Both the position numbers and the translations under genes were made by a program. Below, piece by piece: positions 1 to 64,000 of a DNA stretch of 64,000 nucleotides. Every line of letters starts with the position of its first letter. Within the stretch, counting starts at the first letter, position 1. The DNA is from Planctomyces sp. SH-PL62. Its GTDB lineage: Bacteria; Planctomycetota; Planctomycetia; Isosphaerales; Isosphaeraceae. Location of the stretch: positions 620,001 through 684,000 of the forward strand of contig NZ_CP011273.1 of NCBI RefSeq assembly GCF_001610895.1, written 5' to 3'. Below the pieces are notes generated by a model. That model did not search any database, was not told the DNA's origin, and was given only the letters and a program-made list of their open reading frames with translations.

Positions 1-574
1 CGAACCGGTCGACGTCGAGCTGGCGGGTCTCCTTGGCCCAGGCCTGGACGGCGTCCATCGCCTTGACGGCGCTCTTGGTCATCGGGAACAGCAAGGGCCA
101 GTTCTCGTCCTTGGTCTCCAGGTAGCGGATGAAGGTCTCGGCGATCAGCTCGTCTTCCTTCTTGTCTCCCAGCAGCGGCTGGTTGGGGACCTGGCTCAGC
201 AGGGCGACCCGGCCGCCGGAAAGGTTGGCGAGCGTCAGCGCCAGTTTCTCCATGTCGGGGCCGGGCCGGTTGCCGGTGCTGCCGCCGGTGATGAACAGGA
301 GCACGGCGTCGTCGTACGTGGTCTTCGGACCCTCGTAGATCCGCAGGCTGTGGGTCCAGGGGATCCCCTGCCAGACCTGGGAGGTCAGGTCCAGGACCGA
401 GACCTTGCCCCCTTCGATCTCCTTGACCTCGACCTGTTTCCAGGCGAAGGCGGGGTCGGCCTTCTTGACGTATTCGTCGAGGTCCGCGCGGCAGGGAGCC
501 GGGGCGGACGCCAGCCCGGCGACGATTGCGAGCAGCAACGCGACGGGGGAACCGCGATGGGAGATGAACCGCAC
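1..574 (-). CDS. PhoPQ-activated pathogenicity-related (PqaA-type) secreted protein, 3' truncated by window edge
   Basis: The reading frame starts at a GTG (572-574 on the complement), 8 bases after an AGGAG, and runs off the window, leaving 191 residues. The N-terminus (MRFISHRG, then a hydrophobic run ending SAPAPCRA) is a signal peptide. The mature part, beginning DLDEYVKKADPAFAWK and continuing through TSQVWQGIPWTHSLRIYEG and VLLFITGGSTGN, matches the PhoPQ-regulated protein family, an alpha/beta-hydrolase-like exported family common in planctomycetes. The GGSTGN turn and the following PNQPLLGDKKEDELIAETF are family hallmarks. The catalytic region lies mostly outside the window, so activity and substrate cannot be judged. 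Confidence 0.85.
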   Translation of the reverse strand, partial: MRFISHRGSPVALLLAIVAGLASAPAPCRADLDEYVKKADPAFAWKQVEVKEIEGGKVSVLDLTSQVWQGIPWTHSLRIYEGPKTTYDDAVLLFITGGSTGNRPGPDMEKLALTLANLSGGRVALLSQVPNQPLLGDKKEDELIAETFIRYLETKDENWPLLFPMTKSAVKAMDAVQAWAKETRQLDVDRF

Positions 575-765
575 CGATGACGCTCCTGGGAGAAGGGATG
601 GACGGTCGCGAAAAACGGCCGTGGTGAAGCGCGCCGGGCCGACGTCGCCCGGCCGAACGCGACCGGCGTCGGGAAGAACTCCCGCGCGGGTCGCGGCGGA
701 GCGATCCTATCAGGTCATCTGGATGCAGACAATCCACCCGCCCCCTGGATTTGGATGCAGGCAGT

Positions 766-2592
766 CTAGCGTTCGTCGGCTTCCTCGTCGCCTTCCAGGT
801 CGCCCAGGCCCTCGGCGCCGAGATACGCGCGCTCCAGTTCCCGGCGCTCCTTCTCATGGTGGACCGAGGCCGCGACGTGGTTCACGAAACCGTCCGGCCC
901 TTCCAGCCAGGCGCGGTCCCCGGTCTCCTCGAACTTTTGGACGGCCGCGATCCCGGCCACCTGCTCGCGCTGGGCCGAGGCCAGGAGATCTGCGACCTGC
1001 TGGAGTTTCGGGTCCGAGGCCCGGACCCGTCCGACGTCGGTCAGATTGGCCCGGCCCTGGCGGTCGAGCCGGGCGAGCACCTCGGGGAGCCTGGCCTTCG
1101 CGTCGGCCTCCTCGCCCAGGTTCAGCAGGTCGACGACCTCCTGGTTCCCCTTCGCGGTCTCGATGAATCGTCGGTAGGCGGGGCCGATCTGGCGGGCGAA
1201 GTCGCCGAAGCGGTCGCGGGCGTCGAGCGTCCCGGCCCGCCAGCGCACGGCCCCCTCGCCGACGCCGACCATCACAGCCGCGACGACCCCCGACATCACC
1301 ACCGACCGCGCCAGGCCTCGCGTCGACCGCTTCGCCGGCCAGGGCCGCGCGAGCACCAAGCCGGCCAGGAAGCCGGTCGCCAGCCCCCCCATGTGCGCGG
1401 CCTGGTCGATCATCGGGATGACCGCGCCGAGGAGGGTGTTGAATACCACGAACCCCAGGGCGCTGGAGCGGAGCGGGCGGAGGACCGTGGCCGGCACCGC
1501 CCGCCGGTGGAGGAGCAGGAAGGCCAGGAGCGCGCCGAGGACTCCGAAGATCGCCCCGGACGCCCCCACGCTGTCCCGCGCCGGAGGCGTCGCCATGCTG
1601 GCGATCGCCCCGCCGACGCCCGCCGCGAGGTACAACGCCGCGTAGCTGAGGTTGCCGTAGAACCGCTCGACCAGCGGGCCGATGTTCATGAGCGCCCACA
1701 TGTTCACGGCCAGGTGGATCAACCCGCCGTGCAGGAAGACGCTCGCGGGGAGTCGCCAGATCTCGCCGCCGAGGGCCACCCGGACGGCGTCGTTGGCCCC
1801 CCAGGCGAGGCGGTCGCCGTGCCCCGGCGTCATCGGGTCGACGCCCGTCGCGGTCATGACCCCGAAGACCCCGACGCAGGCGGCGACGATCCCGTAAGTC
1901 ACGAACGTCGAGGGGGTCGCGGCGAGCAGATCGGCGTGGAAGTTCGCGATGTCGGCCCCGAACGACCGGAGCCGCCGATCCGCCTCGACGATGCCGGGGA
2001 GGGCCTCGGCGATCCGTCGGGCCCGCTCGGGCTCCACCCGCGGCGGCGCGGCCGCGCGGGAGGCCTCGCCCAGTTCGCGGAGCGTCTCCGCGAGCGTCAG
2101 GCCCAGCTCGGGAGCGGCCGACGAGGTCCGGACGATCCGACCCCCGCCCAGGTCCAGCTCCACGCCCCCTCCCCCGTCTGCCGCCGCCTTGGCGATGATC
2201 TCGTCACCCAGGAGGACGTACTCGACGGCGGCGCCGCGGATCGTCGGGCCCTTCGCCGATTCAGGATGGTCGTCCGTCCGCTCGAACCAGAAGAGGCGGC
2301 GGTTGGTCAGGACGACGGGGCACGGGATCGCGCCGATGGCGTGGTCGACCGTCGCGACGATGAACTCCGAGGGCTCCATCGGGAGCTTCGCCCGCAGCGC
2401 GATCCCCAGATCCCGCCCCGCGATCCGGGGCGAGAGGTGGACCTGGGGGAACGGGCCGAGCCGCGCGCAGGCCGCCAGCACGAACAGGTTCCAGGGGGTG
2501 ATCGTCGCGTCGGGCTGGGTCACGTCGGTCATCGCGATCTCGGAATCCTTCGTGGACCGCCGTCGATCCACGGCGAGGAGGCGGGTCGGCAT
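766..2592 (-). CDS. Rhomboid-family intramembrane serine protease with soluble N-terminal and C-terminal extensions
   Basis: The protein is about 608 residues. The rhomboid core covers roughly residues 225-420. It shows HGGLIHLAVN at 288-297, the catalytic serine in GASGAIFG (Ser345) and the partner histidine in AAHMGG (His400), with hydrophobic segments between them, so the Ser-His dyad is intact. Residues 30-215 form an unrecognised soluble domain and residues 430-608 a charged helical tail, making the protein far longer than a minimal rhomboid. The start is uncertain: ATG at 2592 or ATG at 2532 (MTDVTQPDAT); neither has a strong ribosome-binding site. It is divergent from the MlaE-type permease gene 74 bases away. 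The substrate is unknown; the role is cleavage of membrane proteins in the inner membrane (family knowledge). Confidence 0.9.
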   Translation of the reverse strand: MPTRLLAVDRRRSTKDSEIAMTDVTQPDATITPWNLFVLAACARLGPFPQVHLSPRIAGRDLGIALRAKLPMEPSEFIVATVDHAIGAIPCPVVLTNRRLFWFERTDDHPESAKGPTIRGAAVEYVLLGDEIIAKAAADGGGGVELDLGGGRIVRTSSAAPELGLTLAETLRELGEASRAAAPPRVEPERARRIAEALPGIVEADRRLRSFGADIANFHADLLAATPSTFVTYGIVAACVGVFGVMTATGVDPMTPGHGDRLAWGANDAVRVALGGEIWRLPASVFLHGGLIHLAVNMWALMNIGPLVERFYGNLSYAALYLAAGVGGAIASMATPPARDSVGASGAIFGVLGALLAFLLLHRRAVPATVLRPLRSSALGFVVFNTLLGAVIPMIDQAAHMGGLATGFLAGLVLARPWPAKRSTRGLARSVVMSGVVAAVMVGVGEGAVRWRAGTLDARDRFGDFARQIGPAYRRFIETAKGNQEVVDLLNLGEEADAKARLPEVLARLDRQGRANLTDVGRVRASDPKLQQVADLLASAQREQVAGIAAVQKFEETGDRAWLEGPDGFVNHVAASVHHEKERRELERAYLGAEGLGDLEGDEEADER

Positions 2593-2666
2593 CGTCCTGC
2601 ATTGTCAGTATCCTGGATGTCGGCGTAAAGGCGGGTTGGGCGACGGAGAGGGGGACGGGCCTGGAC

Positions 2667-3452
2667 ATGGAGACCATCATCACCGGGCCGATCCGCCTCG
2701 CGGGCCGCTTCCTGGGCTTCGCCGCGCGGACGCTCCTGGCGCTTCCGGTCGCGCCGTTCCGGCGCGGCGGCGAGGTCGTCAGGCTGTTCGAACAGATGGC
2801 GGTCATGAGCCTGCCGATCGTGGTCGGCGCCGGCCTGAGCGTCGGCCTGGCGACGTGGTTCCAGACCCACCGGCTGCTGGCCGCCCACGGCGCGGAGGCG
2901 GCCCTGCCGAGCTTCCTGGCGGTGGCCGTGGTGGTGGAGCTGGGCCCGCTGCTGGCCGGCGTCCTGACCGCGGGCCGCGTCGGCGCGGGGCTCGCGGCCG
3001 AGATGGGCGTGATGACCCTGAACGAGGAGATCGACGCCCGGATCGTCCTGGGCGCCGATCCGATCCCCAGCCTGGTCGCCCCTCGGGTCGTCGCCTGCGT
3101 GCTGGCCCTCCCGCTCCTGACGGTCCTGGTGGACGCCTCGGCCCTGGCGGGGGCCCTGACCGCCGAGGCGACGGCGGGCAAGCTCTCGACGGAGCTGTTC
3201 TGGCGGCAGTCGCTGGTCTTCCTGCGGCTCTCGGACGTGGTCCCGGCGACCCTCAAGACGACCGTCTTCGGGCTGGTGGTCGGCCTGGTCGGCTGCTGGG
3301 TCGGCCTCAACGCGGAACGCTCGGCGGAGGACGTCGGCCGCGCCGCGACCCGAGGGGTGGTCTGGACGACCCTGGCCGTCTTCGCCGCCAACGTCGCACT
3401 CGTCCCGTTCATCCCCTGGGCGACGGGTTTGCTGGGCGTTGGAGGGCTCTGA
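2667..3452 (+). CDS. MlaE/DUF140-type ABC transporter permease
   Basis: This 261-residue integral membrane protein has the MlaE signature: VVELGPLLAGVLTAGRVGAG, then EMGVMTLNEEIDA and GADPIPSLVAPRVVA, with five or so hydrophobic segments. In the family this permease works with an MlaF ATPase and an MlaD-type substrate-binding protein to move phospholipids between the membranes. Neither partner is adjacent here, so the subunit is orphaned or its partners are elsewhere. It is transcribed away from the rhomboid gene. The family call is firm; the transported lipid is not known. Confidence 0.88.
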   Translation: METIITGPIRLAGRFLGFAARTLLALPVAPFRRGGEVVRLFEQMAVMSLPIVVGAGLSVGLATWFQTHRLLAAHGAEAALPSFLAVAVVVELGPLLAGVLTAGRVGAGLAAEMGVMTLNEEIDARIVLGADPIPSLVAPRVVACVLALPLLTVLVDASALAGALTAEATAGKLSTELFWRQSLVFLRLSDVVPATLKTTVFGLVVGLVGCWVGLNAERSAEDVGRAATRGVVWTTLAVFAANVALVPFIPWATGLLGVGGL

Positions 3453-3569
3453 GCGTCTCGTCGGCGATTCTCGGCGATTCGGCCGCCCGACACCTGGACG
3501 TGCGGTAGAATGGAGGAGTCGGGTTCGTCCAGGCTCCTAGCCGATCGGCGGTCCCACCATCACCTGAGG

Positions 3570-4034
3570 ATGTACCGCACCATGCGACGACTCGCCCTGC
3601 TGGTCACGGCCGCCGCCCTGTCGACGACCTCTTCCCCGGCTCAAGCCCAGGCCGTACCGGGCGGGCCGGCGGTCCCTTCGTACCGGGTCAGCGACTACTT
3701 CGCGGCCCCCGGGCTTTACGGCACGAGCTACGGCTTCAACAGCTACGGCGTGCCGCGCACCTACACCGCGTTCTCGGCGCATCCGTGGTCGGCCTATTAC
3801 GGCAACAACCTGCCCCCCAGCGGGTACATGCCGGGACGCTACGGCGTGGGGCTCTGGCGGCCGGGCTTCGTCGCGCCGGGGTATGTCTATGGGGCCCCGA
3901 CCGGCGCCCATTCCTACCGCACCTTCCCCGTCACGGCGGGCACGGGCCTGACCCCGGATCAGATCGCCCCGCCTCCGCCGATCGGCGTGTATGCGCCGAC
4001 CCTGGGGCCCGGCGTCGGCCTGTACGGCCAGTGA
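3570..4034 (+). CDS. Small exported Tyr/Gly/Pro-rich protein of unknown function
   Basis: I do not recognise this gene. From MYRTMRRLALL the protein is about 154 residues, with a signal peptide ending near PAQAQA. The mature part is rich in Tyr, Gly and Pro (SYGFNSYGVP, SAYYGNNLPPSGYMPGRYG, PPPIGVYAPTLGPGVGLYG). ATG at 3570 or 3582 is preferred over the ATG at 3510 because only the short forms put the signal peptide at the N-terminus. A TAGAAT at 3506-3511 could be a -10 box, but no -35 partner is visible. Low-complexity Tyr/Pro/Gly secreted proteins are common in planctomycetes and may belong to the envelope; that is inference. Confidence 0.6.
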   Translation: MYRTMRRLALLVTAAALSTTSSPAQAQAVPGGPAVPSYRVSDYFAAPGLYGTSYGFNSYGVPRTYTAFSAHPWSAYYGNNLPPSGYMPGRYGVGLWRPGFVAPGYVYGAPTGAHSYRTFPVTAGTGLTPDQIAPPPPIGVYAPTLGPGVGLYGQ

Positions 4035-4181
4035 GCGAGCCTCGGCCCGCCCCGGCGCTCCCGTGAGGTCTTGTGCCGGGGGCGGCGGTCTAGGATGATG
4101 GGATGTCGCGGCCCGGCCCGGACGGGGAGGCCCGAACGGCATCCGGCCGCCGCGCGCGAATCCTGAAGACCGAGGAAGACG

Positions 4182-5384
4182 TTGATAGCAACCGATGTGG
4201 CGATCGTCGGTGGGGGGATCGTCGGCCTGGCGACCGCTTACCAGCTCACCCGGACGCGTCCCCAGACCCGCGTGGTCGTGCTGGAGAAGGAGGCCGACGT
4301 CGGCCGACACCAGACCGGGCACAACTCCGGCGTGCTCCATTCCGGCATCTACTACAAGCCGGGCTCCCTCAAGGCGGAGAACTGCCGCCTCGGCAAGAAG
4401 CTGATGGAGGAGTTCTGCGCCGCCGAGGGCATCCCCTACGAGATCTGCGGCAAGGTCATCGTCGCGATCGACGAGTCCGACCTCCCCGCCCTGGAGCGGA
4501 TCTACGAGCGCGGCCAGGCCAACGGCGTGGTCTGCTCGAAGATCGACAAGGCCCGGCTCGCCGAGCTGGAGCCCCACTCCGCGGGCATCCAGGCCATCCA
4601 CGTCCCGGAGGCCGGGATCGTCGATTATAAAGCGGTCTGCCACCGCCTGACCGAGCGGATCCGCGAGGCCGGCGGCCAGGTCCTCACGAACGCGCGGGTC
4701 ACGAAGATCGTCCGCACCCACGAGAAAGCCGTGCTGACCACGGCCGCCGGCGAGGAAGTCGAGACGGCCCAGATCGTCAACTGCGCGGGACTCCAGTGCG
4801 ACCGGGTCACGGCCCTCAGCGGCCAGACGCCGGACGTGAAGATCATCCCCTTCCGGGGCGAATACTTCGAGCTGAAGCCGGAGGCTCGCGGCCTCTGCAA
4901 GAACCTCATCTATCCGGTCCCCGACCCGGCCTTCCCGTTCCTCGGCGTCCACTTCACCAGGATGATCGAGGGGGGCGTCGAGTGCGGGCCCAACGCCGTG
5001 CTGGCCTTCGGCCGCGAGGCGTACAACAAGACCGACTTCAACATGGCCGACGTCCTGGAGACGATGCGCTATCCCGGCTTCCGCAAGCTGGCGTTCAAGT
5101 ACTGGAAGACCGGCCTGGGCGAGATGTGGCGGTCGGCCAGCAAGGCGGCGTTCGTCAAGGCCCTCTCGCGGCTCGTCCCCGAGATCCGCGCCGAGCACCT
5201 GGAGCCCGCCCCGGCCGGCATCCGCGCCCAGGCCGTCGCCCCCGACGGCTCGATGGTGGACGACTTCCTGATCCAGGAGGCCGAGCACGTCATCAACGTC
5301 AACAACGCCCCCTCGCCCGCCGCGACCGCCTCGCTGAACATCGGCAAGACGATCGTCGACCGGCTGCTCCCCCGGCTCACCTGA
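4182..5384 (+). CDS. lhgO: L-2-hydroxyglutarate oxidase / FAD-dependent 2-hydroxyacid oxidase
   Basis: This 400-residue flavoenzyme begins at a TTG preceded by GAGGAAG. The FAD-binding GGGIVG motif sits at residues 10-15. [20 protein letters not shown], just after it, is the hallmark of the LhgO/L2HGDH branch of the DAO superfamily. LhgO oxidises L-2-hydroxyglutarate to 2-oxoglutarate, passing electrons to oxygen or the quinone pool. It is the first gene of a same-strand run with a D-2-hydroxyacid dehydrogenase, a LarA-like protein and a HAD phosphatase, so a role in 2-hydroxyacid turnover is likely. Length is normal and no defects are seen. Substrate specificity is inferred from the motif only. 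Confidence 0.88.
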
Positions 5385-5473
5385 CCTGAGCCGAGCCCGT
5401 CCGCGACCCGAGCGGGCGGCGATCCTCCGACGTGACCCCGACGCGACCCCGACCCGCCCCCGGAGCCCACGCC

Positions 5474-6520
5474 ATGAACCGCCGCTCGTTCCTCGCCGCC
5501 GCGTCCGCCACGTCCGCCGCCCTCGCCGCCGCGCCCGAGGGCCGGGCCGCCGCGAAGGCCGAAGGCCGGCTCAAAGTCGTCGTCCCCCGGCTGCGGCCCG
5601 AGGAGCTTTCGGACCTCCAGGCCACCGCCCCGGACGTCGAGCTGGTGGTCTGCCAGAACGAGGACGAGGCCGTCGCCCGCGTCGGCGAGGCCCAGGGGCT
5701 CTACGGCCTCCTCACGCCGCGCGTGCTCCGGGCGGGGGCGAAGTCGCTCCGATGGGCCCAGAACGGCAGCGCCGGGGTCGAGCACCTGATGGGGATCCCC
5801 GAGCTGGTCGACGGGCCGATCGTGCTGACCAACATGCAGCGCGCCTTCGCGCCGGAGATCGCCGACCAGGCCCTCGCCTACCTGCTCGCCTTCACCCGCG
5901 ACATCCCCCACTTCCTGGCCTCGAACGCCGACAAGCGCTGGGGGAGCCGCCGGCCGGGAGTCGTGCTCGACGAGCTGGCGGGCAAGACGATGCTCGTCAT
6001 CGGCCTGGGGGGGATCGGCTCGGAGATCGCCCGCCGGGCGTACGGCTTCGGCGTCCGCGTGATCGCCACCGACCCCAAGGTCCTGGAACGTCCGCTGTTC
6101 GTCGACGAGCTGCACCGGCCCGACAAGTTCCGCGAGCTGCTCCCCAGGGCCGAGATCGTCGCCAGCGCCGTGCCGTTGACGAAGGCGTCGACCCGGATGA
6201 TCGGGGCGGAGGAGTTCGCCCTGATGAAGCCGGGGACGATCCTGATCAACGTCTCGCGCGGCAAGGTCGTCGACACCGACGCCCTGGTCGCTGCCCTCGA
6301 TTCGGGCCGGGTGTCGGCGGCGGGGCTCGACGTGACCGACCCCGAACCCCTCCCCGACGGCCACCCGCTCTGGTCTCGCAACGTCATCATCACCCCCCAC
6401 ACCGCCGGCCAGTCCCCCGGCGGCGACCGCCGGCGCCACGAGATCCTGCGCGAGAACCTGCGCCGGTTCGCGGCCGGCGAGGCGCTGCTGAACGTCGTCG
6501 ACAAGCAGGCCGGCTACTGA
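5474..6520 (+). CDS. NAD-dependent D-2-hydroxyacid dehydrogenase with Tat signal
   Basis: The chosen start MNRRSFLAAA has a GGAG 9 bases upstream and gives 348 residues. The N-terminus is a twin-arginine signal (NRRSFLAAASATSAALAAA). After it comes a complete D-2-hydroxyacid dehydrogenase: Rossmann motif GLGGIG at 177-182, Arg262 in NVSRGKVVD, Glu291 in DPEPLP and His309 in ITPHTAG, matching the catalytic Arg-Glu-His set. The family reduces 2-oxoacids to D-2-hydroxyacids with NAD(P)H. A Tat-exported member is odd because the cofactor is cytoplasmic; Tat can carry folded, cofactor-loaded enzymes. The gene sits 89 bases after lhgO and 32 bases before the LarA-like gene, consistent with one operon. 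The precise substrate is unknown. Confidence 0.87.
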   Translation: MNRRSFLAAASATSAALAAAPEGRAAAKAEGRLKVVVPRLRPEELSDLQATAPDVELVVCQNEDEAVARVGEAQGLYGLLTPRVLRAGAKSLRWAQNGSAGVEHLMGIPELVDGPIVLTNMQRAFAPEIADQALAYLLAFTRDIPHFLASNADKRWGSRRPGVVLDELAGKTMLVIGLGGIGSEIARRAYGFGVRVIATDPKVLERPLFVDELHRPDKFRELLPRAEIVASAVPLTKASTRMIGAEEFALMKPGTILINVSRGKVVDTDALVAALDSGRVSAAGLDVTDPEPLPDGHPLWSRNVIITPHTAGQSPGGDRRRHEILRENLRRFAAGEALLNVVDKQAGY

Positions 6521-6552
6521 CCGGTTCGTCCCTCCCCACAGGCCCTCGAATC

Positions 6553-7857
6553 ATGAATCTCCCACCGCTCGCCCGCGTCCGCCAGAACATCAACCAGCCC
6601 CGCGTGGACGACGTGCCGGGGACGGTCCGCCGCCTGATCCTGGAGAGCGGGATCCGCGAGCGCGTGCCGGCCGGCGGGACGATCGCCGTGGGGGTCGGCA
6701 GCCGGGGCATCAAGAACATCGCCGTGATGGCCCGCACGACCGTCGACACGCTCAAGGAGCTGGGCTACAAGCCGTTCATCGTCGCCGCGATGGGGAGCCA
6801 CGGCGGCGCGACCCCCGAAGGCCAGCGCGAGCTGCTCGCCGGCTACGACGTCACGACCGAGTCGATGGGCGTCCCGGTCAAGACCGACATGGACACCGTC
6901 GTCCTGGGCACGAACCCCGTCGGCCTGCCGATCTACTTCGACAAGAACGCCCACGGCGCCGACGGCATCGTCCTCCTGAACCGCGTCAAGCCCCACTCCG
7001 ACTTCCGCGCCACCTATGAGTCGGGCATCGTCAAGATGCTCACGATCGGCCTTGGCAAGCGCGACGGCGCGACCCAGGTGCACAAGCTGGGGCTCCGGGG
7101 CCTGAAGGAAGTGCTGCCGGCCGTCGGCCGGTTCCTGCTGGCGAACACCAACTTCGCCCTGGGCCTGGCGATCCTGGAGAACGGCCGCGACGAGACCGCC
7201 GAGATCGTCCCGCTGGAGCCCGACGACCTGTTCGAGCGGGAGCCCGGGCTGGTGGAGAAGGCCCGGAGCCTGATGGGCCGGCTGCCGTTCGACCAGATCG
7301 ACCTGCTCGTCGTCGGCGAGCTGGGCAAGAACTACTCGGGCGCCGGCATGGACCCCAACGTCATCGGCCGGCTCATGATCGAGACCCAGCACGACTTCGC
7401 GAAACCGGTGGTCACCCGCCTGGTCGTGCTCGACGTCTCCGAGGAGAGCCACGGCAACATCGTCGGCGTGGGCTTCGCCGACCTGACCACCGAACGCCTG
7501 GTGGCGAAGATCGACGAGGAAGCCTTCCGGATCAACGTCCTGACCTCCTGCTGCCTGGAGCGGGCGCGGATCCCGATCACCCTTCCGACCGACCGCGCCG
7601 TGATCGAGCAGGCGCTGGAGACCTGCTGGCGGATCGACCCGGCCGAGGCCCGCATCGTCGTGATGCCGAACACCCTGGAGACCGACGAACTCTGGATCTC
7701 CCGGCCCCTTGAGGCCGACGTCGCCGCGGACCCGTCGCTGACCCTCGAGACCGACTACCAGCCGATGCCGATCGACGCCGACGGCCGGCTCGACCAGGTC
7801 GCCCTCTTCCCGCACAGCGTGCAGGGGCGGCGCGCGGCGCGGGGCTCGCACGCATGA
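6553..7857 (+). CDS. LarA-type (DUF2088) nickel-pincer racemase-like protein
   Basis: The protein has 434 residues from MNLPPLARVR. The residues that bind the nickel-pincer nucleotide and act in catalysis in lactate racemase LarA (His108, His174, Lys184, His200 of the Lactobacillus enzyme) have plausible counterparts here: His83 (MGSHGG), His148 (VKPHSD), Lys161 (GIVKML) and His177 (TQVHK), with similar spacing. LarA homologues racemise or epimerise 2-hydroxyacids, so a partner role beside L- and D-2-hydroxyacid enzymes makes sense. No larB, larC or larE maturation genes are in the window. The stop codon overlaps the next start by 4 bases (ATGA), which argues for translational coupling to the HAD gene. 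Whether it acts on lactate, malate, hydroxyglutarate or another acid is open. Confidence 0.7.
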   Translation: MNLPPLARVRQNINQPRVDDVPGTVRRLILESGIRERVPAGGTIAVGVGSRGIKNIAVMARTTVDTLKELGYKPFIVAAMGSHGGATPEGQRELLAGYDVTTESMGVPVKTDMDTVVLGTNPVGLPIYFDKNAHGADGIVLLNRVKPHSDFRATYESGIVKMLTIGLGKRDGATQVHKLGLRGLKEVLPAVGRFLLANTNFALGLAILENGRDETAEIVPLEPDDLFEREPGLVEKARSLMGRLPFDQIDLLVVGELGKNYSGAGMDPNVIGRLMIETQHDFAKPVVTRLVVLDVSEESHGNIVGVGFADLTTERLVAKIDEEAFRINVLTSCCLERARIPITLPTDRAVIEQALETCWRIDPAEARIVVMPNTLETDELWISRPLEADVAADPSLTLETDYQPMPIDADGRLDQVALFPHSVQGRRAARGSHA

Positions 7858-8687
7858 GCCGCCCGAAGTATCGGATTCTGGCGCTGGACGTCGACGGCAC
7901 GCTGCTCGACCGCTCCGGGACGCTCCTGCCCAGCACCAAGGCCGCCGTGGCCCGCGCCGCGGCGGCCGGGATCCGGCCCATCCTCTGCACCGGCCGCCGC
8001 TACCGCCGGGCCTGGCCGATCGCGGCCGAGCTCGGCATCGACGCGCCGATCGTCTGCAACTCCGGGGCGATCGTCAAGGAGCCGGCCGACGACCGGACGC
8101 TCTGGCGGGCCGACCTCGACCACGACCTCGCCACCGCCCTCATCGACCTCTTCGGCGAGCGCGGGTACGACGTCGTCGCGTTCAACGACCGCCGCCACGA
8201 CGAGCCCGACTTCCGGGTCTCGCGCCACCCCACCGGCCACCGCTGGTTCGACGACTACGTCGCCCAGAACCTCTCCCACGCCGAGATCGCCGCCGACTGG
8301 GCCCACGGCCCCTTCTTCCACGTCTGCGCCGTCGGCCCCCGCGAGGAGATGCTCACGCTGCAGGCGCTCGTCCTGGAATCCCACGGCGACCGGGTCCGGA
8401 CGTTCGTCCAGAAGAGCCCGCGCTACCTGGGGACGATGTGCGAGGTCATCCGCCGCGACGCCGGCAAGTGGTCGGCCGTGCTCCACGTCGCCGAGCAGTG
8501 GGGCGTCGCCCCCGAGGAGATCTGCGCGGTGGGGGACGACGTCAACGACCTCCCCATGATCGAGGGCGCCGGGCTCGGGGTCGCGATGGGCCACGCCCCT
8601 CCGGAAGTCCTCGCCGCGGCCGACCTCGTCGTCCCCGACCACGACAACGACGGCGTCGCCGCGCTGATCGACGGCCGCCTCCTCTGA
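7854..8687 (+). CDS. Cof-type HAD-IIB phosphatase
   Basis: This 277-residue protein overlaps the preceding gene by 4 bases. It has all HAD motifs: DVDGTLLD near residue 11 (nucleophile and acid Asp), the Thr of CTGRRY, Lys in RRDAGKWSAV and GDDVNDLPMIEGAG for magnesium binding. The large C2-type cap between motifs II and III places it in the Cof/HAD-IIB group, which dephosphorylates sugar phosphates and cofactor precursors. The coupling to the LarA-like gene suggests it handles a phosphorylated form of the same substrate family, but that is inference. Confidence 0.88.
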   Translation: MSRPKYRILALDVDGTLLDRSGTLLPSTKAAVARAAAAGIRPILCTGRRYRRAWPIAAELGIDAPIVCNSGAIVKEPADDRTLWRADLDHDLATALIDLFGERGYDVVAFNDRRHDEPDFRVSRHPTGHRWFDDYVAQNLSHAEIAADWAHGPFFHVCAVGPREEMLTLQALVLESHGDRVRTFVQKSPRYLGTMCEVIRRDAGKWSAVLHVAEQWGVAPEEICAVGDDVNDLPMIEGAGLGVAMGHAPPEVLAAADLVVPDHDNDGVAALIDGRLL

Positions 8688-8738
8688 GCGGCCCCGCACA
8701 TCTCCTAATTCATTCGTCAAAAAATCATGGCTTCATGC

Positions 8739-8768
8739 TTGCCGTCCCTGACGGATGGCGGCTAGACT
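8739..8768 (+). promoter_or_regulatory. Candidate promoter for the DUF1559 gene at 8890
   Basis: TTGCCG (8739-8744) and TAGACT (8763-8768) are separated by 18 bases. The pair lies in an unusually AT-rich patch (8700-8740) inside a GC-rich region, about 120 bases before the start codon. The match was made by eye. Confidence 0.4.
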
Positions 8769-8889
8769 CCGACCGCGACGAGCTTCCCTCGCGAGCCGAC
8801 GGGCGATGCAGCTCATGGGCTCTCGGGGAATCCCGCCCCAGCTCCCCGCGCGCATCTTTCTCTCATCGCATCGTCGGAGGACGCCGTCC

Positions 8890-9999
8890 ATGTCCCGAGC
8901 CAATCGTCGCGGATTCACGTTGATCGAGTTATTGGTGGTCATCGCGATCATCGCGGTCCTGATCGCGCTGCTCTTGCCCGCCGTGCAATCGGCGCGGGAG
9001 GCCGCCCGCCGCGCGCAATGCACGAACAACCTCAAGCAGTTGAGCCTGGCGGCGCACAACTTCGAGTCCACCAACGGTTTCTTCCCGCCGGGCTTCGGCG
9101 CGACGCCGACGATCAACGTCCCGCTCCATCCCCGGCCCACGCCGCTGGTCACGATGCTCGGCTATCTGGAAGGGGCGAACCTCTTCAACGCGTACAACTT
9201 CTCCTATAACCTGAACGGCATCTACAACAAGATCAACGACGGCACGATGGGCGACCCCAATATCACGGCGGGCGCGCTCCTGATCTCGGCCTATATCTGC
9301 CCGTCCGACCCGACGAGCATCAGGCTCAAGGGGATGATCGGCTATAACAACTATTTCGGGTCGATCGGCGGCACCTCCTGCCCCGAGCTGGGGCCCCCGC
9401 CGGCCGGCTACGCGGCGAACAAGACCGAGGTCGACGCCAATCAGGCGGGCGTCTTCAACGTCCGACTCGACTACGGCGCGCCGCTCCAGGTCAACGGAGC
9501 CTATAGCCCGGATTACCAGCGGGTCTCCGGAAATTGCACGATCGCGTCGATCTCCGACGGAACGAGCAACACGTCGATGTTCTCGGAGACCCTCCGCGGG
9601 ACCTCGAACGCCAACGTCGCGAGCGAGCTGGACACGAGCAGCCTGCTGAACGTCTACAGCGTCGCCGCCGGGGACTTCACGACCAGCGTGCTCCCCTCCC
9701 CCGTTTCGTGCCTCGCGGGCGCCCGCCTTCGGTATCGCGGGCAGCAGTATTATCGCGGGATCGCCCCGATGGCCTTCTTCTCGCACACCCAGACCCCCAA
9801 CGCCAGGACCTACGACTGCGCCAACAGCTCCGACTTCATCTGCGCCCACATCGCCGCCCGCAGCAAGCATTCGGGGGGCGTCAACGCCTCGTTCGCCGAC
9901 GGCTCGGTCCGATTCATCAAGGATTCGATCAACCCCGCGACCTGGAGGGCTCTCGGCACCCGATCGGGGGGCGAGGTCGTCAGCTCCGACGCCTACTGA
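8890..9999 (+). CDS. DUF1559 pseudopilin-like protein
   Basis: The protein has 369 residues from MSRANRRGF, with a GGAGG 9 bases upstream. The N-terminus is a type IV prepilin/type II pseudopilin signal: the cleavage site is [10 protein letters not shown], followed by a 20-residue hydrophobic helix ([17 protein letters not shown]). [15 protein letters not shown] is the conserved start of the DUF1559 domain, and [19 protein letters not shown] near the C-terminus is the H-x9-DG signature. These proteins are massively expanded in planctomycetes and thought to be exported by a type II/IV-pilus-like machine; their role is unknown. It is one of four paralogues in this window. A small lipoprotein gene follows 94 bases downstream. 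Confidence 0.95.
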
Positions 10000-10093
10000 G
10001 TCGACCCGAATGAGTCTGTATGACGCAGATCGCCCGAAGGCGGCCGGGGACTCGTCCCGGTCGCCGTCCGGCGGGCGTATTTCGAGGTGCCCG

Positions 10094-10521
10094 ATGAAGA
10101 CCTGGATCCGCTGCTTCGCCCCCTTGCTCGCCACCGCCCTCGTCGCCGGCTGCGACGCCACGCCGAGCGGCCCTCCCACCCCCGATCGCGGCGAGGAGCT
10201 TCGCCTGGAGCAGGTGGCCGAAACACTCCGCGACTACCAACTGGGCAAGGGGAAGCCCCCAAGTCGTTCAAGGAGCTTCGGGCCAACCCCGGGGCGTCGG
10301 GCGGGGCTGAACTGGTCGCCTCCGGCGACGTCGTGGTCATCTACGGCGCCCCCTTGCCGGACACGAAGGAGGAGGGAGGCGGCAGCCCCAACGAGGAAAT
10401 CCTGGCCTATGGCAAGGACGTCCCGACCAAGGGGGGCGCCGTCCTGCTCCTCAACCGCACCGTCCGCCGAATGACCGCCGACGAGTTCAAGGCCGCCCCC
10501 CAGGCCAAGCCCGCCCCCTGA
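10094..10521 (+). CDS. Small lipoprotein, frameshifted as assembled
   Basis: The first frame reads MKTWIRCFAPLLATALVAGC, with LVAGC as lipobox, followed by LRLEQVAETLRDYQLGKGKPP. After a run of five C (10256-10260) the sense continues in the next frame as KSFKELRANPGASGG and ends with EFKAAPQAKPAP at 10521. Restoring one C gives a continuous protein of 142 residues. The start has a GAGG 7 bases upstream. It directly follows a DUF1559 gene, the same order as at 14293/15290, so it is probably a DUF1559-associated lipoprotein. Function unknown. Whether the lost base is real or an assembly error cannot be told here. Confidence 0.7.
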
Positions 10522-10550
10522 ACCGCCGCCCCGCCCCTGGAGCCCGCCCG

Positions 10551-11348
10551 ATGAATCGTCGCACCTGGACGCTCGCCCTCGCCGCTTCCCTGTCCGCCAC
10601 CCTCGCCGCGCCGAGCTTCGCCGACGAGCCGACGCGGCTGCGGATCCTCAGCTACAACATCCACCACGGCGAGGGGATGGACGGCAAGCTCGACCTGGAG
10701 CGGATCGCCGGGGTCATCAAGTCGGTCGACCCCCACGTCGTCGCCCTCCAGGAAGTCGATCGCGGCGTCGCGCGGACGCAGGGGGTCGACGAGCCGGGCG
10801 AGTTGGCGAGGCTCACCGGGATGACGCCGATCTTCGAGCGCAACATCGTCTTCCAGGGGGGCGATTACGGCAACGCCGTGCTGACCCGCCTGCCGGTCAC
10901 GGCCTGGCGGAACGTCCACGTCCCGTCGCACTACGTCGGCGAACAGCGCGGGGCGCTCGTGATCGAGCTGACGGCGCCCGACGCCGAGAAGACGCAGATC
11001 CGGTTCATGGCGACCCACATCGACTATCGCGGCGACGACGCCGAGCGGATGGACTCGGTCAATAAGCTGGAGGAGGTCGCCCGCGAACACCCCGAGCGTC
11101 CCACCCTGCTCGTCGGCGACCTCAACTCCCTCCCCGACAGCCGGGTGATGAAGGCCTTCGGCGAGAACTGGACCCGCACCGATTCCTCCCCCCTCCCCAC
11201 CTTCCCCGCTGACAAGCCCGACCGCCAGATCGACTACGTCCTCGTCCGCCCCGCCCCGCGCTGGAAGGTCGTCGAATCCCGGGTCCTCGACGAACCCGTC
11301 GCCTCCGACCACCGCCCGCTGCTGGTGGTGCTGGAACTCGTGGATTGA
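10551..11348 (+). CDS. Exported endonuclease/exonuclease/phosphatase (EEP)-fold hydrolase
   Basis: This 265-residue protein has a signal peptide (MNRRTWTLALAASLSATLAA, cleaved near SFADE). The EEP fold is clear: RILSYNIHHGEGM with the conserved Asn, ALQEVDRG with the metal-binding Glu, MATHIDYRG, LLVGDLNSLPDS and the C-terminal SDHRPLLV with catalytic Asp-His. The family hydrolyses phosphodiesters or phosphomonoesters (nucleic acids, inositol phosphates, sphingomyelin). Export points to scavenging or lipid turnover in the envelope. A GGAG lies 8 bases before the ATG, and the gene starts 29 bases after the lipoprotein, so the two may be co-transcribed. Substrate unknown. Confidence 0.88.
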   Translation: MNRRTWTLALAASLSATLAAPSFADEPTRLRILSYNIHHGEGMDGKLDLERIAGVIKSVDPHVVALQEVDRGVARTQGVDEPGELARLTGMTPIFERNIVFQGGDYGNAVLTRLPVTAWRNVHVPSHYVGEQRGALVIELTAPDAEKTQIRFMATHIDYRGDDAERMDSVNKLEEVAREHPERPTLLVGDLNSLPDSRVMKAFGENWTRTDSSPLPTFPADKPDRQIDYVLVRPAPRWKVVESRVLDEPVASDHRPLLVVLELVD

Positions 11349-11536
11349 GCACGCGGGGGAACGCCCCTGACGGATGAGTGCGAACGGCCCGACCACCGCT
11401 CGCCCCGTTGGATCGAGGATGCTAAGATCCTCCCCGAGTCAGGCCGCGCCGCCGAGGTCGTTGGTCAGGCCGAGCCTGGGATGGAATGCACAACGAACGA
11501 CGGCTTCCTGGACCGAATCCAGCATCGGAGTCCGCC

Positions 11537-12127
11537 TTGGCCCAGAATGAACCAGAAACCTCCTCCTGGTCCCGCGTGGACGAGGGGAGGCACGACCGGA
11601 CGATCGAGGAGAACTGGCTGTTCGCGCTGCGGAAGGAGCGATTCCGGTCGCGGAGTTCCGGGCTGACGCACGATTTCTTCGTCATCCACCTGGCGGACGC
11701 GGTGCACGTGGTCGCGATCACGCCGGAGGACGAGGTGCTGTTCGTCCGGCAGTTCCGGGCCGGGTCGGGGAGGGACAGCTTGGAGATCCCCGGCGGGCTC
11801 GTGGACTCCGGCGAGGACCCGCTCGTCGCCGGCCCTCGCGAACTGCTGGAGGAGACCGGCTATGCGGGCGATCCCCCGGAGTTCATCGGCGCGCTCTGGT
11901 CGAATCCTTCGCTGGTGACCTCGCGGACCTTCACGCTCGTCATCCGCAACGCCCGCCGCGTGGCCGAGCCGAAGCTCGACCACACCGAGGAATTGACCCT
12001 TGAACGGGTCCCGGCCGGGGACGTCCTCGGGCTGATCCAGGCGGGCCGGATCGATCACGCTCTGGTCGTCGCGGGGCTGCTCTGGTGGCGGGCGTCCGAG
12101 TCGAAGTCGAGCCCTGCGCGGGCCTGA
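11537..12127 (+). CDS. Nudix hydrolase (ADP-ribose pyrophosphatase-like)
   Basis: The Nudix box is complete: GLVDSGED, then REL and LEETGY with the magnesium-binding glutamates. EVLFVRQFRAG and IPGGLVD ahead of it are typical of the ADP-ribose/ADP-sugar pyrophosphatase branch. I start it at TTG 11537 (MAQNEPETSSW) because a GGAG lies 6 bases upstream; an ATG at 11486 would add 17 residues but has poor ribosome-binding spacing. The product is about 196 residues, close to the family norm. It converges on the HtrA gene 7 bases away. Cleavage of nucleoside diphosphate-X compounds is family knowledge; the exact substrate is not visible. Confidence 0.87.
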   Translation: MAQNEPETSSWSRVDEGRHDRTIEENWLFALRKERFRSRSSGLTHDFFVIHLADAVHVVAITPEDEVLFVRQFRAGSGRDSLEIPGGLVDSGEDPLVAGPRELLEETGYAGDPPEFIGALWSNPSLVTSRTFTLVIRNARRVAEPKLDHTEELTLERVPAGDVLGLIQAGRIDHALVVAGLLWWRASESKSSPARA

Positions 12128-12134
12128 GCGGCGG

Positions 12135-13383
<1,249 letters not shown>

Positions 13384-13650
13384 CGCTCCTCCCCCCTCGC
13401 CATGACCGGCTCGAACCTCGACACTCCGAAAGACCATTGTAAACGCCTCGCCGTCGTTGGAAAGGCCCGCCGGGCGCGGGCGCTCCGCCCCCGGCGGGCA
13501 TCGCGCGACGCTCGCCGATTCCCGCTCGCCACCCTTGCGGCCCGCGCGCTCGGGCGGTAAAGTCCTTCTCATTCACAAGTCTCGACTCCAGCGTGGCGAC
13601 GCGATCCGACTTCCGGTCGCTCGCCGCCGACGCGTGATCCCGGGGCGGCC

Positions 13651-14061
13651 ATGGCGGCACTTTCCCCCATCCCGACGCGGACGACCGCGAGCGCCCTGCT
13701 GGCGCTGCTGGCGTTCGGGGCGGCGTCGCCCGCGACGGCCTGGGCCGGGTGCCGCCACCCTGCCTCGGCCGACGTCCGTCCCGAGGCGGCCCGCCTCGAC
13801 CTGCTCGCGGCCGTCGGCGCGCTGGCGGCCGACCAGCCGACGCCCCCGCTCCCCGCCTCCCCCTGCGCCGGGCTGAGGTGTTCGAGCGATCCCACGCCGG
13901 CCGCCCCCACGACGCTCGCCGCCGCCTCGCGGATCGATCGCTGGGGCTGCCTGGCCGCCCCTCCCCCGCCCCCGGACCCCGGGGCCGCCCTCCTCTCCCA
14001 CGCGTCCGCCGCACTGCGCCCCGTGCACGGCGGGCCGACCCCCTTCCACCCCCCGCGCTGA
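13651..14061 (+). CDS. Small exported Pro/Ala-rich protein of unknown function
   Basis: I do not recognise a named family. The 136-residue frame has a convincing signal peptide (TTASALLALLAFGAASPATA, cleaved near AWAG) and a Cys pair in SPCAGLRCSS, followed by a Pro-rich tail ending RPVHGGPTPFHPPR. Small planctomycete exported proteins with a similar C-x-G-x-x-C core exist, so I favour this strand over the long overlapping frame on the other strand. There is no clear ribosome-binding site. It could still be a chance frame in GC-rich DNA. Confidence 0.5.
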   Translation: MAALSPIPTRTTASALLALLAFGAASPATAWAGCRHPASADVRPEAARLDLLAAVGALAADQPTPPLPASPCAGLRCSSDPTPAAPTTLAAASRIDRWGCLAAPPPPPDPGAALLSHASAALRPVHGGPTPFHPPR

Positions 14062-14292
14062 CGCCCCGTCTGGACATCCGACCAGATCCCCCGATCGTCG
14101 CGCTCCCGACCGCCCCGGGCTCGTTCGCGTTTGCAGCCCGGTCGCCGCGCGGTCGCGCCGATTCATCGGCCTACGCCCATCCCCCGATGCGCCGGACCCG
14201 TCCCGCGTCGGCGACGTGATGCCGTGCGCCCGCGTCGCGCCCGTTCCCGGTCCATATCCGTTCCCCTCCCCCGTTTTCGGAGGTTTTCATCC

Positions 14293-15276
14293 ATGAGACG
14301 TCGCGGCTTCACCCTGATCGAGTTGCTGGTCGTCATCGCGATCATCGCGGTGCTCATCGCCCTCCTGCTGCCCGCCGTGCAGGCCGCCCGGGGGGCGGCG
14401 CGGCGCATGCAGTGCGTCAACAATCTCAAGCAGTTCGGGATCGCGCTGCACAACTATCACGACGTCCAGGGCTGCTTCCCGCACAGCCGCGGGCTGAGCA
14501 CCCCGGCCCCGAACTTCCCCGCCACGGCGACGTTCTCCGGGTTCGCCCGCCTGCTGGCCTACATGGAGCAGACCCAGGTCTTCAACACGATCAATTTCGA
14601 TCTGCTGCCGAACGCGCCGGACAACACGACGACCCAGGCCACGGCCGTGGCCGTCTTCTCCTGCCCGAGCGACCCGCAGGTTCAGATCCCGGCCGGAGAG
14701 GCCCCCGTCAACTATCGCTTCAGCGAGGGGAGCGGCATCCTCTTCACCTATGGCCCGAGCGACGCGGGCAGCGGCGCGAACGCGACCATGCCCCCGCCGG
14801 ACGGCGTCTTCTTCAGCGTCAGCAGGACCACGCTCGCGGAGATTCGCGACGGCTCCAGCAACACCTCGGCGATGAGCGAGCGGCTCAAGGGGGACTTCAG
14901 CAACGCCATCTCCACCCCGGCCACCGACCTGTTCCTGCCGAGGACCTTCCCCGCGACCCCGGATGCGGCCGTCGCCGACTGCCTGGCCACGGACGTGCGG
15001 ACCCTCGGCACGCAAGGGGTCTCGACCCAGGGATCGCCCTGGCTGGCGGGGAGCACCTCGTGCGTCGTCGGGCACGGCGACACGCCGAACGGTCGATCGT
15101 GCATGTTCCCCCCCGGCCGGATCCTGAATGTGGCCTCCAGCACCCACGCGGGGGGCGTCAACGTCCTGCTCTGCGACGGCTCGGTCCGTTTCATCAAGAA
15201 CGCGATCTCCCGCGACGTCTGGCGAGCCCTGGGCACCCGCGCGGGGGGCGAGATCATCAGCTCCGACGCCTACTGA
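14293..15276 (+). CDS. DUF1559 pseudopilin-like protein
   Basis: The protein has 327 residues from [14 protein letters not shown], with a GGAGG 10 bases upstream. The prepilin cleavage site follows RRRG. The hydrophobic helix, the [19 protein letters not shown] start of DUF1559 and the C-terminal [18 protein letters not shown] (H-x9-DG) are all present. It ends in [10 protein letters not shown], the same ending as the paralogue at 8890. The next gene is a small lipoprotein 13 bases downstream, almost certainly in the same transcript. Confidence 0.95.
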
Positions 15277-15289
15277 TGCGGAGACGACG

Positions 15290-15709
15290 ATGCATCATCC
15301 CCGAGGAATCCGCCTCGCCGCCGCCCTGCTCGTCCTGGCCGCCTGGCCCACCGCCGGCTGCGGCCCCGCCGGCGCCGAGGACCCGGCCGACGCCCGGCGG
15401 CTCCTGCAATCGGCGCTCGACGCCTGGAAAGCCGGCCGCACGATCGACCAGGCCGCCGCGGAGTCGGGCGTCGTCCTCTCCGAGCCCCGCTGGGAGTCGG
15501 GCTTCCGGCTCGTCGGCCACGAGATCCGGCCCGACGCGCACGCGGCCGGTTTCGACCTGGCCTGCACCGCCGAGCTGTCGCTCGAGGCCCCGAAAGGCAA
15601 GCGCACCCGCGAGGTCGCGACCTACACGATCAGCACGCACCCCGCGAGGACCGTCATCCGCTCCCCCCTCGACATGCCGGCCGCCGGCGCGTCGAGGCGC
15701 CCACGTTGA
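15290..15709 (+). CDS. Small lipoprotein paired with DUF1559 gene
   Basis: This is a 139-residue protein with a signal sequence ending in a lipobox-like WPTAGC. The mature part (DPADARRLLQSALDAWKAG, then IDQAAAESGVVLSEPRWESG) is unknown. VGHEIRPDAHAAGFDLACTA followed by LSLEAPKGK and VATYTISTHPARTVIR looks like a small beta-rich domain. A GGAG lies 6 bases before the ATG. The 13-base gap to the DUF1559 gene implies co-translation. Similar small lipoproteins follow or neighbour the other DUF1559 genes here. Function unknown. Confidence 0.75.
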   Translation: MHHPRGIRLAAALLVLAAWPTAGCGPAGAEDPADARRLLQSALDAWKAGRTIDQAAAESGVVLSEPRWESGFRLVGHEIRPDAHAAGFDLACTAELSLEAPKGKRTREVATYTISTHPARTVIRSPLDMPAAGASRRPR

Positions 15710-15760
15710 GCCCGACCCCGGACCCATCTCATTTCCGTTCGACCGAGAGGAACCTCGACC

Positions 15761-17125
15761 ATGACGTTCGACCGAAAAGCCTTCGGGACCTGCCTGGCCG
15801 GCCTGACCCTGACCGTGGGATCGGCCCACGGCGGCGACTCGCCGGCCCGGCCGCTGGACGACGCGGCCTGCTGGAAGGCCATGCCCGCGACCGTCTCGGG
15901 CGGCGGTGGCCCGCTGCCGAGCTGGGCGAAGGGGGTGGCCTCGCGGCTGCCCCGCACCGCCGCCGCGATGCTGGAGCTGGATCTCGCCCAGCGCACCCGA
16001 AGCCCGCTCGACCCGAAGCTCCGCGCCGCGATGCGCTGGGTCGTCGCCCATAACAACCACTGCGCTTACTCGGAAGCCTACGCCCTGGCCGACGCCCGCC
16101 GCGCCGGGATGGACGAGGCGACGATCAAGGCCGTGACCGGCGACCCGGAAGGATGGCCGTCGGACTATCGCGACGCCCTGGAGTTCGCCCGGCTGCACAC
16201 CGTCGACGCGCCGACGATCCCCGACGAGCTGTTCGCCCGGCTCGTCGAGGCGTACGGCCGCAAGGGGGCGGCGGCGGCCGTGTTGCTGGGCGCCTACGGC
16301 AACTTCCAGGACCGCATCGTCCTGGGCCTGGACCTGGCGATGGAGCCGGACGGCCCGCTGCCGCCGATCGAGGTCGTCTTCGCCCCCGGCGCGTTCCAGT
16401 CGCAGCCGGTCCTCCCCCCGCAGGCCGACCTCAAGCCCCTGAAAGACGGCGGGGAGACGGTCGTCGACCGTGACGCGGAATGGTCGCGGCTCTCGTACGA
16501 CGACCTCCAGTCGCGCCTGGAAGGCCAGCGAGCGCGGACGCCTCGCCTCCCCGTCCCCGCCTGGGACGAGGTGAAGAAGGGGCTGCCGCCGGAGTTCGCC
16601 GCGCGACCGACCCGGATCGTCTGGAACCTCGTCTGCTCCGGCTACGTCCCCGAGCTGGCCGTCCCCTGGAGCCGGGCGACGCGGACGATGTGGGCCGAGG
16701 CGAGTCCCGATCGCGTCTTCGAGGAGAGCCTCTTCTGGGTCCAGACCCGCGCCATCCGCTGCAACTACTGCATGGGGCATTGCGAGATGCTGCTGGAGGT
16801 CGCCGGACTGGACAAGGGTGCGATCGCCGAGCGCACGCGACGGCTCGCCGGCGACGACTGGTCGGCCTTCCCGCCCGAGGAGCAGCGGGCCTACGCCTAC
16901 GCCCGCAAACTGACGAAGGCTCCCTGGACCGTGACGCCCGACGACTACCGCCGCCTGGAATCCGACCTCGGCCCCGACTCGGCCATGGCGACCTTCTGGT
17001 GGCTCTGCCGCGGCCTCTACATGACCCGCGTCTCCGACGGGTTCCAGCTCCCCCTGGAGCGCGACAACGTGTTCATGGATTTCTACGGACCCCGGGGAGC
17101 CGACGGGAAGCCCGCGAGGAAATGA
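15761..17125 (+). CDS. Exported carboxymuconolactone decarboxylase (AhpD-like) protein with two domains
   Basis: The protein has 454 residues with an N-terminal export signal ending near GSAHGG. It contains two AhpD/CMD-like helical domains. The first (about residues 70-200) has NNHCAYSEAYALADARRAG, where only one Cys of the redox pair remains. The second (about 300-440) has RCNYCMGHCEM with an intact CxxC. CMD-family proteins act as peroxidase partners or lactone decarboxylases; the duplicated form with one degenerate site suggests an internal pseudo-dimer. It lies just ahead of the PVC cytochrome gene on the same strand, so both may serve periplasmic redox chemistry. Substrate unknown. Confidence 0.82.
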   Translation: MTFDRKAFGTCLAGLTLTVGSAHGGDSPARPLDDAACWKAMPATVSGGGGPLPSWAKGVASRLPRTAAAMLELDLAQRTRSPLDPKLRAAMRWVVAHNNHCAYSEAYALADARRAGMDEATIKAVTGDPEGWPSDYRDALEFARLHTVDAPTIPDELFARLVEAYGRKGAAAAVLLGAYGNFQDRIVLGLDLAMEPDGPLPPIEVVFAPGAFQSQPVLPPQADLKPLKDGGETVVDRDAEWSRLSYDDLQSRLEGQRARTPRLPVPAWDEVKKGLPPEFAARPTRIVWNLVCSGYVPELAVPWSRATRTMWAEASPDRVFEESLFWVQTRAIRCNYCMGHCEMLLEVAGLDKGAIAERTRRLAGDDWSAFPPEEQRAYAYARKLTKAPWTVTPDDYRRLESDLGPDSAMATFWWLCRGLYMTRVSDGFQLPLERDNVFMDFYGPRGADGKPARK

Positions 17126-17255
17126 CCGAGTCGTCGGCCCTCGGGATCTCGCCGAGGGCCGACGGCGCCTGGACCGTCGCCGGCCGCTCGGCCAGAATGG
17201 GGAGCGTCGCATCTCGACGGACGCGCCCCTCTCCCTCGATCTCGCGGAGCCGCCG

Positions 17256-20200
17256 ATGGAACCCCTCGCAACATCGCCTCGCCGTCGGGCCGCCCTGGCG
17301 CTCGTCGGGGCCTGCCTGGCCCTCGCGCCGGCCGCCTTGCACGCCCAGACGGGACCGGAGGAGTCGGCGCGCAAACTCAAGCCGGCCGATGGGCTGGAGG
17401 CGACCCTCTGGGCCGCCGAGCCGCTCCTGTTCAACCCGACCAGCCTGGACGTCGATTCGAGGGGCCGCGTCTGGGTCGCGGAAGGGCTCAACTACCGGCT
17501 GACCCGCGGGGGCAACAAGAAGTTCGCCCGCGTCGAGGAGTCGGACAAGATCAAGATCCTGGAGGACGCCGACGGCGACGGCAAGGCCGACAAGGTCACG
17601 GTCTTCGCCGATCGGATCTTCCCCGTCCCCATGGGCCTGGCCGTCGAGGAACGCTACGACGAACAGGGGAAGTATCTGGGCTGCCGGGTCTACGTCGGCA
17701 ACAGCCCCAACCTGCTCGTGCTGGAAGACACCGACGGCGACGACAAGGCGGACAAGCGCTACCCCCTGCTCACCGGCTTCGGCGGGCTCGACTCCGACCA
17801 CGGCATCCACGGGGTGACGCTCGGCCTCGACGGCAAGCTCTACTTCACCCACGGCGACGGCTGCTGCTCGGTCCAGGAGGACCGCTCGGAGCGCTACCAG
17901 AACTTCGACGTGGTGGATAAGTCGGGCCGGCACGTCGTCGCCGACAAGTATGCCAACACCCTCCGGGTCAACCGCGACGGCACCGAGTTCGAGGTCGTCT
18001 GCGACGGCCAGCGCAACAACTACGAGACCTGCCGCGACGCCTTCGGCAACGGCTTCACCAGCGACAACGACGACGACGGCAACCGCGGCTGCCGCGTGAT
18101 CCACACGATGGACGGCGGGCGGTTCGGCTACAAGACCCCCGGCAGCCCCCGCCACTGGGGCGAGGACGTCCCGGGCAACGTCCCCAAGCTCGTCGGCACC
18201 GGCAACGGCAGCCCCTGCGGGATCGCCGTCTATGAAGGGCGACTCCTCCCCGGCTACTTCGGCGGCCTGCTGGAAGCCGAGGCCGGCACCCGCCAGATCA
18301 ACTTCTTCCCGCTCACCCGCCGCGGCGCGAGCTTCGGGACCGAGTACCGGGTGATGCTCTCCAGCGACGACCCCTGGTTCCGTCCCGTCGACATGACCGC
18401 CGCCCCCGACGGTTCGGTGTTCGTCGCCGACTGGTACGACGCGGGCGTCGGCGGTCACGCCTTCGCCGATCAGGACACCGGCCGCATCTATCGGGTCGCG
18501 CCCGTCGGGGTCGGCCCGAAGGCGATCAAGCCCGACTTCGCCTCGATCGCCGGGCTGATCGAGGGGCTGAAATCCCCCTGCGTCGCCACCCAGGACGCCG
18601 CGCGGCGATCCCTGATCGCCCGGGGGGACGCCGCGGCCGACGCCGTCTCGACCCTGATCCGCGAGGGGACGCCGGAAGAGTCCGCTCGGGCGATCTGGAC
18701 CGCCTCCGCGATCCCCCGGCTCGCCGGGATCGCCGCCGAGATCCTCAAGCGTCCCGGCGACTTCCACGGCGGCGACCCGCGATTCCGCGAGCTGGCTGTC
18801 CGCATGCTCGGCCGCGACTGTCGCGAGAACGGGATCGTCGAATACCAGAATCCCGAGGCTCGCAAGCCCGCGCCGGCCCTGGCCCACCTCGACCTCCTGC
18901 TCCCGCTGGCCGACGATCCCGATGCGGGCGTCCGCCGCGAGCTGCTGCTGGCCCTTCGCAAGGCCCCGACTCCGCAGGTGGGCGACGCGCTCCGCAAGCT
19001 GGTCACCGCCTGGGACGGCCGCGACCGCTGGTATCTCGAAGCCCTGGGGCTGGCGCTCGACGGCCGCGAGGCCGAGTTCGTGACCGGCCTGATGGACCCC
19101 TCGCTGTTCGGCGGATCGGACGACTTCGAGAAGCTCGCGGGCGACGACCGGGTCGCGCTCCCCCCCTATTTCCCGGTCGATCGCAACGAGGCGTTCATCC
19201 CCGCCGGCGCGGCCGAACCCGAAGCGAACGCCCTGAGCAAGCTCCTGGGCTTCCTGTGGCGGCTGCAACGCCCCGAAGCCCTCCCCCTGCTGGAGCAGAT
19301 CCTCCCGAAGCTGAAGGGGCCGGGCCTTCAGCAGGCCGGCGACGACGTCCTCCAGCGGATCCGCTCACCCTTCGCGGCCGACGTCGCGGCGCTGATGGCC
19401 GAACAGTCCGACGATCCGGTCCGCCGCCGCATCCTGCTCGAGCTGCTCGCGAGCCGGCTCGCCGGCCCGTGGCGCGAGGCCAAGGACCGGCCGCCGGTCC
19501 TCCGGGTGATCGAGGCCGCGCTGGGCCGTCCCGAATGGCGGCGCCAGGGGATCGCGATGGCCGCCGCGACCGGCGACGGCCGGTATCGCGGGACGCTGGA
19601 ACGGATCGCCCTCGATCCGAAGCAGCCCGAAGAGACGGCGGCCGCCGCCGTGGAGGCCGTCGGCGCGATCGACGTCACCCCCAACCGCGTGCTCGAAGAC
19701 CTCATCGCCGCCCATCACGGCGCCCCGGCGTCCGACGCCCGCGCCGAGGCCGCCGTCCGCACCCTGCCGAAGCTCTACGACGCCCGCAGCCGGCTCCTGG
19801 GAATCCTGACCGACCGGGCCTACCCGGTCTCCCTCCGCCGCGAGGCGGTGCGGACGCTGGCCCGGCTCCCCGAGGGGGGCCTGAGGCTCGTCGACCTGGC
19901 CCGCGACGGCAAGCTCCTGGACGACCTGAAGACCGAGGCGACGACGGCGATCCACGGCCTGGGCGACCCCCGCGTCCGCGAGGCCGCCGCGGCCGTCCTC
20001 CCCCCGCCGTCGACCGCCGGCGGCCGTCCCTTGCCGCCGATCGCCGAGCTGCTCCGCCGCGAGGGCGACCCGGCGCGCGGCGAGCAGGTCTTTTTCCGCC
20101 AGGGCTCCGAATCGTGCGGCTCGTGCCATCGGGTCCAGGGCCGCGGCCATTGGGTCGGCCCGGACCTCTCGACCGTCGGCGTCAAGTACGGCCGGGGCGA

Positions 20201-20978
20201 GCTGCTCAACTCGGTCCTCAACCCCAGCTCGGCGATCAGCTACAATTTCCGCTCGGTCGTCCTGGCCCTGACCGACGGTCGAATCTTGACCGGGCTGCCG
20301 GTCGAGGAATCGCCGCAGCGGATCGTCATCAAGACGGCGGAGGGGGATCGCGTCGTCGTGCCGATCGCCGACATCGAGGAGCGTCGTTCCAGCGAGGTCT
20401 CGCTGATGCCCGAGAACCTCGCCTCGACGATGACCGACGGCGAACTGGTCGACCTGATCGCCTATCTCGGCACCCTGCGCCGGCCGGTCGGCGTCGTGGG
20501 GCGATATCAGGTCGTGGGGCCGATCGCCGAGGCCGGCGGCGCTCCCGCGTTCGATCCCACGGCCCGCGTGGACCTGGAGGCGGCCGTCGCCGACGGGACG
20601 GGCCGCTCGCTCACCTGGCGCCGCATCGAGGCCGACGCGGAGGGCCGCGCGGACCTCCAGCCGTTCTTGCCCGCGGGCGAAAAGGGGGCCGTTTTCGCCC
20701 ATACTCCGATCGTCTCGCCGACGGCCCAGAAGGCGACGCTGGTCCTGGACGCCCAGGCGGAGGTGGCGGCCTGGCTCGACGGCCGTCCCGTCTCGCTGTC
20801 GAAGGCCGGCGAGGGCGCCCCGTCCTCCGCCGAGCTGGACCTGCCGGCGGGCCGGGGCTCGCTCTTGATCCGCGTGGCGTCGGGTGGGAAAACGGACGCG
20901 GCCGCGATCGTCGCCACGATCGTCGCGGAGCAGCCGGTCGCCTTCGACGCCTCGGGGGCCGACGCCCCCGCGCGCTGA
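17256..20978 (+). CDS. PVC-type dehydrogenase / HEAT-repeat / haem-binding c giant
   Basis: The 1240-residue exported protein starts MEPLATSPRRRAALALVGAC with signal cleavage near LHAQT. Residues about 30-420 form the planctomycete membrane-bound dehydrogenase beta-propeller (PTSLDVDSRGRVWVAEGLNY, ILEDADGDGKADKVTVFADR, NPWFRP-like SDDPWFRPVDMT). Residues about 420-930 are HEAT-like helical repeats. At about 953 CGSCHRVQGRGHWVGPDLS is the single CxxCH of the haem-binding domain unique to PVC bacteria. A C-terminal domain with beta-rich character follows. These proteins are abundant in Planctomycetes and Verrucomicrobia and probably oxidise sugars or polymers with electron flow to a cytochrome; the true substrate is unknown. 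Confidence 0.93.
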   Translation: MEPLATSPRRRAALALVGACLALAPAALHAQTGPEESARKLKPADGLEATLWAAEPLLFNPTSLDVDSRGRVWVAEGLNYRLTRGGNKKFARVEESDKIKILEDADGDGKADKVTVFADRIFPVPMGLAVEERYDEQGKYLGCRVYVGNSPNLLVLEDTDGDDKADKRYPLLTGFGGLDSDHGIHGVTLGLDGKLYFTHGDGCCSVQEDRSERYQNFDVVDKSGRHVVADKYANTLRVNRDGTEFEVVCDGQRNNYETCRDAFGNGFTSDNDDDGNRGCRVIHTMDGGRFGYKTPGSPRHWGEDVPGNVPKLVGTGNGSPCGIAVYEGRLLPGYFGGLLEAEAGTRQINFFPLTRRGASFGTEYRVMLSSDDPWFRPVDMTAAPDGSVFVADWYDAGVGGHAFADQDTGRIYRVAPVGVGPKAIKPDFASIAGLIEGLKSPCVATQDAARRSLIARGDAAADAVSTLIREGTPEESARAIWTASAIPRLAGIAAEILKRPGDFHGGDPRFRELAVRMLGRDCRENGIVEYQNPEARKPAPALAHLDLLLPLADDPDAGVRRELLLALRKAPTPQVGDALRKLVTAWDGRDRWYLEALGLALDGREAEFVTGLMDPSLFGGSDDFEKLAGDDRVALPPYFPVDRNEAFIPAGAAEPEANALSKLLGFLWRLQRPEALPLLEQILPKLKGPGLQQAGDDVLQRIRSPFAADVAALMAEQSDDPVRRRILLELLASRLAGPWREAKDRPPVLRVIEAALGRPEWRRQGIAMAAATGDGRYRGTLERIALDPKQPEETAAAAVEAVGAIDVTPNRVLEDLIAAHHGAPASDARAEAAVRTLPKLYDARSRLLGILTDRAYPVSLRREAVRTLARLPEGGLRLVDLARDGKLLDDLKTEATTAIHGLGDPRVREAAAAVLPPPSTAGGRPLPPIAELLRREGDPARGEQVFFRQGSESCGSCHRVQGRGHWVGPDLSTVGVKYGRGELLNSVLNPSSAISYNFRSVVLALTDGRILTGLPVEESPQRIVIKTAEGDRVVVPIADIEERRSSEVSLMPENLASTMTDGELVDLIAYLGTLRRPVGVVGRYQVVGPIAEAGGAPAFDPTARVDLEAAVADGTGRSLTWRRIEADAEGRADLQPFLPAGEKGAVFAHTPIVSPTAQKATLVLDAQAEVAAWLDGRPVSLSKAGEGAPSSAELDLPAGRGSLLIRVASGGKTDAAAIVATIVAEQPVAFDASGADAPAR

Positions 20979-21014
20979 ACCTTCACGCCCTAGAACGAGG
21001 CGGGACCGTACGCC

Positions 21015-21797
21015 GTGACACGACCCGAAGATCCCCGGCGATCGCCGACGATCGCCGTCGCCATCCCTTGCTACAACGAGGCCGCCGCCGTCGGCCGCGT
21101 CGTCGACGACTTCCGCGCGCACCTCCCCGGCGCGGACGTGGTCATCTTCGACAACGCCTCCGAAGACGACACGGCCGCGATCGCCGCCGCCCACGGCGCG
21201 CGGGTCGTCGCCGTCCCCGACCGGGGCAAGGGCTTCGTCGTCCGCGCGGCGTTCGCGACCCTGAAGGGGTACGACGTCGTCGTCATGACCGACGGCGACG
21301 GCACCTACCCCGCGGAGGCCGCCCCCCGGCTCGTCGCGCCGGTGCTGGACGGCCGGGCCGCGATGACCGTCGGCGCGCGCAGGCCGGTGCCCGGCGCGCA
21401 GGCCATGGCCCCCGTCCGCGCCCTCGGGAACGTCCTCATCCGGGGCGCCTTCCGGCTCCTGATCGGCGTCGGGGCCGGCGACCTGCTCTCGGGCTATCGC
21501 GCGTTCAGCCGCCGGTTCGTCGAGACCGTCGACCTTCGCTCCGAGGGGTTCGAGATCGAGACCGAGCTGGCCGTCGCGGCGACGGCCGGCGACTTCCCGA
21601 CGCTGGAGGTCGAGGTCGCGTACCATCCCCGGATCGCCGGGACCGAGAGCAAGCTGCGGGCCTTCCGCGACGGCCGCCGGATCCTGCGGACCATCGTCCG
21701 GGAGGGGCTGCGGCTCAGGCCCCTGCGCGCCGCGGCCCTCCTCGCGGCTTTCGCGAGCCTCGTGATCGCCGCGATCCTGCTCCTCGTCCGCCGTTGA
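21015..21797 (+). CDS. Family 2 glycosyltransferase (dolichyl-phosphate-mannose-synthase-like)
   Basis: This 260-residue protein starts at a GTG. The GT-A fold is clear: VAIPCYNEAAAVGRVV, VVIFDNASEDDT and the metal-binding VVMTDGDGTYP. RGKGFVVRAAF and LSGYRAFSRR are typical of the DPM1/DPG-synthase branch that transfers sugars to polyprenyl phosphate. One C-terminal hydrophobic segment (about residues 238-257) tethers it to the inner membrane. It converges on the kinase gene with a 12-base gap. The donor and acceptor are inferred only by family. Confidence 0.88.
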   Translation: MTRPEDPRRSPTIAVAIPCYNEAAAVGRVVDDFRAHLPGADVVIFDNASEDDTAAIAAAHGARVVAVPDRGKGFVVRAAFATLKGYDVVVMTDGDGTYPAEAAPRLVAPVLDGRAAMTVGARRPVPGAQAMAPVRALGNVLIRGAFRLLIGVGAGDLLSGYRAFSRRFVETVDLRSEGFEIETELAVAATAGDFPTLEVEVAYHPRIAGTESKLRAFRDGRRILRTIVREGLRLRPLRAAALLAAFASLVIAAILLLVRR

Positions 21798-21809
21798 GCG
21801 CGGCCGCGA

Positions 21810-24800
21810 TCACTCGGCGGGCGGCGCGTCCCACAGCTTGATGGTCAGGTCGCGGCTGGCCGAGACCAGCACGCCGCCGTCGCGAGACACGGCCAGGGCG
21901 GTCACCGCCGACGCATGCTCGTTCAGGCTGAGGATCGTCCGTCCCCGGGTCGGGTCCCAGATGCGGATCGCCTTGTCGGCCCCCCCGGAAACCAGCCGAC
22001 CGTCCGGGGTGAAGACCAGGCCGAAGACCTCGCCGAGATGGCCGTCGAGGGGTCGCGAGTTCGCGAGGTGGGCCGTGTCCCAGAGCCGGATCGGGCCGTT
22101 GCGCGAGGCCGTGGCGATCGTCCGTCCGGTGTCGTCGATGGCGATGGCGAGGACCTCTCCGCCGGTCTTCAGGGTGGCCTGGAGCGAGCCCGAGGCGAGG
22201 TCCCAGAGCTTCACCGTCGCGTCGCTGGAGCCCGAGGCCAGCCACCGGGCGTCGCGAGACAGGGCGAGCCGGCGGACCGATTCGGAATGTCCCTCCAGGG
22301 TCGTCCGCCGCTCGCCGGTCTCGGCGTTCCAGATCTGGACCGTGCCGTCGCCGCCGGCCGAGGCGATCCAGGAGCCGTCGCCCAGGAAGACGAGGTCGTC
22401 CACCACGTCGCGATGTTCCCTGTACTCCCGGAGCGGCCGTCCGGACGCCAGGTCCCAGACGATCACGACGCCCCGGTCCTCCGGCGGGCGGCTCGGGTCG
22501 CCGGCCGACGAGACCAGCAGACGGCCGTCGGGGCTGATGCTCAGGGAACGGACCCGCGAGTCGTGCCCCCCGAGCTGGCGCAGCAGTCGGCCCGTCGGGA
22601 GGTCCCAGAGCCGGACGACCTGGTCGTCGTGGCCGGAGGCCATCAGGCGGCCGTCCGGGCTCAGGGCCAGGCAGCCGGCCGAGCCGCCGAAGCGGAGCAC
22701 CGACGCGTCGCGGAGCGTCCGGGGCCGGGCCGGGCTGAGAGGGTCCCAGACCTTCGCGATCCCCTCGGTCGAGACCGAGACCAGGCTTTGGCCGTCTCGG
22801 CTCGGCGCCAGGGCGCGGACGCCCTGGGTGTGGCCGAGGAACTTGCGGAGCAGGCGGCTCGATCCGGGCTCCCAGATTCGGATCGCGTCGTCGTTCCCCC
22901 CCGTCGCGATCCAGTCCCCGGAAGGCGCGTAGGTCAGGCAGAGGACGCCCCCCTTGTGCGCCTGGATCACCATCCGGGAGACGCCCGTGGCGACTTCCCA
23001 GATGCGGACGGTGCCGTCCAGTCCCGCGGTGACCAGCCTCGCGCCGTCGGGGCTGAACGCCGCCGCCCGCACCTCCCCCTCGTGTCCGACGAGGTCGTGG
23101 GTCAGCAACGGCGGGTCGCCGAGCCGCCACAGCTTGACCGCCCCGTCGAGCCCGGCGGTGGCGGCGAGGCGGCCGTCGGGACTCAGGGCGACCGTCGCGA
23201 TCGGCCCCAGGTGGCTCCCGGTGAGGAGCGGCAGCCTCGCGCCGGTCTCGACGTCCCAGAAGTGGACGACGTGGCGGGAGGAGGAGGCCGCCAGCCGGGA
23301 GCCGTCCGGGGACCAGGCGAATGAGAGGATGGCGTCCTGGTCGACCTGGAGGGTCCGTTCCAGTTCGCCCGTCTCGACGCGGAAGATGCCGATCTCGCCG
23401 GCGCCCATGTCGGGGCCGGGGCCGGCGAGCCGCTTGCCGTCCGGGCTGTACGCCAGCGCGTGGACGCCCAGCCGGAGGTCGGCCGCCGCGCCGCCGGGGG
23501 GCGGATTCTGGATCACCTTTTTCAGCTTCGCGTCGCGCAGGTCCCAGATTCGGATCGCCCCCGACAGGCTGGCGGTCGCGAAACTCGAGCCGTCCGGGGC
23601 GACCGACACCGACACGAGTCGTTCCCAGGGGGTCCGCGCCGTCGCCCGATCCTGGCCGTCCAGCCCGCGCAGGTACCGCCATTCCCAGCCCCGGTGGTCG
23701 ACCTCGTCGGCCCTCGGCCGCATCAGGTCGAGCAGGCTCCGGAACTGGCCGTAATCGTTCCCCTCCCAGGCCGACGCGGCGAGGTTGGCGCGGGTGTCGT
23801 AGAGGGTCTGCTGCTCCTCGTTGCGCGCGACGACGGCGGCCTCGCGGGCGACCTGGGCCTCGCGCCGGCCGGAGGCCAGCGAGCGCTGGATCTCGGCCTG
23901 GTCGCGGAACCAGCGGGCCGCCATCAGCGAGCCGGCCGTGGCCAGCAACAGGACCCCCGTCAGGACGCCGCCGAGGATCGCGATCGTCGGGTTCCGCCGC
24001 GCCCATCGCCAGTAGCTCTCCGCCAGCGAAGCCCGCCGGGCCTCGACCGGCCGGTCTTCGAGGAACCGTCGGAGATCGGCGCCGAACGCGGCGGCCGTGG
24101 GATAGCGATCCTGCGGGAGCTTTTCGACGGCCTTGTGGACGACGGTCGCCAGGTCGATCGGGATACCGGGGTCGAGCTTCCGCAACGGCGGCGGCGAGGC
24201 CTCGGACACCTGGCGGATCAGCCGGGCGCGGTCGCGCTCGTCGAAGGCCGGCCGTCGCGCCAGGAGCTCGTAAAGGGTCAGGCCCAGGCCGTAGACGTCG
24301 GTCGTCGCCCCGGATTGGCCGTCGAACGCTTCCGGGGGGAGGTAGCGCAACGTCCCGACGACGTCGCCGCTCTGGGTCGCGTCCTGATGCTCCCCCCATT
24401 TCGCCAGCCCGAAGTCCGTGACCCAGACGGTCCCGCGCTCGTCCAGGAGGAGGTTGGAAGGCTTGACGTCGCGATGGAAGATGCCCTGCGAATGGGCGTA
24501 ATCCAGGCCCTCCGCCGCCTGAACGCCCAGCCCGGCGACCCATTTCCAGGGGGGGCGGTCGTCGCCGCGTTCCGCCTGCGGGGAGGATCTCGGACCCGTC
24601 GGCTCGCTCGCCTCGGCACCCGGCTCCTTCGCGCCGGAGGCGTCGCCGGGAGGCGGCGCTCCCCGGCCCAGCAGCGACCGGGCCACCGCGAGGAACGAGC
24701 GCTCCCGCGCCGAGTCGGCCTGGGTCTCGACCGGCCTGGGTGCGGCGGTCGCCGGGGCGGTCGCCGAACCGACGGCCTCTCGAGCGGCCGCGCCGTCCGC

Positions 24801-25286
24801 CGACGGATCGGTCGATTCCTCGGTCGCGTCGAGCCGGGAGGGGGGTCGTCGCGACTCGTCGAGCACGGCGTCCAGGCCCACCCCGCGGATGAACTGCATG
24901 ACGTAGAAGGGGGTCCCTTCATGCTCGCCGGAGCCGAAGACCGGCACGATGTTGGTGTGGTGGAGCCGACCTGCGGCCCGCGCCTCGCGCTCGAAGCGTC
25001 CCCGTCGTTTCTCGTCGCTCAGGCCCACGGAGAGGACCTTCAGCGCCACCGTGCGGCGCAACGAGATCTGCCAGGCCTCGTAGACGATCCCCATGCCGCC
25101 CCGGCCGACCTCTCGCAGGATCTGGTAGTCGCCGAAGATTCTCGATGGGGGCGTCGCGGGGTGCGGGGGCTCGTCCGGCCCTCCGGCTTCGGTCGGGGAG
25201 TGCAGGGGCTCGTCCAGACCTCCGGCTTCGGTCGGGGGATGGTGGCCTTGTCCCTGGCCGGAGTCGCTGCCGCAGGCGGTCGACAT
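21810..25286 (-). CDS. Serine/threonine protein kinase with transmembrane helix and WD40 repeats
   Basis: The protein has 1158 residues. The kinase domain begins at 54, with the glycine loop GRGGMG at 61-66, Lys83, catalytic loop HRDVKPSN at 271-278 and DFG at 291-293. A roughly 105-residue Ala/Pro/Ser-rich insert (142-246) splits the lobes between the hinge region and helix E. A transmembrane helix spans 436-456, and from about 540 to the end there are a dozen or more WD40 repeats (LSPDGRLMASGHDDQVVRLW and similar), probably a periplasmic propeller. The active-site residues are intact. This architecture is common in planctomycetes and likely transmits envelope signals; the partner proteins are unknown. 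The N-terminal 50 residues are a repetitive linker. Confidence 0.95.
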   Translation of the reverse strand: MSTACGSDSGQGQGHHPPTEAGGLDEPLHSPTEAGGPDEPPHPATPPSRIFGDYQILREVGRGGMGIVYEAWQISLRRTVALKVLSVGLSDEKRRGRFEREARAAGRLHHTNIVPVFGSGEHEGTPFYVMQFIRGVGLDAVLDESRRPPSRLDATEESTDPSADGAAAREAVGSATAPATAAPRPVETQADSARERSFLAVARSLLGRGAPPPGDASGAKEPGAEASEPTGPRSSPQAERGDDRPPWKWVAGLGVQAAEGLDYAHSQGIFHRDVKPSNLLLDERGTVWVTDFGLAKWGEHQDATQSGDVVGTLRYLPPEAFDGQSGATTDVYGLGLTLYELLARRPAFDERDRARLIRQVSEASPPPLRKLDPGIPIDLATVVHKAVEKLPQDRYPTAAAFGADLRRFLEDRPVEARRASLAESYWRWARRNPTIAILGGVLTGVLLLATAGSLMAARWFRDQAEIQRSLASGRREAQVAREAAVVARNEEQQTLYDTRANLAASAWEGNDYGQFRSLLDLMRPRADEVDHRGWEWRYLRGLDGQDRATARTPWERLVSVSVAPDGSSFATASLSGAIRIWDLRDAKLKKVIQNPPPGGAAADLRLGVHALAYSPDGKRLAGPGPDMGAGEIGIFRVETGELERTLQVDQDAILSFAWSPDGSRLAASSSRHVVHFWDVETGARLPLLTGSHLGPIATVALSPDGRLAATAGLDGAVKLWRLGDPPLLTHDLVGHEGEVRAAAFSPDGARLVTAGLDGTVRIWEVATGVSRMVIQAHKGGVLCLTYAPSGDWIATGGNDDAIRIWEPGSSRLLRKFLGHTQGVRALAPSRDGQSLVSVSTEGIAKVWDPLSPARPRTLRDASVLRFGGSAGCLALSPDGRLMASGHDDQVVRLWDLPTGRLLRQLGGHDSRVRSLSISPDGRLLVSSAGDPSRPPEDRGVVIVWDLASGRPLREYREHRDVVDDLVFLGDGSWIASAGGDGTVQIWNAETGERRTTLEGHSESVRRLALSRDARWLASGSSDATVKLWDLASGSLQATLKTGGEVLAIAIDDTGRTIATASRNGPIRLWDTAHLANSRPLDGHLGEVFGLVFTPDGRLVSGGADKAIRIWDPTRGRTILSLNEHASAVTALAVSRDGGVLVSASRDLTIKLWDAPPAE
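25166..25243. repeat. Two-copy 39-bp in-frame tandem repeat in the kinase N-terminus
   Basis: Units 25166-25204 and 25205-25243 share GGGCTCGTCC and CTCCGGCTTCGGTCGGGG. On the coding strand they give TEAGG(L/P)DEP(L/P)H(S/P)P, 13 residues per unit, ahead of the kinase domain. Confidence 0.8.
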
Positions 25287-25513
25287 GGTCGCCTCGCCCT
25301 CGCATGAAGGGCACCGTCGGTGGAGGGAAGGGGTCCTGCGCTGGAGGGGCGAGGCGCATCGGGAGGATTTTCCGACCCTGGCGGCGGGCTCGAGCCGCTC
25401 ACCGTTCGAACGGAGCGGCTCGAGTTCGAGTCGAGGGGGAAAGCTCCATGGTGACGGCTCGACCGCGAGAATGCAAGGTCCGCCGCCTCACCCGCCCTCC
25501 CCCCCGCCCGGCC

Positions 25514-26482
25514 TCACGACGCCGTCGAGCGGCTGAGCGAGGGGGTCTCGTCGGCCTCCTGGTCGCGGGCTCGGGCCTGCAGCGGGGCTTCCATCAGCGT
25601 GTCGCCCCGATCGAGCATCGCCAGCAAGTCGGTCTCGATCTTGTGGCAGAGCTGATCCAGCGGCAGGTGGTTGAGGCTCGTCTGCGAGAACGGGAACTGG
25701 AGCTCCGTCCCGATCTTGTCCAGCGCCAGGATCGGCGCGGCCACGAACATGGTCACGACTGGCGTGAGCCATACGGCCTCTTCCAGCAGCGCGAACGGCA
25801 GGGTGATCAGGAAGAACAGGATGAATCGGCGGATCTCGATGCGATACGCCAGCGGGAGCGGCGAGGAGCGGATGCGCTCGCAGGCGCCCAGGTGGTCGAT
25901 CAGGGTCGCCCGTTGGCCTTCCGCCTGATGGAAGGCGAACGCGCTCATCCCCAGCTTCTCGTGCGCCTGGCGGAGCAGCCCGGCCAGGTGCAGGGCGATC
26001 GCGTTGGGCATGTGGTGGGACGCGAAGACGCGGTCGGCGGCCTCGCGGCCCAGCAGCCCGACCAGCGACGTGCTATGTCGCTGGTCCCGCAGGTTCAGCC
26101 GGACGGCGTGCGGGAAGGCGGCCGACCAGCGGATGAACTGGTCCCGCCACGCGCGGTCGGCCGGCCCATACGCCAGGCCGTCGATCGCCAGGTTGCGCGA
26201 CTGGTTGACGATGCCCCCCCAGAGCTTCCGACCTTCCCACCACCGCTCATAGCCGGCGTTGGTCCGGAGCACCAGGAGCAAGCCCAGCGCGGCACCGGCG
26301 ACCTCGTGCGGTCCGACGCCGATGTGCAGGCTGTAGTCGAGGTGCTTGTTGAGGTGCAACGCCGTCACCACCAGCGCGTACGCGCCGAAGACGAGCACGC
26401 GTAGCATGGTCAGGGGCATCGCCGAGCCCTGGACCCCGAAGACCTCGACCCAGAAAAGCAGTTCCTTGTCGCGGAATCTCAC
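25514..26482 (-). CDS. Bestrophin-like (UPF0187) anion channel
   Basis: I start the gene at GTG 26482, giving MRFRDKELLFWVEVFGVQG and about 322 residues, the usual family size. Longer starts exist (TTG at 26650) but add a low-complexity stretch. LRTNAGYERWWEGRKLWGG and IVNQSRNLA are the bestrophin/RFP-TM signature, and LDKIGTELQFPF before LPLDQLCHKIE is the conserved C-terminal part. Several hydrophobic helices are visible. Bacterial bestrophin homologues form pentameric channels; the ion is not certain. A TACAAT (-10 like) lies on the minus strand at 26598-26593, and a TTGACA at 26650-26645 further up. Confidence 0.85.
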   Translation of the reverse strand: MRFRDKELLFWVEVFGVQGSAMPLTMLRVLVFGAYALVVTALHLNKHLDYSLHIGVGPHEVAGAALGLLLVLRTNAGYERWWEGRKLWGGIVNQSRNLAIDGLAYGPADRAWRDQFIRWSAAFPHAVRLNLRDQRHSTSLVGLLGREAADRVFASHHMPNAIALHLAGLLRQAHEKLGMSAFAFHQAEGQRATLIDHLGACERIRSSPLPLAYRIEIRRFILFFLITLPFALLEEAVWLTPVVTMFVAAPILALDKIGTELQFPFSQTSLNHLPLDQLCHKIETDLLAMLDRGDTLMEAPLQARARDQEADETPSLSRSTAS

Positions 26483-26715
26483 CGGCTCGCAAGCCCTCAA
26501 GATCGGCCCCGGGTCGGGGCCACACGTCGCGAGGGGCACACGCCGCCCCGCGGCCGAGGCACCCGGTCGGGGCGGCCCTCGGCTGGCCTCCAATTGTATC
26601 AGCCGGAATCCAACCGGCTCCAGACTGATTGAATTATGAAAATCTGTCAATTTGCGAGCCGGGATCGAGGCGGCCGCCGATCGGGACGGCGACTCCCTCC
26701 CCGAGCCTCTCCATC

Positions 26716-28964
26716 TTACCGGCCCATCCGGTAGGAAGGGGATGCGAGGAGGACCGAGCCCGAGCCCCCCGCGTCGCGGTCGGGCGAGTCGAGCAGGACG
26801 ACGGCCTCCCAGGTCAGCGGCGAGTGGGGGACCCCGTCCCCCGCGCCTCCCCAGCGCCCCCCGGCGCGGAGCCGTCCAGGGGAATCCGCACGATTCGCCA
26901 GCCCTCGAAGTCCAGCCGCCCTAGGTCGGGCTGGAACGTCTGCCCCGAGGCGTCCCGGAATCGACAGCGCAAGTAGGCATTCGAACCGTCTCCCTTGACC
27001 CAGAAGAGCGCCTCCCGAGCTTTCTCCGGGATCGGCAGGGTCTTGCGGGGCTGGACCGTCAGGTAACGCCATCCGGGGTCGAACTCGTACGCGATCTTGA
27101 TTGCACGCTCGCTCTGTCCCTCCGTCGCAACCCTCGAAGGCTTCGACGCCTTTCCGGGTGCGGGGGTGTTCTCCACGTGCAAGACCGCGTCGAGCGAATC
27201 CAGAAGGTCCGTACGATCGGGCCCCATGATTGGTTCGAACCTTCCCGAGACCGGCTCGACGACCGGAGCGCCGTGGGCGTCGACCAGGACGAGGTCGACG
27301 TCGGCGTCCGACGCCTTCACGGCGAGCCTCGCCCGGCCCTCCGACTCTCCCGTGGGGATCGACGCGACGGCCGTCGCCGTTTCGCGTCCGTCCGGCCTCT
27401 TCGCGACCAGGCGGCCCTCGAAAGCCCGCTTCGACGGGTTGGCGATCGTCGCCTCGAGCACGTCTCCTCGAGGGGCGATCGCCAGCGAGAGCGGGTCGAC
27501 TCGCCAGACCTGCAAGGGGACGATCGCCGGCAGCGGACGGGCTTTATGGCGGATCTCCAGGGGGATTTCCCGGTGGGGCGCCCGCAGCGGAGAGGCGGGC
27601 AGACGGATCAGGTCCATTCGAGACGCGCCGTTGAAGGTCGACATTTTCGAGAGCGATTCGGCGACGCCGGGAATGCGGAACTCGACGGCACGATCGCCCA
27701 GGCTGGTGGGCATCCAGGCGTGGAACTCGACCGGGCTCCCCGTCGTCTCGACAAGCGGCCCCGCCGGGATTTGGATCGAGGCCAGCGTGCGAAGATCGGC
27801 CGCGTCGGGGTCGGAGCCCTTCACGAGTCGGATCGAAGGCGTCCGCGCGGATTCGTCGGCGTCCGCGTCGGTGGTCCAGGAGACGATCGCCAGGGGGCTG
27901 TCCTCCTGACCCGAATTCTGGAAGAGCAGCTTCCAGTCGGCCGGGCTCGCCCCCCGGAGGCGATGGCGGTACGAATAGCCACGCAGGGCGTCGATCAGTT
28001 GCTTCGCCGCGAGGAACGAGGGCTTGGGCGTCAGGTCTTGCCGCACGGTGCCGAAGCGGTGCTCGTTCTCCTTCGGGTCGGGGCCGTCGTCCTTCCAGTC
28101 GTAGAAGATCGAGAGGTTGACGCCGTTGGCGAGGTTCGAGAGGTACTCGCGGACGAGGTAGCGGGCCTGTTCGGCCTCGCTGAACCGCTTCTCGGCCGTG
28201 GAGTAGCCCCACTCCCCCGAGAGGATCGGCATCGTCGCGCGGGCCGGCGCGTGGCGGGCGATCAGCGCGCGGAGCCGGCCGTAGTCCTCGGCTGCGGTCT
28301 CGGGGTGGCTTTCGCGATAGGGGTGGACCGAGACGGCGTCGATTTGCTCCAGGACGCCGGAGGCGAACAGCGCGTCGAGGAATTCCCAGGGGAAGCCCGA
28401 GGAGGCCGGGGCGACCACGTACGCCTTGGGGTCGGCCGCTCGGATCGCCTCGGCGGTCTCCAGCGCGAGCTTCGCATAGTCCTCGACGTTCGGCCGGGGC
28501 TTCCAGAAGCTGATGTTGGGCTCGTTCCAGATCTCCCAGATCACGCCTCGACCCTGGAAGTGGGCGGCGGCGGCCCCGGCGAACCGGGCGAACGCGGCGC
28601 GGCCTTCCGGGGAATGCGGCGACAACCCGCCGTCATACCGGGGATGGCCGTAGTCCAGGATGAGGTAGGCGCGGGCGCCGACCTTGTCCAGATGCCCGAG
28701 GAGCCGGTCATACGCCGAGAAGTCGTACTTCCCCGGCTCGCGCTCGATCCCCGCCCAGAAGAAGTCCATGCGGACCCACTTGAAGCCGGCCTCGGCGAAA
28801 CGTTCCATCTCGCCGGGGGCCGGGTCTGTGAAGTGGATGTTGACGCCGAGCCCCTCGGGGATCACCGGCGGGGGCGGCGCGTCCTGGGCGCGAACCGGGG
28901 CGAGGGCGGCGGCCAGGGCGGCGGCCAGCAGGGGGAGGAGGAGCCGAGGGAGGGAGAGTCGCAT
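26716..28964 (-). CDS. Exported glycoside hydrolase (clan GH-A, GH39/GH5-like), one frameshift as assembled
   Basis: The signal peptide is MRLSLPRLLLPLLAAALAAA, cleaved near RAQDA. A TIM-barrel glycosidase fills about residues 35-345: acid/base Glu148 in WEIWNEPN and nucleophile Glu251 in LSGEWGYS, the clan A pair. Beta-rich domains follow to about residue 700. After PLDGSAPGG the frame shifts at a six-base homopolymer (26857-26862). Restoring one base continues as RWGGAGDGVPHSPLTWEAVV and ends ASPSYRMGR at 26716, for 749 residues. Without the fix the protein ends at 26814 with a nonsense tail. It probably cleaves a beta-linked polysaccharide outside the cytoplasm; the substrate is unknown. 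Confidence 0.85.
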
Positions 28965-29009
28965 CGGGGTCTCCTGCGAGTGGGCGGCGGCAAGCGGCGC
29001 CGCCGGTGG

Positions 29010-31859
29010 TTACGCCGCCGGGCCGCGATCCGCTTCCTCGCGGAGCGCCTTGGCCTCGGGGTGTTCGGGGTCGGCCTTCAGGACCTCGTCGAGCGTGGCC
29101 CGGGCGTCGTCCTTGCGGCCCATGTCGAGCTGCGCCCGGGCGAGCTTGACCTTCAGGTCGTCCGGCTTCTTGGGCTTCAACTCCAGGGCGACGCGGTATT
29201 CCTCGACGGCCTCGGCGGACTTCTTCGACGCCGCGAGGGCGTCGGCCAGCAGGACGTGCGAGGTGGGGCTGTAGACGTCGACGTAGAGGCACTCCCTCGC
29301 CCACTTCTCGGCCTTCGCGGCGTCGCCGGCGGCCAGCCAGCGCTCGGCGAGGTTGGTGCGGACGGAGAGGTTGTCGGCGTCGTTCTCGGCGATCTGCGCC
29401 AGGTCTTCCAGGAAGGCATCGGTCCGCTTCTGGCGGAGGTGCACCCGCGCCAGGTTGGCGATCCACTTGGTGCGCCGGGGGTCCCCCTTGCGGGCGGTCT
29501 CGTAGAGGCGTTCGGCCTCGTCGAGCCGACCGGCCTTGAGGGTGAGGTCGGCCAGCAGGTCGACCACGCGCTCGTCGGGGTGCTCGGGGTCGAGGGCCGG
29601 TTCGAGCAGGGCCAGGGCCGCGTCGTCGTCGCCGATCGAGGTGAGCAGGCGGGCCTTGACGTAGCTGGCGAGGGGATGGTGGGGCTTGAGCTCCAGCGCC
29701 TTGTCGGCCGGCGGCCGGGCCGCCTTGAGGTCGCGGCGGGCGAAGTGCTCGTAGGCCATCTTCGCGTTCAGGTCGGCGTCGTCGGGCTTCGCCTTCAGCT
29801 CGCGTTCGAGCTGCGAGAACTTGATCGGCTCCTCGGCGTCGACGCGGGTCCGGATCGTCTTGACGACCTCGTCCAGGTGGGCGAGGTACTGCTTCTCGAA
29901 GTCTTCCTTGTCGACGTGGAAGCATTCCTGGATCGCGCGGGCGGTCGTCAGGCCGCGGCGGTAGGCGGCGAGCATCTTGATCTGGGCGTCGGGGCCGAAC
30001 CGCTTGGCCATGTACTGGGCGTAGAGCTGCGCCTGGCAGTAGGCCATCTGGCGGTCGTCGGCCTCGTCGGGCCGGATGAAGCCGAGGTTGATGTCGTCCA
30101 GGTTCATCAGCTTCTTGCGGGCCGGCACGCGCTCCAGCAGCAGCTTGTTCCACTCCTGGGGCCGGGGCCCCCCCTCGCTCTCGACGGCCAGGGCCTCGGT
30201 GTACCAGTGGGGGATGTTGAACTCGGTCTGCTGGAGGGTCACGACGTGGACGAACTCGTGCTTGATGACCCGGGCCCAGTTGTAGGGCTTGTTGGTGGAC
30301 CGGGGGCTGGCCATCGCCACGACCTTGCCGGTGCAGGCGCCCACGGTCGGGATGAACGGCAGGGCGACGGTCCGGCCGCTGAACCACTGGTGGTCCTTCA
30401 TGATCTCGATCTTGGTCCGGCCCGGCGGCGTGTAGCCGAACATCGCGGTCAGCTCGGGCATCACCGATTCGAGATATTCCGACATGTACCGCGCCAGCAG
30501 CTCGTCCTGGCCGGGGACGTAGGTCGTGACGAAGTGCTCGGATTCGAGCGCCTTGTAGCCGCTCATGTGCTTGAGCACCTTCATCATGTTGTCGGCGCGG
30601 ACGTTGAACGGGTCGGCGGCGAACGCGGAGTTGAACAGGCTGGACGCCTCATCCTCGCGGCCGATCTGCATGTAGAGCATCCCCAGGCCGATCGGCACGT
30701 CGGCGCGGCCGGGGTCGGCCTGGGCCGCCAGGAGGAACGCGCGCTCGGCGGTGAAGTACTTGCGGCGGTCGGCCAGGCGCTCGGCGAGCGCCGCGTAGAA
30801 ATTCGCCGGGCGGGGGTTGTTGGAGACGGCGATCAGCTCGGCGGCGGCGGCGCCCGCCGGATCGACCAGGAGCCGGCAGGAGGCGGCGAGCCTCGCCAGC
30901 GCGTCCTCGTCGCGGGGGTTGGCGGCGACGGCCTTCTTCGCGGCCTCCAGCGCGTCGGCGAACCGCTCGTCGGAGATGTTCAGGTCGGCGATCAGGACGT
31001 GCGCGGGAGCGTACTGCGGGTTGACCGCCAGGGCGCGTTCCGCCTTGGCCCGGCCCGCCGCCAGGCGGTAGCCCTGGAGGTCGGCCTGGCCGCGGGTCAC
31101 CAGGACCTCCGGGGCGAGGGGGTTGAGCTGCGAGGCCCGCGCCAGCTCCTTCGAGGCGGCCCGCTCGTTATAACCGGCGAGGAACAGCCGGCCTTCGAGC
31201 CAGGGGGCCTTCCAGCAGGTCGGATCGGCCCTCAGGGCGCCTTCGTAAATCTCGTTGATGACGTCGTTGAGCGCCTCGGCCAGCTCCTCGCCCCGCGCCG
31301 AGGCCCGGTAGTAGCGCTCGGCGGCCTGGCCGATCAGGATGAGGGCCTCGGCGTCCTTCGCCACCTCGTCGCGATGGGTGTTGTAGCGGTCGACGAACCA
31401 CTTGCAGGCGTCGACGGCCTTCTCCAACTCACCCCGAGACTCCAGCAGCCGGACGGCGACCCAGCGCCCGAGGAGGTCGTCGGCGTCGATCGCCGACGCC
31501 CGTGCGACGGCCTCGTCGGCCGCCTCCCATCGACCCCGCTGGAAGTGCAGCTCGGCGAGCTTCGCGGGGATTTTCGCCGACTTCGGCTCCCCGGCCTCGG
31601 CCGCTTTCAGGATCTCGATCGCCTCGTCGGATTCGCCCTGGGCGGCCTTGGCCTCCGCCTTGCCCAGCGCGATCGTGCGTTCCAGGTCGGGAGTGAGGCC
31701 GTCGGGCTTCTCGCGGGCGGCTTTCGCCAGGGCGTCGTACGCCTCGTCCGCCTCGGCGTATCGGCCGCTCGCCATGAGCCGTCGCGGCTCGTCCGCATCG
31801 ATCGCGCCGCCCGCCTGGGCGACCAGGGCCGTCAGCAAGATGAACGTTCCGTAAGCCAT
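29010..31859 (-). CDS. TPR protein with central peptidase-MA-like (gluzincin) domain
   Basis: The 949-residue protein has an N-terminal hydrophobic stretch (MAYGTFILLTALVAQAGGAI) that may be a signal peptide. Residues about 25-430 are TPR-like helical repeats. The central block 435-620 has HEFVH at 534-538 with a downstream Glu in HWYTEALAVE, the zinc-binding layout of gluzincin metallopeptidases (peptidase MA family). TPR repeats resume to the end (KALELKPHHPLASYVKARLL and similar). It starts 30 bases after the strong divergent region at 31860 and ends 45 bases before the glycoside hydrolase start. A protease embedded in TPRs suggests a scaffolded envelope enzyme; the substrate is unknown. 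Confidence 0.85.
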   Translation of the reverse strand: MAYGTFILLTALVAQAGGAIDADEPRRLMASGRYAEADEAYDALAKAAREKPDGLTPDLERTIALGKAEAKAAQGESDEAIEILKAAEAGEPKSAKIPAKLAELHFQRGRWEAADEAVARASAIDADDLLGRWVAVRLLESRGELEKAVDACKWFVDRYNTHRDEVAKDAEALILIGQAAERYYRASARGEELAEALNDVINEIYEGALRADPTCWKAPWLEGRLFLAGYNERAASKELARASQLNPLAPEVLVTRGQADLQGYRLAAGRAKAERALAVNPQYAPAHVLIADLNISDERFADALEAAKKAVAANPRDEDALARLAASCRLLVDPAGAAAAELIAVSNNPRPANFYAALAERLADRRKYFTAERAFLLAAQADPGRADVPIGLGMLYMQIGREDEASSLFNSAFAADPFNVRADNMMKVLKHMSGYKALESEHFVTTYVPGQDELLARYMSEYLESVMPELTAMFGYTPPGRTKIEIMKDHQWFSGRTVALPFIPTVGACTGKVVAMASPRSTNKPYNWARVIKHEFVHVVTLQQTEFNIPHWYTEALAVESEGGPRPQEWNKLLLERVPARKKLMNLDDINLGFIRPDEADDRQMAYCQAQLYAQYMAKRFGPDAQIKMLAAYRRGLTTARAIQECFHVDKEDFEKQYLAHLDEVVKTIRTRVDAEEPIKFSQLERELKAKPDDADLNAKMAYEHFARRDLKAARPPADKALELKPHHPLASYVKARLLTSIGDDDAALALLEPALDPEHPDERVVDLLADLTLKAGRLDEAERLYETARKGDPRRTKWIANLARVHLRQKRTDAFLEDLAQIAENDADNLSVRTNLAERWLAAGDAAKAEKWARECLYVDVYSPTSHVLLADALAASKKSAEAVEEYRVALELKPKKPDDLKVKLARAQLDMGRKDDARATLDEVLKADPEHPEAKALREEADRGPAA

Positions 31860-31967
31860 GGAAGCTCCCTCCTCGGAGTCGGTCCCTTCACGTTACCAGA
31901 TGGAGGCCGGAGATGGCAGCACCCCACCCTCGCGGCCTGAACCGGCGTTGATTTGCGAGCCGAGACC

Positions 31968-31997
31968 TTGCGAGTTCGGGCCGGCTCGCGGTACAGT
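31968..31997 (+). promoter_or_regulatory. Candidate promoter for the cobalamin riboswitch transcript
   Basis: TTGCGA (31968-31973) and TACAGT (31992-31997) have an 18-base spacer. The predicted start point near 32004 is only a few bases before the riboswitch closing stem at 32007, which is what a riboswitch transcript needs. Confidence 0.5.
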
Positions 31998-32006
31998 TCG
32001 GCCAAT

Positions 32007-32172
32007 CCGATGGGCGTTCGGCGCGATGCGTCGAACAGGAAGCCGGTGAGAATCCGGCGCGGGACCGCCGCTGTAAGCGAGGAGGTCTCCGGACGAAACG
32101 CCACTGCGAGCTTTGCTCGTGGGAAGGCGTCCGGGGACTGATCGACTCGCGAGCCAGAACACGGCCCATCGG
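32007..32172 (+). promoter_or_regulatory. Cobalamin (B12) riboswitch
   Basis: The conserved core is plain: CCGGTGAGAATCCGG at 32043-32057, GGGACCGCCGCTGT at 32061-32074 (the CGCCACTGT-like element) and GAGCCAGAAC at 32151-32160 (B12-box region). A perfect 9-base closing stem pairs CCGATGGGC (32007-32015) with GCCCATCGG (32164-32172), and GTTCG/CGAAC (32016-32020/32032-32036) forms a second stem. In this class, adenosyl- or methylcobalamin binding represses the downstream gene. It lies on the same strand as, and upstream of, the PEP-CTERM gene at 32562. Confidence 0.93.
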
Positions 32173-32561
32173 GCACCCAGTCGATGCTTCGGCCTCAAGC
32201 ATCCGGGGAAGGCGTCTCGCCGCGCTCCGCGCGTCGGCCGAGTCCGCGCCTTTCGTCCTTCCGCGAGGCCGCCCCCCGAAGGCTCCGGAAAGGCCAGCCC
32301 TTGAAACCCCTCCCCCCGCCGATTCGCGTCCGTCGATCCCTCGCGCCGATCTCCGCATCGGCGGGCCGGACGCGACGGCCTCGTCGTGCGCTGAGTGTGG
32401 CTCGGGAGGGCTCGAGCACGCGCTGATCCGGCTCCCCCTCCAAGGGGCGTGCGCCGAGAACCGAACCCGTCGCCGCGCGAGCGGGGCCGCGGGCCTGGGG
32501 AACGTGCGCGCTGCGATGAACATCCCCGTGGATTCGCTCGATGACGGAAAGGCAAGTTTTG
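32173..32561 (+). other. Leader between riboswitch and PEP-CTERM gene
   Basis: About 390 bases without a convincing gene. It must carry the expression platform, but I could not pick out a clear terminator/antiterminator or a hairpin sequestering the ribosome-binding site. GGAAAGG at 32546-32552 is the likely ribosome-binding site of the next gene. Short frames on both strands here lack signal or family features. Confidence 0.5.
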
Positions 32562-33425
32562 ATGAATAGCCTCGCGACGGTTCGTTCGATGGGTCGGGGC
32601 GGTTTGCTCGGCCTCCTCGTCCTTTGCGGCCTCTCCCCGGCCCTCGCCGACTTCGACCCCCAGATCGGCCAGCCCGGTTCGAAGGGGATCGCGGCGTCGA
32701 GCCCGGACTTCCAGGGCTGGGCGGCCTCGGTGGTCGACTTCGTTCCCGGGCCGCAGAACGCGTCCAACCCCGGCGGCCCGCTCGCCAACGTCGGCACGGC
32801 CGAGAACGCGCTTGGCTCGCCGACGAGCGGCCTCGTCTCGCTGGGCGACGGCGGCTCGATCACCCTGGGTTTCGACGCCCCGATCCGGAACGGCGACGGC
32901 GCCGATTTCGCGGTCTTCGAGAACGGCTTCCTCGCCTCCGCGGGGAGCTTCCTGGCGTACCTGGAACTGGCGTTCGTCGAGGTCTCGACCGACGGCCTGA
33001 ACTTCTTCCGCTTCGACGCGACCTCGCTCACCCCGACCACGACGCAGGTCGGCGGCTTCGCCAACCTCGACGCCCGCAACCTGAACAACCTGGCCGGGAA
33101 GTACATCGCCGGCTACGGCACCGGCTTCGACCTGGCCGAACTGGCCGGCGTCTCGCCGCTGCTGGACGTCATGAACGTGAACTTCGTGCGGATCATCGAC
33201 GTGGTGGGCTCGATCGACCCGGCCCACGGGAGCTATGACTCCCACGGCAACCTCGTCAACGACCCGTACGCGACGCCGTTCGGCTCCTCGGGCTTCGACC
33301 TGACCGGCGTGGGCGTGATCCACTTCGCGACCCCGGCCGCCGTCCCTGAGCCGTCGAGTCTGGCGATGGGCGGGATCGGGTTCGTGCTCCTGGTCGCGGC
33401 GATCCGCATGCGGCGGGTAGCGTAA
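32562..33425 (+). CDS. PEP-CTERM secreted protein under cobalamin riboswitch control
   Basis: From MNSLATVRSMGRGGLLG the protein has 287 residues, with GGAAAGG 9 bases upstream; an ATG 21 bases earlier is less well placed. The signal peptide ends near SPALADF. The mature domain (ENALGSPTSGLVSLGDGGSI, then NGDGADFAVFENGF and ITDVVGSIDPAHGSYD-like IIDVVGSIDPAHGSYDSHGN) belongs to a cell-surface family often found after cobalamin riboswitches in bacteria (my recollection, not checked). The C-terminus VPEPSSLAMGGIGFV ending RMRR is a PEP-CTERM sorting signal processed by exosortase. A role in capturing or binding cobalamin at the surface is inference from the riboswitch. Confidence 0.85.
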   Translation: MNSLATVRSMGRGGLLGLLVLCGLSPALADFDPQIGQPGSKGIAASSPDFQGWAASVVDFVPGPQNASNPGGPLANVGTAENALGSPTSGLVSLGDGGSITLGFDAPIRNGDGADFAVFENGFLASAGSFLAYLELAFVEVSTDGLNFFRFDATSLTPTTTQVGGFANLDARNLNNLAGKYIAGYGTGFDLAELAGVSPLLDVMNVNFVRIIDVVGSIDPAHGSYDSHGNLVNDPYATPFGSSGFDLTGVGVIHFATPAAVPEPSSLAMGGIGFVLLVAAIRMRRVA

Positions 33426-33492
33426 AAGCCCGACCGGCGGGCCTTCGCGCCCAGACCTTCACCCCTGGCGGGAGAAGGGGGCCGAAGGCCCG

Positions 33493-33559
33493 ATGAGGGG
33501 GACCGTCATCGCGGACGAGACGGCGAAGCGACGGCTCTCATGCTCGTCATCCCCCTCAT
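33493..33559. repeat. Intergenic inverted repeat (ATGAGGGGGA / TCCCCCTCAT)
   Basis: A 10-base perfect inverted repeat (33493-33502 and 33550-33559) flanks a 47-base centre, just after GGGAGAAGGGGGCCGAAGGC. It lies in the 169-base convergent gap between the PEP-CTERM gene and the minus-strand gene at 33595. The composition is like small palindromic elements dispersed in GC-rich genomes; whether it recurs elsewhere cannot be seen here. Confidence 0.45.
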
Positions 33560-33594
33560 TCGCCGCGAGGGGGGGAAGCCCGTCGTTCGATCCG

Positions 33595-34038
33595 TCAGGC
33601 TTCCGTCGCGGCGGCTTCCTCGACCGCTTCCTCGTCCTCGTCGTCGCCGTAGAATTCGAAGAAGACCTGGCCGGCCATGGAGTCGGCCATCGCCTTGCGA
33701 ACCGATTTCATCTGGCCGGCGAACTTGATGTATTCCTGCACCAGCCGCTGTCGACGTTCGTCGGACACCTGGAGGATGTCGGTGTAGAACCGGCGGCCCC
33801 GGCGGCGGTCCCGGAAGCTCCAGAGCCGCTTGATCTTCCGCCCGACGTCGGGGTCGTCGTATTCGAGCATCCGGGCGAAATGCCGCGCCTTCATCTTCTT
33901 GGCGTACTGGATCAGCTCGACGTCCGACTCATAGCCGCCGATCGCCTCGATCCAATCGACGATCTCTTCCGTGACGATCCGCGGGCCCTTCTCCTCGCAA
34001 AGCTCTTTCAGGCTGGCGACGATCTCGGCTGGTCCCAT
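33595..34038 (-). CDS. Small acidic cytoplasmic protein of unknown function
   Basis: I do not recognise it. From MGPAEIVASLKELCEEKG it has 147 residues, with a GGAGAG ahead of the start. It is helical and charged (DWIEAIGGYESDVELIQYAK, MKARHFARMLEYDDPDVGRK), with an acidic C-terminal tail DDEDEEAVEEAAATEA. There is no signal or membrane segment. Its clean start and codon use support a real gene. Confidence 0.72.
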   Translation of the reverse strand: MGPAEIVASLKELCEEKGPRIVTEEIVDWIEAIGGYESDVELIQYAKKMKARHFARMLEYDDPDVGRKIKRLWSFRDRRRGRRFYTDILQVSDERRQRLVQEYIKFAGQMKSVRKAMADSMAGQVFFEFYGDDEDEEAVEEAAATEA

Positions 34039-34206
34039 GCGTGGCTCTCCCCGACCGACGGAATGCGCGCACCTTTCCGACATCCCCTATTCGTGGATTC
34101 TAGGCGCGCGCATGTCCCCTGTCGATGGACTTCCGTGCAGATTCCCGCGGGAATCCCCGTCGCCGTATCGGGATAGGGCGTCAAGGTCTTCGGGACCGCC
34201 CCGGTT

Positions 34207-37200
34207 TCACTGGCCCATCTCGGCGAGCGCCTGCTTCACGGCCTGGGCGAGCCGGTCGCCGCGCAGGTCTTTCGCGAGGATGCGGCCGTCGGGGCCGATC
34301 ACGAACGTCGAGGGGATGCCGCGGACTCCGTAGACCTGGGCGACGCTGGTCCCCATCGGTCCGGCGAACGCCTGCGTCCAGTTCAGGCCCTCCTTCTCCG
34401 CGTACCGGGCGGCCACGGCGGCCCCGTTGTCGCACGAGACGCCGACCAGCTCGAAGCGGGGGTCGCCGCCGAACGTCTTCTGAAGTTCCTTCATCGCCGG
34501 CATCTCCGCGATGCAGGGGCCGCACCAGGTCGCCCAGAAGTCCAGGACGACGACCTTGCCGCGACGCTCGGCGAGCGAGAATCGCCCCTTCGGGCCGTCG
34601 ATCCGCTCGACGTCGATGGCCGGCGCCTCGTCGCCGATCTTCAGAAGCTTTTCGAGCTTCACCACCACGTCGCCGACGTCGACCGGCTTGGCCCGATCCC
34701 CTTCCGGCACGGTGAAAGACAGGCTCGCGTAGCCGAGTTGCTCGGCCATCCCGGGTTGATCCTCCTGGCGCGGGGCGTCGACGGTGACGGTTGCTTTGTA
34801 GCTGCCCGGGGGGACGTCCTCGACGCGGAACCGGCCGTCGGCGTCGAAGTTGCCGCCGTAGGTGGTCCACATCCCCGCGTTGCGGCCCAGCATCCTGTCG
34901 AAGAAGCCCTGTTCTATCGTGACCCGGACGGGCTGGTTCCGGGTCCAGTCGATGGGCTTCTCCGGCTGGCCATCGACGACGACCCGGCCGACGACGGCCC
35001 GACCCTCGCTGCCGATCGTCACCCTGGCCGTCTCGCCCGGCTTGACCTCCACGGCCTTCATCCCGACGGGCATGTGCGACTGCATCCCCCCCGACAGCTT
35101 GGTGATCAGCACCCGGCCGACGTATCCCGGCATCGGCACAACCTTATCCATGACGAACCGGCCCTCGGGGTCGGCCAGGACCTCCGGGCTGTAGCTCACG
35201 GAGATCTGCCGGTCGCGGGACTGATACTTGCTGCGATCGGGCTGGTAGGTCACGCGCTCGCCCGCCCCCGGCTTCTCGCCGAGGAAGACCTGGCCCTCGA
35301 TCCGTCCCCAGGGGGCGAGCTGGATCGTGGTCGATTTGGCGAACTGCTCGGCGTTCGTCTCGGCGAATCCCGCGTCGGCGGCGGCCACGATCAGGAATGG
35401 CCCCTCCGGCTTCGGGAAGAAGAACCGGCCGTCGGCGTCGGCCTTCGTGACGGGGGTGTTGTAGGCCCGGCCGAATTTCGCCCCTTCCAGCGCCGTGAAG
35501 ACGTTCGGGAGCCCGAGCGCGACCTCCGCCCCCGCGGCGGGCTTGCCGTCGGGCTGCAGGACGACGCCGCCGAGGTCCGCCTGCGCCTCCATCGCGAAGT
35601 CCTCGACGACGTTCCCCTCGTCGGGGCCGAAGCGCCGCGACTCGGCCGGCTTGTAGCCCTGGGCCTCGATCCGAATCCGCCACCCGTTGTAGGGCTCGTC
35701 GAACCTCGCCGAGTAGCGGCCGTCGGTCGATTCCTCGGCCTGGCTCCGCTGCCACGCCGCCCGATCCTGGCCGTCGAAGACGATCCCCTGGATGACCCGA
35801 AACTTCGGGATCGGCTTGCGCGTCGAGGCGTCGACCACGCTCCCCGAAGCGACCAGGGCGGGGTTCAGGACCACCACATGCTCCTCATCCCCGGCGGTCA
35901 TCGAGACTTTGCGGCTGGACATGAACCCGGCGCGGTAGAGCGAGACCTGGACGGCGTCGCGCGGGGCGTCATTCCAGACGATTCGCCCCTCGGCGTCGGT
36001 CTTGTCGCGAAACCTGACCGAACTCCGGCCCCGCCACGACTCGACCGCGAAGCCGACGCCTTCCAGCGGCTTGCCGTCGCGATCGACCGCCCGGACGCGG
36101 AGCGTGGAGCCCGGCTCCAGCGCGATCGCGACCGGCGGCGTCTCCTCCCCCTTCTCCTTGACGAGCACGTCGGCCACGCCGGGCGCGAAGCCTGGGGCCT
36201 CGACGCCGACCCAGGCCGAGCCGGGGTCGCAATTCTTCAGGACGAATTCACCGTTCTCGTTGGTCTTCGCTTCGGGGGCGTTCGAGAGGTAAACATCGCG
36301 TCCGTAGGTCGCCTTCGCCCCGGCGACGGGCTTGCCGTCGGGGCCGAGGACGCGACCGGTCACCGTCGCCCCCTTCGTCAACTCGGATCGCATCTCGCTC
36401 GCCCCGACCTTCTCAAGCGAAGTCGGGCGGTAATCGGGATGCTCGATCCGGCCGGAGGCGCGTCCGAGGTCCTCGGGGGCCTCGCCGACCCGCCAGCGCC
36501 CCTGGGCGTCGGTCTTCGAGGACGCGAACGTGAAATAGTAGTTGTCGCGCTCCGCCTCGGTGGCGGGCATCGAGAGTTCCACGGTCGCCCCCTCGACCGG
36601 CTTCCCGGCCTCGTCCACCACGACGCCCTCCAGAACCCTTCCCGGGGCCAGCTTCAGCTCCTTCGATTCCGGGAGGACGATCGGTCGCCGGGACGACTGC
36701 CAGGTGACGTGCGCCGGCACGAATCCAGGCTTGCGGAGCGTGAACGTGAAGAAGGAGAGCTTGGCGTTCGGGTCGTATTCCACCCGCGCCTCGCCCGATT
36801 TCGGCGTCACGGGCTTTTCGACGACCGATTTCGCGGCTCCTTCGACGTGATAGCGGAACTCGACCTCGACCCCTTCCATCGGCTCACCCGTCGCGGCGTC
36901 CAGGGCGCGGACGGTCAGGGGTTTCGCGCCGGGGTCGGCGGGCCTGGCGGCGGCCTTGTCGGGGTCGTCCTGGGCCCGGATGACGGCGGTGCCGCCGATG
37001 AGGACGGCGAGGGCGGCGGAGAGGACGAGCGCGGGCATGACGAACCTCCTGGGGAGCGGGGAGCGGTAGACCATCCGTTGGAGCGAGTCGACTCGGCGCC
37101 GGACGTCGCAGGCGCGGGCCATCGCCAGCCCCCGCGCGGGGACGGCGCCGGATGCCTGGAGGGCCAGGCGGGCGAGGGCGCGACCGTAGGTTGCCAGGTC

Positions 37201-38052
37201 GCCGAGATGGTCCACGGCCACCGCGTCGCAGACGGCGTCGCACGCCTGGGCGTGGGCCGAACGCATCCGCCAGGCGAGCGGGTGGAACCACAGGGCGATC
37301 GAGGCCGCGTTCAACACGTCGTTCCAGAACAGGTCGCCGTGGCGGACGTGGGTCAATTCATGGACGAGCACCGCCTCCAGGTCGGCCCCCGGCGCGTCGA
37401 GCCCCCGGCCCGAGGGGAGCAGCACCACCGGCCGGAACACGCCCGTCAGGCAGGGCGAGGCGATCGCCGACGTCTCGACCACCCGGACGGGCCTCGCCAC
37501 CCCCAGCCGTGCGGCGGTCTCGCGACAAGCCCTCGCGACCGACTCCGGCGCGGCCTGCGCCCGCCCCACGATCCGAGCCAGCCGCCAGGCCCCGACCGCG
37601 AACCGGGCCGCGGAGCCCGCGCAGCCGACCAGCCAGGCGACGACCAGCCACGCGGCGGCGTCGAGCGGGGCCTTCGCAGGCTCGGGCGGCGCGGGGAAGT
37701 CCGTCGCGACCGGCGCGAGGTCCGCGACGGGTCGGGGCGTCTCGTGGACGATCCTCGCCGCGCCCGGCCCGGCGATCCCCGGCGGCACCTGCGCCGGCAT
37801 CGGCGGGGCCGGCGCGGCGATCGGCGGCGCGACGTGCCATTTGAGGAGCGGCGGGCTCATCGCCAGGCCGACGATCGCCACGAACCCCAGGGCGGCCGAG
37901 CGCCAGGCGAGCACACGCCAGCGGGGGTTGGCGCGCCGGAGCGCCGCCGTCGCGACCCAGGCCGCCGCCAGGACGGCCGTCGCCCTGGCGATCAAAAGCA
38001 GGCCCAGGGGGGCTTCCGCGAGCCAGTCGAATCCGAGCGTCGTCGCGTTCAT
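34207..38052 (-). CDS. BlaR1-like M56 membrane peptidase fused to regulatory-like repeats and a C-terminal thioredoxin domain
   Basis: The start at 38052 overlaps the repressor stop by 4 bases, giving 1281 residues. Residues 1-360 are the M56 sensor-protease part: transmembrane helices, HELTH at 231-235 and a final helix before IRAQDDPDK. The third zinc ligand, normally Glu before the conserved Cys-Asp, is not obvious near QACDAVCDAV (269-278). Residues about 370-1140 hold several carboxypeptidase-regulatory-like/Ig-like repeats (EGVVVDEAGKPVEGATVELS and similar). Residues 1145-1281 are a TlpA/redoxin domain with WATWCGPC at 1173. M56 proteins sense envelope damage and cleave the MecI/BlaI repressor; the thioredoxin end suggests coupling to redox or disulfide state (inference). 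Confidence 0.88.
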   Translation of the reverse strand: MNATTLGFDWLAEAPLGLLLIARATAVLAAAWVATAALRRANPRWRVLAWRSAALGFVAIVGLAMSPPLLKWHVAPPIAAPAPPMPAQVPPGIAGPGAARIVHETPRPVADLAPVATDFPAPPEPAKAPLDAAAWLVVAWLVGCAGSAARFAVGAWRLARIVGRAQAAPESVARACRETAARLGVARPVRVVETSAIASPCLTGVFRPVVLLPSGRGLDAPGADLEAVLVHELTHVRHGDLFWNDVLNAASIALWFHPLAWRMRSAHAQACDAVCDAVAVDHLGDLATYGRALARLALQASGAVPARGLAMARACDVRRRVDSLQRMVYRSPLPRRFVMPALVLSAALAVLIGGTAVIRAQDDPDKAAARPADPGAKPLTVRALDAATGEPMEGVEVEFRYHVEGAAKSVVEKPVTPKSGEARVEYDPNAKLSFFTFTLRKPGFVPAHVTWQSSRRPIVLPESKELKLAPGRVLEGVVVDEAGKPVEGATVELSMPATEAERDNYYFTFASSKTDAQGRWRVGEAPEDLGRASGRIEHPDYRPTSLEKVGASEMRSELTKGATVTGRVLGPDGKPVAGAKATYGRDVYLSNAPEAKTNENGEFVLKNCDPGSAWVGVEAPGFAPGVADVLVKEKGEETPPVAIALEPGSTLRVRAVDRDGKPLEGVGFAVESWRGRSSVRFRDKTDAEGRIVWNDAPRDAVQVSLYRAGFMSSRKVSMTAGDEEHVVVLNPALVASGSVVDASTRKPIPKFRVIQGIVFDGQDRAAWQRSQAEESTDGRYSARFDEPYNGWRIRIEAQGYKPAESRRFGPDEGNVVEDFAMEAQADLGGVVLQPDGKPAAGAEVALGLPNVFTALEGAKFGRAYNTPVTKADADGRFFFPKPEGPFLIVAAADAGFAETNAEQFAKSTTIQLAPWGRIEGQVFLGEKPGAGERVTYQPDRSKYQSRDRQISVSYSPEVLADPEGRFVMDKVVPMPGYVGRVLITKLSGGMQSHMPVGMKAVEVKPGETARVTIGSEGRAVVGRVVVDGQPEKPIDWTRNQPVRVTIEQGFFDRMLGRNAGMWTTYGGNFDADGRFRVEDVPPGSYKATVTVDAPRQEDQPGMAEQLGYASLSFTVPEGDRAKPVDVGDVVVKLEKLLKIGDEAPAIDVERIDGPKGRFSLAERRGKVVVLDFWATWCGPCIAEMPAMKELQKTFGGDPRFELVGVSCDNGAAVAARYAEKEGLNWTQAFAGPMGTSVAQVYGVRGIPSTFVIGPDGRILAKDLRGDRLAQAVKQALAEMGQ

Positions 38053-38441
38053 CCGCGCCTCCCGCCGCCGGTCGAGGGCGGCTGTTCCTCTGGACCTTCC
38101 GCGAGCTTCCGCAGGGCGATCAGGTCGTCCTCGCTGAGCTTCTCCGACCGGATGATGTTCATGACGAGGTTCTCCATCGATCCGCCGCAATAGGCGTCGA
38201 CCAGCTCGCCCAGCATCGTCCGAAAGGCGGACTTTCGTCGCGTCGTCGGCCTGTAGAAATACGCCTTCCCCACCAGCCGACGGGTGACGTGCCCCTTCTC
38301 CAGCAGGGTCGTCAGGTGCGACCGCAGCGCGGGGTTCTTGATCGGCTCGGGGAACTTCTCCTGCAACTCCGCCGGCTTCATCTCGCCGTGCTCCCACAGC
38401 AGCCGCATCACCTTCAATTCGCCCGGCGTCAATCGCGACAT
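38049..38441 (-). CDS. MecI/BlaI-family winged-helix repressor
   Basis: The 130-residue protein has the family start LTPGELKVMRLLWEHGEMKP, recognition region NPALRSHLTTLLEKGHVTRR, and YFYRPTTRRKSAFRTMLGEL leading to the dimerisation tail (SEKLSEDDLIALRKLAE). The ribosome-binding site is strong (AAGGAGGA). The gene overlaps the M56 gene by 4 bases, the classic repressor-sensor pair. Family members bind dyad operators as dimers and are inactivated by cleavage when the M56 partner senses its signal. Two candidate operators lie in the 189-base gap to the divergent cytochrome gene. Confidence 0.92.
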   Translation of the reverse strand: MSRLTPGELKVMRLLWEHGEMKPAELQEKFPEPIKNPALRSHLTTLLEKGHVTRRLVGKAYFYRPTTRRKSAFRTMLGELVDAYCGGSMENLVMNIIRSEKLSEDDLIALRKLAEGPEEQPPSTGGGRRG

Positions 38442-38468
38442 GTCGATTCCTCCTTTCCATCCTCGGAC

Positions 38469-38488
38469 GTGCAGACGTTACCGCACAT
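38469..38488. promoter_or_regulatory. Candidate MecI-type operator, site 1
   Basis: GTGCAGACGTTACCGCACAT has GTGC/GCAC half-sites. It nearly duplicates site 2 (16 of 20 bases or better by eye) and lies between the repressor start and the divergent cytochrome promoter. Confidence 0.6.
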
Positions 38489-38510
38489 CGCGCCCGCCGT
38501 CCAGGAAAAT

Positions 38511-38530
38511 GTGCAGGAGTTTCCGCACAT
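38511..38530. promoter_or_regulatory. Candidate MecI-type operator, site 2
   Basis: GTGCAGGAGTTTCCGCACAT is flanked so that AATGTGC and GCACATT form an inverted repeat. It is 42 bases from site 1, about four helical turns, so dimers on the two sites could sit on the same face. Confidence 0.62.
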
Positions 38531-38555
38531 TGAGGCCGGTCGGGGTCGCCGCGAC

Positions 38556-38584
38556 TTGGCCGGCGGGGGGGCGAGGTATAGAAT
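38556..38584 (+). promoter_or_regulatory. Candidate promoter of the dihaem cytochrome gene
   Basis: TTGGCC (38556-38561), 17-base spacer and TAGAAT (38579-38584). The predicted start point is about 40 bases before ATG 38631. The -35 is 25 bases downstream of operator site 2. Confidence 0.5.
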
Positions 38585-38630
38585 CCCCTTCGGTGACGCG
38601 ACCCCCTCGACTCCTCCCCGATCCGGACCT

Positions 38631-40004
38631 ATGCGAACAGCCATCCACCGACTACGCGCGGGCCTGGTCGTCCTTGCGTTCCTGATCCTCGCGGCGATCC
38701 CCGCGCGGAGGGCCCCGGCGGTCGAGCCGCCCGACCCGGCCGCCGTGGAACGCGGTCGCAAGGCGCTGCTGGAGGGGAGCTACCTCCGCGCCGAGTGGGC
38801 CGACGCGGCCTTCACGGGGGCGTCGAAGTTCTGGGGCGAGCCCGCCCCCGATCCGGTCGCGGACCCCGACGGCTACGCGCGGGCGTTCGGGAAGCGGTAC
38901 GGCTTCCACCCCGCGCCGTTCCCCAACGACGGCCTGCCGATGGGCCTGAAGCGGTCGGTGAGGGCCGACGGCAAGACCCGGGGCTTCCAGGTCGACTGCA
39001 TGGCCTGCCACGGCGGGTCGATCGGCGGGAAAAGCTACGTCGGCCTGCCGAACACCCAGATCGACTACACCGGCTTCTTCGCCGACCTCTTCCGCGCCGA
39101 CGGTCGGCGGTCGCCGCTGGTGCCGTTCGTCCTGAACACGGCGCGAGGGACGACGAACGCCGGGATGATGTCCGTCGTCCTGATGAGCGTGCGGAACCCG
39201 GACCTCTCGATGCGGCCGTTCCCGATGCCGATGGGCTCCAACCTGCCCGAGCTCGACGCCCCGCCCTGGTGGGTCCTCAAGTACAAGACGAAAATGTACT
39301 ACGACGGCCGCACCCCGGCCGACTCCTCCCGCTCGATCATGCAGTTCCTGCTCGCCGAGAAGACGGCCGACCAGTTCCGAGAGCTGGAGCCGACCTTTGC
39401 CGACATCCACGCCTACCTCAAAAGCATCGAGGCCCCCCGCTACCCGTTCCCGATCGACCAGGACGCGGCCGGTCGCGGACGGGCCGTCTTCGAGAAGTCG
39501 TGCGCCGGTTGCCACGGGACTTATGGCGAGATGGTCGACTACCCCGGCGAAATCGTCCCGCTGGACGTGATCGGCACCGATCCCGCGCGGATCGCCGGGC
39601 TCTCGGATCGCTTCGTCGAGCACTACAACGGGACCTGGTTCGCCGAGAAGCACCCCGTCGACGTCGATTCCGAACGCGGCTACCAGGCACCGCCGCTGGT
39701 CGGGATCTGGGCGAGCGCCCCGTACCTCCACAACGGAGCGGTGCCGACCCTGCGTACCCTGCTCGATTCCCCCCGACGCCCGGAACGCTACCTGCGCCCG
39801 CCGTCGACCGACTTCGAACACTACGACCCGCGCGACGTGGGCTGGAAGTTCGCCGAGGTCCCCGAAGGCCCCACCGGCGCCAAGGAGCCCCGCCGCCTGT
39901 TCGACGCCTCCCGCTACGGCCTGGACAACGGCGGCCATACCTTCGGCGACAAACTCGGCGAGGCGGAGCGGACCGACCTGATCGAATACCTCAAGACCCT
40001 GTAA
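38631..40004 (+). CDS. Exported dihaem c-type cytochrome
   Basis: From MRTAIHRLRAG the protein has 457 residues with a signal sequence ending near RRAPAVEP. Two CxxCH haem sites are present: CMACHGG at about 123 and CAGCHGT at about 290. YAPPL-like QAPPLVGIWASAPYLHNGAV and a Met/His-rich middle fit periplasmic planctomycete cytochromes of the Thiol_oxidoreductase/peroxidase-like type, but the exact family is unsure. It is transcribed away from the repressor-M56 operon across a region with two operator-like sites, so co-regulation is likely (inference). Confidence 0.85.
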   Translation: MRTAIHRLRAGLVVLAFLILAAIPARRAPAVEPPDPAAVERGRKALLEGSYLRAEWADAAFTGASKFWGEPAPDPVADPDGYARAFGKRYGFHPAPFPNDGLPMGLKRSVRADGKTRGFQVDCMACHGGSIGGKSYVGLPNTQIDYTGFFADLFRADGRRSPLVPFVLNTARGTTNAGMMSVVLMSVRNPDLSMRPFPMPMGSNLPELDAPPWWVLKYKTKMYYDGRTPADSSRSIMQFLLAEKTADQFRELEPTFADIHAYLKSIEAPRYPFPIDQDAAGRGRAVFEKSCAGCHGTYGEMVDYPGEIVPLDVIGTDPARIAGLSDRFVEHYNGTWFAEKHPVDVDSERGYQAPPLVGIWASAPYLHNGAVPTLRTLLDSPRRPERYLRPPSTDFEHYDPRDVGWKFAEVPEGPTGAKEPRRLFDASRYGLDNGGHTFGDKLGEAERTDLIEYLKTL

Positions 40005-40368
40005 TCCCGATCGCCCCGCGCGAGTCGTCGCAACTCCGCCTTCGCAATCGCCGATCCCGACCCATCATCCATTCAGGGGGCGCCGCGCGGTGGTCGAGCG
40101 AGAGCCGCTCGGGCGATCGGCACGAACCGACGACACGAAGCGAAAAGCGCCGAACGAAGCCAATTCCAGTTGCCGAATTCCCGTTGCAAGTGAATTCGAG
40201 AAAAGGAAATGCGGACGACGGGTTCGATTTTCGGCCGGTGCGAACGAACCCAATCCGCAGGCGACCCGCGGGGGGGCCGTCGGCGTCCGGGTCGGTCCCC
40301 GACGCCCCTCCCCACCAGCGGAAAAGGCATGATTGCGCCGGCATGTTTTTCGATGGGACTCGAGGCGA
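40005..40368. other. Intergenic region with two similar 17-base elements
   Basis: CGAACGAAGCCAATTCC (40151-40167) and CGAACGAACCCAATCCG (40241-40257) match at 14 of 17 bases. Between them CGAATTC and GAATTCG form an inverted repeat (40175 and 40192 regions). No gene is supported; the frames here look spurious. The region lies between convergent genes. Confidence 0.45.
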
Positions 40369-41667
40369 TCACTCGTCCTCGGGCTTCTTGACGTGGCGGA
40401 TGTCGTCGACCTGGGGCGGGGTGGTTTCCTGGAGTCGTCGGGCGACGGCTTCGGCGTCGCGGAGGGCGCGGAGGGCGTTGCCGCCGAGGATCTTGTGGAC
40501 GTCGGTCTCGGAGTAGCCGCGACGGAGGAGTTCTTCGGTGATGCGCGGGTAGTCGGAGACGTCGTCGAGGCCGACGGGCCAGCTGTCGATGCCGTCGAAG
40601 TCGGAGCCGATGCCGACGTGGTCGACGCCCGCGACCTTGACGATGTGGTCGATGTGGTCGACCACCGTGGCGACGGTCCCTCGGATCGCGCCGGGCTCGT
40701 TCCTGTACCAGTCGGCGAGGGCCTTGTCGCGGTCGGCCTTGTCGGGGTGGGCCTTGCGGATCGGGTCCTTGGCGGCGCGGGCGTTCTTGTTGGAGTCGGG
40801 GACGAGGAATGCGGAGTAGAAATTGACCATCACGACGCCGCCGTTGGCCTTCAGGCCCGTCAGGATTTCGTCGGGGACGTTGCGGGGGACCGGGCAGAGG
40901 GCGAAGGCGCTGGAGTGGCTGGCGATGACCGGGGCCTGGGCCACCCGGAGGACGTCGGCCATCGTCTCGGCCGAGACGTGGGAAATGTCCACGAGCATGC
41001 CGAGGCGGTTCATCTCGGCGACGATCCGCTCGCCGAACGGGCTCAGGCCGCCGTGCTTGCGCTCGCCGGTCGCGGCGTCGGCCCAGGCCAGCGTCTTGTT
41101 GTGCGTGAGGGTCATGTACCGCGCCCCCAGCCTGTAGAAGGCGCGAAGCTCGGCGAAGCTGTCGTCGATGGCGACGCCCCCCTCGATCCCCATCAGGCTG
41201 GCGATTTTCCCGGCCTTCACCGCCGCTTCCACGTCGTCGGCGGTCAGGGCGAGTTGCAGGTCGTCGGGGTGCTTCTCGACCAGACGGTTCACGAAGTCCA
41301 TCTGCTCGACGACGGTCTTCGTCGGGTTCGGGTGCTCGCTCGGGATGTACACGGACCAGAACTGGGCCTTGAGCCCCCCCTTGCGGAGCCGGGGGATGTC
41401 GGTCTGGCCGACGTCGACCTGCTTCGCGAAGTCGAACTTCGTCATTCCCAGGTCGTTCTCGGCCCGCATCAGCCAGGGAAAGTCGTTGTGGCCGTCGAAC
41501 AGCATCCCGGCGGCGTGCACGGCGAGGGCCCGCTCGGAGACCGGCGGCGGAGCGCTCGCCGTCGAGGGCTCTTCGGCCCGCGTCCCCCCCGCGAGCGCCA
41601 GCGTCAGGATCATCGCCAGGGCCGCCGGAATCGTCCGACCGCCCGCCGTTTGCGCATGCAGCATCAT
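40369..41667 (-). CDS. Membrane/renal dipeptidase (peptidase M19)
   Basis: The chosen start at 41667 has a GGGAG 7 bases upstream, giving 432 residues and a signal peptide MMLHAQTAGG to about LAGGTRAEE. The zinc site of M19 is present: DGHNDFPW, the bridging Glu of MGIEGG, His of VDISHVS and His of ASHSSAF, plus HVGIGSDFDGI near the C-terminus. It hydrolyses dipeptides, often with D-residues, probably in the periplasm. Length is normal and no defects are seen. Confidence 0.93.
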   Translation of the reverse strand: MMLHAQTAGGRTIPAALAMILTLALAGGTRAEEPSTASAPPPVSERALAVHAAGMLFDGHNDFPWLMRAENDLGMTKFDFAKQVDVGQTDIPRLRKGGLKAQFWSVYIPSEHPNPTKTVVEQMDFVNRLVEKHPDDLQLALTADDVEAAVKAGKIASLMGIEGGVAIDDSFAELRAFYRLGARYMTLTHNKTLAWADAATGERKHGGLSPFGERIVAEMNRLGMLVDISHVSAETMADVLRVAQAPVIASHSSAFALCPVPRNVPDEILTGLKANGGVVMVNFYSAFLVPDSNKNARAAKDPIRKAHPDKADRDKALADWYRNEPGAIRGTVATVVDHIDHIVKVAGVDHVGIGSDFDGIDSWPVGLDDVSDYPRITEELLRRGYSETDVHKILGGNALRALRDAEAVARRLQETTPPQVDDIRHVKKPEDE

Positions 41668-41815
41668 GTCCAACTCCCGCGCGATCGCCCCTGGACTTCG
41701 AAGTTCGGCCCTATTTTGCTTCGAAGCGACCGCGCGAGACAACCACCCGGCCCGGATCCGCCGGGCGAAACATCGGAGCCGGCCCCGTCCGTCGAGGCGA
41801 TTCGCGGGCGGGGGA

Positions 41816-42175
41816 TTACTTGGGGTCGTCGACCAGGAAGACGGGCAGGTCGCCGGGCTCGATCAGGAACTTGGGCCCCTCGTCGGGGAGCCGCCGGGCC
41901 TCGTACGAGATGATCGCCCGACGGGCGGCGCAGCTGAGGCAGAGGCGCTCGGAGTCCTGATGGAGGAAGAGTTCGCCGTCCAGCAGGCGGTGGTAGTAGT
42001 CCTGGCCCGGGGCCATCATGTGGCAGAAGACGCGGTCGCTGCCGCGCTTGATGCTGATCCGCCAGCCGGGCTCGTGGACGAAGAGTCGCCTCCCCGCCTC
42101 GCTCGGGGCCGTGGCCGGATCCGGGGCCTTGGGGTCGGTCCCCGGCTCGGCGGTCGGTCGGTTCGGCTCGTTCAT
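41816..42175 (-). CDS. Small CxxC protein of unknown function downstream of HTTM-DCC gene
   Basis: I do not recognise it. From MNEPNRPTAEPGTDP it has 119 residues: a Pro-rich linker, then RLFVHEPGWRISIKRGSDRV, CHMMAPGQDYYHRLLDGE and CLSCAARRAIIS. The CLSC pair and nearby Cys suggest redox activity or metal binding. It begins 7 bases after the HTTM-DCC stop, so it is in the same operon. With the DCC-domain neighbour this points to thiol chemistry, but that is inference. Confidence 0.7.
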   Translation of the reverse strand: MNEPNRPTAEPGTDPKAPDPATAPSEAGRRLFVHEPGWRISIKRGSDRVFCHMMAPGQDYYHRLLDGELFLHQDSERLCLSCAARRAIISYEARRLPDEGPKFLIEPGDLPVFLVDDPK

Positions 42176-42182
42176 GGCTCGC

Positions 42183-43643
42183 TCACCGTTTATGCGAAAG
42201 GTCCTGAACGTGGCCCCCGGCCGGAGATGCTTCGTGGACTGGGGAGAGGGGGGCCGAAGACGAGGCCGGGGGATGGATCCCGCAAACGTCGTCCGTGCAG
42301 ACCGCGTCGCGCGGTCGCGAGGACGCGATTCGATTGTAGACCACACGGCCCAGATTGGCGATGCCGGGCAACCCCCCCACCAGCGCCAGCGGGCGAAACA
42401 GGGGGAGCCGGGAGCCCAGGCTTAAGACCGCGTCGAAGCCGGCCGACACCCGGCCCGACCGTGACACGACGTGCATGGCCCTCATGCAATCCTCGCGCCT
42501 CAAGCTCGGGTGGATCGTGGCCACGTCCACGGAGGTCAGGTCGATCGGCTCGACGACCCGGTCGGGGTCGGCCGCGGTGACCAGCGCGATCGACGCGCGA
42601 CACATGGGGCAGCCGCCGTCATAGAGGACCCGGGCCGCGGGCTGCTCGTCCTCGCGCCCGGTCGCCAGGCTGCGCAGCCAGGTCCCGGACGCGAACGCCA
42701 GGTTGGCCGCGATCATCGCCAGGCCGAACTCGGTCAGGCCGGGGCTGACGACGGCGATCCCCAGGTGGAGCGAGATCGCCCCGGCGATCATCAAGGGGCG
42801 GGTCGCGGCGAACCAGATGAGGACCGGGTAGGCGATCTCCAGCGCCAGGCTGCCATGGGTCATCGCGTTCAGGACCATCGGCCAGGCGGCGAGCGGGGTG
42901 AAGTCGAAGGCGACGAATTCGCCGGCCGCCATCGTCCCCCAGAGGGCCATCCCCGTCCACCAGGACGGCCCCTGGAGCTTCGCCAGGCCCGCCATCCCAT
43001 AAATGAACGCCAGGTGGAGCTGGATCAGCCGCAGCCCGAGGTTCGCCGAGGTCGTCGGCCGGGGCTTGCCCGATTCGACGGGGGAGACCAGCCGCGCGCC
43101 CTGGGGGCGGACCACGGCCGCCCGCTCGCGGGCCTCGCGATACCGCCGCAGGAAGCGATCGAGCGACACCGCCTGGCCGCTCGCGCCCGACGCCGCCAGG
43201 TAGAGGGCCAGCGTGGAGAGGATCTGGTCGAACCCGAAGACCGCCACCGGCGCCCGTCGGACCGTCGAGACGATCACGATCCAGGCCAGCACCGCCGTCG
43301 TCCGGCTGAACAGGCCGAGCGTCAGCATCGCGAAGACGCCCAGGCAGGCCAGCCACGCCGCGCGGAGCATGGAGTCCGGCACCGAGAACCAGAACGACCA
43401 GGCGAAGGGGGGCAACGTCTGGTACGAGCCCTCGGCGACGGCCCAGCCCTGCGAGCCCAGGTAGGCGTGCAGATCCAGTCCGATGACGAACAGGCTCCAG
43501 AAGCCTAGCAGGCCCACGGCGACCCGGATCAGGCCGAGGGGGGTGGGATCGGCCGGGCGGAAGAAGAACCGCGACCAGCCCCGAGCGAAGCCCGCGACCA
43601 GCCCGGAGAGATAGGCCGCCGCATCAATCAGGAACCGTCGCAC
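42183..43643 (-). CDS. HTTM (vitamin-K-carboxylase-like) membrane domain fused to DCC thiol-oxidoreductase
   Basis: GTG 43643 has a GGAG 7 bases upstream and gives 486 residues; ATG 43661 would add six. Residues about 20-330 are an HTTM domain: eight or so helices with GLIRVAVGLLGFWSLFVIGL and FIYGMAGLAKLQGPSWWTG. From about 335, RVLYDGGCPMCRASIALVTA starts a DCC/YuxK-type domain with a CxxC site. The DCC domain is thioredoxin-like and HTTM is related to gamma-carboxylases; the fusion suggests thiol-linked chemistry at the inner membrane. The gene overlaps the upstream membrane protein gene by 16 bases and is followed closely by a CxxC protein. Confidence 0.85.
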   Translation of the reverse strand: MRRFLIDAAAYLSGLVAGFARGWSRFFFRPADPTPLGLIRVAVGLLGFWSLFVIGLDLHAYLGSQGWAVAEGSYQTLPPFAWSFWFSVPDSMLRAAWLACLGVFAMLTLGLFSRTTAVLAWIVIVSTVRRAPVAVFGFDQILSTLALYLAASGASGQAVSLDRFLRRYREARERAAVVRPQGARLVSPVESGKPRPTTSANLGLRLIQLHLAFIYGMAGLAKLQGPSWWTGMALWGTMAAGEFVAFDFTPLAAWPMVLNAMTHGSLALEIAYPVLIWFAATRPLMIAGAISLHLGIAVVSPGLTEFGLAMIAANLAFASGTWLRSLATGREDEQPAARVLYDGGCPMCRASIALVTAADPDRVVEPIDLTSVDVATIHPSLRREDCMRAMHVVSRSGRVSAGFDAVLSLGSRLPLFRPLALVGGLPGIANLGRVVYNRIASSRPRDAVCTDDVCGIHPPASSSAPLSPVHEASPAGGHVQDLSHKR

Positions 43644-44290
43644 GGGAAGTCTCCGATCCATCGGGGCGTGGTGAAGAGCGACTCGTCGAAGAGGTCGAAC
43701 CGGCCGCCGGTCTCCTCCATCGCGTCCAGGACCCGGTCGGGCGACGGGATCAGGTGCTGCTGGAGGCGGAGCGTCACGCTCGACGTGCCGGGATGGGTCC
43801 GGCCGAGGTGTCTCGCGTAGGAGCGGGCCAGCCAGGAGGCCTCGTCCCCCCCCTCATGGCCGTGGTCGCGATGCATCGCGCGGCTGCTGCCGAACAGGGC
43901 GTTGGCCAGCGCAAGCTGCCGCTGACGCCGCATCGGCGGGCCGGCGACCTCGCGCTCGGGGATGCGGACCGTCACGTCGGGGCCGCCGTCGGCCCGATGG
44001 AGGGTCGCCACCACGATCGGGGTCGGCGGCGGTTCCGCGTAATACCGGTACGCATAGCCCTGGTCGAAAAGGCCGTGATGCCAGGTGAACAGGTCGGCGA
44101 ACCGGCGCTCCAGCAGCGAGGACGGCGGGACCCCAAGCGCCCCCCCAGCCACCGCCGCGATGTGCACGACGAGCGCGACCGTCGCCGCCCGCCGCGCCCA
44201 GGAGGGCCACAGCAGAGGCTCCTCTTCCGACGCGACCGCCGGCGTGGGCGAAGGCTCGGCCGCCGTCGACGCCCCGGGCGTCTCGCCCAT
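43628..44290 (-). CDS. Single-pass membrane protein in HTTM-DCC operon
   Basis: I do not recognise the family. From MGETPGASTAAEPSPTP it has 220 residues, with a GGAG just upstream. There is one transmembrane helix at about residues 32-53 (AATVALVVHIAAVAGGALGV). The rest is soluble (RYYAEPPPTPIVVATLHRAD, REVAGPPMRRQRQLALANAL). It overlaps the HTTM-DCC start, implying translational coupling. It probably works in complex with that protein (inference). Confidence 0.72.
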   Translation of the reverse strand: MGETPGASTAAEPSPTPAVASEEEPLLWPSWARRAATVALVVHIAAVAGGALGVPPSSLLERRFADLFTWHHGLFDQGYAYRYYAEPPPTPIVVATLHRADGGPDVTVRIPEREVAGPPMRRQRQLALANALFGSSRAMHRDHGHEGGDEASWLARSYARHLGRTHPGTSSVTLRLQQHLIPSPDRVLDAMEETGGRFDLFDESLFTTPRWIGDFPCDGS

Positions 44291-44515
44291 CGGCTCCGAT
44301 CCCCTCCGGACTCCCGGCTTCCTCCCCACGCGGTCCCCCTTTCGCCGAAGGCTCGATGCGGCGCGCGAATCGCAAAGCTCCATCATAGCCTATCGGCCCG
44401 GGGCCGCCCCGGGGCCGTTCCGACTTGCGGGGCGTCCGAGAACTCGCGCAATCCTCCTAGATGCCAGGAGCATTTTATCCATTCGACCAAGTCGACCTAT
44501 TCCTCCGGGTTTTGA

Positions 44516-44544
44516 TTGAATAATCCGAAATCGGGGACTAGAAT
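44516..44544 (+). promoter_or_regulatory. Candidate promoter for the CYS-repeat protein gene
   Basis: TTGAAT (44516-44521), 17-base spacer and TAGAAT (44539-44544) in an AT-rich patch of the otherwise plain 368-base gap 44291-44658. The leader to ATG 44659 is about 110 bases. Confidence 0.6.
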
Positions 44545-44658
44545 TTGGGCTGCCTGGCTAGAGATTGCCGATCGAGATGACCCGACAGGCTGCGAGACGG
44601 CGCGGAATCCCCCCTCGACGACGGCTCGCTCACACGAATCCGCAACGGGAGCAACGAC

Positions 44659-45348
44659 ATGCATGGGACGGTTGTGATGCTGATGGCCCTCAGCGGCCTG
44701 GGCTGTCATTACAAGCACGCGGACGTGGCCTACGTCCCCTCGTGCTACAGCAGCACCATCTCCGACGGGTGCTACTCCGACAGCTGCTACAGCGGCTGCT
44801 ACTCCTCGGTCCAGCCCGCCTACGTCAACAGCTGCTACTCCTCGGCCGACTACATCGGCGGGTGCTACAGCGAGAGCTGCTACTCCAGCGCCTGGTCCAG
44901 CTGCTACAGCCAGCCGAAGCACTGCTTCCTCAAGCGGCTGTTCCACGGCGGGCTGTTCAAGAAGCACCACCGCAAGTACTACGACACCCCGATCGAGACG
45001 AGCTGCTACTCGTCTTGCTACTCCTCCGCCTACGAGCCGGCCGTCTTCGGCACCTCGATGCCGATCTACGAGACCCCCTGGGCCTCCTCTCAGGTGCTGA
45101 CCGCGCCTTCGAAGTCGGTCTACACGGCCCCCGCCGCCGCTCCGGCCGCCGTGGCTCCGGCCGCCGCCCCGGCGACCGCCCCCGCCGCCGCTCCGGCCGC
45201 CGCCCCGGCTGCGGACGAGCCCCGGCCGGCCCCCGTGGACGAGACGTCGGCTCCTTCGATCTCCCCTCCCCCGCCGCCGGCCCCGGCTTCGGCCGTCGAG
45301 GACGCCGTGAACTCGATCGTCCCCGCCGCCCCGAACGCCCAGCCCTGA
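44659..45348 (+). CDS. Cys-Tyr-Ser repeat protein with Ala/Pro-rich tail
   Basis: I do not recognise the family. The 229-residue protein starts MHGTVVMLMALSGLGCHYKH, possibly a signal or lipoprotein start though the lipobox is not canonical. Residues 25-125 carry about a dozen SCYS/GCYS motifs (PSCYSSTISDGCYSDSCYS and similar). The C-terminal 100 residues are Ala/Pro repeats (APAAAPATAPAAAPAAAPA) and end PAAPNAQP. Dense Cys-Tyr-Ser repeats suggest disulfide or tyrosine cross-linking, perhaps a wall or sheath component. A good promoter precedes it and a hairpin terminator follows. Confidence 0.72.
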   Translation: MHGTVVMLMALSGLGCHYKHADVAYVPSCYSSTISDGCYSDSCYSGCYSSVQPAYVNSCYSSADYIGGCYSESCYSSAWSSCYSQPKHCFLKRLFHGGLFKKHHRKYYDTPIETSCYSSCYSSAYEPAVFGTSMPIYETPWASSQVLTAPSKSVYTAPAAAPAAVAPAAAPATAPAAAPAAAPAADEPRPAPVDETSAPSISPPPPPAPASAVEDAVNSIVPAAPNAQP

Positions 45349-45386
45349 TCTCGCTCAGGTCGGCTGTTCGGATCGCTGAAATCCAG

Positions 45387-45430
45387 ACGTCCACCCCAGG
45401 CCCTCCGCCTCGGGTGGACGTTCTCGTTTT
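45387..45430 (+). terminator. Hairpin terminator after CYS-repeat gene
   Basis: ACGTCCACCC (45387-45396) pairs with GGGTGGACGT (45412-45421) around a 15-base loop, and TCTCGTTTTC follows. Confidence 0.7.
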
Positions 45431-45643
45431 CGGGCCTTTCGCGTCCCGGCGGTGGTCCAGGAGGGAACTTCGGCCTGGCTCGCGGCACTTCTCCTGTGTG
45501 GCGACGCCGTTGCGTCGTCGCGAAGGGCGCCGCGAGGCTCCTTCGCGGAGGGTCGGGACCCTCGCGCCGCGATCTCTCCGGATCGTCCTCGGCCCTCGCG
45601 GCGTCAGGGCTCCGACGCGCCCCTCACCCTGCTGGAGTATGCC

Positions 45644-46477
45644 GTGAAGACTTCCTCGTTCGTCTGCGCCCTGGCCGTTCTGGCGACCGCTTCCACGACC
45701 TCGTCACGGGCCGACATGGTGGGCTACTACATCGGCGTCGACGCTCGGCGGACGATCCCCTCGGGGACGTACGCCGGGCTCGACGATCCGAACTTCAACC
45801 GCCTGACCCTGCTTTACAACCACGGCAGCCACTACCACGGCAAGGGGGCGCTCGTGTACACCGGGCCCAACCTCGGCGCGGGCACGGAGGTCATCGTCAG
45901 CCCCTCGAACTATCTGCCGGAAGGCTCGGCGGCCCCGTTCGAGCTGAAGCCGGGCTCGGAGGTCTTCGACGGCCTCTTCGTCTCGGGGCGGACGCCGGAC
46001 GTCGCCGGGTCGGACGTCCGGATCGGTTCGGTCGACGCCCTGTCAGGCTTCGCGGCCGGGACTGAAGAGGAGACCCTGTTCAACTCGTCGGCGGGGCGCT
46101 GGACGACCTCCCTGGCGGCGGCCGACCTGGTCATCGAACTGGCGGGCGCCACCGCCGGGCTGTCGATCCTGGACGCTTCGGGGAACGCCCTGTTCGGCGG
46201 CGGCTCGACGCTCGCTCTGGGGCTCGGGGCGGCCTCGCTCGACTTCTCGCCGATCTTCGCCGCGGCTGGGCCCGGCGATTACTCCGCGTCGTTCCGGATT
46301 CGCGACGTCCGGGTCGGTGGCTTCGGGGACTCGGGCGTGTTCGAGTATCGATTCCACGCCGCCGTCCCCGAGCCGGGGAGTCTCGTCATGTCGGCGATCG
46401 GCGGCCTCGCGATCTCGGCCCTCGCTCTTCGGAACCGCCTGCGGACTCGCCGCCGGCTCGACGACGCGACCGACTGA
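45644..46477 (+). CDS. All3515-like PEP-CTERM secreted protein
   Basis: GTG 45644 has a GGAG 7 bases upstream and gives 277 residues. The signal peptide (VKTSSFVCALAVLATASTTS) is followed by MVGYYIGVDARRTIPSGTYA, PNFNRLTLLYNHGSHYHGKG and LVYTGPNLGAG. This resembles the All3515 family, members of which are described as Zur-repressed PEP-CTERM proteins. The C-terminus VPEPGSLVMSAIGGLAIS ending RTRRR is the exosortase signal. A metal link, perhaps zinc, is therefore possible, but I see no AT-rich Zur-like dyad in the 295-base upstream gap. The His-rich HGSHYHG could bind metal. Confidence 0.78.
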   Translation: MKTSSFVCALAVLATASTTSSRADMVGYYIGVDARRTIPSGTYAGLDDPNFNRLTLLYNHGSHYHGKGALVYTGPNLGAGTEVIVSPSNYLPEGSAAPFELKPGSEVFDGLFVSGRTPDVAGSDVRIGSVDALSGFAAGTEEETLFNSSAGRWTTSLAAADLVIELAGATAGLSILDASGNALFGGGSTLALGLGAASLDFSPIFAAAGPGDYSASFRIRDVRVGGFGDSGVFEYRFHAAVPEPGSLVMSAIGGLAISALALRNRLRTRRRLDDATD

Positions 46478-46507
46478 CGCCTTCGACCCTTCGGGCGCGT
46501 CCGCCGG

Positions 46508-48247
46508 TCAGGCCGACGTGACGCGCTCGGCGGGGAGGGTGTAGCGTTCCTCGATCGCTTCCTTGATCTTGGCCCGGCTCTCCTCGGCGGAGAGGCCCGA
46601 GGTGGAGGCGACCTGCTCCGCGGCCTCGGCGAGTTCGTCGTCCTTGATGCCTTCGCGGAACCACTGAGCGTAATCCCCCTGCTGGAGATGGTGCTGCCAG
46701 GTGGCCTCGTCGACCCCTTCGGCAATCTGGAGGAACGCCACCAGATTCTGGGCGCGGAGGTTGAGCTTCTCTTCCGGCCCCTTGAAATAGAAGCTGCGGT
46801 CGGCGCCCAGGTTCCCCTCGGCGTACTTGCGGCTGTGGCGGCGCCGCTGGGCCTTCGGCGGCGTGGTCTTGACCCGGATCGGCGGGCGGTCCTCATCCTT
46901 GGGGAACCAGGCGAGCGCCTCGCCCCGCTCCAGCGTGACGGCCTCCAGGCCCTTCGGCTCGGGCCTGCCGGACGCCTCGCAGAACTTGCGGATCGTCTTC
47001 TCCGGCCCCTCCCCCACGGCCAGGAGCAGGTCGACGGCCTCCAGGAGCGGCGGCGCGATGCTGTCCGGGTGGACGGTGATGAAGAGCATCCCCTGGAGCC
47101 GATTGGGGATCACCAGCGGGGCCAGCTCCCAGGTCGCCGGCATCAGGTGGTGGACCTCGTCGATGATGAACCAGTGCGGCCGGCCGGTGTGGGCGCGGAG
47201 GTCCTGGAGCCGGGGGAGGAGCTGGTCGGAGAAACTGGGGCGGTCCTTCAGGTCGATGCCCAGCATGTTGACCGAGACGTCCTCCATCTCGGGACGGGCC
47301 AGCAGCTCCTCGACCTCCTCGACGGTCGGCGGGTGCTTGGGATCGCCGAGCTTCATGGTCAGCTCCAGCTCGTCGTAGTCCCCCTCGGGATCGACGATGA
47401 CGAACTGGTAGCGGGATTCGCTCAGCCGCTCCAGGAAGCCGCTGGTCAGCGTGGACTTGCCGCTGCCCGAGGTTCCCGCGACCAGGATGTTCCGGCCGTA
47501 GGGGGGAATGCGGACCTCGCGGCCCTGTTCGTCCTCGCCGATCAGGATGTCGTGACGGGCGAGCTTCGGCTCCAGCGCGGCGAGGTCGTCTTCCAGGAGA
47601 TGCTCGATAAGCTGGACGACGCCCCGGCCGTGGTCCCCGGTCGTGGTCCAGTCGGCCCGTTCCTTGAGGGAGTCGAGCGCGTTGGAGACGGCCACGGCGC
47701 ACTCGCTGGACGCCAGGAAGGCGTGGTCGTTCTCGGCGTCGCCGACCCCCGCCACGTTGTGCGCCGAGAGGCCCAGGTCGCGCATCGCGGCCTCCAGCCC
47801 GGTCGCCTTGTTGACGCCCGAGGGGAGGATCATGACGGCCCCCTTGTTGAAGATGACCTGGAGTTCCAGGCCCATCTCCCGGACCACTTCGAGCACCGTC
47901 GTCTCGTGCGGCTCCCAGGTGGCCACGATCACCCGGCCCACCGAGATCGGGCCGACGCCCCGGGCCTTGAGCCGCTCGACGAATTCGGCCGGCGGCGGCT
48001 CACCCAGAGGGACCTCCTCCTTGTCGGCGGGGCGGTAGAGCAAGGCCCCGTTCTCCGCGACGAGCCGGTCGAACAGGTCGATCTCGGGGAGGATCTCCAG
48101 GAGCTCGTCCAGCTCCCGGCCCGTGACCATAACGAGCTTCCGCCCCGACTCCTTCAGCCGGCGCAGGGCTTCGATCGTCGGCGGGTCGACGCGGCCGTCG
48201 GTGGCCAGCGTCCCATCATAATCGGCGGCGAGTACGTGATAGCGCAT
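46508..48247 (-). CDS. HAD phosphatase fused to P-loop (DUF87/HerA-like) ATPase
   Basis: From MRYHVLAADY it has 579 residues. Residues 1-220 are a Cof-like HAD domain with all motifs: DYDGT (9-13), TGR (42-44), Lys147 and GDAEND (169-174). Residues about 230-470 are a P-loop ATPase: Walker A GTSGSGKST (258-266), Walker B WFIIDE (359-364), and GRNILVAG at the entry, like DUF87/HerA ATPases. The helical C-terminus (RSFYFKGPEEKLNLRAQNLV) is of unknown type. HAD and ATPase motifs both look active. The fusion is seldom annotated; it may link phosphate removal to an ATP-driven DNA or protein machine. Substrate unknown. Confidence 0.85.
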   Translation of the reverse strand: MRYHVLAADYDGTLATDGRVDPPTIEALRRLKESGRKLVMVTGRELDELLEILPEIDLFDRLVAENGALLYRPADKEEVPLGEPPPAEFVERLKARGVGPISVGRVIVATWEPHETTVLEVVREMGLELQVIFNKGAVMILPSGVNKATGLEAAMRDLGLSAHNVAGVGDAENDHAFLASSECAVAVSNALDSLKERADWTTTGDHGRGVVQLIEHLLEDDLAALEPKLARHDILIGEDEQGREVRIPPYGRNILVAGTSGSGKSTLTSGFLERLSESRYQFVIVDPEGDYDELELTMKLGDPKHPPTVEEVEELLARPEMEDVSVNMLGIDLKDRPSFSDQLLPRLQDLRAHTGRPHWFIIDEVHHLMPATWELAPLVIPNRLQGMLFITVHPDSIAPPLLEAVDLLLAVGEGPEKTIRKFCEASGRPEPKGLEAVTLERGEALAWFPKDEDRPPIRVKTTPPKAQRRRHSRKYAEGNLGADRSFYFKGPEEKLNLRAQNLVAFLQIAEGVDEATWQHHLQQGDYAQWFREGIKDDELAEAAEQVASTSGLSAEESRAKIKEAIEERYTLPAERVTSA

Positions 48248-48308
48248 CGTGGGTCTCTCATTAGGGACGGGATTCCCCGATCGAGAGCAATTCACGCGCC
48301 AAAAACGA

Positions 48309-48350
48309 GAACGCCCGGCCTTCCCGCAAGGGGCGAGGGGCCGGGCGTTC
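48309..48350 (-). terminator. Hairpin terminator of the small lipoprotein gene
   Basis: GAACGCCCGGCC (48309-48320) and GGCCGGGCGTTC (48339-48350) form a perfect 12-base stem. On the minus strand it is followed by TCTCGTTTTTGG, a T-rich tract, so it ends the transcript from 48575. Confidence 0.8.
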
Positions 48351-48386
48351 GCGATGGATTTGGATTCATCCGGGTGGGTCCGGACC

Positions 48387-48575
48387 TCAGTTGCGGGCCT
48401 TCCGGCCAGGGGGCGGCGGGGGCTGCATCTGCTGGATCTTTTTCGAGGCTTCCAGGCCGGCGTCCGGGCGGGTCTCTTCAACCACGGGCGTCGTCGTTCC
48501 GCCATCGCCGCAGCCGGGGAGGGCGGAGAAGGCCGCCAGGATGAGGCCGACCGACATGATTCGCACCAAAGACAT
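48387..48575 (-). CDS. Small lipoprotein downstream of DUF1559 gene
   Basis: This 62-residue protein from MSLVRIMSVGLILAAFSALP has lipobox LPGC and an AGAGGAT 7 bases ahead of the start. The mature part GDGGTTTPVVEETRPDAGLE ends in a Pro-rich PPPPPGRKARN. It follows the DUF1559 gene at 49743 on the same strand and is closed by a strong terminator. Function unknown. Confidence 0.75.
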   Translation of the reverse strand: MSLVRIMSVGLILAAFSALPGCGDGGTTTPVVEETRPDAGLEASKKIQQMQPPPPPGRKARN

Positions 48576-48651
48576 GAGACGATCCTCTTCGCGTTCGTCG
48601 AAAGGAGAGGGAAAGGCCGAGCGTCGCGGACGCCCGGCCTCCAGGACGTCG

Positions 48652-49743
48652 TCAGAGCGAGTCGGAGCTGACGATTTCACCGCCGGCCCGAGTGCCGATC
48701 GCCCACCAGGTCGGCAGCGCGATGCTGTCCTTGATGAACCGAACGGAGCCGTCCGCCATGCAGGTGTTCACGCCGCCGGTGTGGTTGCTGCTGGGAGACA
48801 TGGCGTCGATGGCCTGGCCCGGGGGATAGTCCTGGGCCATGCAGGAGATGCCGTTGGGCGAGTTCACGTGGGAGTAGGTGTTGAACCGGAGCGTGTTGGC
48901 GTGCGAGCCCGCCCAGACCGCGCCCGCGATCCAGCCGTTGTTCGTCGTCCCGGCCGTGCTGGTGGTGCCGGGCAAGGAGCGACAGGCCGCCACGAAGGCC
49001 TGGGCCTCCGCGACGCCCCCCGTGTCCGCCGTGACGGTCGGCACGGGCCCGAAGACCACCCGCCTCGCGTTGGCCGAGCTGACGGTGAAGTCGCCGCTCG
49101 CCAGGCCGACCAGCCGTTCGCTGAACGCCACGGTGTTCGACGTGCCGTCGGTCAGGCTCTGGATGCCGACCGTCCCGAGGTTGGCGGGGTAGTTCGTCCC
49201 GACCGCCGTGTTGGCGTCTTCACGCATCGGGATGATCACGCCGCTCCAACTCCCCATCGACGCGGGGCCGCCGATGTTGCCGGCATAGTTCATCCAGGAC
49301 GAGCTTTGCCACGGACCGGTGGCCACACTCTCCGACGGGCAGATGAACGTCGCCACTCGCGCCCGACAGACCGTCTGGTAGTTCTGCGGCTGGTCGGCCC
49401 CGAAGGAGTAGTTCGCCGCGTTGGCGAGCGCCTGCTGCTCCATGTTCGGCATCAGCGACGCGGCCCAGCCCAGCGGCCAGTTGCCCCAGCCAGGGCTCCC
49501 GGTCGTCTCCGGGCGCCACATGTTGCCGCAGAGCGGCGGGAAGGAGTTCTGCGAGGAGACGTAGTTGTGGAGCCCGAGCCCCATCTGCTTGAGGTTGTTG
49601 ATGCACTGGGCGCGACGGGCGGCTTCGCGAGCCGCCTGCACGGCGGGAAGCAAGAGGGCGATGAGGACGGCGATGATCGCAATCACGACCAGCAGCTCGA
49701 TCAGCGTGAAACCGGAATTCTTACGCGAGGCAGCGACAGACAT
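48652..49743 (-). CDS. DUF1559 pseudopilin-like protein
   Basis: From [20 protein letters not shown] it has 363 residues, with GGAG 8 bases upstream. The prepilin cleavage site is [10 protein letters not shown], then INNLKQMGLGLHNYVSSQNS and [20 protein letters not shown] (H-x9-DG) near the end. Its C-terminus GGEIVSSDSL differs slightly from the others. The small lipoprotein gene follows after 76 bases on the same strand. One of four paralogues here. Confidence 0.95.
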   Translation of the reverse strand: MSVAASRKNSGFTLIELLVVIAIIAVLIALLLPAVQAAREAARRAQCINNLKQMGLGLHNYVSSQNSFPPLCGNMWRPETTGSPGWGNWPLGWAASLMPNMEQQALANAANYSFGADQPQNYQTVCRARVATFICPSESVATGPWQSSSWMNYAGNIGGPASMGSWSGVIIPMREDANTAVGTNYPANLGTVGIQSLTDGTSNTVAFSERLVGLASGDFTVSSANARRVVFGPVPTVTADTGGVAEAQAFVAACRSLPGTTSTAGTTNNGWIAGAVWAGSHANTLRFNTYSHVNSPNGISCMAQDYPPGQAIDAMSPSSNHTGGVNTCMADGSVRFIKDSIALPTWWAIGTRAGGEIVSSDSL

Positions 49744-50107
49744 GCACTTTTCTCCAGAGAGGTAGGCGCGACGAAGCTTCGCAGCGAGGGCGGCGAAGCC
49801 CCGCAGACCCAGGGAACGGAACTGATTCGAATGGAAGAACTCTAGGGAAGGGACGTCCTGAGTACACTCCATTGTATGCGGATAAATCAAGAGGAACTTC
49901 CCTGGATAAGCCCTCCCGGGATCGCCTACGTGGTTGCATCATTCACGTGAGTCGCGGGCGAAGGCGCTCATCCGACATTCATGATCAGATGCTGCCGGAG
50001 CGGGACGCGGCCGGCGGTCATTCCCTATTGCGGGATTTGACGCGGAGCTATGATACTTCCAGGATTCGTGGGGCTGCGGGCTGGGGAAACCAGGGAGAGG
50101 GAGTGCG
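49744..50107. other. Divergent intergenic region
   Basis: 364 bases between the DUF1559 gene (minus) and the small plus-strand gene. A TACAAT on the minus strand (49877-49872) and TATGAT on the plus strand (near 50051) could be -10 boxes, but good -35 partners are not seen. No gene or RNA is supported. Confidence 0.4.
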
Positions 50108-50437
50108 ATGGGAAGGCCGTTGAATCGTCGGGATCTGCGGGCGGCGGCGGATGCGGCCGCGGCGCGGGGAATCCCTCTAGGGCCTGAGTCCGGGGGCCGT
50201 CCCCGCGCCAAGGCTGATGCGTCGGGGCTGAAGCCGAAACCGTCGGTCGCGCCCCGGATGAAGATCGTGTGGGCGGTTTGCGACCTCGGCGGTCGGACGG
50301 TCGCGAAGTACGAGTTCGCCCAGAAGGCCGAGGCCGAGGCCCGGATCGCCGAGCTCAAGGCCAAGGGGAAGGGGAACCACTTCCTCCGCTCCCTCAAGGA
50401 GCCGATCGGCTGGTCGGGCACGTCGTCCGACGAGTGA
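50108..50437 (+). CDS. Small basic protein of unknown function
   Basis: I do not recognise it. The 109-residue protein has a basic N-terminal half (RRDLRAAADAAAARG, RPRAKADASGLKPKP) and a compact C-terminal part (MKIVWAVCDLGGRTVAKYEF, EAEARIAELKAKGKGNHFL). There is a clear GGAG before the ATG and no signal peptide. Similar short planctomycete proteins may exist, but I cannot name a family. Confidence 0.65.
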   Translation: MGRPLNRRDLRAAADAAAARGIPLGPESGGRPRAKADASGLKPKPSVAPRMKIVWAVCDLGGRTVAKYEFAQKAEAEARIAELKAKGKGNHFLRSLKEPIGWSGTSSDE

Positions 50438-50556
50438 CGCCCGCCTCCGTCTCGAGGGCCGGTTGACGGGGCGATCGCGAGCGTTTAGGGTCATGGCGAG
50501 CCGCCCGCACGAGGCGGGCCGCCCTCTCCATCATTCGGTAGATCGAAAGGTTCAAT

Positions 50557-50745
50557 ATGGACAGGCGAGGATTTTTGGTCGGCCTTTGCGCCGCGGTGGG
50601 CGCGTGCGGACTGCTGGCCGGCTGCGGCGAGGCGGGAAGCAACATCCCCGAGGAGCGGGTGATCTCGAAGGAAGACTCCGATGCCATGATGAAGGGACTG
50701 GAGGAAGGCCGCAAGGGGATGAACCAGGCGAGCGGCAAGAAGTAA
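50557..50745 (+). CDS. Small lipoprotein
   Basis: This 62-residue protein has a Tat-like or Sec N-terminus MDRRGFLVGLCAAVGACGLL with lipobox LLAGC. The mature part GEAGSNIPEERVISKEDSDA ends in GLEEGRKGMNQASGKK. It converges with the DUF1559 gene at 51932 across a strong hairpin. Size and context match the other DUF1559-linked lipoproteins. Function unknown. Confidence 0.72.
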   Translation: MDRRGFLVGLCAAVGACGLLAGCGEAGSNIPEERVISKEDSDAMMKGLEEGRKGMNQASGKK

Positions 50746-50769
50746 GAGACGTACTGCCTTGAAACGCGA

Positions 50770-50806
50770 CGAGGCCGCCGCCGGGATCGACCCGGCGGCG
50801 GCCTCG
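50770..50806. terminator. Bidirectional hairpin between convergent genes
   Basis: CGAGGCCGCCGCCGGG (50770-50785) and CCCGGCGGCGGCCTCG (50791-50806) form a perfect 16-base stem with an ATCGA loop, followed on the plus strand by TTCGTTTAC. It separates the lipoprotein gene from the DUF1559 gene. Confidence 0.75.
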
Positions 50807-50855
50807 TTCGTTTACGCCCGACGCCCCGGGCATGCGGCCCGGGGCTCGATCGGGA

Positions 50856-51932
50856 TCAATAGGAGTCGGAGCTGACGACCTCGCCGCCGGCCCTGGTGCC
50901 GAGGGCGTACCAGGTCTGCAAGGCGATGGCGTCCTTGATGAACCGGACGGAACCGTCGGCCAGCGCGACGTTCACGCCGCCGGAGTGGTAGCTGCGAGGC
51001 GTGTGGAAGCCGTAGCCGATGCCGTAGGTGCCCCAGTTGGAGCAGTCGGGCGTCTTGCTGTTGGGGGTGATCATGAAGTTGAACGTCGTCTGGCTGTAAT
51101 TGCTGTTCGCCCAGTGGGCGCCCGCGTGGTCCCAGGTGCTCGTGGGGTTCGTCTTCGCGAACTGGGCGCAGGCGGGCATCATCGAGGTGAGGATGATCTG
51201 GGTGTTGCCGGCGGACGAGGCGACGTACACGGGCTGTGCGTTGGGCTCCGGCATGCCGGCGCCGACGTAGATGTCGCTGGGGCTCTTCTTGGTGGCGCTG
51301 TTGTCGCCGCGCGAACGCTCGGCGAAGGCGACGGTGTTGGAGGTGCCGTCGGTGATCGCCGCGATCGTCCCCGCGCCGAACGCGGACGGGCCGCCGGCGT
51401 CGTTGTCGGGACGGCCGAACACGCCGGCGCCCTCGGGGCGGGAGTGCCAGTCGTAGTTGGTGCCGTTGGACAGCATGTAGTTGTTGCGACCGACGCCGCC
51501 GCCGTCGCTCGGGCAGAGGAACGCGGAGATGACCGTGCGGCACGCCGTCGCCTGGATGGTATCCAGGTCGTACGAGTACATGAACTGCATGCCCCAGGCG
51601 TAGTTGAACGCGTTGGCGATGCTCTGCTGCTCCAGGTACGGGAGCATCAGCGTCAGGCCGCTGCGCCCGTGGGCGGCGTCCTGGGCGGCCCAGTTGGAGC
51701 CGGGGCGTCCCACGACCTGGTTCCAGGGGAACGCGCCGTTGGCGGACTCGTAGTTGTGCAACGCCAGGCCGAGCTGCTTCAGGTTGTTGACGCACTGAGA
51801 GCGGCGGGCGGCCTCGCGGGCCGATTGCACGGCGGGAAGCAAGAGGGCGATGAGGACGGCGATGATCGCGATCACGACCAGCAACTCGATCAGGGTGAAA
51901 CCGCGACGGTTTCGTGAGACGGCATGATGCAT
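50856..51932 (-). CDS. DUF1559 pseudopilin-like protein
   Basis: From [20 protein letters not shown] it has 358 residues. The cleavage site is [10 protein letters not shown], with [20 protein letters not shown] and [20 protein letters not shown] (H-x9-DG) as DUF1559 hallmarks, ending [10 protein letters not shown]. It is the fourth paralogue in the window; a small lipoprotein gene converges on its 3' end rather than following it. Confidence 0.95.
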
Positions 51933-52257
51933 GCGTGAGTTTTCCGAGAGAGGGAGCGATGGAGACCCGTTCGCACGATTCGGGCCGGGCTGACGCCGGC
52001 ACCTCAAGTGACCAAGTGCTACATAGACAACATCTCACCCCGTCTCGCAACCCCTTACTTGCGGAAACCGACCTGCGGAGGTGGCTTCGGGACCGGAACG
52101 ATCGCTCCTGATCGGCCCGGCGGCCCGGTCCCTGTGGGTCGTCGATCCTTCGCGTATCCAACGGCTCCCTGGGGACGGACCGGGGCGCGAACCTCGATCG
52201 AGTCCGTCGGCTCTGGCAGTTGCGGGCCGCCGGGCCGGGTTTTCGCGCCCGGTCGGG
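51933..52257. other. Divergent intergenic region, nothing certain
   Basis: Between the DUF1559 gene and the acetolactate synthase promoter. On the minus strand TTGCGA and TATGTA occur with a 19-base spacer near 52025-52055 and could serve the DUF1559 gene. No leader peptide or T-box was recognised for the synthase gene. Confidence 0.35.
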
Positions 52258-52287
52258 TTGTGGCCTCGCGAGGGGATCGATTACAAT
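52258..52287 (+). promoter_or_regulatory. Candidate promoter of the acetolactate synthase gene
   Basis: TTGTGG (52258-52263), 18-base spacer and TACAAT (52282-52287), about 95 bases ahead of the start codon. Confidence 0.5.
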
Positions 52288-52384
52288 CGCGCGTTTCCGG
52301 GTGCAGGTCGCCGGCCCCGGGGGCGCGTCCCGAGTTTTCGGACGCGGGATGTCGAAGGCTCGGCGAACGAGACGAGGGACGCAC

Positions 52385-54154
52385 GTGGCCGCCACAGACA
52401 ATTGCAAGGTTCCGACCGCTACGAAGCCCACGACCGGAGCGGACGTCCTGGTCGAGTCGCTGGCGAGGCACGGCGTCGAGGTCGTCTTCGCGTATCCGGG
52501 CGGGGCGAGCATGCCCATGCACCAGGCGCTGACCCGGTATCGCGACCGGATCCGCACGATCCTCCCCCGCCATGAGCAGGGGGGCGTCTTCGCCGCCGAG
52601 GGCTACGCGCGGGCCAGCGGCAAGCCGGGGGTGGTGATGTCCACGTCCGGGCCGGGCGCCCTGAACCTCGTCACCGGCCTGGCCGACGCCAAGCTGGACT
52701 CGATCCCCCTGGTGGCGATCACCGGCCAGGTGCCGACCCACGTCATCGGCAGCGACGCCTTCCAGGAGACCCCCACGGTCGAGGTCTGTCGGGCGATCTG
52801 CAAGCACACCTATCTCGTCCAGGACGCGAGGGACATCGCGCGGGTGGTCAAGGAGGCGTTCTACCTGGCGACCACCGGCCGCCCCGGGCCGGTCCTGATC
52901 GACATGCCCAAGGACATCCAGAACACGATCGTGTCGAACCCCGACTACGACGTCGAGATGGACCTCCCCGGCTATAAGCTCCCCCCTCCCCCGACCGAGG
53001 CGAAGATCCAGGAGGTCCTGGACGCCCTCAAGACCTGCGAGCGGCCGATCATCTACTGCGGCGGCGGCGTGCTGGCGTCCGACGCCGGCGAGCTGCTCAA
53101 GGAGTTCGCCGTCAAGGCCGGCATCCCCGTGGCGATGACCGTCCACGGCCTGGGGGCGATGCCCAGCGAACACTACCTGTCGCTGGGCATGCTCGGCATG
53201 CACGGGACCGTCTACGCCAACACGGCGATCAACCACGCCGACCTCCTGCTGGCCCTGGGGGTCCGGTTCGACGACCGCGTGACCGGCAAGCTCACCGAGT
53301 TCGCCAAGCACGGCCGGATCGTCCACGTCGACATCGACGCCTCGGAGATCAACAAGAACAAGTTCGCCCACATCCCCATCCACTCGGACGTCAAGTCGTT
53401 CCTGGAGGAGATCTCCCCTCGGGCGGTGGCCGGCGACTACCGGGCCTGGCACAAGCAGGTCGACGCCTGGCGCGCCGCCGACCCGATGACCTACGATCAG
53501 CGCGACGACGCCATCCTGCCGCAGTACGTCCTCGACGAATTCTCCAAGCTCACCAAGGGAGAGTTCCTCATGTCGACGGGCGTCGGCCAGCACCAGATGT
53601 GGGCCGCGCAGTGGACGAAGTTCAACCGGCTTCGGACCTGGATCACCTCCGGCGGCCTGGGCTCGATGGGCTACGGCCTCCCCGCCGCGATGGGCGCGCA
53701 GGCCGCATTCCCGGACGCCCTGGTGGTCGACATCGACGGCGACGGCAGCTTCGTGATGAACATCCAGGAGCTGGCGACGGTCTTCTGCGAGAACCTGCCG
53801 GTCAAGGTGATCGTCCTTAACAACCAGCACCTGGGGATGGTCGTCCAGTGGGAGGACCGCTTCCATCAGGGGAATCGGGCCCACACCTACCTCGGCCCCG
53901 TCGACCATCCCGAGGCCGTCGGCCAGGGCGGCGGCGAGCTTCCCGAGGTCACCTATCCCGACTTCGTGGCCATCGCCAAGGGCTTCGGCGTCGCCGCCCG
54001 CCAGGTTCGTGCGAAGGCCGACCTGGTCGATGCGCTCAAGGAGATGATCGCCCACAAGGGGCCCTACGTGCTCGACGTCCTGGTCCCTTACCAGGAGCAC
54101 GTCCTCCCCATGATCCCCGCCGGCGGCACCTTCCGCGACATCATCAAGAGCTGA
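52385..54154 (+). CDS. ilvB: Acetolactate synthase, large (catalytic) subunit
   Basis: The start GTG 52385 has a GAGG 7 bases upstream; ATG 52349 is an alternative. The 589-residue enzyme has the ThDP-enzyme hallmarks: catalytic Glu in [36 protein letters not shown] (ThDP/Mg), [19 protein letters not shown] and NRAHTYLG. It condenses two pyruvates, or pyruvate and 2-oxobutyrate, as the first common step of branched-chain amino-acid synthesis. The regulatory subunit gene ilvH/ilvN is not adjacent. A hairpin terminator follows. The call is firm. Confidence 0.95.
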
Positions 54155-54181
54155 CCGCCGGACGACCGGCGAGGGACGAAC

Positions 54182-54223
54182 ACGACGAACGGCGGCGGGC
54201 CACGGCTCGCCGCCGTTCGTCGT
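54182..54223 (+). terminator. Hairpin terminator after ilvB
   Basis: ACGACGAACGGCGGCG (54182-54197) and CGCCGCCGTTCGTCGT (54208-54223) form a perfect 16-base stem around a 10-base loop. It lies 27 bases after the stop codon; only a short T run follows. Confidence 0.75.
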
Positions 54224-54474
54224 TTCCGGGCCTTGCGTCTTGCAAGGGGCCGGCGATCGGAGAGAATGGAGTTCCTGGAGGGCCACCCTGGGGAACCGGC
54301 GATCGCGCCCTCCGTCTTCTCTCGATGACGTCCCGATCGACGCCCTCGCCCGGAGCCTCGGACGCGAAGCCTCGATCTCCGCCCCCGCCTTCCCGCAAGG
54401 TTCCCCCACCGCGACGAGGGGACGCGCGGGGGCCTCATCGATCCTTCGATCTGAAGAAAGTTCGAGTCTTACCG

Positions 54475-55980
54475 ATGGGAAGCTCATTTCCAGCCCTCAC
54501 CGCCGAGGAGGCGGCCGAGCTGATCCCGCACGGCGCGATGGTGGGGACCAGCGGCTTCACGCCCGCCGGCTCGCCCAAGGTCGTGCCCGCCGCCCTGGCG
54601 AAGCGGGCCAAGGCCCTCCATGACAAGGGGGAGAAGTTCCAGATCCGACTGCTGACCGGCGCCTCCACCGGCGCGCTCTGCGACGACGCCCTCGCCGAGG
54701 CCGACGCGATCAGCTGGCGGGCACCGTACATGACGTCGGGGCCGCTCCGGAAGCTGGCGAACTCCGGCCGGGTCGACTTCATCGACATGCACCTATCGCA
54801 CGTCGCCCAGGTCACCGCCGGCGGCTTCCTCGGCAAGATGGACGTCGTCATCGTCGAGGCCTCCGACGTCACCTCGGACGGGCGGGTCTACCTGACGACC
54901 GGCATCGGCAACGCGCCCACGTTCCTCGACCAGGCCGAGCGGGTGATCATCGAGCTGAATTCGTTCCACCCGCCTCGCGTTGCCGAGCTGGCCGACATCT
55001 ACATGCTCGCCGCGCCCCCGCTCCGCGACCCGATCCCCATCCAGGACCCGCTGGACCGGATCGGCACGACCTACGCCCAGGTCGACCCGAAGAAGATCGT
55101 CGGCGTGGTCCCCAGCAATCTTCCCGACGGCGGCCGGCCCTTCTCCGCGCCCGACGCGACCAGCCACGCCATCGGCGAGCACGTCTGCCGGTTCCTCCTC
55201 GACGAGATCGCCGCCGGCCGCATCCCCCGCAAGTTCCTGCCGCTCCAGAGCGGCGTGGGGAACGTCTGCAACGCGGTCATGGCCTCGTTCGCCGCCAATC
55301 CCGACTTCCCCAAGTTCAAGATCTACACGGAGGTCCTCCAGGACACCGTGATCGACATGATCGTCCGCGGCAACGTCCTGGGGGCGAGCACCTGCTCCCT
55401 GACCCTGTCCGACGAGAAGCTCCGCTTCTTCTACGACCACTTCGACGACTTCGCCGACCGGATCGTGCTCCGTCCCCAGGAGATCTCCAACAGCCCGGAG
55501 GTCTCGCGGCGGCTGGGGGTCATCGCCACCAACACGGCGATCGAGGTGGACGTCTACGGCCACGTCAACTCGTCCCACTTCTTCGGGACCCAGATGATGA
55601 ACGGCCTGGGAGGCAGCGGCGACTTCGAGCGGAACGCCTACCTGTCTTTGTTCATGTGCCCGTCGGTCGCCAAGGGGGGGCGGGTCTCGACCATCGTGCC
55701 GATGTGCACCCACGTCGACCACAACGAGCACTCGGTCCAGGTCATCGTCACCGAGCAAGGCCTGGCCGACCTCCGCGGCCTCGCGCCCACCGCGCGGGCC
55801 CGGGCCATCATCGACAACTGCGCGCACCCCGCCTATCGCGACTATCTCCACCACTACATCGAATCCGCGCCGATGGGCCATCTTCGCCACGACATGAGGC
55901 GCTGCTTCGAGCTCTGTAACAACTTCCTGGAGACGGGATCGATGCTGCCCGACCTGGACCTCAAGCAGTTCGAGGCCTGA
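54475..55980 (+). CDS. Acetyl-CoA hydrolase / succinate CoA-transferase family protein
   Basis: From MGSSFPALTAEEAAELIPHG it has 501 residues; an in-frame ATG at 54325 would add 50 residues. The family pattern is plain: GAMVGTSGFTPAGSPKVVP at the start, LLTGASTGALCDDALAEADA, FKIYTEVLQDT (region of the catalytic Glu in CoA-transferase class I), NGLGGSGDFERNAYL with the oxyanion glycines, and VIVTEQGLADLRGLAP. It swaps CoA between acids such as acetate, succinate or propionate, or hydrolyses acetyl-CoA. No partner genes are adjacent. The 320-base gap upstream holds only the ilvB terminator. Confidence 0.9.
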   Translation: MGSSFPALTAEEAAELIPHGAMVGTSGFTPAGSPKVVPAALAKRAKALHDKGEKFQIRLLTGASTGALCDDALAEADAISWRAPYMTSGPLRKLANSGRVDFIDMHLSHVAQVTAGGFLGKMDVVIVEASDVTSDGRVYLTTGIGNAPTFLDQAERVIIELNSFHPPRVAELADIYMLAAPPLRDPIPIQDPLDRIGTTYAQVDPKKIVGVVPSNLPDGGRPFSAPDATSHAIGEHVCRFLLDEIAAGRIPRKFLPLQSGVGNVCNAVMASFAANPDFPKFKIYTEVLQDTVIDMIVRGNVLGASTCSLTLSDEKLRFFYDHFDDFADRIVLRPQEISNSPEVSRRLGVIATNTAIEVDVYGHVNSSHFFGTQMMNGLGGSGDFERNAYLSLFMCPSVAKGGRVSTIVPMCTHVDHNEHSVQVIVTEQGLADLRGLAPTARARAIIDNCAHPAYRDYLHHYIESAPMGHLRHDMRRCFELCNNFLETGSMLPDLDLKQFEA

Positions 55981-56030
55981 GTCGGAGCGCCCCCGGCGAG
56001 AGGGGGGGCGAGGCGAGAAGGGGGAGGCTT

Positions 56031-56062
56031 GTGGGTCGACCGAGCAAGCTCAGTCGACCCAC
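56031..56062. terminator. Inverted repeat across the end of the NtrC-like gene
   Basis: GTGGGTCGAC (56031-56040) and GTCGACCCAC (56053-56062) pair perfectly; an inner GAG/CTC pair and a CAAG tetraloop extend the hairpin past one mismatch. It covers the stop codon at 56050 and separates two convergent genes. No T tract on either side, so termination strength is doubtful. Confidence 0.55.
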
Positions 56063-57618
56063 ATCGGCTCGTCGACGAGCAGCCCGTACTTCTTCATCTT
56101 CTTGTAGAGCGTCGTGCGGTTGATGTCCAGCATCCGCGCGGTCTCCTGGCGGTTCCAGTTGAGCGCCTGGAGGGCCTGGATGATGATCTGCTTCTCGGGC
56201 TCCTCCAGCGCCTCCTTCAGGGGCCGGATTCCCATCGGCAGGTGGGGCCGGCCGTTGTTCGTGCGCGCCCCCCGGCCGCCCCGGTGCGGGTTCAGGATCG
56301 GCCCCAGGTGGGTCGCGGTGATCCGGGGACCGTGGCAGAGCACCACGGCTCGCTGAACGACCCCTTGCAACTCGCGGACGTTCCCCGGCCAGTCGTGGCG
56401 CTGGAGGACCTCCAGGGCGTCCCGCGTGAAGCCGGCCACGTTGCGGTCGAACTGCTCGGCGAACTTCGACCGGAAATGCTCGGCCAGGAGCTCGACGTCG
56501 TGGCCGCGATGCCGGAGCGGCGGCATCGCCAGGCGGAGCGAGCTGATGCGCTGGTGCAACTCCTGGCGGAACCTCCCCTGCTCTACCAGGGAACCCAGGT
56601 CCTCGCTGGTGGAGAGGATGATCCGGGCCATGGCCCGCCGGTAGCCCCCCGACCGCCCGGAGGCCGCCTCCATATCCTGAAGCTGGATCTCGCGAAGGAG
56701 CTGGAGCTGGAGCTGCGAGTCCAGCGCCCCCACCTCCTCGATGAAGAGGGTCCCCCCCGCGGCGCGGGCCAGCTTGTTCGTCCATTCCAGGCCGAGGTTC
56801 TTCTGGGGTGAGGCCGGGCCGTCCTGAGCGTCACCCGCCGAGCTTTCGATCAGCTCGGCCGCGTGCAGGGCGACGAACGGACGGTCCCCATGACCCGCGC
56901 CCAGGTGGAGCCGCAAGGCCAGCTCCGACTTCCCGGTCCCCGGCTCTCCCTCGATCAGGACGGTCGCCGAGGAGGCGGCCAGCGATCCCGCCAGCCCCAG
57001 GATCTGACGCAGGCAAGGGTCGGCCCCAACGAAGTCGCGATCGGCGGCCTGGTCGATCGGGGCGGTCCCGACGTGCTCCGCGAGGGCTTCGGCCGCAGGT
57101 CCGTCACTTCCCTGATACGCGGAGTAGGAGGAGTCCGACGCGACCGAGGCGTTCGAGGCCCCCGGCCCGCCGCCGAACCCTGGGCGAGAGCCCGAGGCCG
57201 GGTCGAGCGGGCCCCCCGACGCGAAGGAGGCCGACGACGGCCGGCGGTCGGCGTTCTGCTCGAGCGCCTGCAAGACCGCGGCGCGAAGCTCGGCGGCCGG
57301 GGCGGGGTATCTCAGAACCGCCGCCGCCCCCTGCTTCGTCGCCTCCTTCGCCCGCTCCGCATGGAGGCGGGGGAACATCAGGACGACCGGGGTGCGGGCG
57401 TGCTTCCGCCGCACGTAACTCAAAAGTTCGAGGCAGTCCGAATCGCCCGGGTCGACGCTCGCGAGCACGAGGTCCGCGGGGTCCCGCTCCAGAAGCCGGA
57501 GCGCCGTGCGATCGTTGGGCGCCTCGTCGATGACGTGGCCCAGCGACTTCAGCATCGAAGTCAGCAACGCCAGGCCGCTGGCGTCGGGGCAGACGATGAG
57601 GATTCGATTCTTGTGCAT
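56050..57618 (-). CDS. NtrC-like AAA+ regulator with degenerate receiver and no GAFTGA loop
   Basis: The 522-residue protein has a receiver-like domain (1-120), an AAA+ domain (about 195-445) and a Fis-type helix-turn-helix (about 472-513, NRQETARMLDINRTTLYKKM). Walker A GEPGTGKS is at 224-231, Walker B TLFIEEV at 290-296 and the arginine-finger motif FRQELHQRI at 350-358. The receiver lacks the phosphoacceptor Asp (Ser54 in ADLVLASV), the first acidic pair (C10-P11-D12) and the conserved Lys (Tyr104). The GAFTGA sigma-54 loop is absent: after LIES the sequence is SAGDAQDGPASPQ. It therefore probably acts without phosphorylation and may not activate sigma-54 polymerase in the usual way. Target genes unknown. 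Confidence 0.88.
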   Translation of the reverse strand: MHKNRILIVCPDASGLALLTSMLKSLGHVIDEAPNDRTALRLLERDPADLVLASVDPGDSDCLELLSYVRRKHARTPVVLMFPRLHAERAKEATKQGAAAVLRYPAPAAELRAAVLQALEQNADRRPSSASFASGGPLDPASGSRPGFGGGPGASNASVASDSSYSAYQGSDGPAAEALAEHVGTAPIDQAADRDFVGADPCLRQILGLAGSLAASSATVLIEGEPGTGKSELALRLHLGAGHGDRPFVALHAAELIESSAGDAQDGPASPQKNLGLEWTNKLARAAGGTLFIEEVGALDSQLQLQLLREIQLQDMEAASGRSGGYRRAMARIILSTSEDLGSLVEQGRFRQELHQRISSLRLAMPPLRHRGHDVELLAEHFRSKFAEQFDRNVAGFTRDALEVLQRHDWPGNVRELQGVVQRAVVLCHGPRITATHLGPILNPHRGGRGARTNNGRPHLPMGIRPLKEALEEPEKQIIIQALQALNWNRQETARMLDINRTTLYKKMKKYGLLVDEPMWVD

Positions 57619-57863
57619 TCGGTTGCCTTCTCTCGGTGTTCCCGCCTGAGCCGCAGCCCTGGACGGCGAGCCTCAGGTGGACGGGCGACGAGCCTGGGCC
57701 GATCCGCCCCGGACGGATCGGCAAGTCGGAAATCATGGGGCGTTCGTCATTTGCAACGCCGCATCGACTGCTCGACTCGCATGTCTCTCTGAATGAACGT
57801 CTAAGTCACGGATGCATCACAGTCAAAGAGAAGATCCCCGCCGAGGCCGTCCTTTCGCACGAT

Positions 57864-58748
57864 TCAGGCACGAGGATGCGCGCCCTGGTAGACGTCCAGG
57901 AGCCGCTCCTGGGTCACGTGAGTGTAGATCTGGGTCGTGGTCAGGTTTCGATGGCCGAGCAACTCCTGCACGCTCCGAAGGTCGGCCCCTCGGTCGAGCA
58001 GGTGGGTCGCGAAGCTGTGGCGGAGCGTGTGCGGGCTGGCCTCGCTGCGGACCCCCGCGCGGGCGAGGTGGTCCTCCAGCAGCCTCCCCACGCTGCGAGA
58101 CGTCAGCCGGTCGCCGTAGCGATTGAGGAACAGCGCCCGCTCGTCGGCGTGGCGAGGGGTCCGGGACGCCAGGTGGGCCCGGATCCAGTAGACGGCCATC
58201 GCCCCGATCGGGCAGAGTCGCTCGCGTTTGCCCTTGCCTCGCACCCGCACCAGCTCTTCCTCCAGGTCCAGGTCCTCCAGGTCGAGCCCCACCACTTCGC
58301 TGACCCGCAACCCCCCGCCGTACAACGTCTCGAACATGGCCCGGTCGCGGCGACCCAGCGCCTCGCCGACGGGGATCGAATCGAGCAGACGGACCACCTC
58401 GTCGACCCGCAGGAGTTTCGGCAGCCGTTTGGGCTGCTTCGGATTGCGAAGCGCCGCCGCCGGGTCCGCGGCGAGCTCGCCGCCGCGACGGAGGAAGCGA
58501 AAGAACGAACGAAGGCTCGCCAGCCGCCGCGCCACCGTCGAGGCCGCATACCCCTGGCCGGTCAACCAGGCCGAATATCGGCGCAAACGTCGCGCGTCGA
58601 CCGCCGCCGGATCGTCGGCCGGTCCCCTCGTCTCTTCCAGGAAGCGCAGGAAGAGCCCCAGGTCGTCCTCGTACGATCTCAGAGTATGCACAGAGGACTG
58701 CCGCTCAACTCGCAGATGGTCCAAGAACGCCTGGATTCGAGCTTTCAC
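57864..58748 (-). CDS. XerC/XerD-type tyrosine recombinase
   Basis: The 294-residue protein has an N-terminal SAM-like domain (IQAFLDHLRVERQSSVHTLR) and a catalytic domain with the full tyrosine-recombinase set: Arg148 (GGGLRVSE), Lys172/174 (RGKGKRER), His240 and Arg243 (HTLRH), His266 (LGHRN) and Tyr275 (IYTHVT). The size and motifs match XerC/XerD, which resolve chromosome dimers at dif; no dif site was recognised here. It precedes the tRNA genes in the opposite orientation with nothing that marks an integrated element. Confidence 0.92.
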   Translation of the reverse strand: MKARIQAFLDHLRVERQSSVHTLRSYEDDLGLFLRFLEETRGPADDPAAVDARRLRRYSAWLTGQGYAASTVARRLASLRSFFRFLRRGGELAADPAAALRNPKQPKRLPKLLRVDEVVRLLDSIPVGEALGRRDRAMFETLYGGGLRVSEVVGLDLEDLDLEEELVRVRGKGKRERLCPIGAMAVYWIRAHLASRTPRHADERALFLNRYGDRLTSRSVGRLLEDHLARAGVRSEASPHTLRHSFATHLLDRGADLRSVQELLGHRNLTTTQIYTHVTQERLLDVYQGAHPRA

Positions 58749-58996
58749 GTCGCTGGCCCTCGTCGATCGATCCCACCCTCCGGCCGACCCGCCTCGGCCG
58801 ATCTCGCCACTTCCCTCATTCGGCTACTTCCCCGGTCCGACCCTCCCCATTTCCCGAGATCCCCCGCCCCACCACGGTCTCCTCCCCTCTCGATGCGAGG
58901 GGCCTCTCAACTGCAAATCCCGTCCCAATCGCCTGTGGTCCCTCATGTATGGATGGTTTGTTGCGCAAAAAGCGGGCTGAAAAGGGAGTAGCCCCT

Positions 58997-59025
58997 TCTC
59001 ACACCGGGGTCGACCTGCTAGTATT
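58997..59025 (+). promoter_or_regulatory. Candidate promoter of the first tRNA gene
   Basis: TTCTCA (58997-59002), 17-base spacer and TAGTAT (59020-59025). The same layout recurs at the second tRNA. The predicted start point falls at or within two bases of the mature tRNA 5' end. Confidence 0.5.
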
Positions 59026-59030
59026 CAAGT

Positions 59031-59103
59031 GCGACGTGGAGCAGCGGCTAGCTCGCCAGGCTCATAACCTGGAGGTCGTAGGTTCGATTCCTACCGTCGC
59101 AAT
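59031..59103 (+). tRNA. tRNA-Met (CAT), initiator-like, copy 1
   Basis: 73 bases fold fully: acceptor TGCGACG/CGTCGCA, D-arm GAGC/GCTC, anticodon arm CCAGG-CTCATAA-CCTGG, variable AGGTC, T-arm GTAGG-TTCGATT-CCTAC, discriminator A. CCA is not encoded. A11:U24 is an initiator feature, but 1:72 is U:A and the anticodon stem has A29:U41, unlike the usual C1xA72 and three G:C pairs. I favour initiator; elongator Met or Ile2 is possible. Confidence 0.9.
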
Positions 59104-59462
59104 TCATCCTGCCTTTGCCCCCCCCCTTTGGCCGTCATCACTCTCCCGAGTGATAGCGGCCGATTCCGACGGCAGCCCTTTCCCTAAGTGGTGTCGCCTG
59201 GGTTTCACCGTTATGCGGACCTGAGCTTGGACGCGGCCTCGGCATTCGCTGATGCGTGCGGCGGTCAGGGACGCGTGAGGGGATTTTCGCATTTCGAAGG
59301 CCGCCGGGCCACCCCCAGGGGTGGCCATTTCGACGGTGGCTGGGCCTCTCTCTCGATGATCCACGGCGCGTCCTCGAAGAAGGTCGGAGGCGGCTCGATC
59401 GGCCATTGGTTCGATCCCGGTCGCTGGCCATCGGATTACGGCCGACTCGACGATTCGGGAGG
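59104..59462. other. Spacer between the two tRNA genes
   Basis: 359 bases without a supported gene. GGTTCGATCCCGG near 59407 resembles a T-arm, but no acceptor, D or anticodon arm can be fitted upstream of it. Short frames here are not convincing. Confidence 0.4.
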
Positions 59463-59470
59463 GTAGCCCC

Positions 59471-59499
59471 TTCCCCTTCCGTCGGCGACCTGATAGTAT
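59471..59499 (+). promoter_or_regulatory. Candidate promoter of the second tRNA gene
   Basis: TTCCCC (59471-59476), 17-base spacer and TAGTAT (59494-59499), with exactly the same distance to the tRNA as at copy 1. GTAGCCCCTTC is shared upstream (58989 and 59463). Confidence 0.45.
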
Positions 59500-59504
59500 C
59501 TCAG

Positions 59505-59577
59505 TGCGCCGTGGAGCAGCGGCTAGCTCGCCAGGCTCATAACCTGGAGGTCGTAGGTTCGATTCCTACCGGCGCAA
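59505..59577 (+). tRNA. tRNA-Met (CAT), initiator-like, copy 2
   Basis: Identical to copy 1 except pair 5:68, which is C:G instead of A:U (acceptor TGCGCCG/CGGCGCA). All arms are intact and no CCA is encoded. The compensated pair shows both copies are kept functional. Confidence 0.9.
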
Positions 59578-59686
59578 TTCGCTCCCACCCCATCTCCCTT
59601 CCCCCCCCTTGCGATCGTGATCCTCGGTCGAGCGATTACATCGAATCGGCACTCTGAATCGTCGCTTCTACGGCAGCCGTCGATGG

Positions 59687-59715
59687 TTGCGGAAAGCCTG
59701 GGATCGTGCTAGATT
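59687..59715 (+). promoter_or_regulatory. Candidate promoter of the hotdog thioesterase gene
   Basis: TTGCGG (59687-59692), 17-base spacer and TAGATT (59710-59715), about 65 bases ahead of ATG 59781. Confidence 0.45.
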
Positions 59716-59780
59716 CAAGGTGTTGACAGCGGCCGGACGAGGTCCGCAGAGGCCGCGACGGAAACCGGGGATGGGACGGC

Positions 59781-60245
59781 ATGGCACCTTCGCAATCGCA
59801 CGACGTCGAGACCCTCACCCACCGACTCGTCCTGCCCCGCGACGCCAACCACCACGGGACGCTGTACGCCGGTTCGCTCCTCTCGCTCGCGCTCGAGGCC
59901 GGCTATTCGACGGCTTACCACGCCGCCGGGCTCGACGCCAACCTCGTCCTCAAGCGCGTCCTCGACCTCCGCTGCTACGTTCCCGTACCGATCGGTCGCG
60001 TCATCCAGATCCGAGGTCGTCAGATCCATCGCGGCACCGCACAAATCGTCGTGGCGCTCTGGGGATCGCCATTGAACGGCAAGAATTCGCCCTGGATGGA
60101 CGGCGTCATGCAATTCGTCCACGTCGACCCCCAGGGTCGACCCGAACCGCTTCTCGGCGAGCCTCCCGACGCTCCCGAGGAACTCGAACATCCCTGGTTA
60201 CGTCTCCGTGATCGGACCCGGCGACTCCTTCAGATTCGGCAATGA
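59781..60245 (+). CDS. Hotdog-fold acyl-CoA thioesterase (YciA-like)
   Basis: The 154-residue protein has the acyl-CoA thioesterase motif NHHGTLYAGSLLSLALEAG near residues 26-45, then a hotdog core (VLDLRCYVPVPIGRVIQIRG). In the family the His/Asn-Gly-Thr region and a nearby acidic residue act in thioester hydrolysis. It is cytoplasmic, of normal length and stands alone, with its own promoter. It could serve fatty-acid or CoA salvage; the acyl chain is unknown. Confidence 0.83.
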   Translation: MAPSQSHDVETLTHRLVLPRDANHHGTLYAGSLLSLALEAGYSTAYHAAGLDANLVLKRVLDLRCYVPVPIGRVIQIRGRQIHRGTAQIVVALWGSPLNGKNSPWMDGVMQFVHVDPQGRPEPLLGEPPDAPEELEHPWLRLRDRTRRLLQIRQ

Positions 60246-60538
60246 TCATCTCCTGGGTTGCCCTGACTTGCATTCCAGCAAGCATTCAATGTTCGTCTCA
60301 GTATTCCTACGCTCGATTTTGACGACAGGGACACCCCCTCACTCCGATTTTTCGACATGGGGCGGCGTACGGGCCTAAAAATGTTGCCCGGCGCGGGCGA
60401 AACCGGCCGTCCGGATCGACGAAGTCTCCTGGATCGAGCGACAGTCCTCGAAGAAATCACCGAAATCACGTATCCGGTTCGCCGTCGTCACGCAGTACTG
60501 TTCTGGTCATCCTGAAGACGAACGGGGGGCGGACGGTC

Positions 60539-62167
60539 ATGACGCGGCTCACGGGGACTCGGCGCGACGAACTTGCGTGCTCGATCGAGCGGTTGTTCGA
60601 CGCAGGTTCGGTCGTCGGGCTGACGGAGTCGCAGCTCCTGGAGCGGTTCGCCAGCCGTCGCGACGAGGGGGCCTTCGCGGCGATCGTGGAGCGTCACGGG
60701 CCGATGGTCCTGGGCGTCTGCCGACGATCGCTCCGCGATCCCCACGACGCCGAGGACGCATTCCAGGCCGTCTTCCTGATCCTGGCGCGCAAGGCGGGGG
60801 GGCTGCGGTGCAAGGAGCAGGTCGGGAACTGGCTCTACGGCGTGGCCTGCCGCGTCGCGGCCCGCGCCCGCGTCGAATCCATCCGTCGTCGGGCGAAGGT
60901 CGCGACGACCGACGACGGCGCGCGGCTTGAGGTCGACGTCCGCAAGCCCTCGGCCGACGACCCCGCGCACGCCCTGGCCTGCGAGGAGGAGTGGGTCCGG
61001 CTCCACGAGGAAATCCGGAGGCTGCCGGGTCGCTATCGCGGGCCGGTGGTCGCCTGCTATTTCGAGGGGAGGACGCACGAGGAGGCGGCCGCGCTCCTGG
61101 CCTGCCCCGTCGGGACGGTCAAGGGCCGGCTCGCCCGCGCCCGCGACCTGCTTCGCCGCCGCCTGGGGTCCCCGGGAGCGGCGGTCCTGGAGGCCGTGCT
61201 GGCGACCGCTTTCGCGTCGGCCGAGCTTCGCGCCGGAGTGCCGGCCTCGCTCGCCACTGAGACCGTGCATCACGCCCTGGCCCTCGCCGCCGCCCCGTCC
61301 GTCGCCTGGATGACCACCCCGGCGCTTTCGCTGTCGGTCCGAACTCTCACCGAAGGAGTCCTCCAGGCCATGTTCCTCACCCAGATCAAGATGGCGTCGC
61401 TTGCCGCGATCCTGGCGTCCACGGGCTTGCTCGTCGCCGGGGCCTCGTTCGCCTCCTCCCAGGACGGGGCCGACGACGGCCGGGAATTCGCTGCAACGAC
61501 AGCCACCACCGTCCCTGAGAAGGCTGGGTCGCCGATCGCCAAGGCGACCGCCACGCAAACCAAGCAGACCGTCGGCGGCGGCGGGATGGGCGGGATGGGG
61601 ATGATGCCCGGGATGATGATGGGCGGCGGGGGAGCGTCGGAACCTTCGCCGGCCGAGGTCCGCCAGAAGATCGCCGGGCTCTCGGCCTCGATCTCCAATC
61701 TCGATGAGAATCCCCAGAACGAGGCCCTTCGCGAGGCGCTGGCCTCCCCTTTCACCCTGCGGACGGACGAGGATCATTCCACGCTCGGCGGCCTGCTCGA
61801 TCAGATCAAGGGATCGGTGAAGACGGCTGACGGCAAGAAGATCCCGATCTACGTCGATCCGGTGGGCCTGGAAGAGGCCGGGGCGTCCCTCGATTCGCCG
61901 GTGTCGATCGATCTGGAGGACGTCCCGCTGAAATTCTCGCTCCGGCTGATGCTCAAGCAGATCGGCCTGGCCTACTGCGTCCGCGACGGGGTGTTGATCA
62001 TCAGCTCCCTCGAAGGCGTCCAACAGGAGTTGCTGGAAGCCCAGAGAGAGCTGATGGGCCTCCACCCCGACAAGGTCATCATGGGGCCGGACGGGCCGAG
62101 CTTCGGGTTCGGCGGCATGGGCGGCATGGGAGGCGGCAGAGGGGGAATGGGTCAAGGGATGCGCTGA
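60539..62167 (+). CDS. ECF sigma factor fused to transmembrane helix, Met/Gly-rich linker and secretin-N-like domain
   Basis: The 542-residue protein starts at ATG 60539. Sigma region 2 is at about 40-115 (RDPHDAEDAFQAVFLILARK, NWLYGVACRVA) and region 4 at about 150-210 (LPGRYRGPVVACYFEGRTHE, VGTVKGRLARARDLL). A transmembrane helix (283-303) follows, then a Met/Gly stretch (346-366, GGMGMMPGMMMGGGG), an STN/secretin-N-like domain at about 436-490 (YVDPVGLEEAG, LKFSLRLMLKQIGLAYC, GVLIISS) and a second Met/Gly tail. This planctomycete layout suggests a sigma factor held at the membrane and released by a periplasmic signal. It abuts the convergent TPR gene with a 2-base gap. Confidence 0.9.
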   Translation: MTRLTGTRRDELACSIERLFDAGSVVGLTESQLLERFASRRDEGAFAAIVERHGPMVLGVCRRSLRDPHDAEDAFQAVFLILARKAGGLRCKEQVGNWLYGVACRVAARARVESIRRRAKVATTDDGARLEVDVRKPSADDPAHALACEEEWVRLHEEIRRLPGRYRGPVVACYFEGRTHEEAAALLACPVGTVKGRLARARDLLRRRLGSPGAAVLEAVLATAFASAELRAGVPASLATETVHHALALAAAPSVAWMTTPALSLSVRTLTEGVLQAMFLTQIKMASLAAILASTGLLVAGASFASSQDGADDGREFAATTATTVPEKAGSPIAKATATQTKQTVGGGGMGGMGMMPGMMMGGGGASEPSPAEVRQKIAGLSASISNLDENPQNEALREALASPFTLRTDEDHSTLGGLLDQIKGSVKTADGKKIPIYVDPVGLEEAGASLDSPVSIDLEDVPLKFSLRLMLKQIGLAYCVRDGVLIISSLEGVQQELLEAQRELMGLHPDKVIMGPDGPSFGFGGMGGMGGGRGGMGQGMR

Positions 62168-62169
62168 GG

Positions 62170-62847
62170 TCAATCCTCGAAGCGTCCTGAGCGCGCGGCG
62201 GCTTCCGAGGTGCGGAGGCCGCCGCTTTCGCGCGCCGCCTTGGTCCGACGGCGAGGCGGCTTGATCCGGAGCGTCTGGCGGACGTCCCGGAGGGCGAGCT
62301 TGGCGGACCGGTATCGGGGATCGATCTGGAGGGCGGCCTCGAAGCAGCCGGCGGCCTCGTCGTGGCGGCCAAGGGCGCGGAGGACCAGGCCGAGGTTGAG
62401 GAACGCCTCGTCGCGGCAGCCGTTCTCGCACCGGGTGGCGGCGCGGTGGGCGGCTTCGGCCTCGTCGAGGCTGCCCGACTGGGCGAGCAGGCCGCCGAGG
62501 TAGATGTGGGCGCCCGCCTCATCCGGCGCGGCGTCGACCGCCCGGCGATACCACGACGCCGCCTCCTGGTGGTCGCCCCGGGCCTTGTGCAGGTGGCCCA
62601 TCTCGGCCAGGGGGATCCAGAGCCTGGCGGTCGGGCAGAGCGCGATCGCGCGCCGGATCGCCGATTCGGCCTCCTCGTAGCGAGCCAGCTCGATGAGCGC
62701 CGAACCCAGCAGCTTCCAGGCGGGGCCGCAGTCGGGATGTCGGGCGACGAGTTCCCTCGCCCTCGCGACGGACAGGGCCGGAAGCCCGGCCCGGTGCGCG
62801 GTGCGGAGGCGTTCCCAGCGGGACTGGACCCACGTCTTCGTCTTCAT
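62170..62847 (-). CDS. TPR-repeat protein
   Basis: From MKTKTWVQSRWERL, with a GGAG 9 bases upstream, it has 225 residues. At least four TPR-like units are visible (PAWKLLGSALIELARYEEAE, GHLHKARGDHQEAASWYRRA, AHIYLGGLLAQSGSLDEAEA, LNLGLVLRALGRHDEAAGCF). It ends in a basic tail and has no signal peptide. It probably mediates protein contacts in the cytoplasm; the partner is unknown. Confidence 0.85.
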   Translation of the reverse strand: MKTKTWVQSRWERLRTAHRAGLPALSVARARELVARHPDCGPAWKLLGSALIELARYEEAESAIRRAIALCPTARLWIPLAEMGHLHKARGDHQEAASWYRRAVDAAPDEAGAHIYLGGLLAQSGSLDEAEAAHRAATRCENGCRDEAFLNLGLVLRALGRHDEAAGCFEAALQIDPRYRSAKLALRDVRQTLRIKPPRRRTKAARESGGLRTSEAAARSGRFED

Positions 62848-63006
62848 GGCGAGCTGCTCCTGGTACGGACTCGGGCTCCGCTCCACGCGACCCATGCGCG
62901 AGCTGTACCAGGAACGATCAGCGAACGAGGCCCGGAGATTCCAGGAATCCGGAAAAGTCGCCGGAATCCTCGATCTCGCGGGCCGTCTTCAGTTCGGCGG
63001 CGAGGG

Positions 63007-63729
63007 TCAGGCGCAGCCGGTCCAGCGCCGGGCGTGGGTGACGATCTGCTCGGCGCCATCGGCGCGGCCGACGACCAGGAGGTCGCAGAGGCCGAGGAAC
63101 AGGCCGGTCTCGAAGACTCCGACGACCGACTTGAGGCCGGCTTCGAGCGACTCGGGGTCGGCGAGCGTCGAGAACCGACAGTCGATGATGAGGTTGCCGC
63201 CGTCGGTGACGAACAACATCCCCTCGGCGGTGCGCCGCAGCGACGTCTCCGCGCCGAGCTTCTGGAGCCGGCGCTCGACGTGCCGATGGCCCAGGCGGCT
63301 GACCTCGACCGGCACGGGGGATTCGGCGCCCAGGCGTTCGACGATCTTTTCCGGGGAGACGATCGTCACCCGGCGTTTGGCCGCGCAGGCGACGATCTTC
63401 TCGCGGAGCAAGGCCCCGCCCCGCCCCTTGATCATCCGGTACTGGGGGTCGATCTCGTCGGCGCCGTCGATGTTGAGGTCCACCGACGGGACGTCGTCGA
63501 CGCCGCGCAGGGGGATGTTCAGCTCGCGCGCCTGCTCGGCCGTGGTGACGCTGGTCGGCACGCCGATGAATTCCAGGCCTTCCTGGGCCACCCGCTCGCC
63601 CAGCCGCTTGACCAGCAGGCTGGCGGTCGAACCCGACCCCAGCCCGACGATCATCCCCGACTGGACCAGATCCGCCGCGCTCCGCGCCGCGTGAACCTTC
63701 GCGACGTCCGCTTCGAGTGCCAAGACCAT
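63007..63729 (-). CDS. rpiA: Ribose-5-phosphate isomerase A
   Basis: The 240-residue enzyme has the RpiA signature motifs: GLGSGSTASLLVKRLGE near residue 29, GVPTSVTTAEQA, NIDGADEIDP with the catalytic Asp, and KGRGGALLREK with Glu and Lys at the active site. It interconverts ribose 5-phosphate and ribulose 5-phosphate in the pentose phosphate pathway. It is a single gene between the TPR gene and the truncated gene at the window end. Confidence 0.94.
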   Translation of the reverse strand: MVLALEADVAKVHAARSAADLVQSGMIVGLGSGSTASLLVKRLGERVAQEGLEFIGVPTSVTTAEQARELNIPLRGVDDVPSVDLNIDGADEIDPQYRMIKGRGGALLREKIVACAAKRRVTIVSPEKIVERLGAESPVPVEVSRLGHRHVERRLQKLGAETSLRRTAEGMLFVTDGGNLIIDCRFSTLADPESLEAGLKSVVGVFETGLFLGLCDLLVVGRADGAEQIVTHARRWTGCA

Positions 63730-63909
63730 GCGCCTTCAAGGGGGGACAGCCCGGCCGGACGCAGCCGGCCGAGGTCGACGCCGCCCGTGCGGGGGGGCGT
63801 CGACGTTCCAGTTTGCTCGCTCGCCGCCGCTTCGCCGAACGAACCATTAGAACCGCTGGCGGCGGCTTTGACCAGCCATCCACGGCCTCGCTCCGAGCTT
63901 CGACCGCCT

Positions 63910-64000
63910 TTACTCGGGCTTGCCGGGGAGGAACGGGAACGGCGAGGAGGGCTCGAATTCCGACGTCGCGTCGCCGGAGAAAGTCCGTCCCCCGGCCAGG
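63910..64000 (-). CDS. C-terminal end of an unidentified protein (window edge)
   Basis: Only the last 29 residues are visible (LAGGRTFSGDATSEFEPSSP, then FPFLPGKPE and TAA). They are Pro/Ser/Gly-rich and carry no recognisable domain. The frame is open to the window end and closes with TAA at 63912-63910. It is upstream of rpiA on the same strand, with 180 bases between. Confidence 0.5.
   Translation of the reverse strand, partial: LAGGRTFSGDATSEFEPSSPFPFLPGKPE

Follow-up and report, generated by a model that had tools for sequence, protein, structure and literature searches.

An NtrC-like protein of the Isosphaerales, probably a former sigma-54 activator turned constitutive DNA-binding regulator

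Introduction

What does an NtrC-type regulator do once its phosphorylation switch and its sigma-54 contact loop are gone? The question is raised by a gene of Planctomyces sp. SH-PL62 on the minus strand of the window, as the whole stretch of 64,000 nucleotides analysed here is called (NZ_CP011273.1, positions 620,001 to 684,000). Every Isosphaerales orthologue of the encoded protein has been deprived of its phospho-switch, of the loop that contacts sigma-54 and, among the residues of ATP hydrolysis, at least of the sensor I Asn. Still present are the Walker A motif, the arginine fingers and the predicted fold, and the helix-turn-helix (HTH) is nearly frozen. This pattern suggests that a former NtrC-type sigma-54 activator probably became, in the Isosphaerales, a constitutive DNA-binding regulator that would act at sigma-70-type promoters, independently of phosphorylation, ATP hydrolysis and sigma-54.

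The gene and its domains

The open reading frame at 56050-57618, noticed in a preliminary description of the DNA, is real. It encodes 522 amino acids with four domains recognised by Pfam: Response_reg at residues 6-115 (PF00072, E 1.5e-08), Sigma54_activat at 197-363, AAA_lid_14 and HTH_8. The features of the locus are the following.

56050..57618, minus strand: whole gene, 522 amino acids; pseudo-receiver, disordered linker, AAA+ domain without GAFTGA, Fis-type HTH
57262..57609, minus strand: pseudo-receiver, residues 4-119; P11-D12, S54, F82, V101 and Y104 replace the phosphorylation machinery
57043..57261, minus strand: linker, residues 120-192; disordered and unconserved, with a long helix at the same place in the sister protein L079
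56521..57042, minus strand: AAA+ core, residues 193-366
56926..56949, minus strand: Walker A, GEPGTGKS, residues 224-231; intact
56779..56847, minus strand: L1 loop region, residues 258-280, without GAFTGA (AGDAQDGPASPQ...)
56734..56751, minus strand: Walker B, TLFIEE, residues 290-295; E294 replaces Asp
56299..56520, minus strand: AAA+ lid, residues 367-440; holds sensor II, WPGNVREL
56071..56226, minus strand: Fis-type HTH, residues 465-516; nearly invariant throughout the Isosphaerales
57798..57826, minus strand: promoter-like block TTGACT-N17-TAGACG, some 190 nt upstream of the start codon; conserved, putative promoter
57864..58748, minus strand: neighbouring tyrosine recombinase (XerC-like), upstream of the gene

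The AlphaFold2 model is confident, with pLDDT values above 90 for the greater part of the receiver, AAA+ core, lid and HTH core; the linker (residues 130-190) is disordered and L1 is weak. Comparison of full-length folds ranks NtrX, NtrC1, NtrC4 and LuxO first, with VpsR and FleQ lower down; overall superpositions are poor because the domain orientations differ.

Distribution and origin of the losses

Of 45 Isosphaerales genomes, 43 carry one copy of an orthologue; all 26 near-complete genomes, in which the frames are open, are among them. The other two, which gave no match, have a completeness of 68% and 77%. The counts given below refer to 43 distinct Isosphaerales sequences, among them the most divergent members, which were fetched separately. 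In a tree based on the AAA+ and HTH parts the Isosphaerales proteins form one clade (100/100), the sister clade of which consists of 40 proteins from Planctomycetaceae, Phycisphaerae and related genomes. Both clades remained monophyletic when all 43 sequences were included (90.3/96 and 95.9/98). Nearly every sister sequence in which the region is present has the receiver residues, GAFTGA and the Walker B DE intact, the sole partial exception being L110, with Pro at position 11 and Glu at position 54. As intact motifs are confined to the sister clade, the losses are derived. The preliminary description had asked whether planctomycete orthologues share the losses, and had stated that displaced motifs or intact orthologues would refute its view; the losses recur in 43 of the 43 Isosphaerales sequences, and neither displaced motifs nor intact orthologues were found within that order.

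Sigma-54 is encoded in all 26 near-complete Isosphaerales genomes. The SH-PL62 genome encodes 11 further NtrC-like proteins, 10 of which retain a GAFTGA-type loop. The loss is therefore specific to the 522-residue protein and does not concern the pathway. Outside the window, the same genome encodes at L012 (G000:C1:2270331-2271350, minus strand) an NtrC-like protein without GAFTGA (LFVPDDPDAPLAR), the Walker B motif of which is degraded (LLIGDL) and the N-terminal part of which does not resemble a receiver.

The search for an orthologue in the Gemmataceae yielded no clear candidate. A Gemmataceae paralogue family (L112, L140-L158) shares with the Isosphaerales protein a dead receiver in an NtrC-like protein of planctomycetes. 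However, it forms a separate branch, GAFTGA is mostly kept or slightly altered (often GAFTSA) and the Walker B DE is kept, for which reasons we rejected it as part of the same loss and regard it as an independent case of receiver death. L112, L116, L121 and L140-L158, mostly from Gemmataceae, for the most part show receiver loss without loss of the sigma-54 contact; L116 has lost GAFTGA.

The receiver has lost its phosphorylation machinery

Alignment bears out Ser54 in place of the phosphoacceptor Asp and Tyr104 in place of the conserved Lys, both read earlier from the single sequence. The claim that C10-P11-D12 stands for the acidic pair holds for the replacement itself, although one acid, D12, is still there. 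Two losses had been missed: F82 occupies the position of the switch Thr/Ser and V101 that of the aromatic residue at K-3, so that the Y-T coupling has gone as well. Where a response regulator has its phospho-Asp, acidic pair, Thr/Ser and Lys, the protein has S54, P11-D12, F82 and Y104; it shows what defines a pseudo-receiver, namely the PF00072 match and the receiver fold in the AlphaFold2 model, with the phosphorylation residues gone. The phospho-Asp, the switch Thr/Ser and the conserved Lys are absent from all 43 orthologues, and this order-wide conservation of the losses gives good support to the earlier notion of a phosphorylation-independent regulator.

The pseudo-receiver has conserved residues of its own (P11, D56, P57, F82, Y/F104 and P105). 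These, together with a conservation above that of the AAA+ core, indicate that it is not merely decaying, and it may have a structural or binding role. In the model of the intact sister protein L079, a long helix (residues 147-178) runs from the receiver towards the AAA+ part. Since the linker of the SH-PL62 protein is disordered, the element through which a receiver might govern the ATPase has probably been lost too.

The AAA+ domain without GAFTGA

The string GPASPQ, previously assigned to the GAFTGA site, sits in a scrambled L1 loop; GAFTGA is absent and not displaced. It is missing from 43 of 43 orthologues. In a search of 37 orthologues for GAFTGA-like strings the sole match was GAFSS in L070, which falls in the long linker of that protein and not in L1, and the remaining six orthologues were checked by eye. 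A displaced GAFTGA was therefore rejected. Three proteins, L208-L210, retain the length of L1 but have TVGPDGE, TTGPSGE and TIGPNGE at the GAFTGA site; in most other Isosphaerales orthologues the loop is shortened, lengthened or scrambled. The full-length but substituted loops suggest that substitution preceded deletion. Independence from the sigma-54 contact is well supported by the order-wide loss.

Walker A, Walker B and the arginine finger had all been listed as present. Walker A (GEPGTGKS, with K230) and both arginine fingers (R351, R357) are there, as is sensor II (WPGNVREL), but Walker B reads FIEEVG as opposed to FLDE in the sister clade, hence EE instead of DE, and Ser338 stands where sensor I should have its Asn. 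These two changes compromise the hydrolysis machinery. Compared with a sigma-54 activator, the protein retains Walker A and the arginine fingers and lacks GAFTGA, the Walker B DE and the sensor I Asn.

These observations bear on the idea, put forward in the preliminary description, that ATPase oligomers are used for another purpose, perhaps with sigma-70-type polymerase. An ATP-driven oligomer that activates this polymerase would resemble Caulobacter NtrC. Across the order the Walker A Lys is retained in 42 of 43 orthologues, the arginine fingers in 41 and 39, and the catalytic Glu in 30, with Asp at that position in 11 more (Glu/Asp in 41 of 43); moreover, Caulobacter NtrC requires its Walker A and B residues despite the missing GAFTGA. 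In the Isosphaerales protein, however, part of the ATPase is gone: the Walker B Asp is retained in 27 orthologues and lost in 16 (to E, H, K, S, A or Q), the sensor II Arg is retained in 28 and lost in 15, and none of the 43 has the sensor I Asn. In addition, of the folded domains the AAA+ core evolves fastest in the Isosphaerales but is the best conserved in the sister clade. The ATPase claim thus loses its footing, and an ATP-driven activator is unlikely. As constraint continues to act on Walker A and the arginine fingers, some nucleotide use is likely; ATP binding may persist, as may hydrolysis in those lineages that keep DE.

Constraint on the HTH and the gene neighbourhood

The HTH was rightly described as intact. 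Within the Isosphaerales the HTH has a mean identity of 91%, followed by the receiver (64%), the lid (62%), the AAA+ core (49%), L1 (18%) and the linker (13%). This ranking is inverted relative to the sister clade, with 80% for L1, 76% for the AAA+ core, 73% for the HTH and 63% for the receiver. Tree lengths on fixed topologies are 9.04 (receiver), 11.81 (AAA+) and 1.29 (HTH) in the Isosphaerales and 5.95, 4.83 and 4.92, respectively, in the sister clade; as no confidence limits are attached to these lengths and the two clades are not equally deep, only the ratios within a clade are comparable. The nearly frozen HTH indicates that the 522-residue protein is not a decaying pseudogene.

A tyrosine recombinase adjoins the gene upstream, on the same strand, at all 23 Isosphaerales loci examined, but at none of the 26 loci from the sister clade. 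Since other neighbours are conserved too, among them a 154-residue open reading frame in 20 of the 23 loci, the adjacency is no proof of a functional link and may be plain synteny. The gap between the gene and the recombinase contains in many genera a conserved sigma-70-type promoter-like block, TTGACG-N17-TA..., at a distance of about 160-260 nt from the start codon. A scan with a strict sigma-70 consensus did not call it, so that it is the conservation of the block that points to a promoter. Its strict form, searched for in the genomes, occurred at most once per genome, with no control hits, and the block was not found upstream of the sister genes. At about -60 from the ATG many orthologues (e.g. 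L036, L057, L070) share a 5'-UTR element, TCARGGAKGACGNACCGGCC, for which searches revealed neither a consensus RNA fold nor a clear regulon. No widely shared palindrome was found upstream of the orthologues, and the searches with upstream palindromes, the promoter block and the 5'-UTR element yielded no target site or regulon. An upstream leader peptide was rejected owing to the inconsistent placement of ATGs in the 5'-UTR.

The rpoN gene lies about 2 kb downstream in L060 (Singulisphaera acidiphila, 8391-9833) and within about 10 kb in L133 (3759-5252), which is not so in the SH-PL62 genome; with two loci at 2-10 kb, a general linkage to rpoN was rejected. Five Isosphaerales loci (L048, L059, L064, L067, L071) encode, close to the gene, an FHA-GAF protein whose ATPase domain is of the histidine-kinase type. 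Its SH-PL62 counterpart (L136, 376-2094; C1 near 433.6 kb) is about 240 kb away. We do not claim it as the ancestral cognate kinase, as the sister hit, L075, matches over FHA-GAF only. Within the window, 60539-62167 on the plus strand encodes an ECF-type sigma factor with a long Gly- and Met-rich C-terminal extension.

The strong constraint on the HTH, far above that of the sister clade (tree length 1.29 versus 4.92, to be read within each clade), the single copy in every near-complete genome and the recombinase at all 23 loci would also suit a Fis-like protein of global DNA architecture that binds many sites through its HTH and exerts little promoter-specific control. A modest regulon could, however, equally constrain the HTH, and neighbours nearly as conserved as the recombinase reduce the weight of that association, which makes a Fis-like protein improbable. 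The same low probability applies to an elaborated form, in which the sigma-54 activator of the Isosphaerales ancestor would have become a constitutive global DNA-binder without ATPase activity, its frozen HTH occupying many former enhancer sites and its pseudo-receiver and pseudo-AAA+ domain holding together a DNA-silencing or DNA-organising assembly, Fis-like and possibly linked to the recombinase. A decaying relic without function, for which Walker B, L1 and sensor II, each eroded several times independently, might speak, is very improbable in view of the open frames and single copy in 26 of 26 near-complete genomes, the order-wide identity of the HTH, the receiver core with its own conserved residues and the promoter block conserved across genera.

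Comparison with known regulators

The nearest relatives by tree are the intact planctomycete orthologues (e.g. L079, L075, L105; Schlesneria-type and Phycisphaerae), which have the same architecture and share the recognition helix INRTTLYKKMKKYG with the Isosphaerales protein. They differ from it by their canonical receiver, GAFTGA, Walker B DE, sensor I Asn and coupling helix. Several of the Phycisphaerae genes adjoin a histidine kinase.

With its NtrC-like AAA+ domain and HTH and its lost GAFTGA, the protein belongs to the GAFTGA-less relatives of NtrC. In TyrR and DhaR of Escherichia coli the N-terminal sensor domain is of another kind, not a receiver. Both descend from sigma-54 activators, have an altered GAFTGA and depend on sigma-70 (PMC3162934). 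NtrC of Caulobacter, NtrC of Rhodobacter capsulatus and HupR have the order receiver-AAA+-HTH, no longer possess the L1 loop and operate at sigma-70 promoters; some of the GAFTGA-less relatives do so without ATP hydrolysis (PMC10274813, PMC3162934). Phosphorylation of Asp matters in the two NtrC proteins, whereas the Isosphaerales protein has no phospho-site. VpsR of Vibrio cholerae and FleQ of Pseudomonas aeruginosa resemble it as NtrC-family proteins with an atypical use of the receiver (PMC3162934, PMC12632262). VpsR likewise lacks GAFTGA but keeps the receiver Asp, and FleQ is treated as a pseudo-receiver protein; both are c-di-GMP receptors according to the titles of their structures, and both occur among the full-length fold matches. 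Receivers without Asp amount to about 2%, and pseudo-receivers, including FleQ, are known (PMC12632262).

Each single loss thus has precedents, GAFTGA being lost or altered in TyrR, DhaR, HupR, VpsR and the two NtrC proteins and the phospho-residues being lost in FleQ and other pseudo-receivers, and our claim is accordingly moderate. The literature searched contained no paper on this planctomycete family, and we found no described case in which all these losses are combined. Judged by the sequences, what is new is the combination of losses, fixed across an order that has an intact sister clade.

A probable constitutive regulator and its significance

For the constitutive DNA-binding regulator, which we consider the probable reading, the sequences show the losses, their distribution and the pattern of constraint; what we infer is that hydrolysis has ceased and that assembly is constitutive, as well as the operator and the type of promoter. 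The receiver would be a permanently set structural or dimerisation module and ATP, if bound, would be structural. Dimeric or in a higher oligomer, the protein would occupy the operator of its ancestor and would control sigma-70-type promoters by direct contact or by blocking; sigma-54 promoters would not be fired. By analogy with the GAFTGA-less relatives, action with sigma-70-type polymerase is plausible. The regulator may be an activator or a repressor; since the protein seems to have no energy-driven step left, we slightly favour repression or steric control.

The annotation of such genes as sigma-54-dependent regulators calls for caution. The switching of pseudo-receivers was called a mystery in a 2025 review (PMC12632262). 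The two clades constitute a natural experiment: the phosphate switch, the ATPase and the sigma-54 loop survive together in one of them, and in its sister all three are gone, with a DNA reader that has been preserved and is under tighter constraint. They allow a test of whether operators outlive the mechanism of activation and of why a pseudo-receiver is kept.
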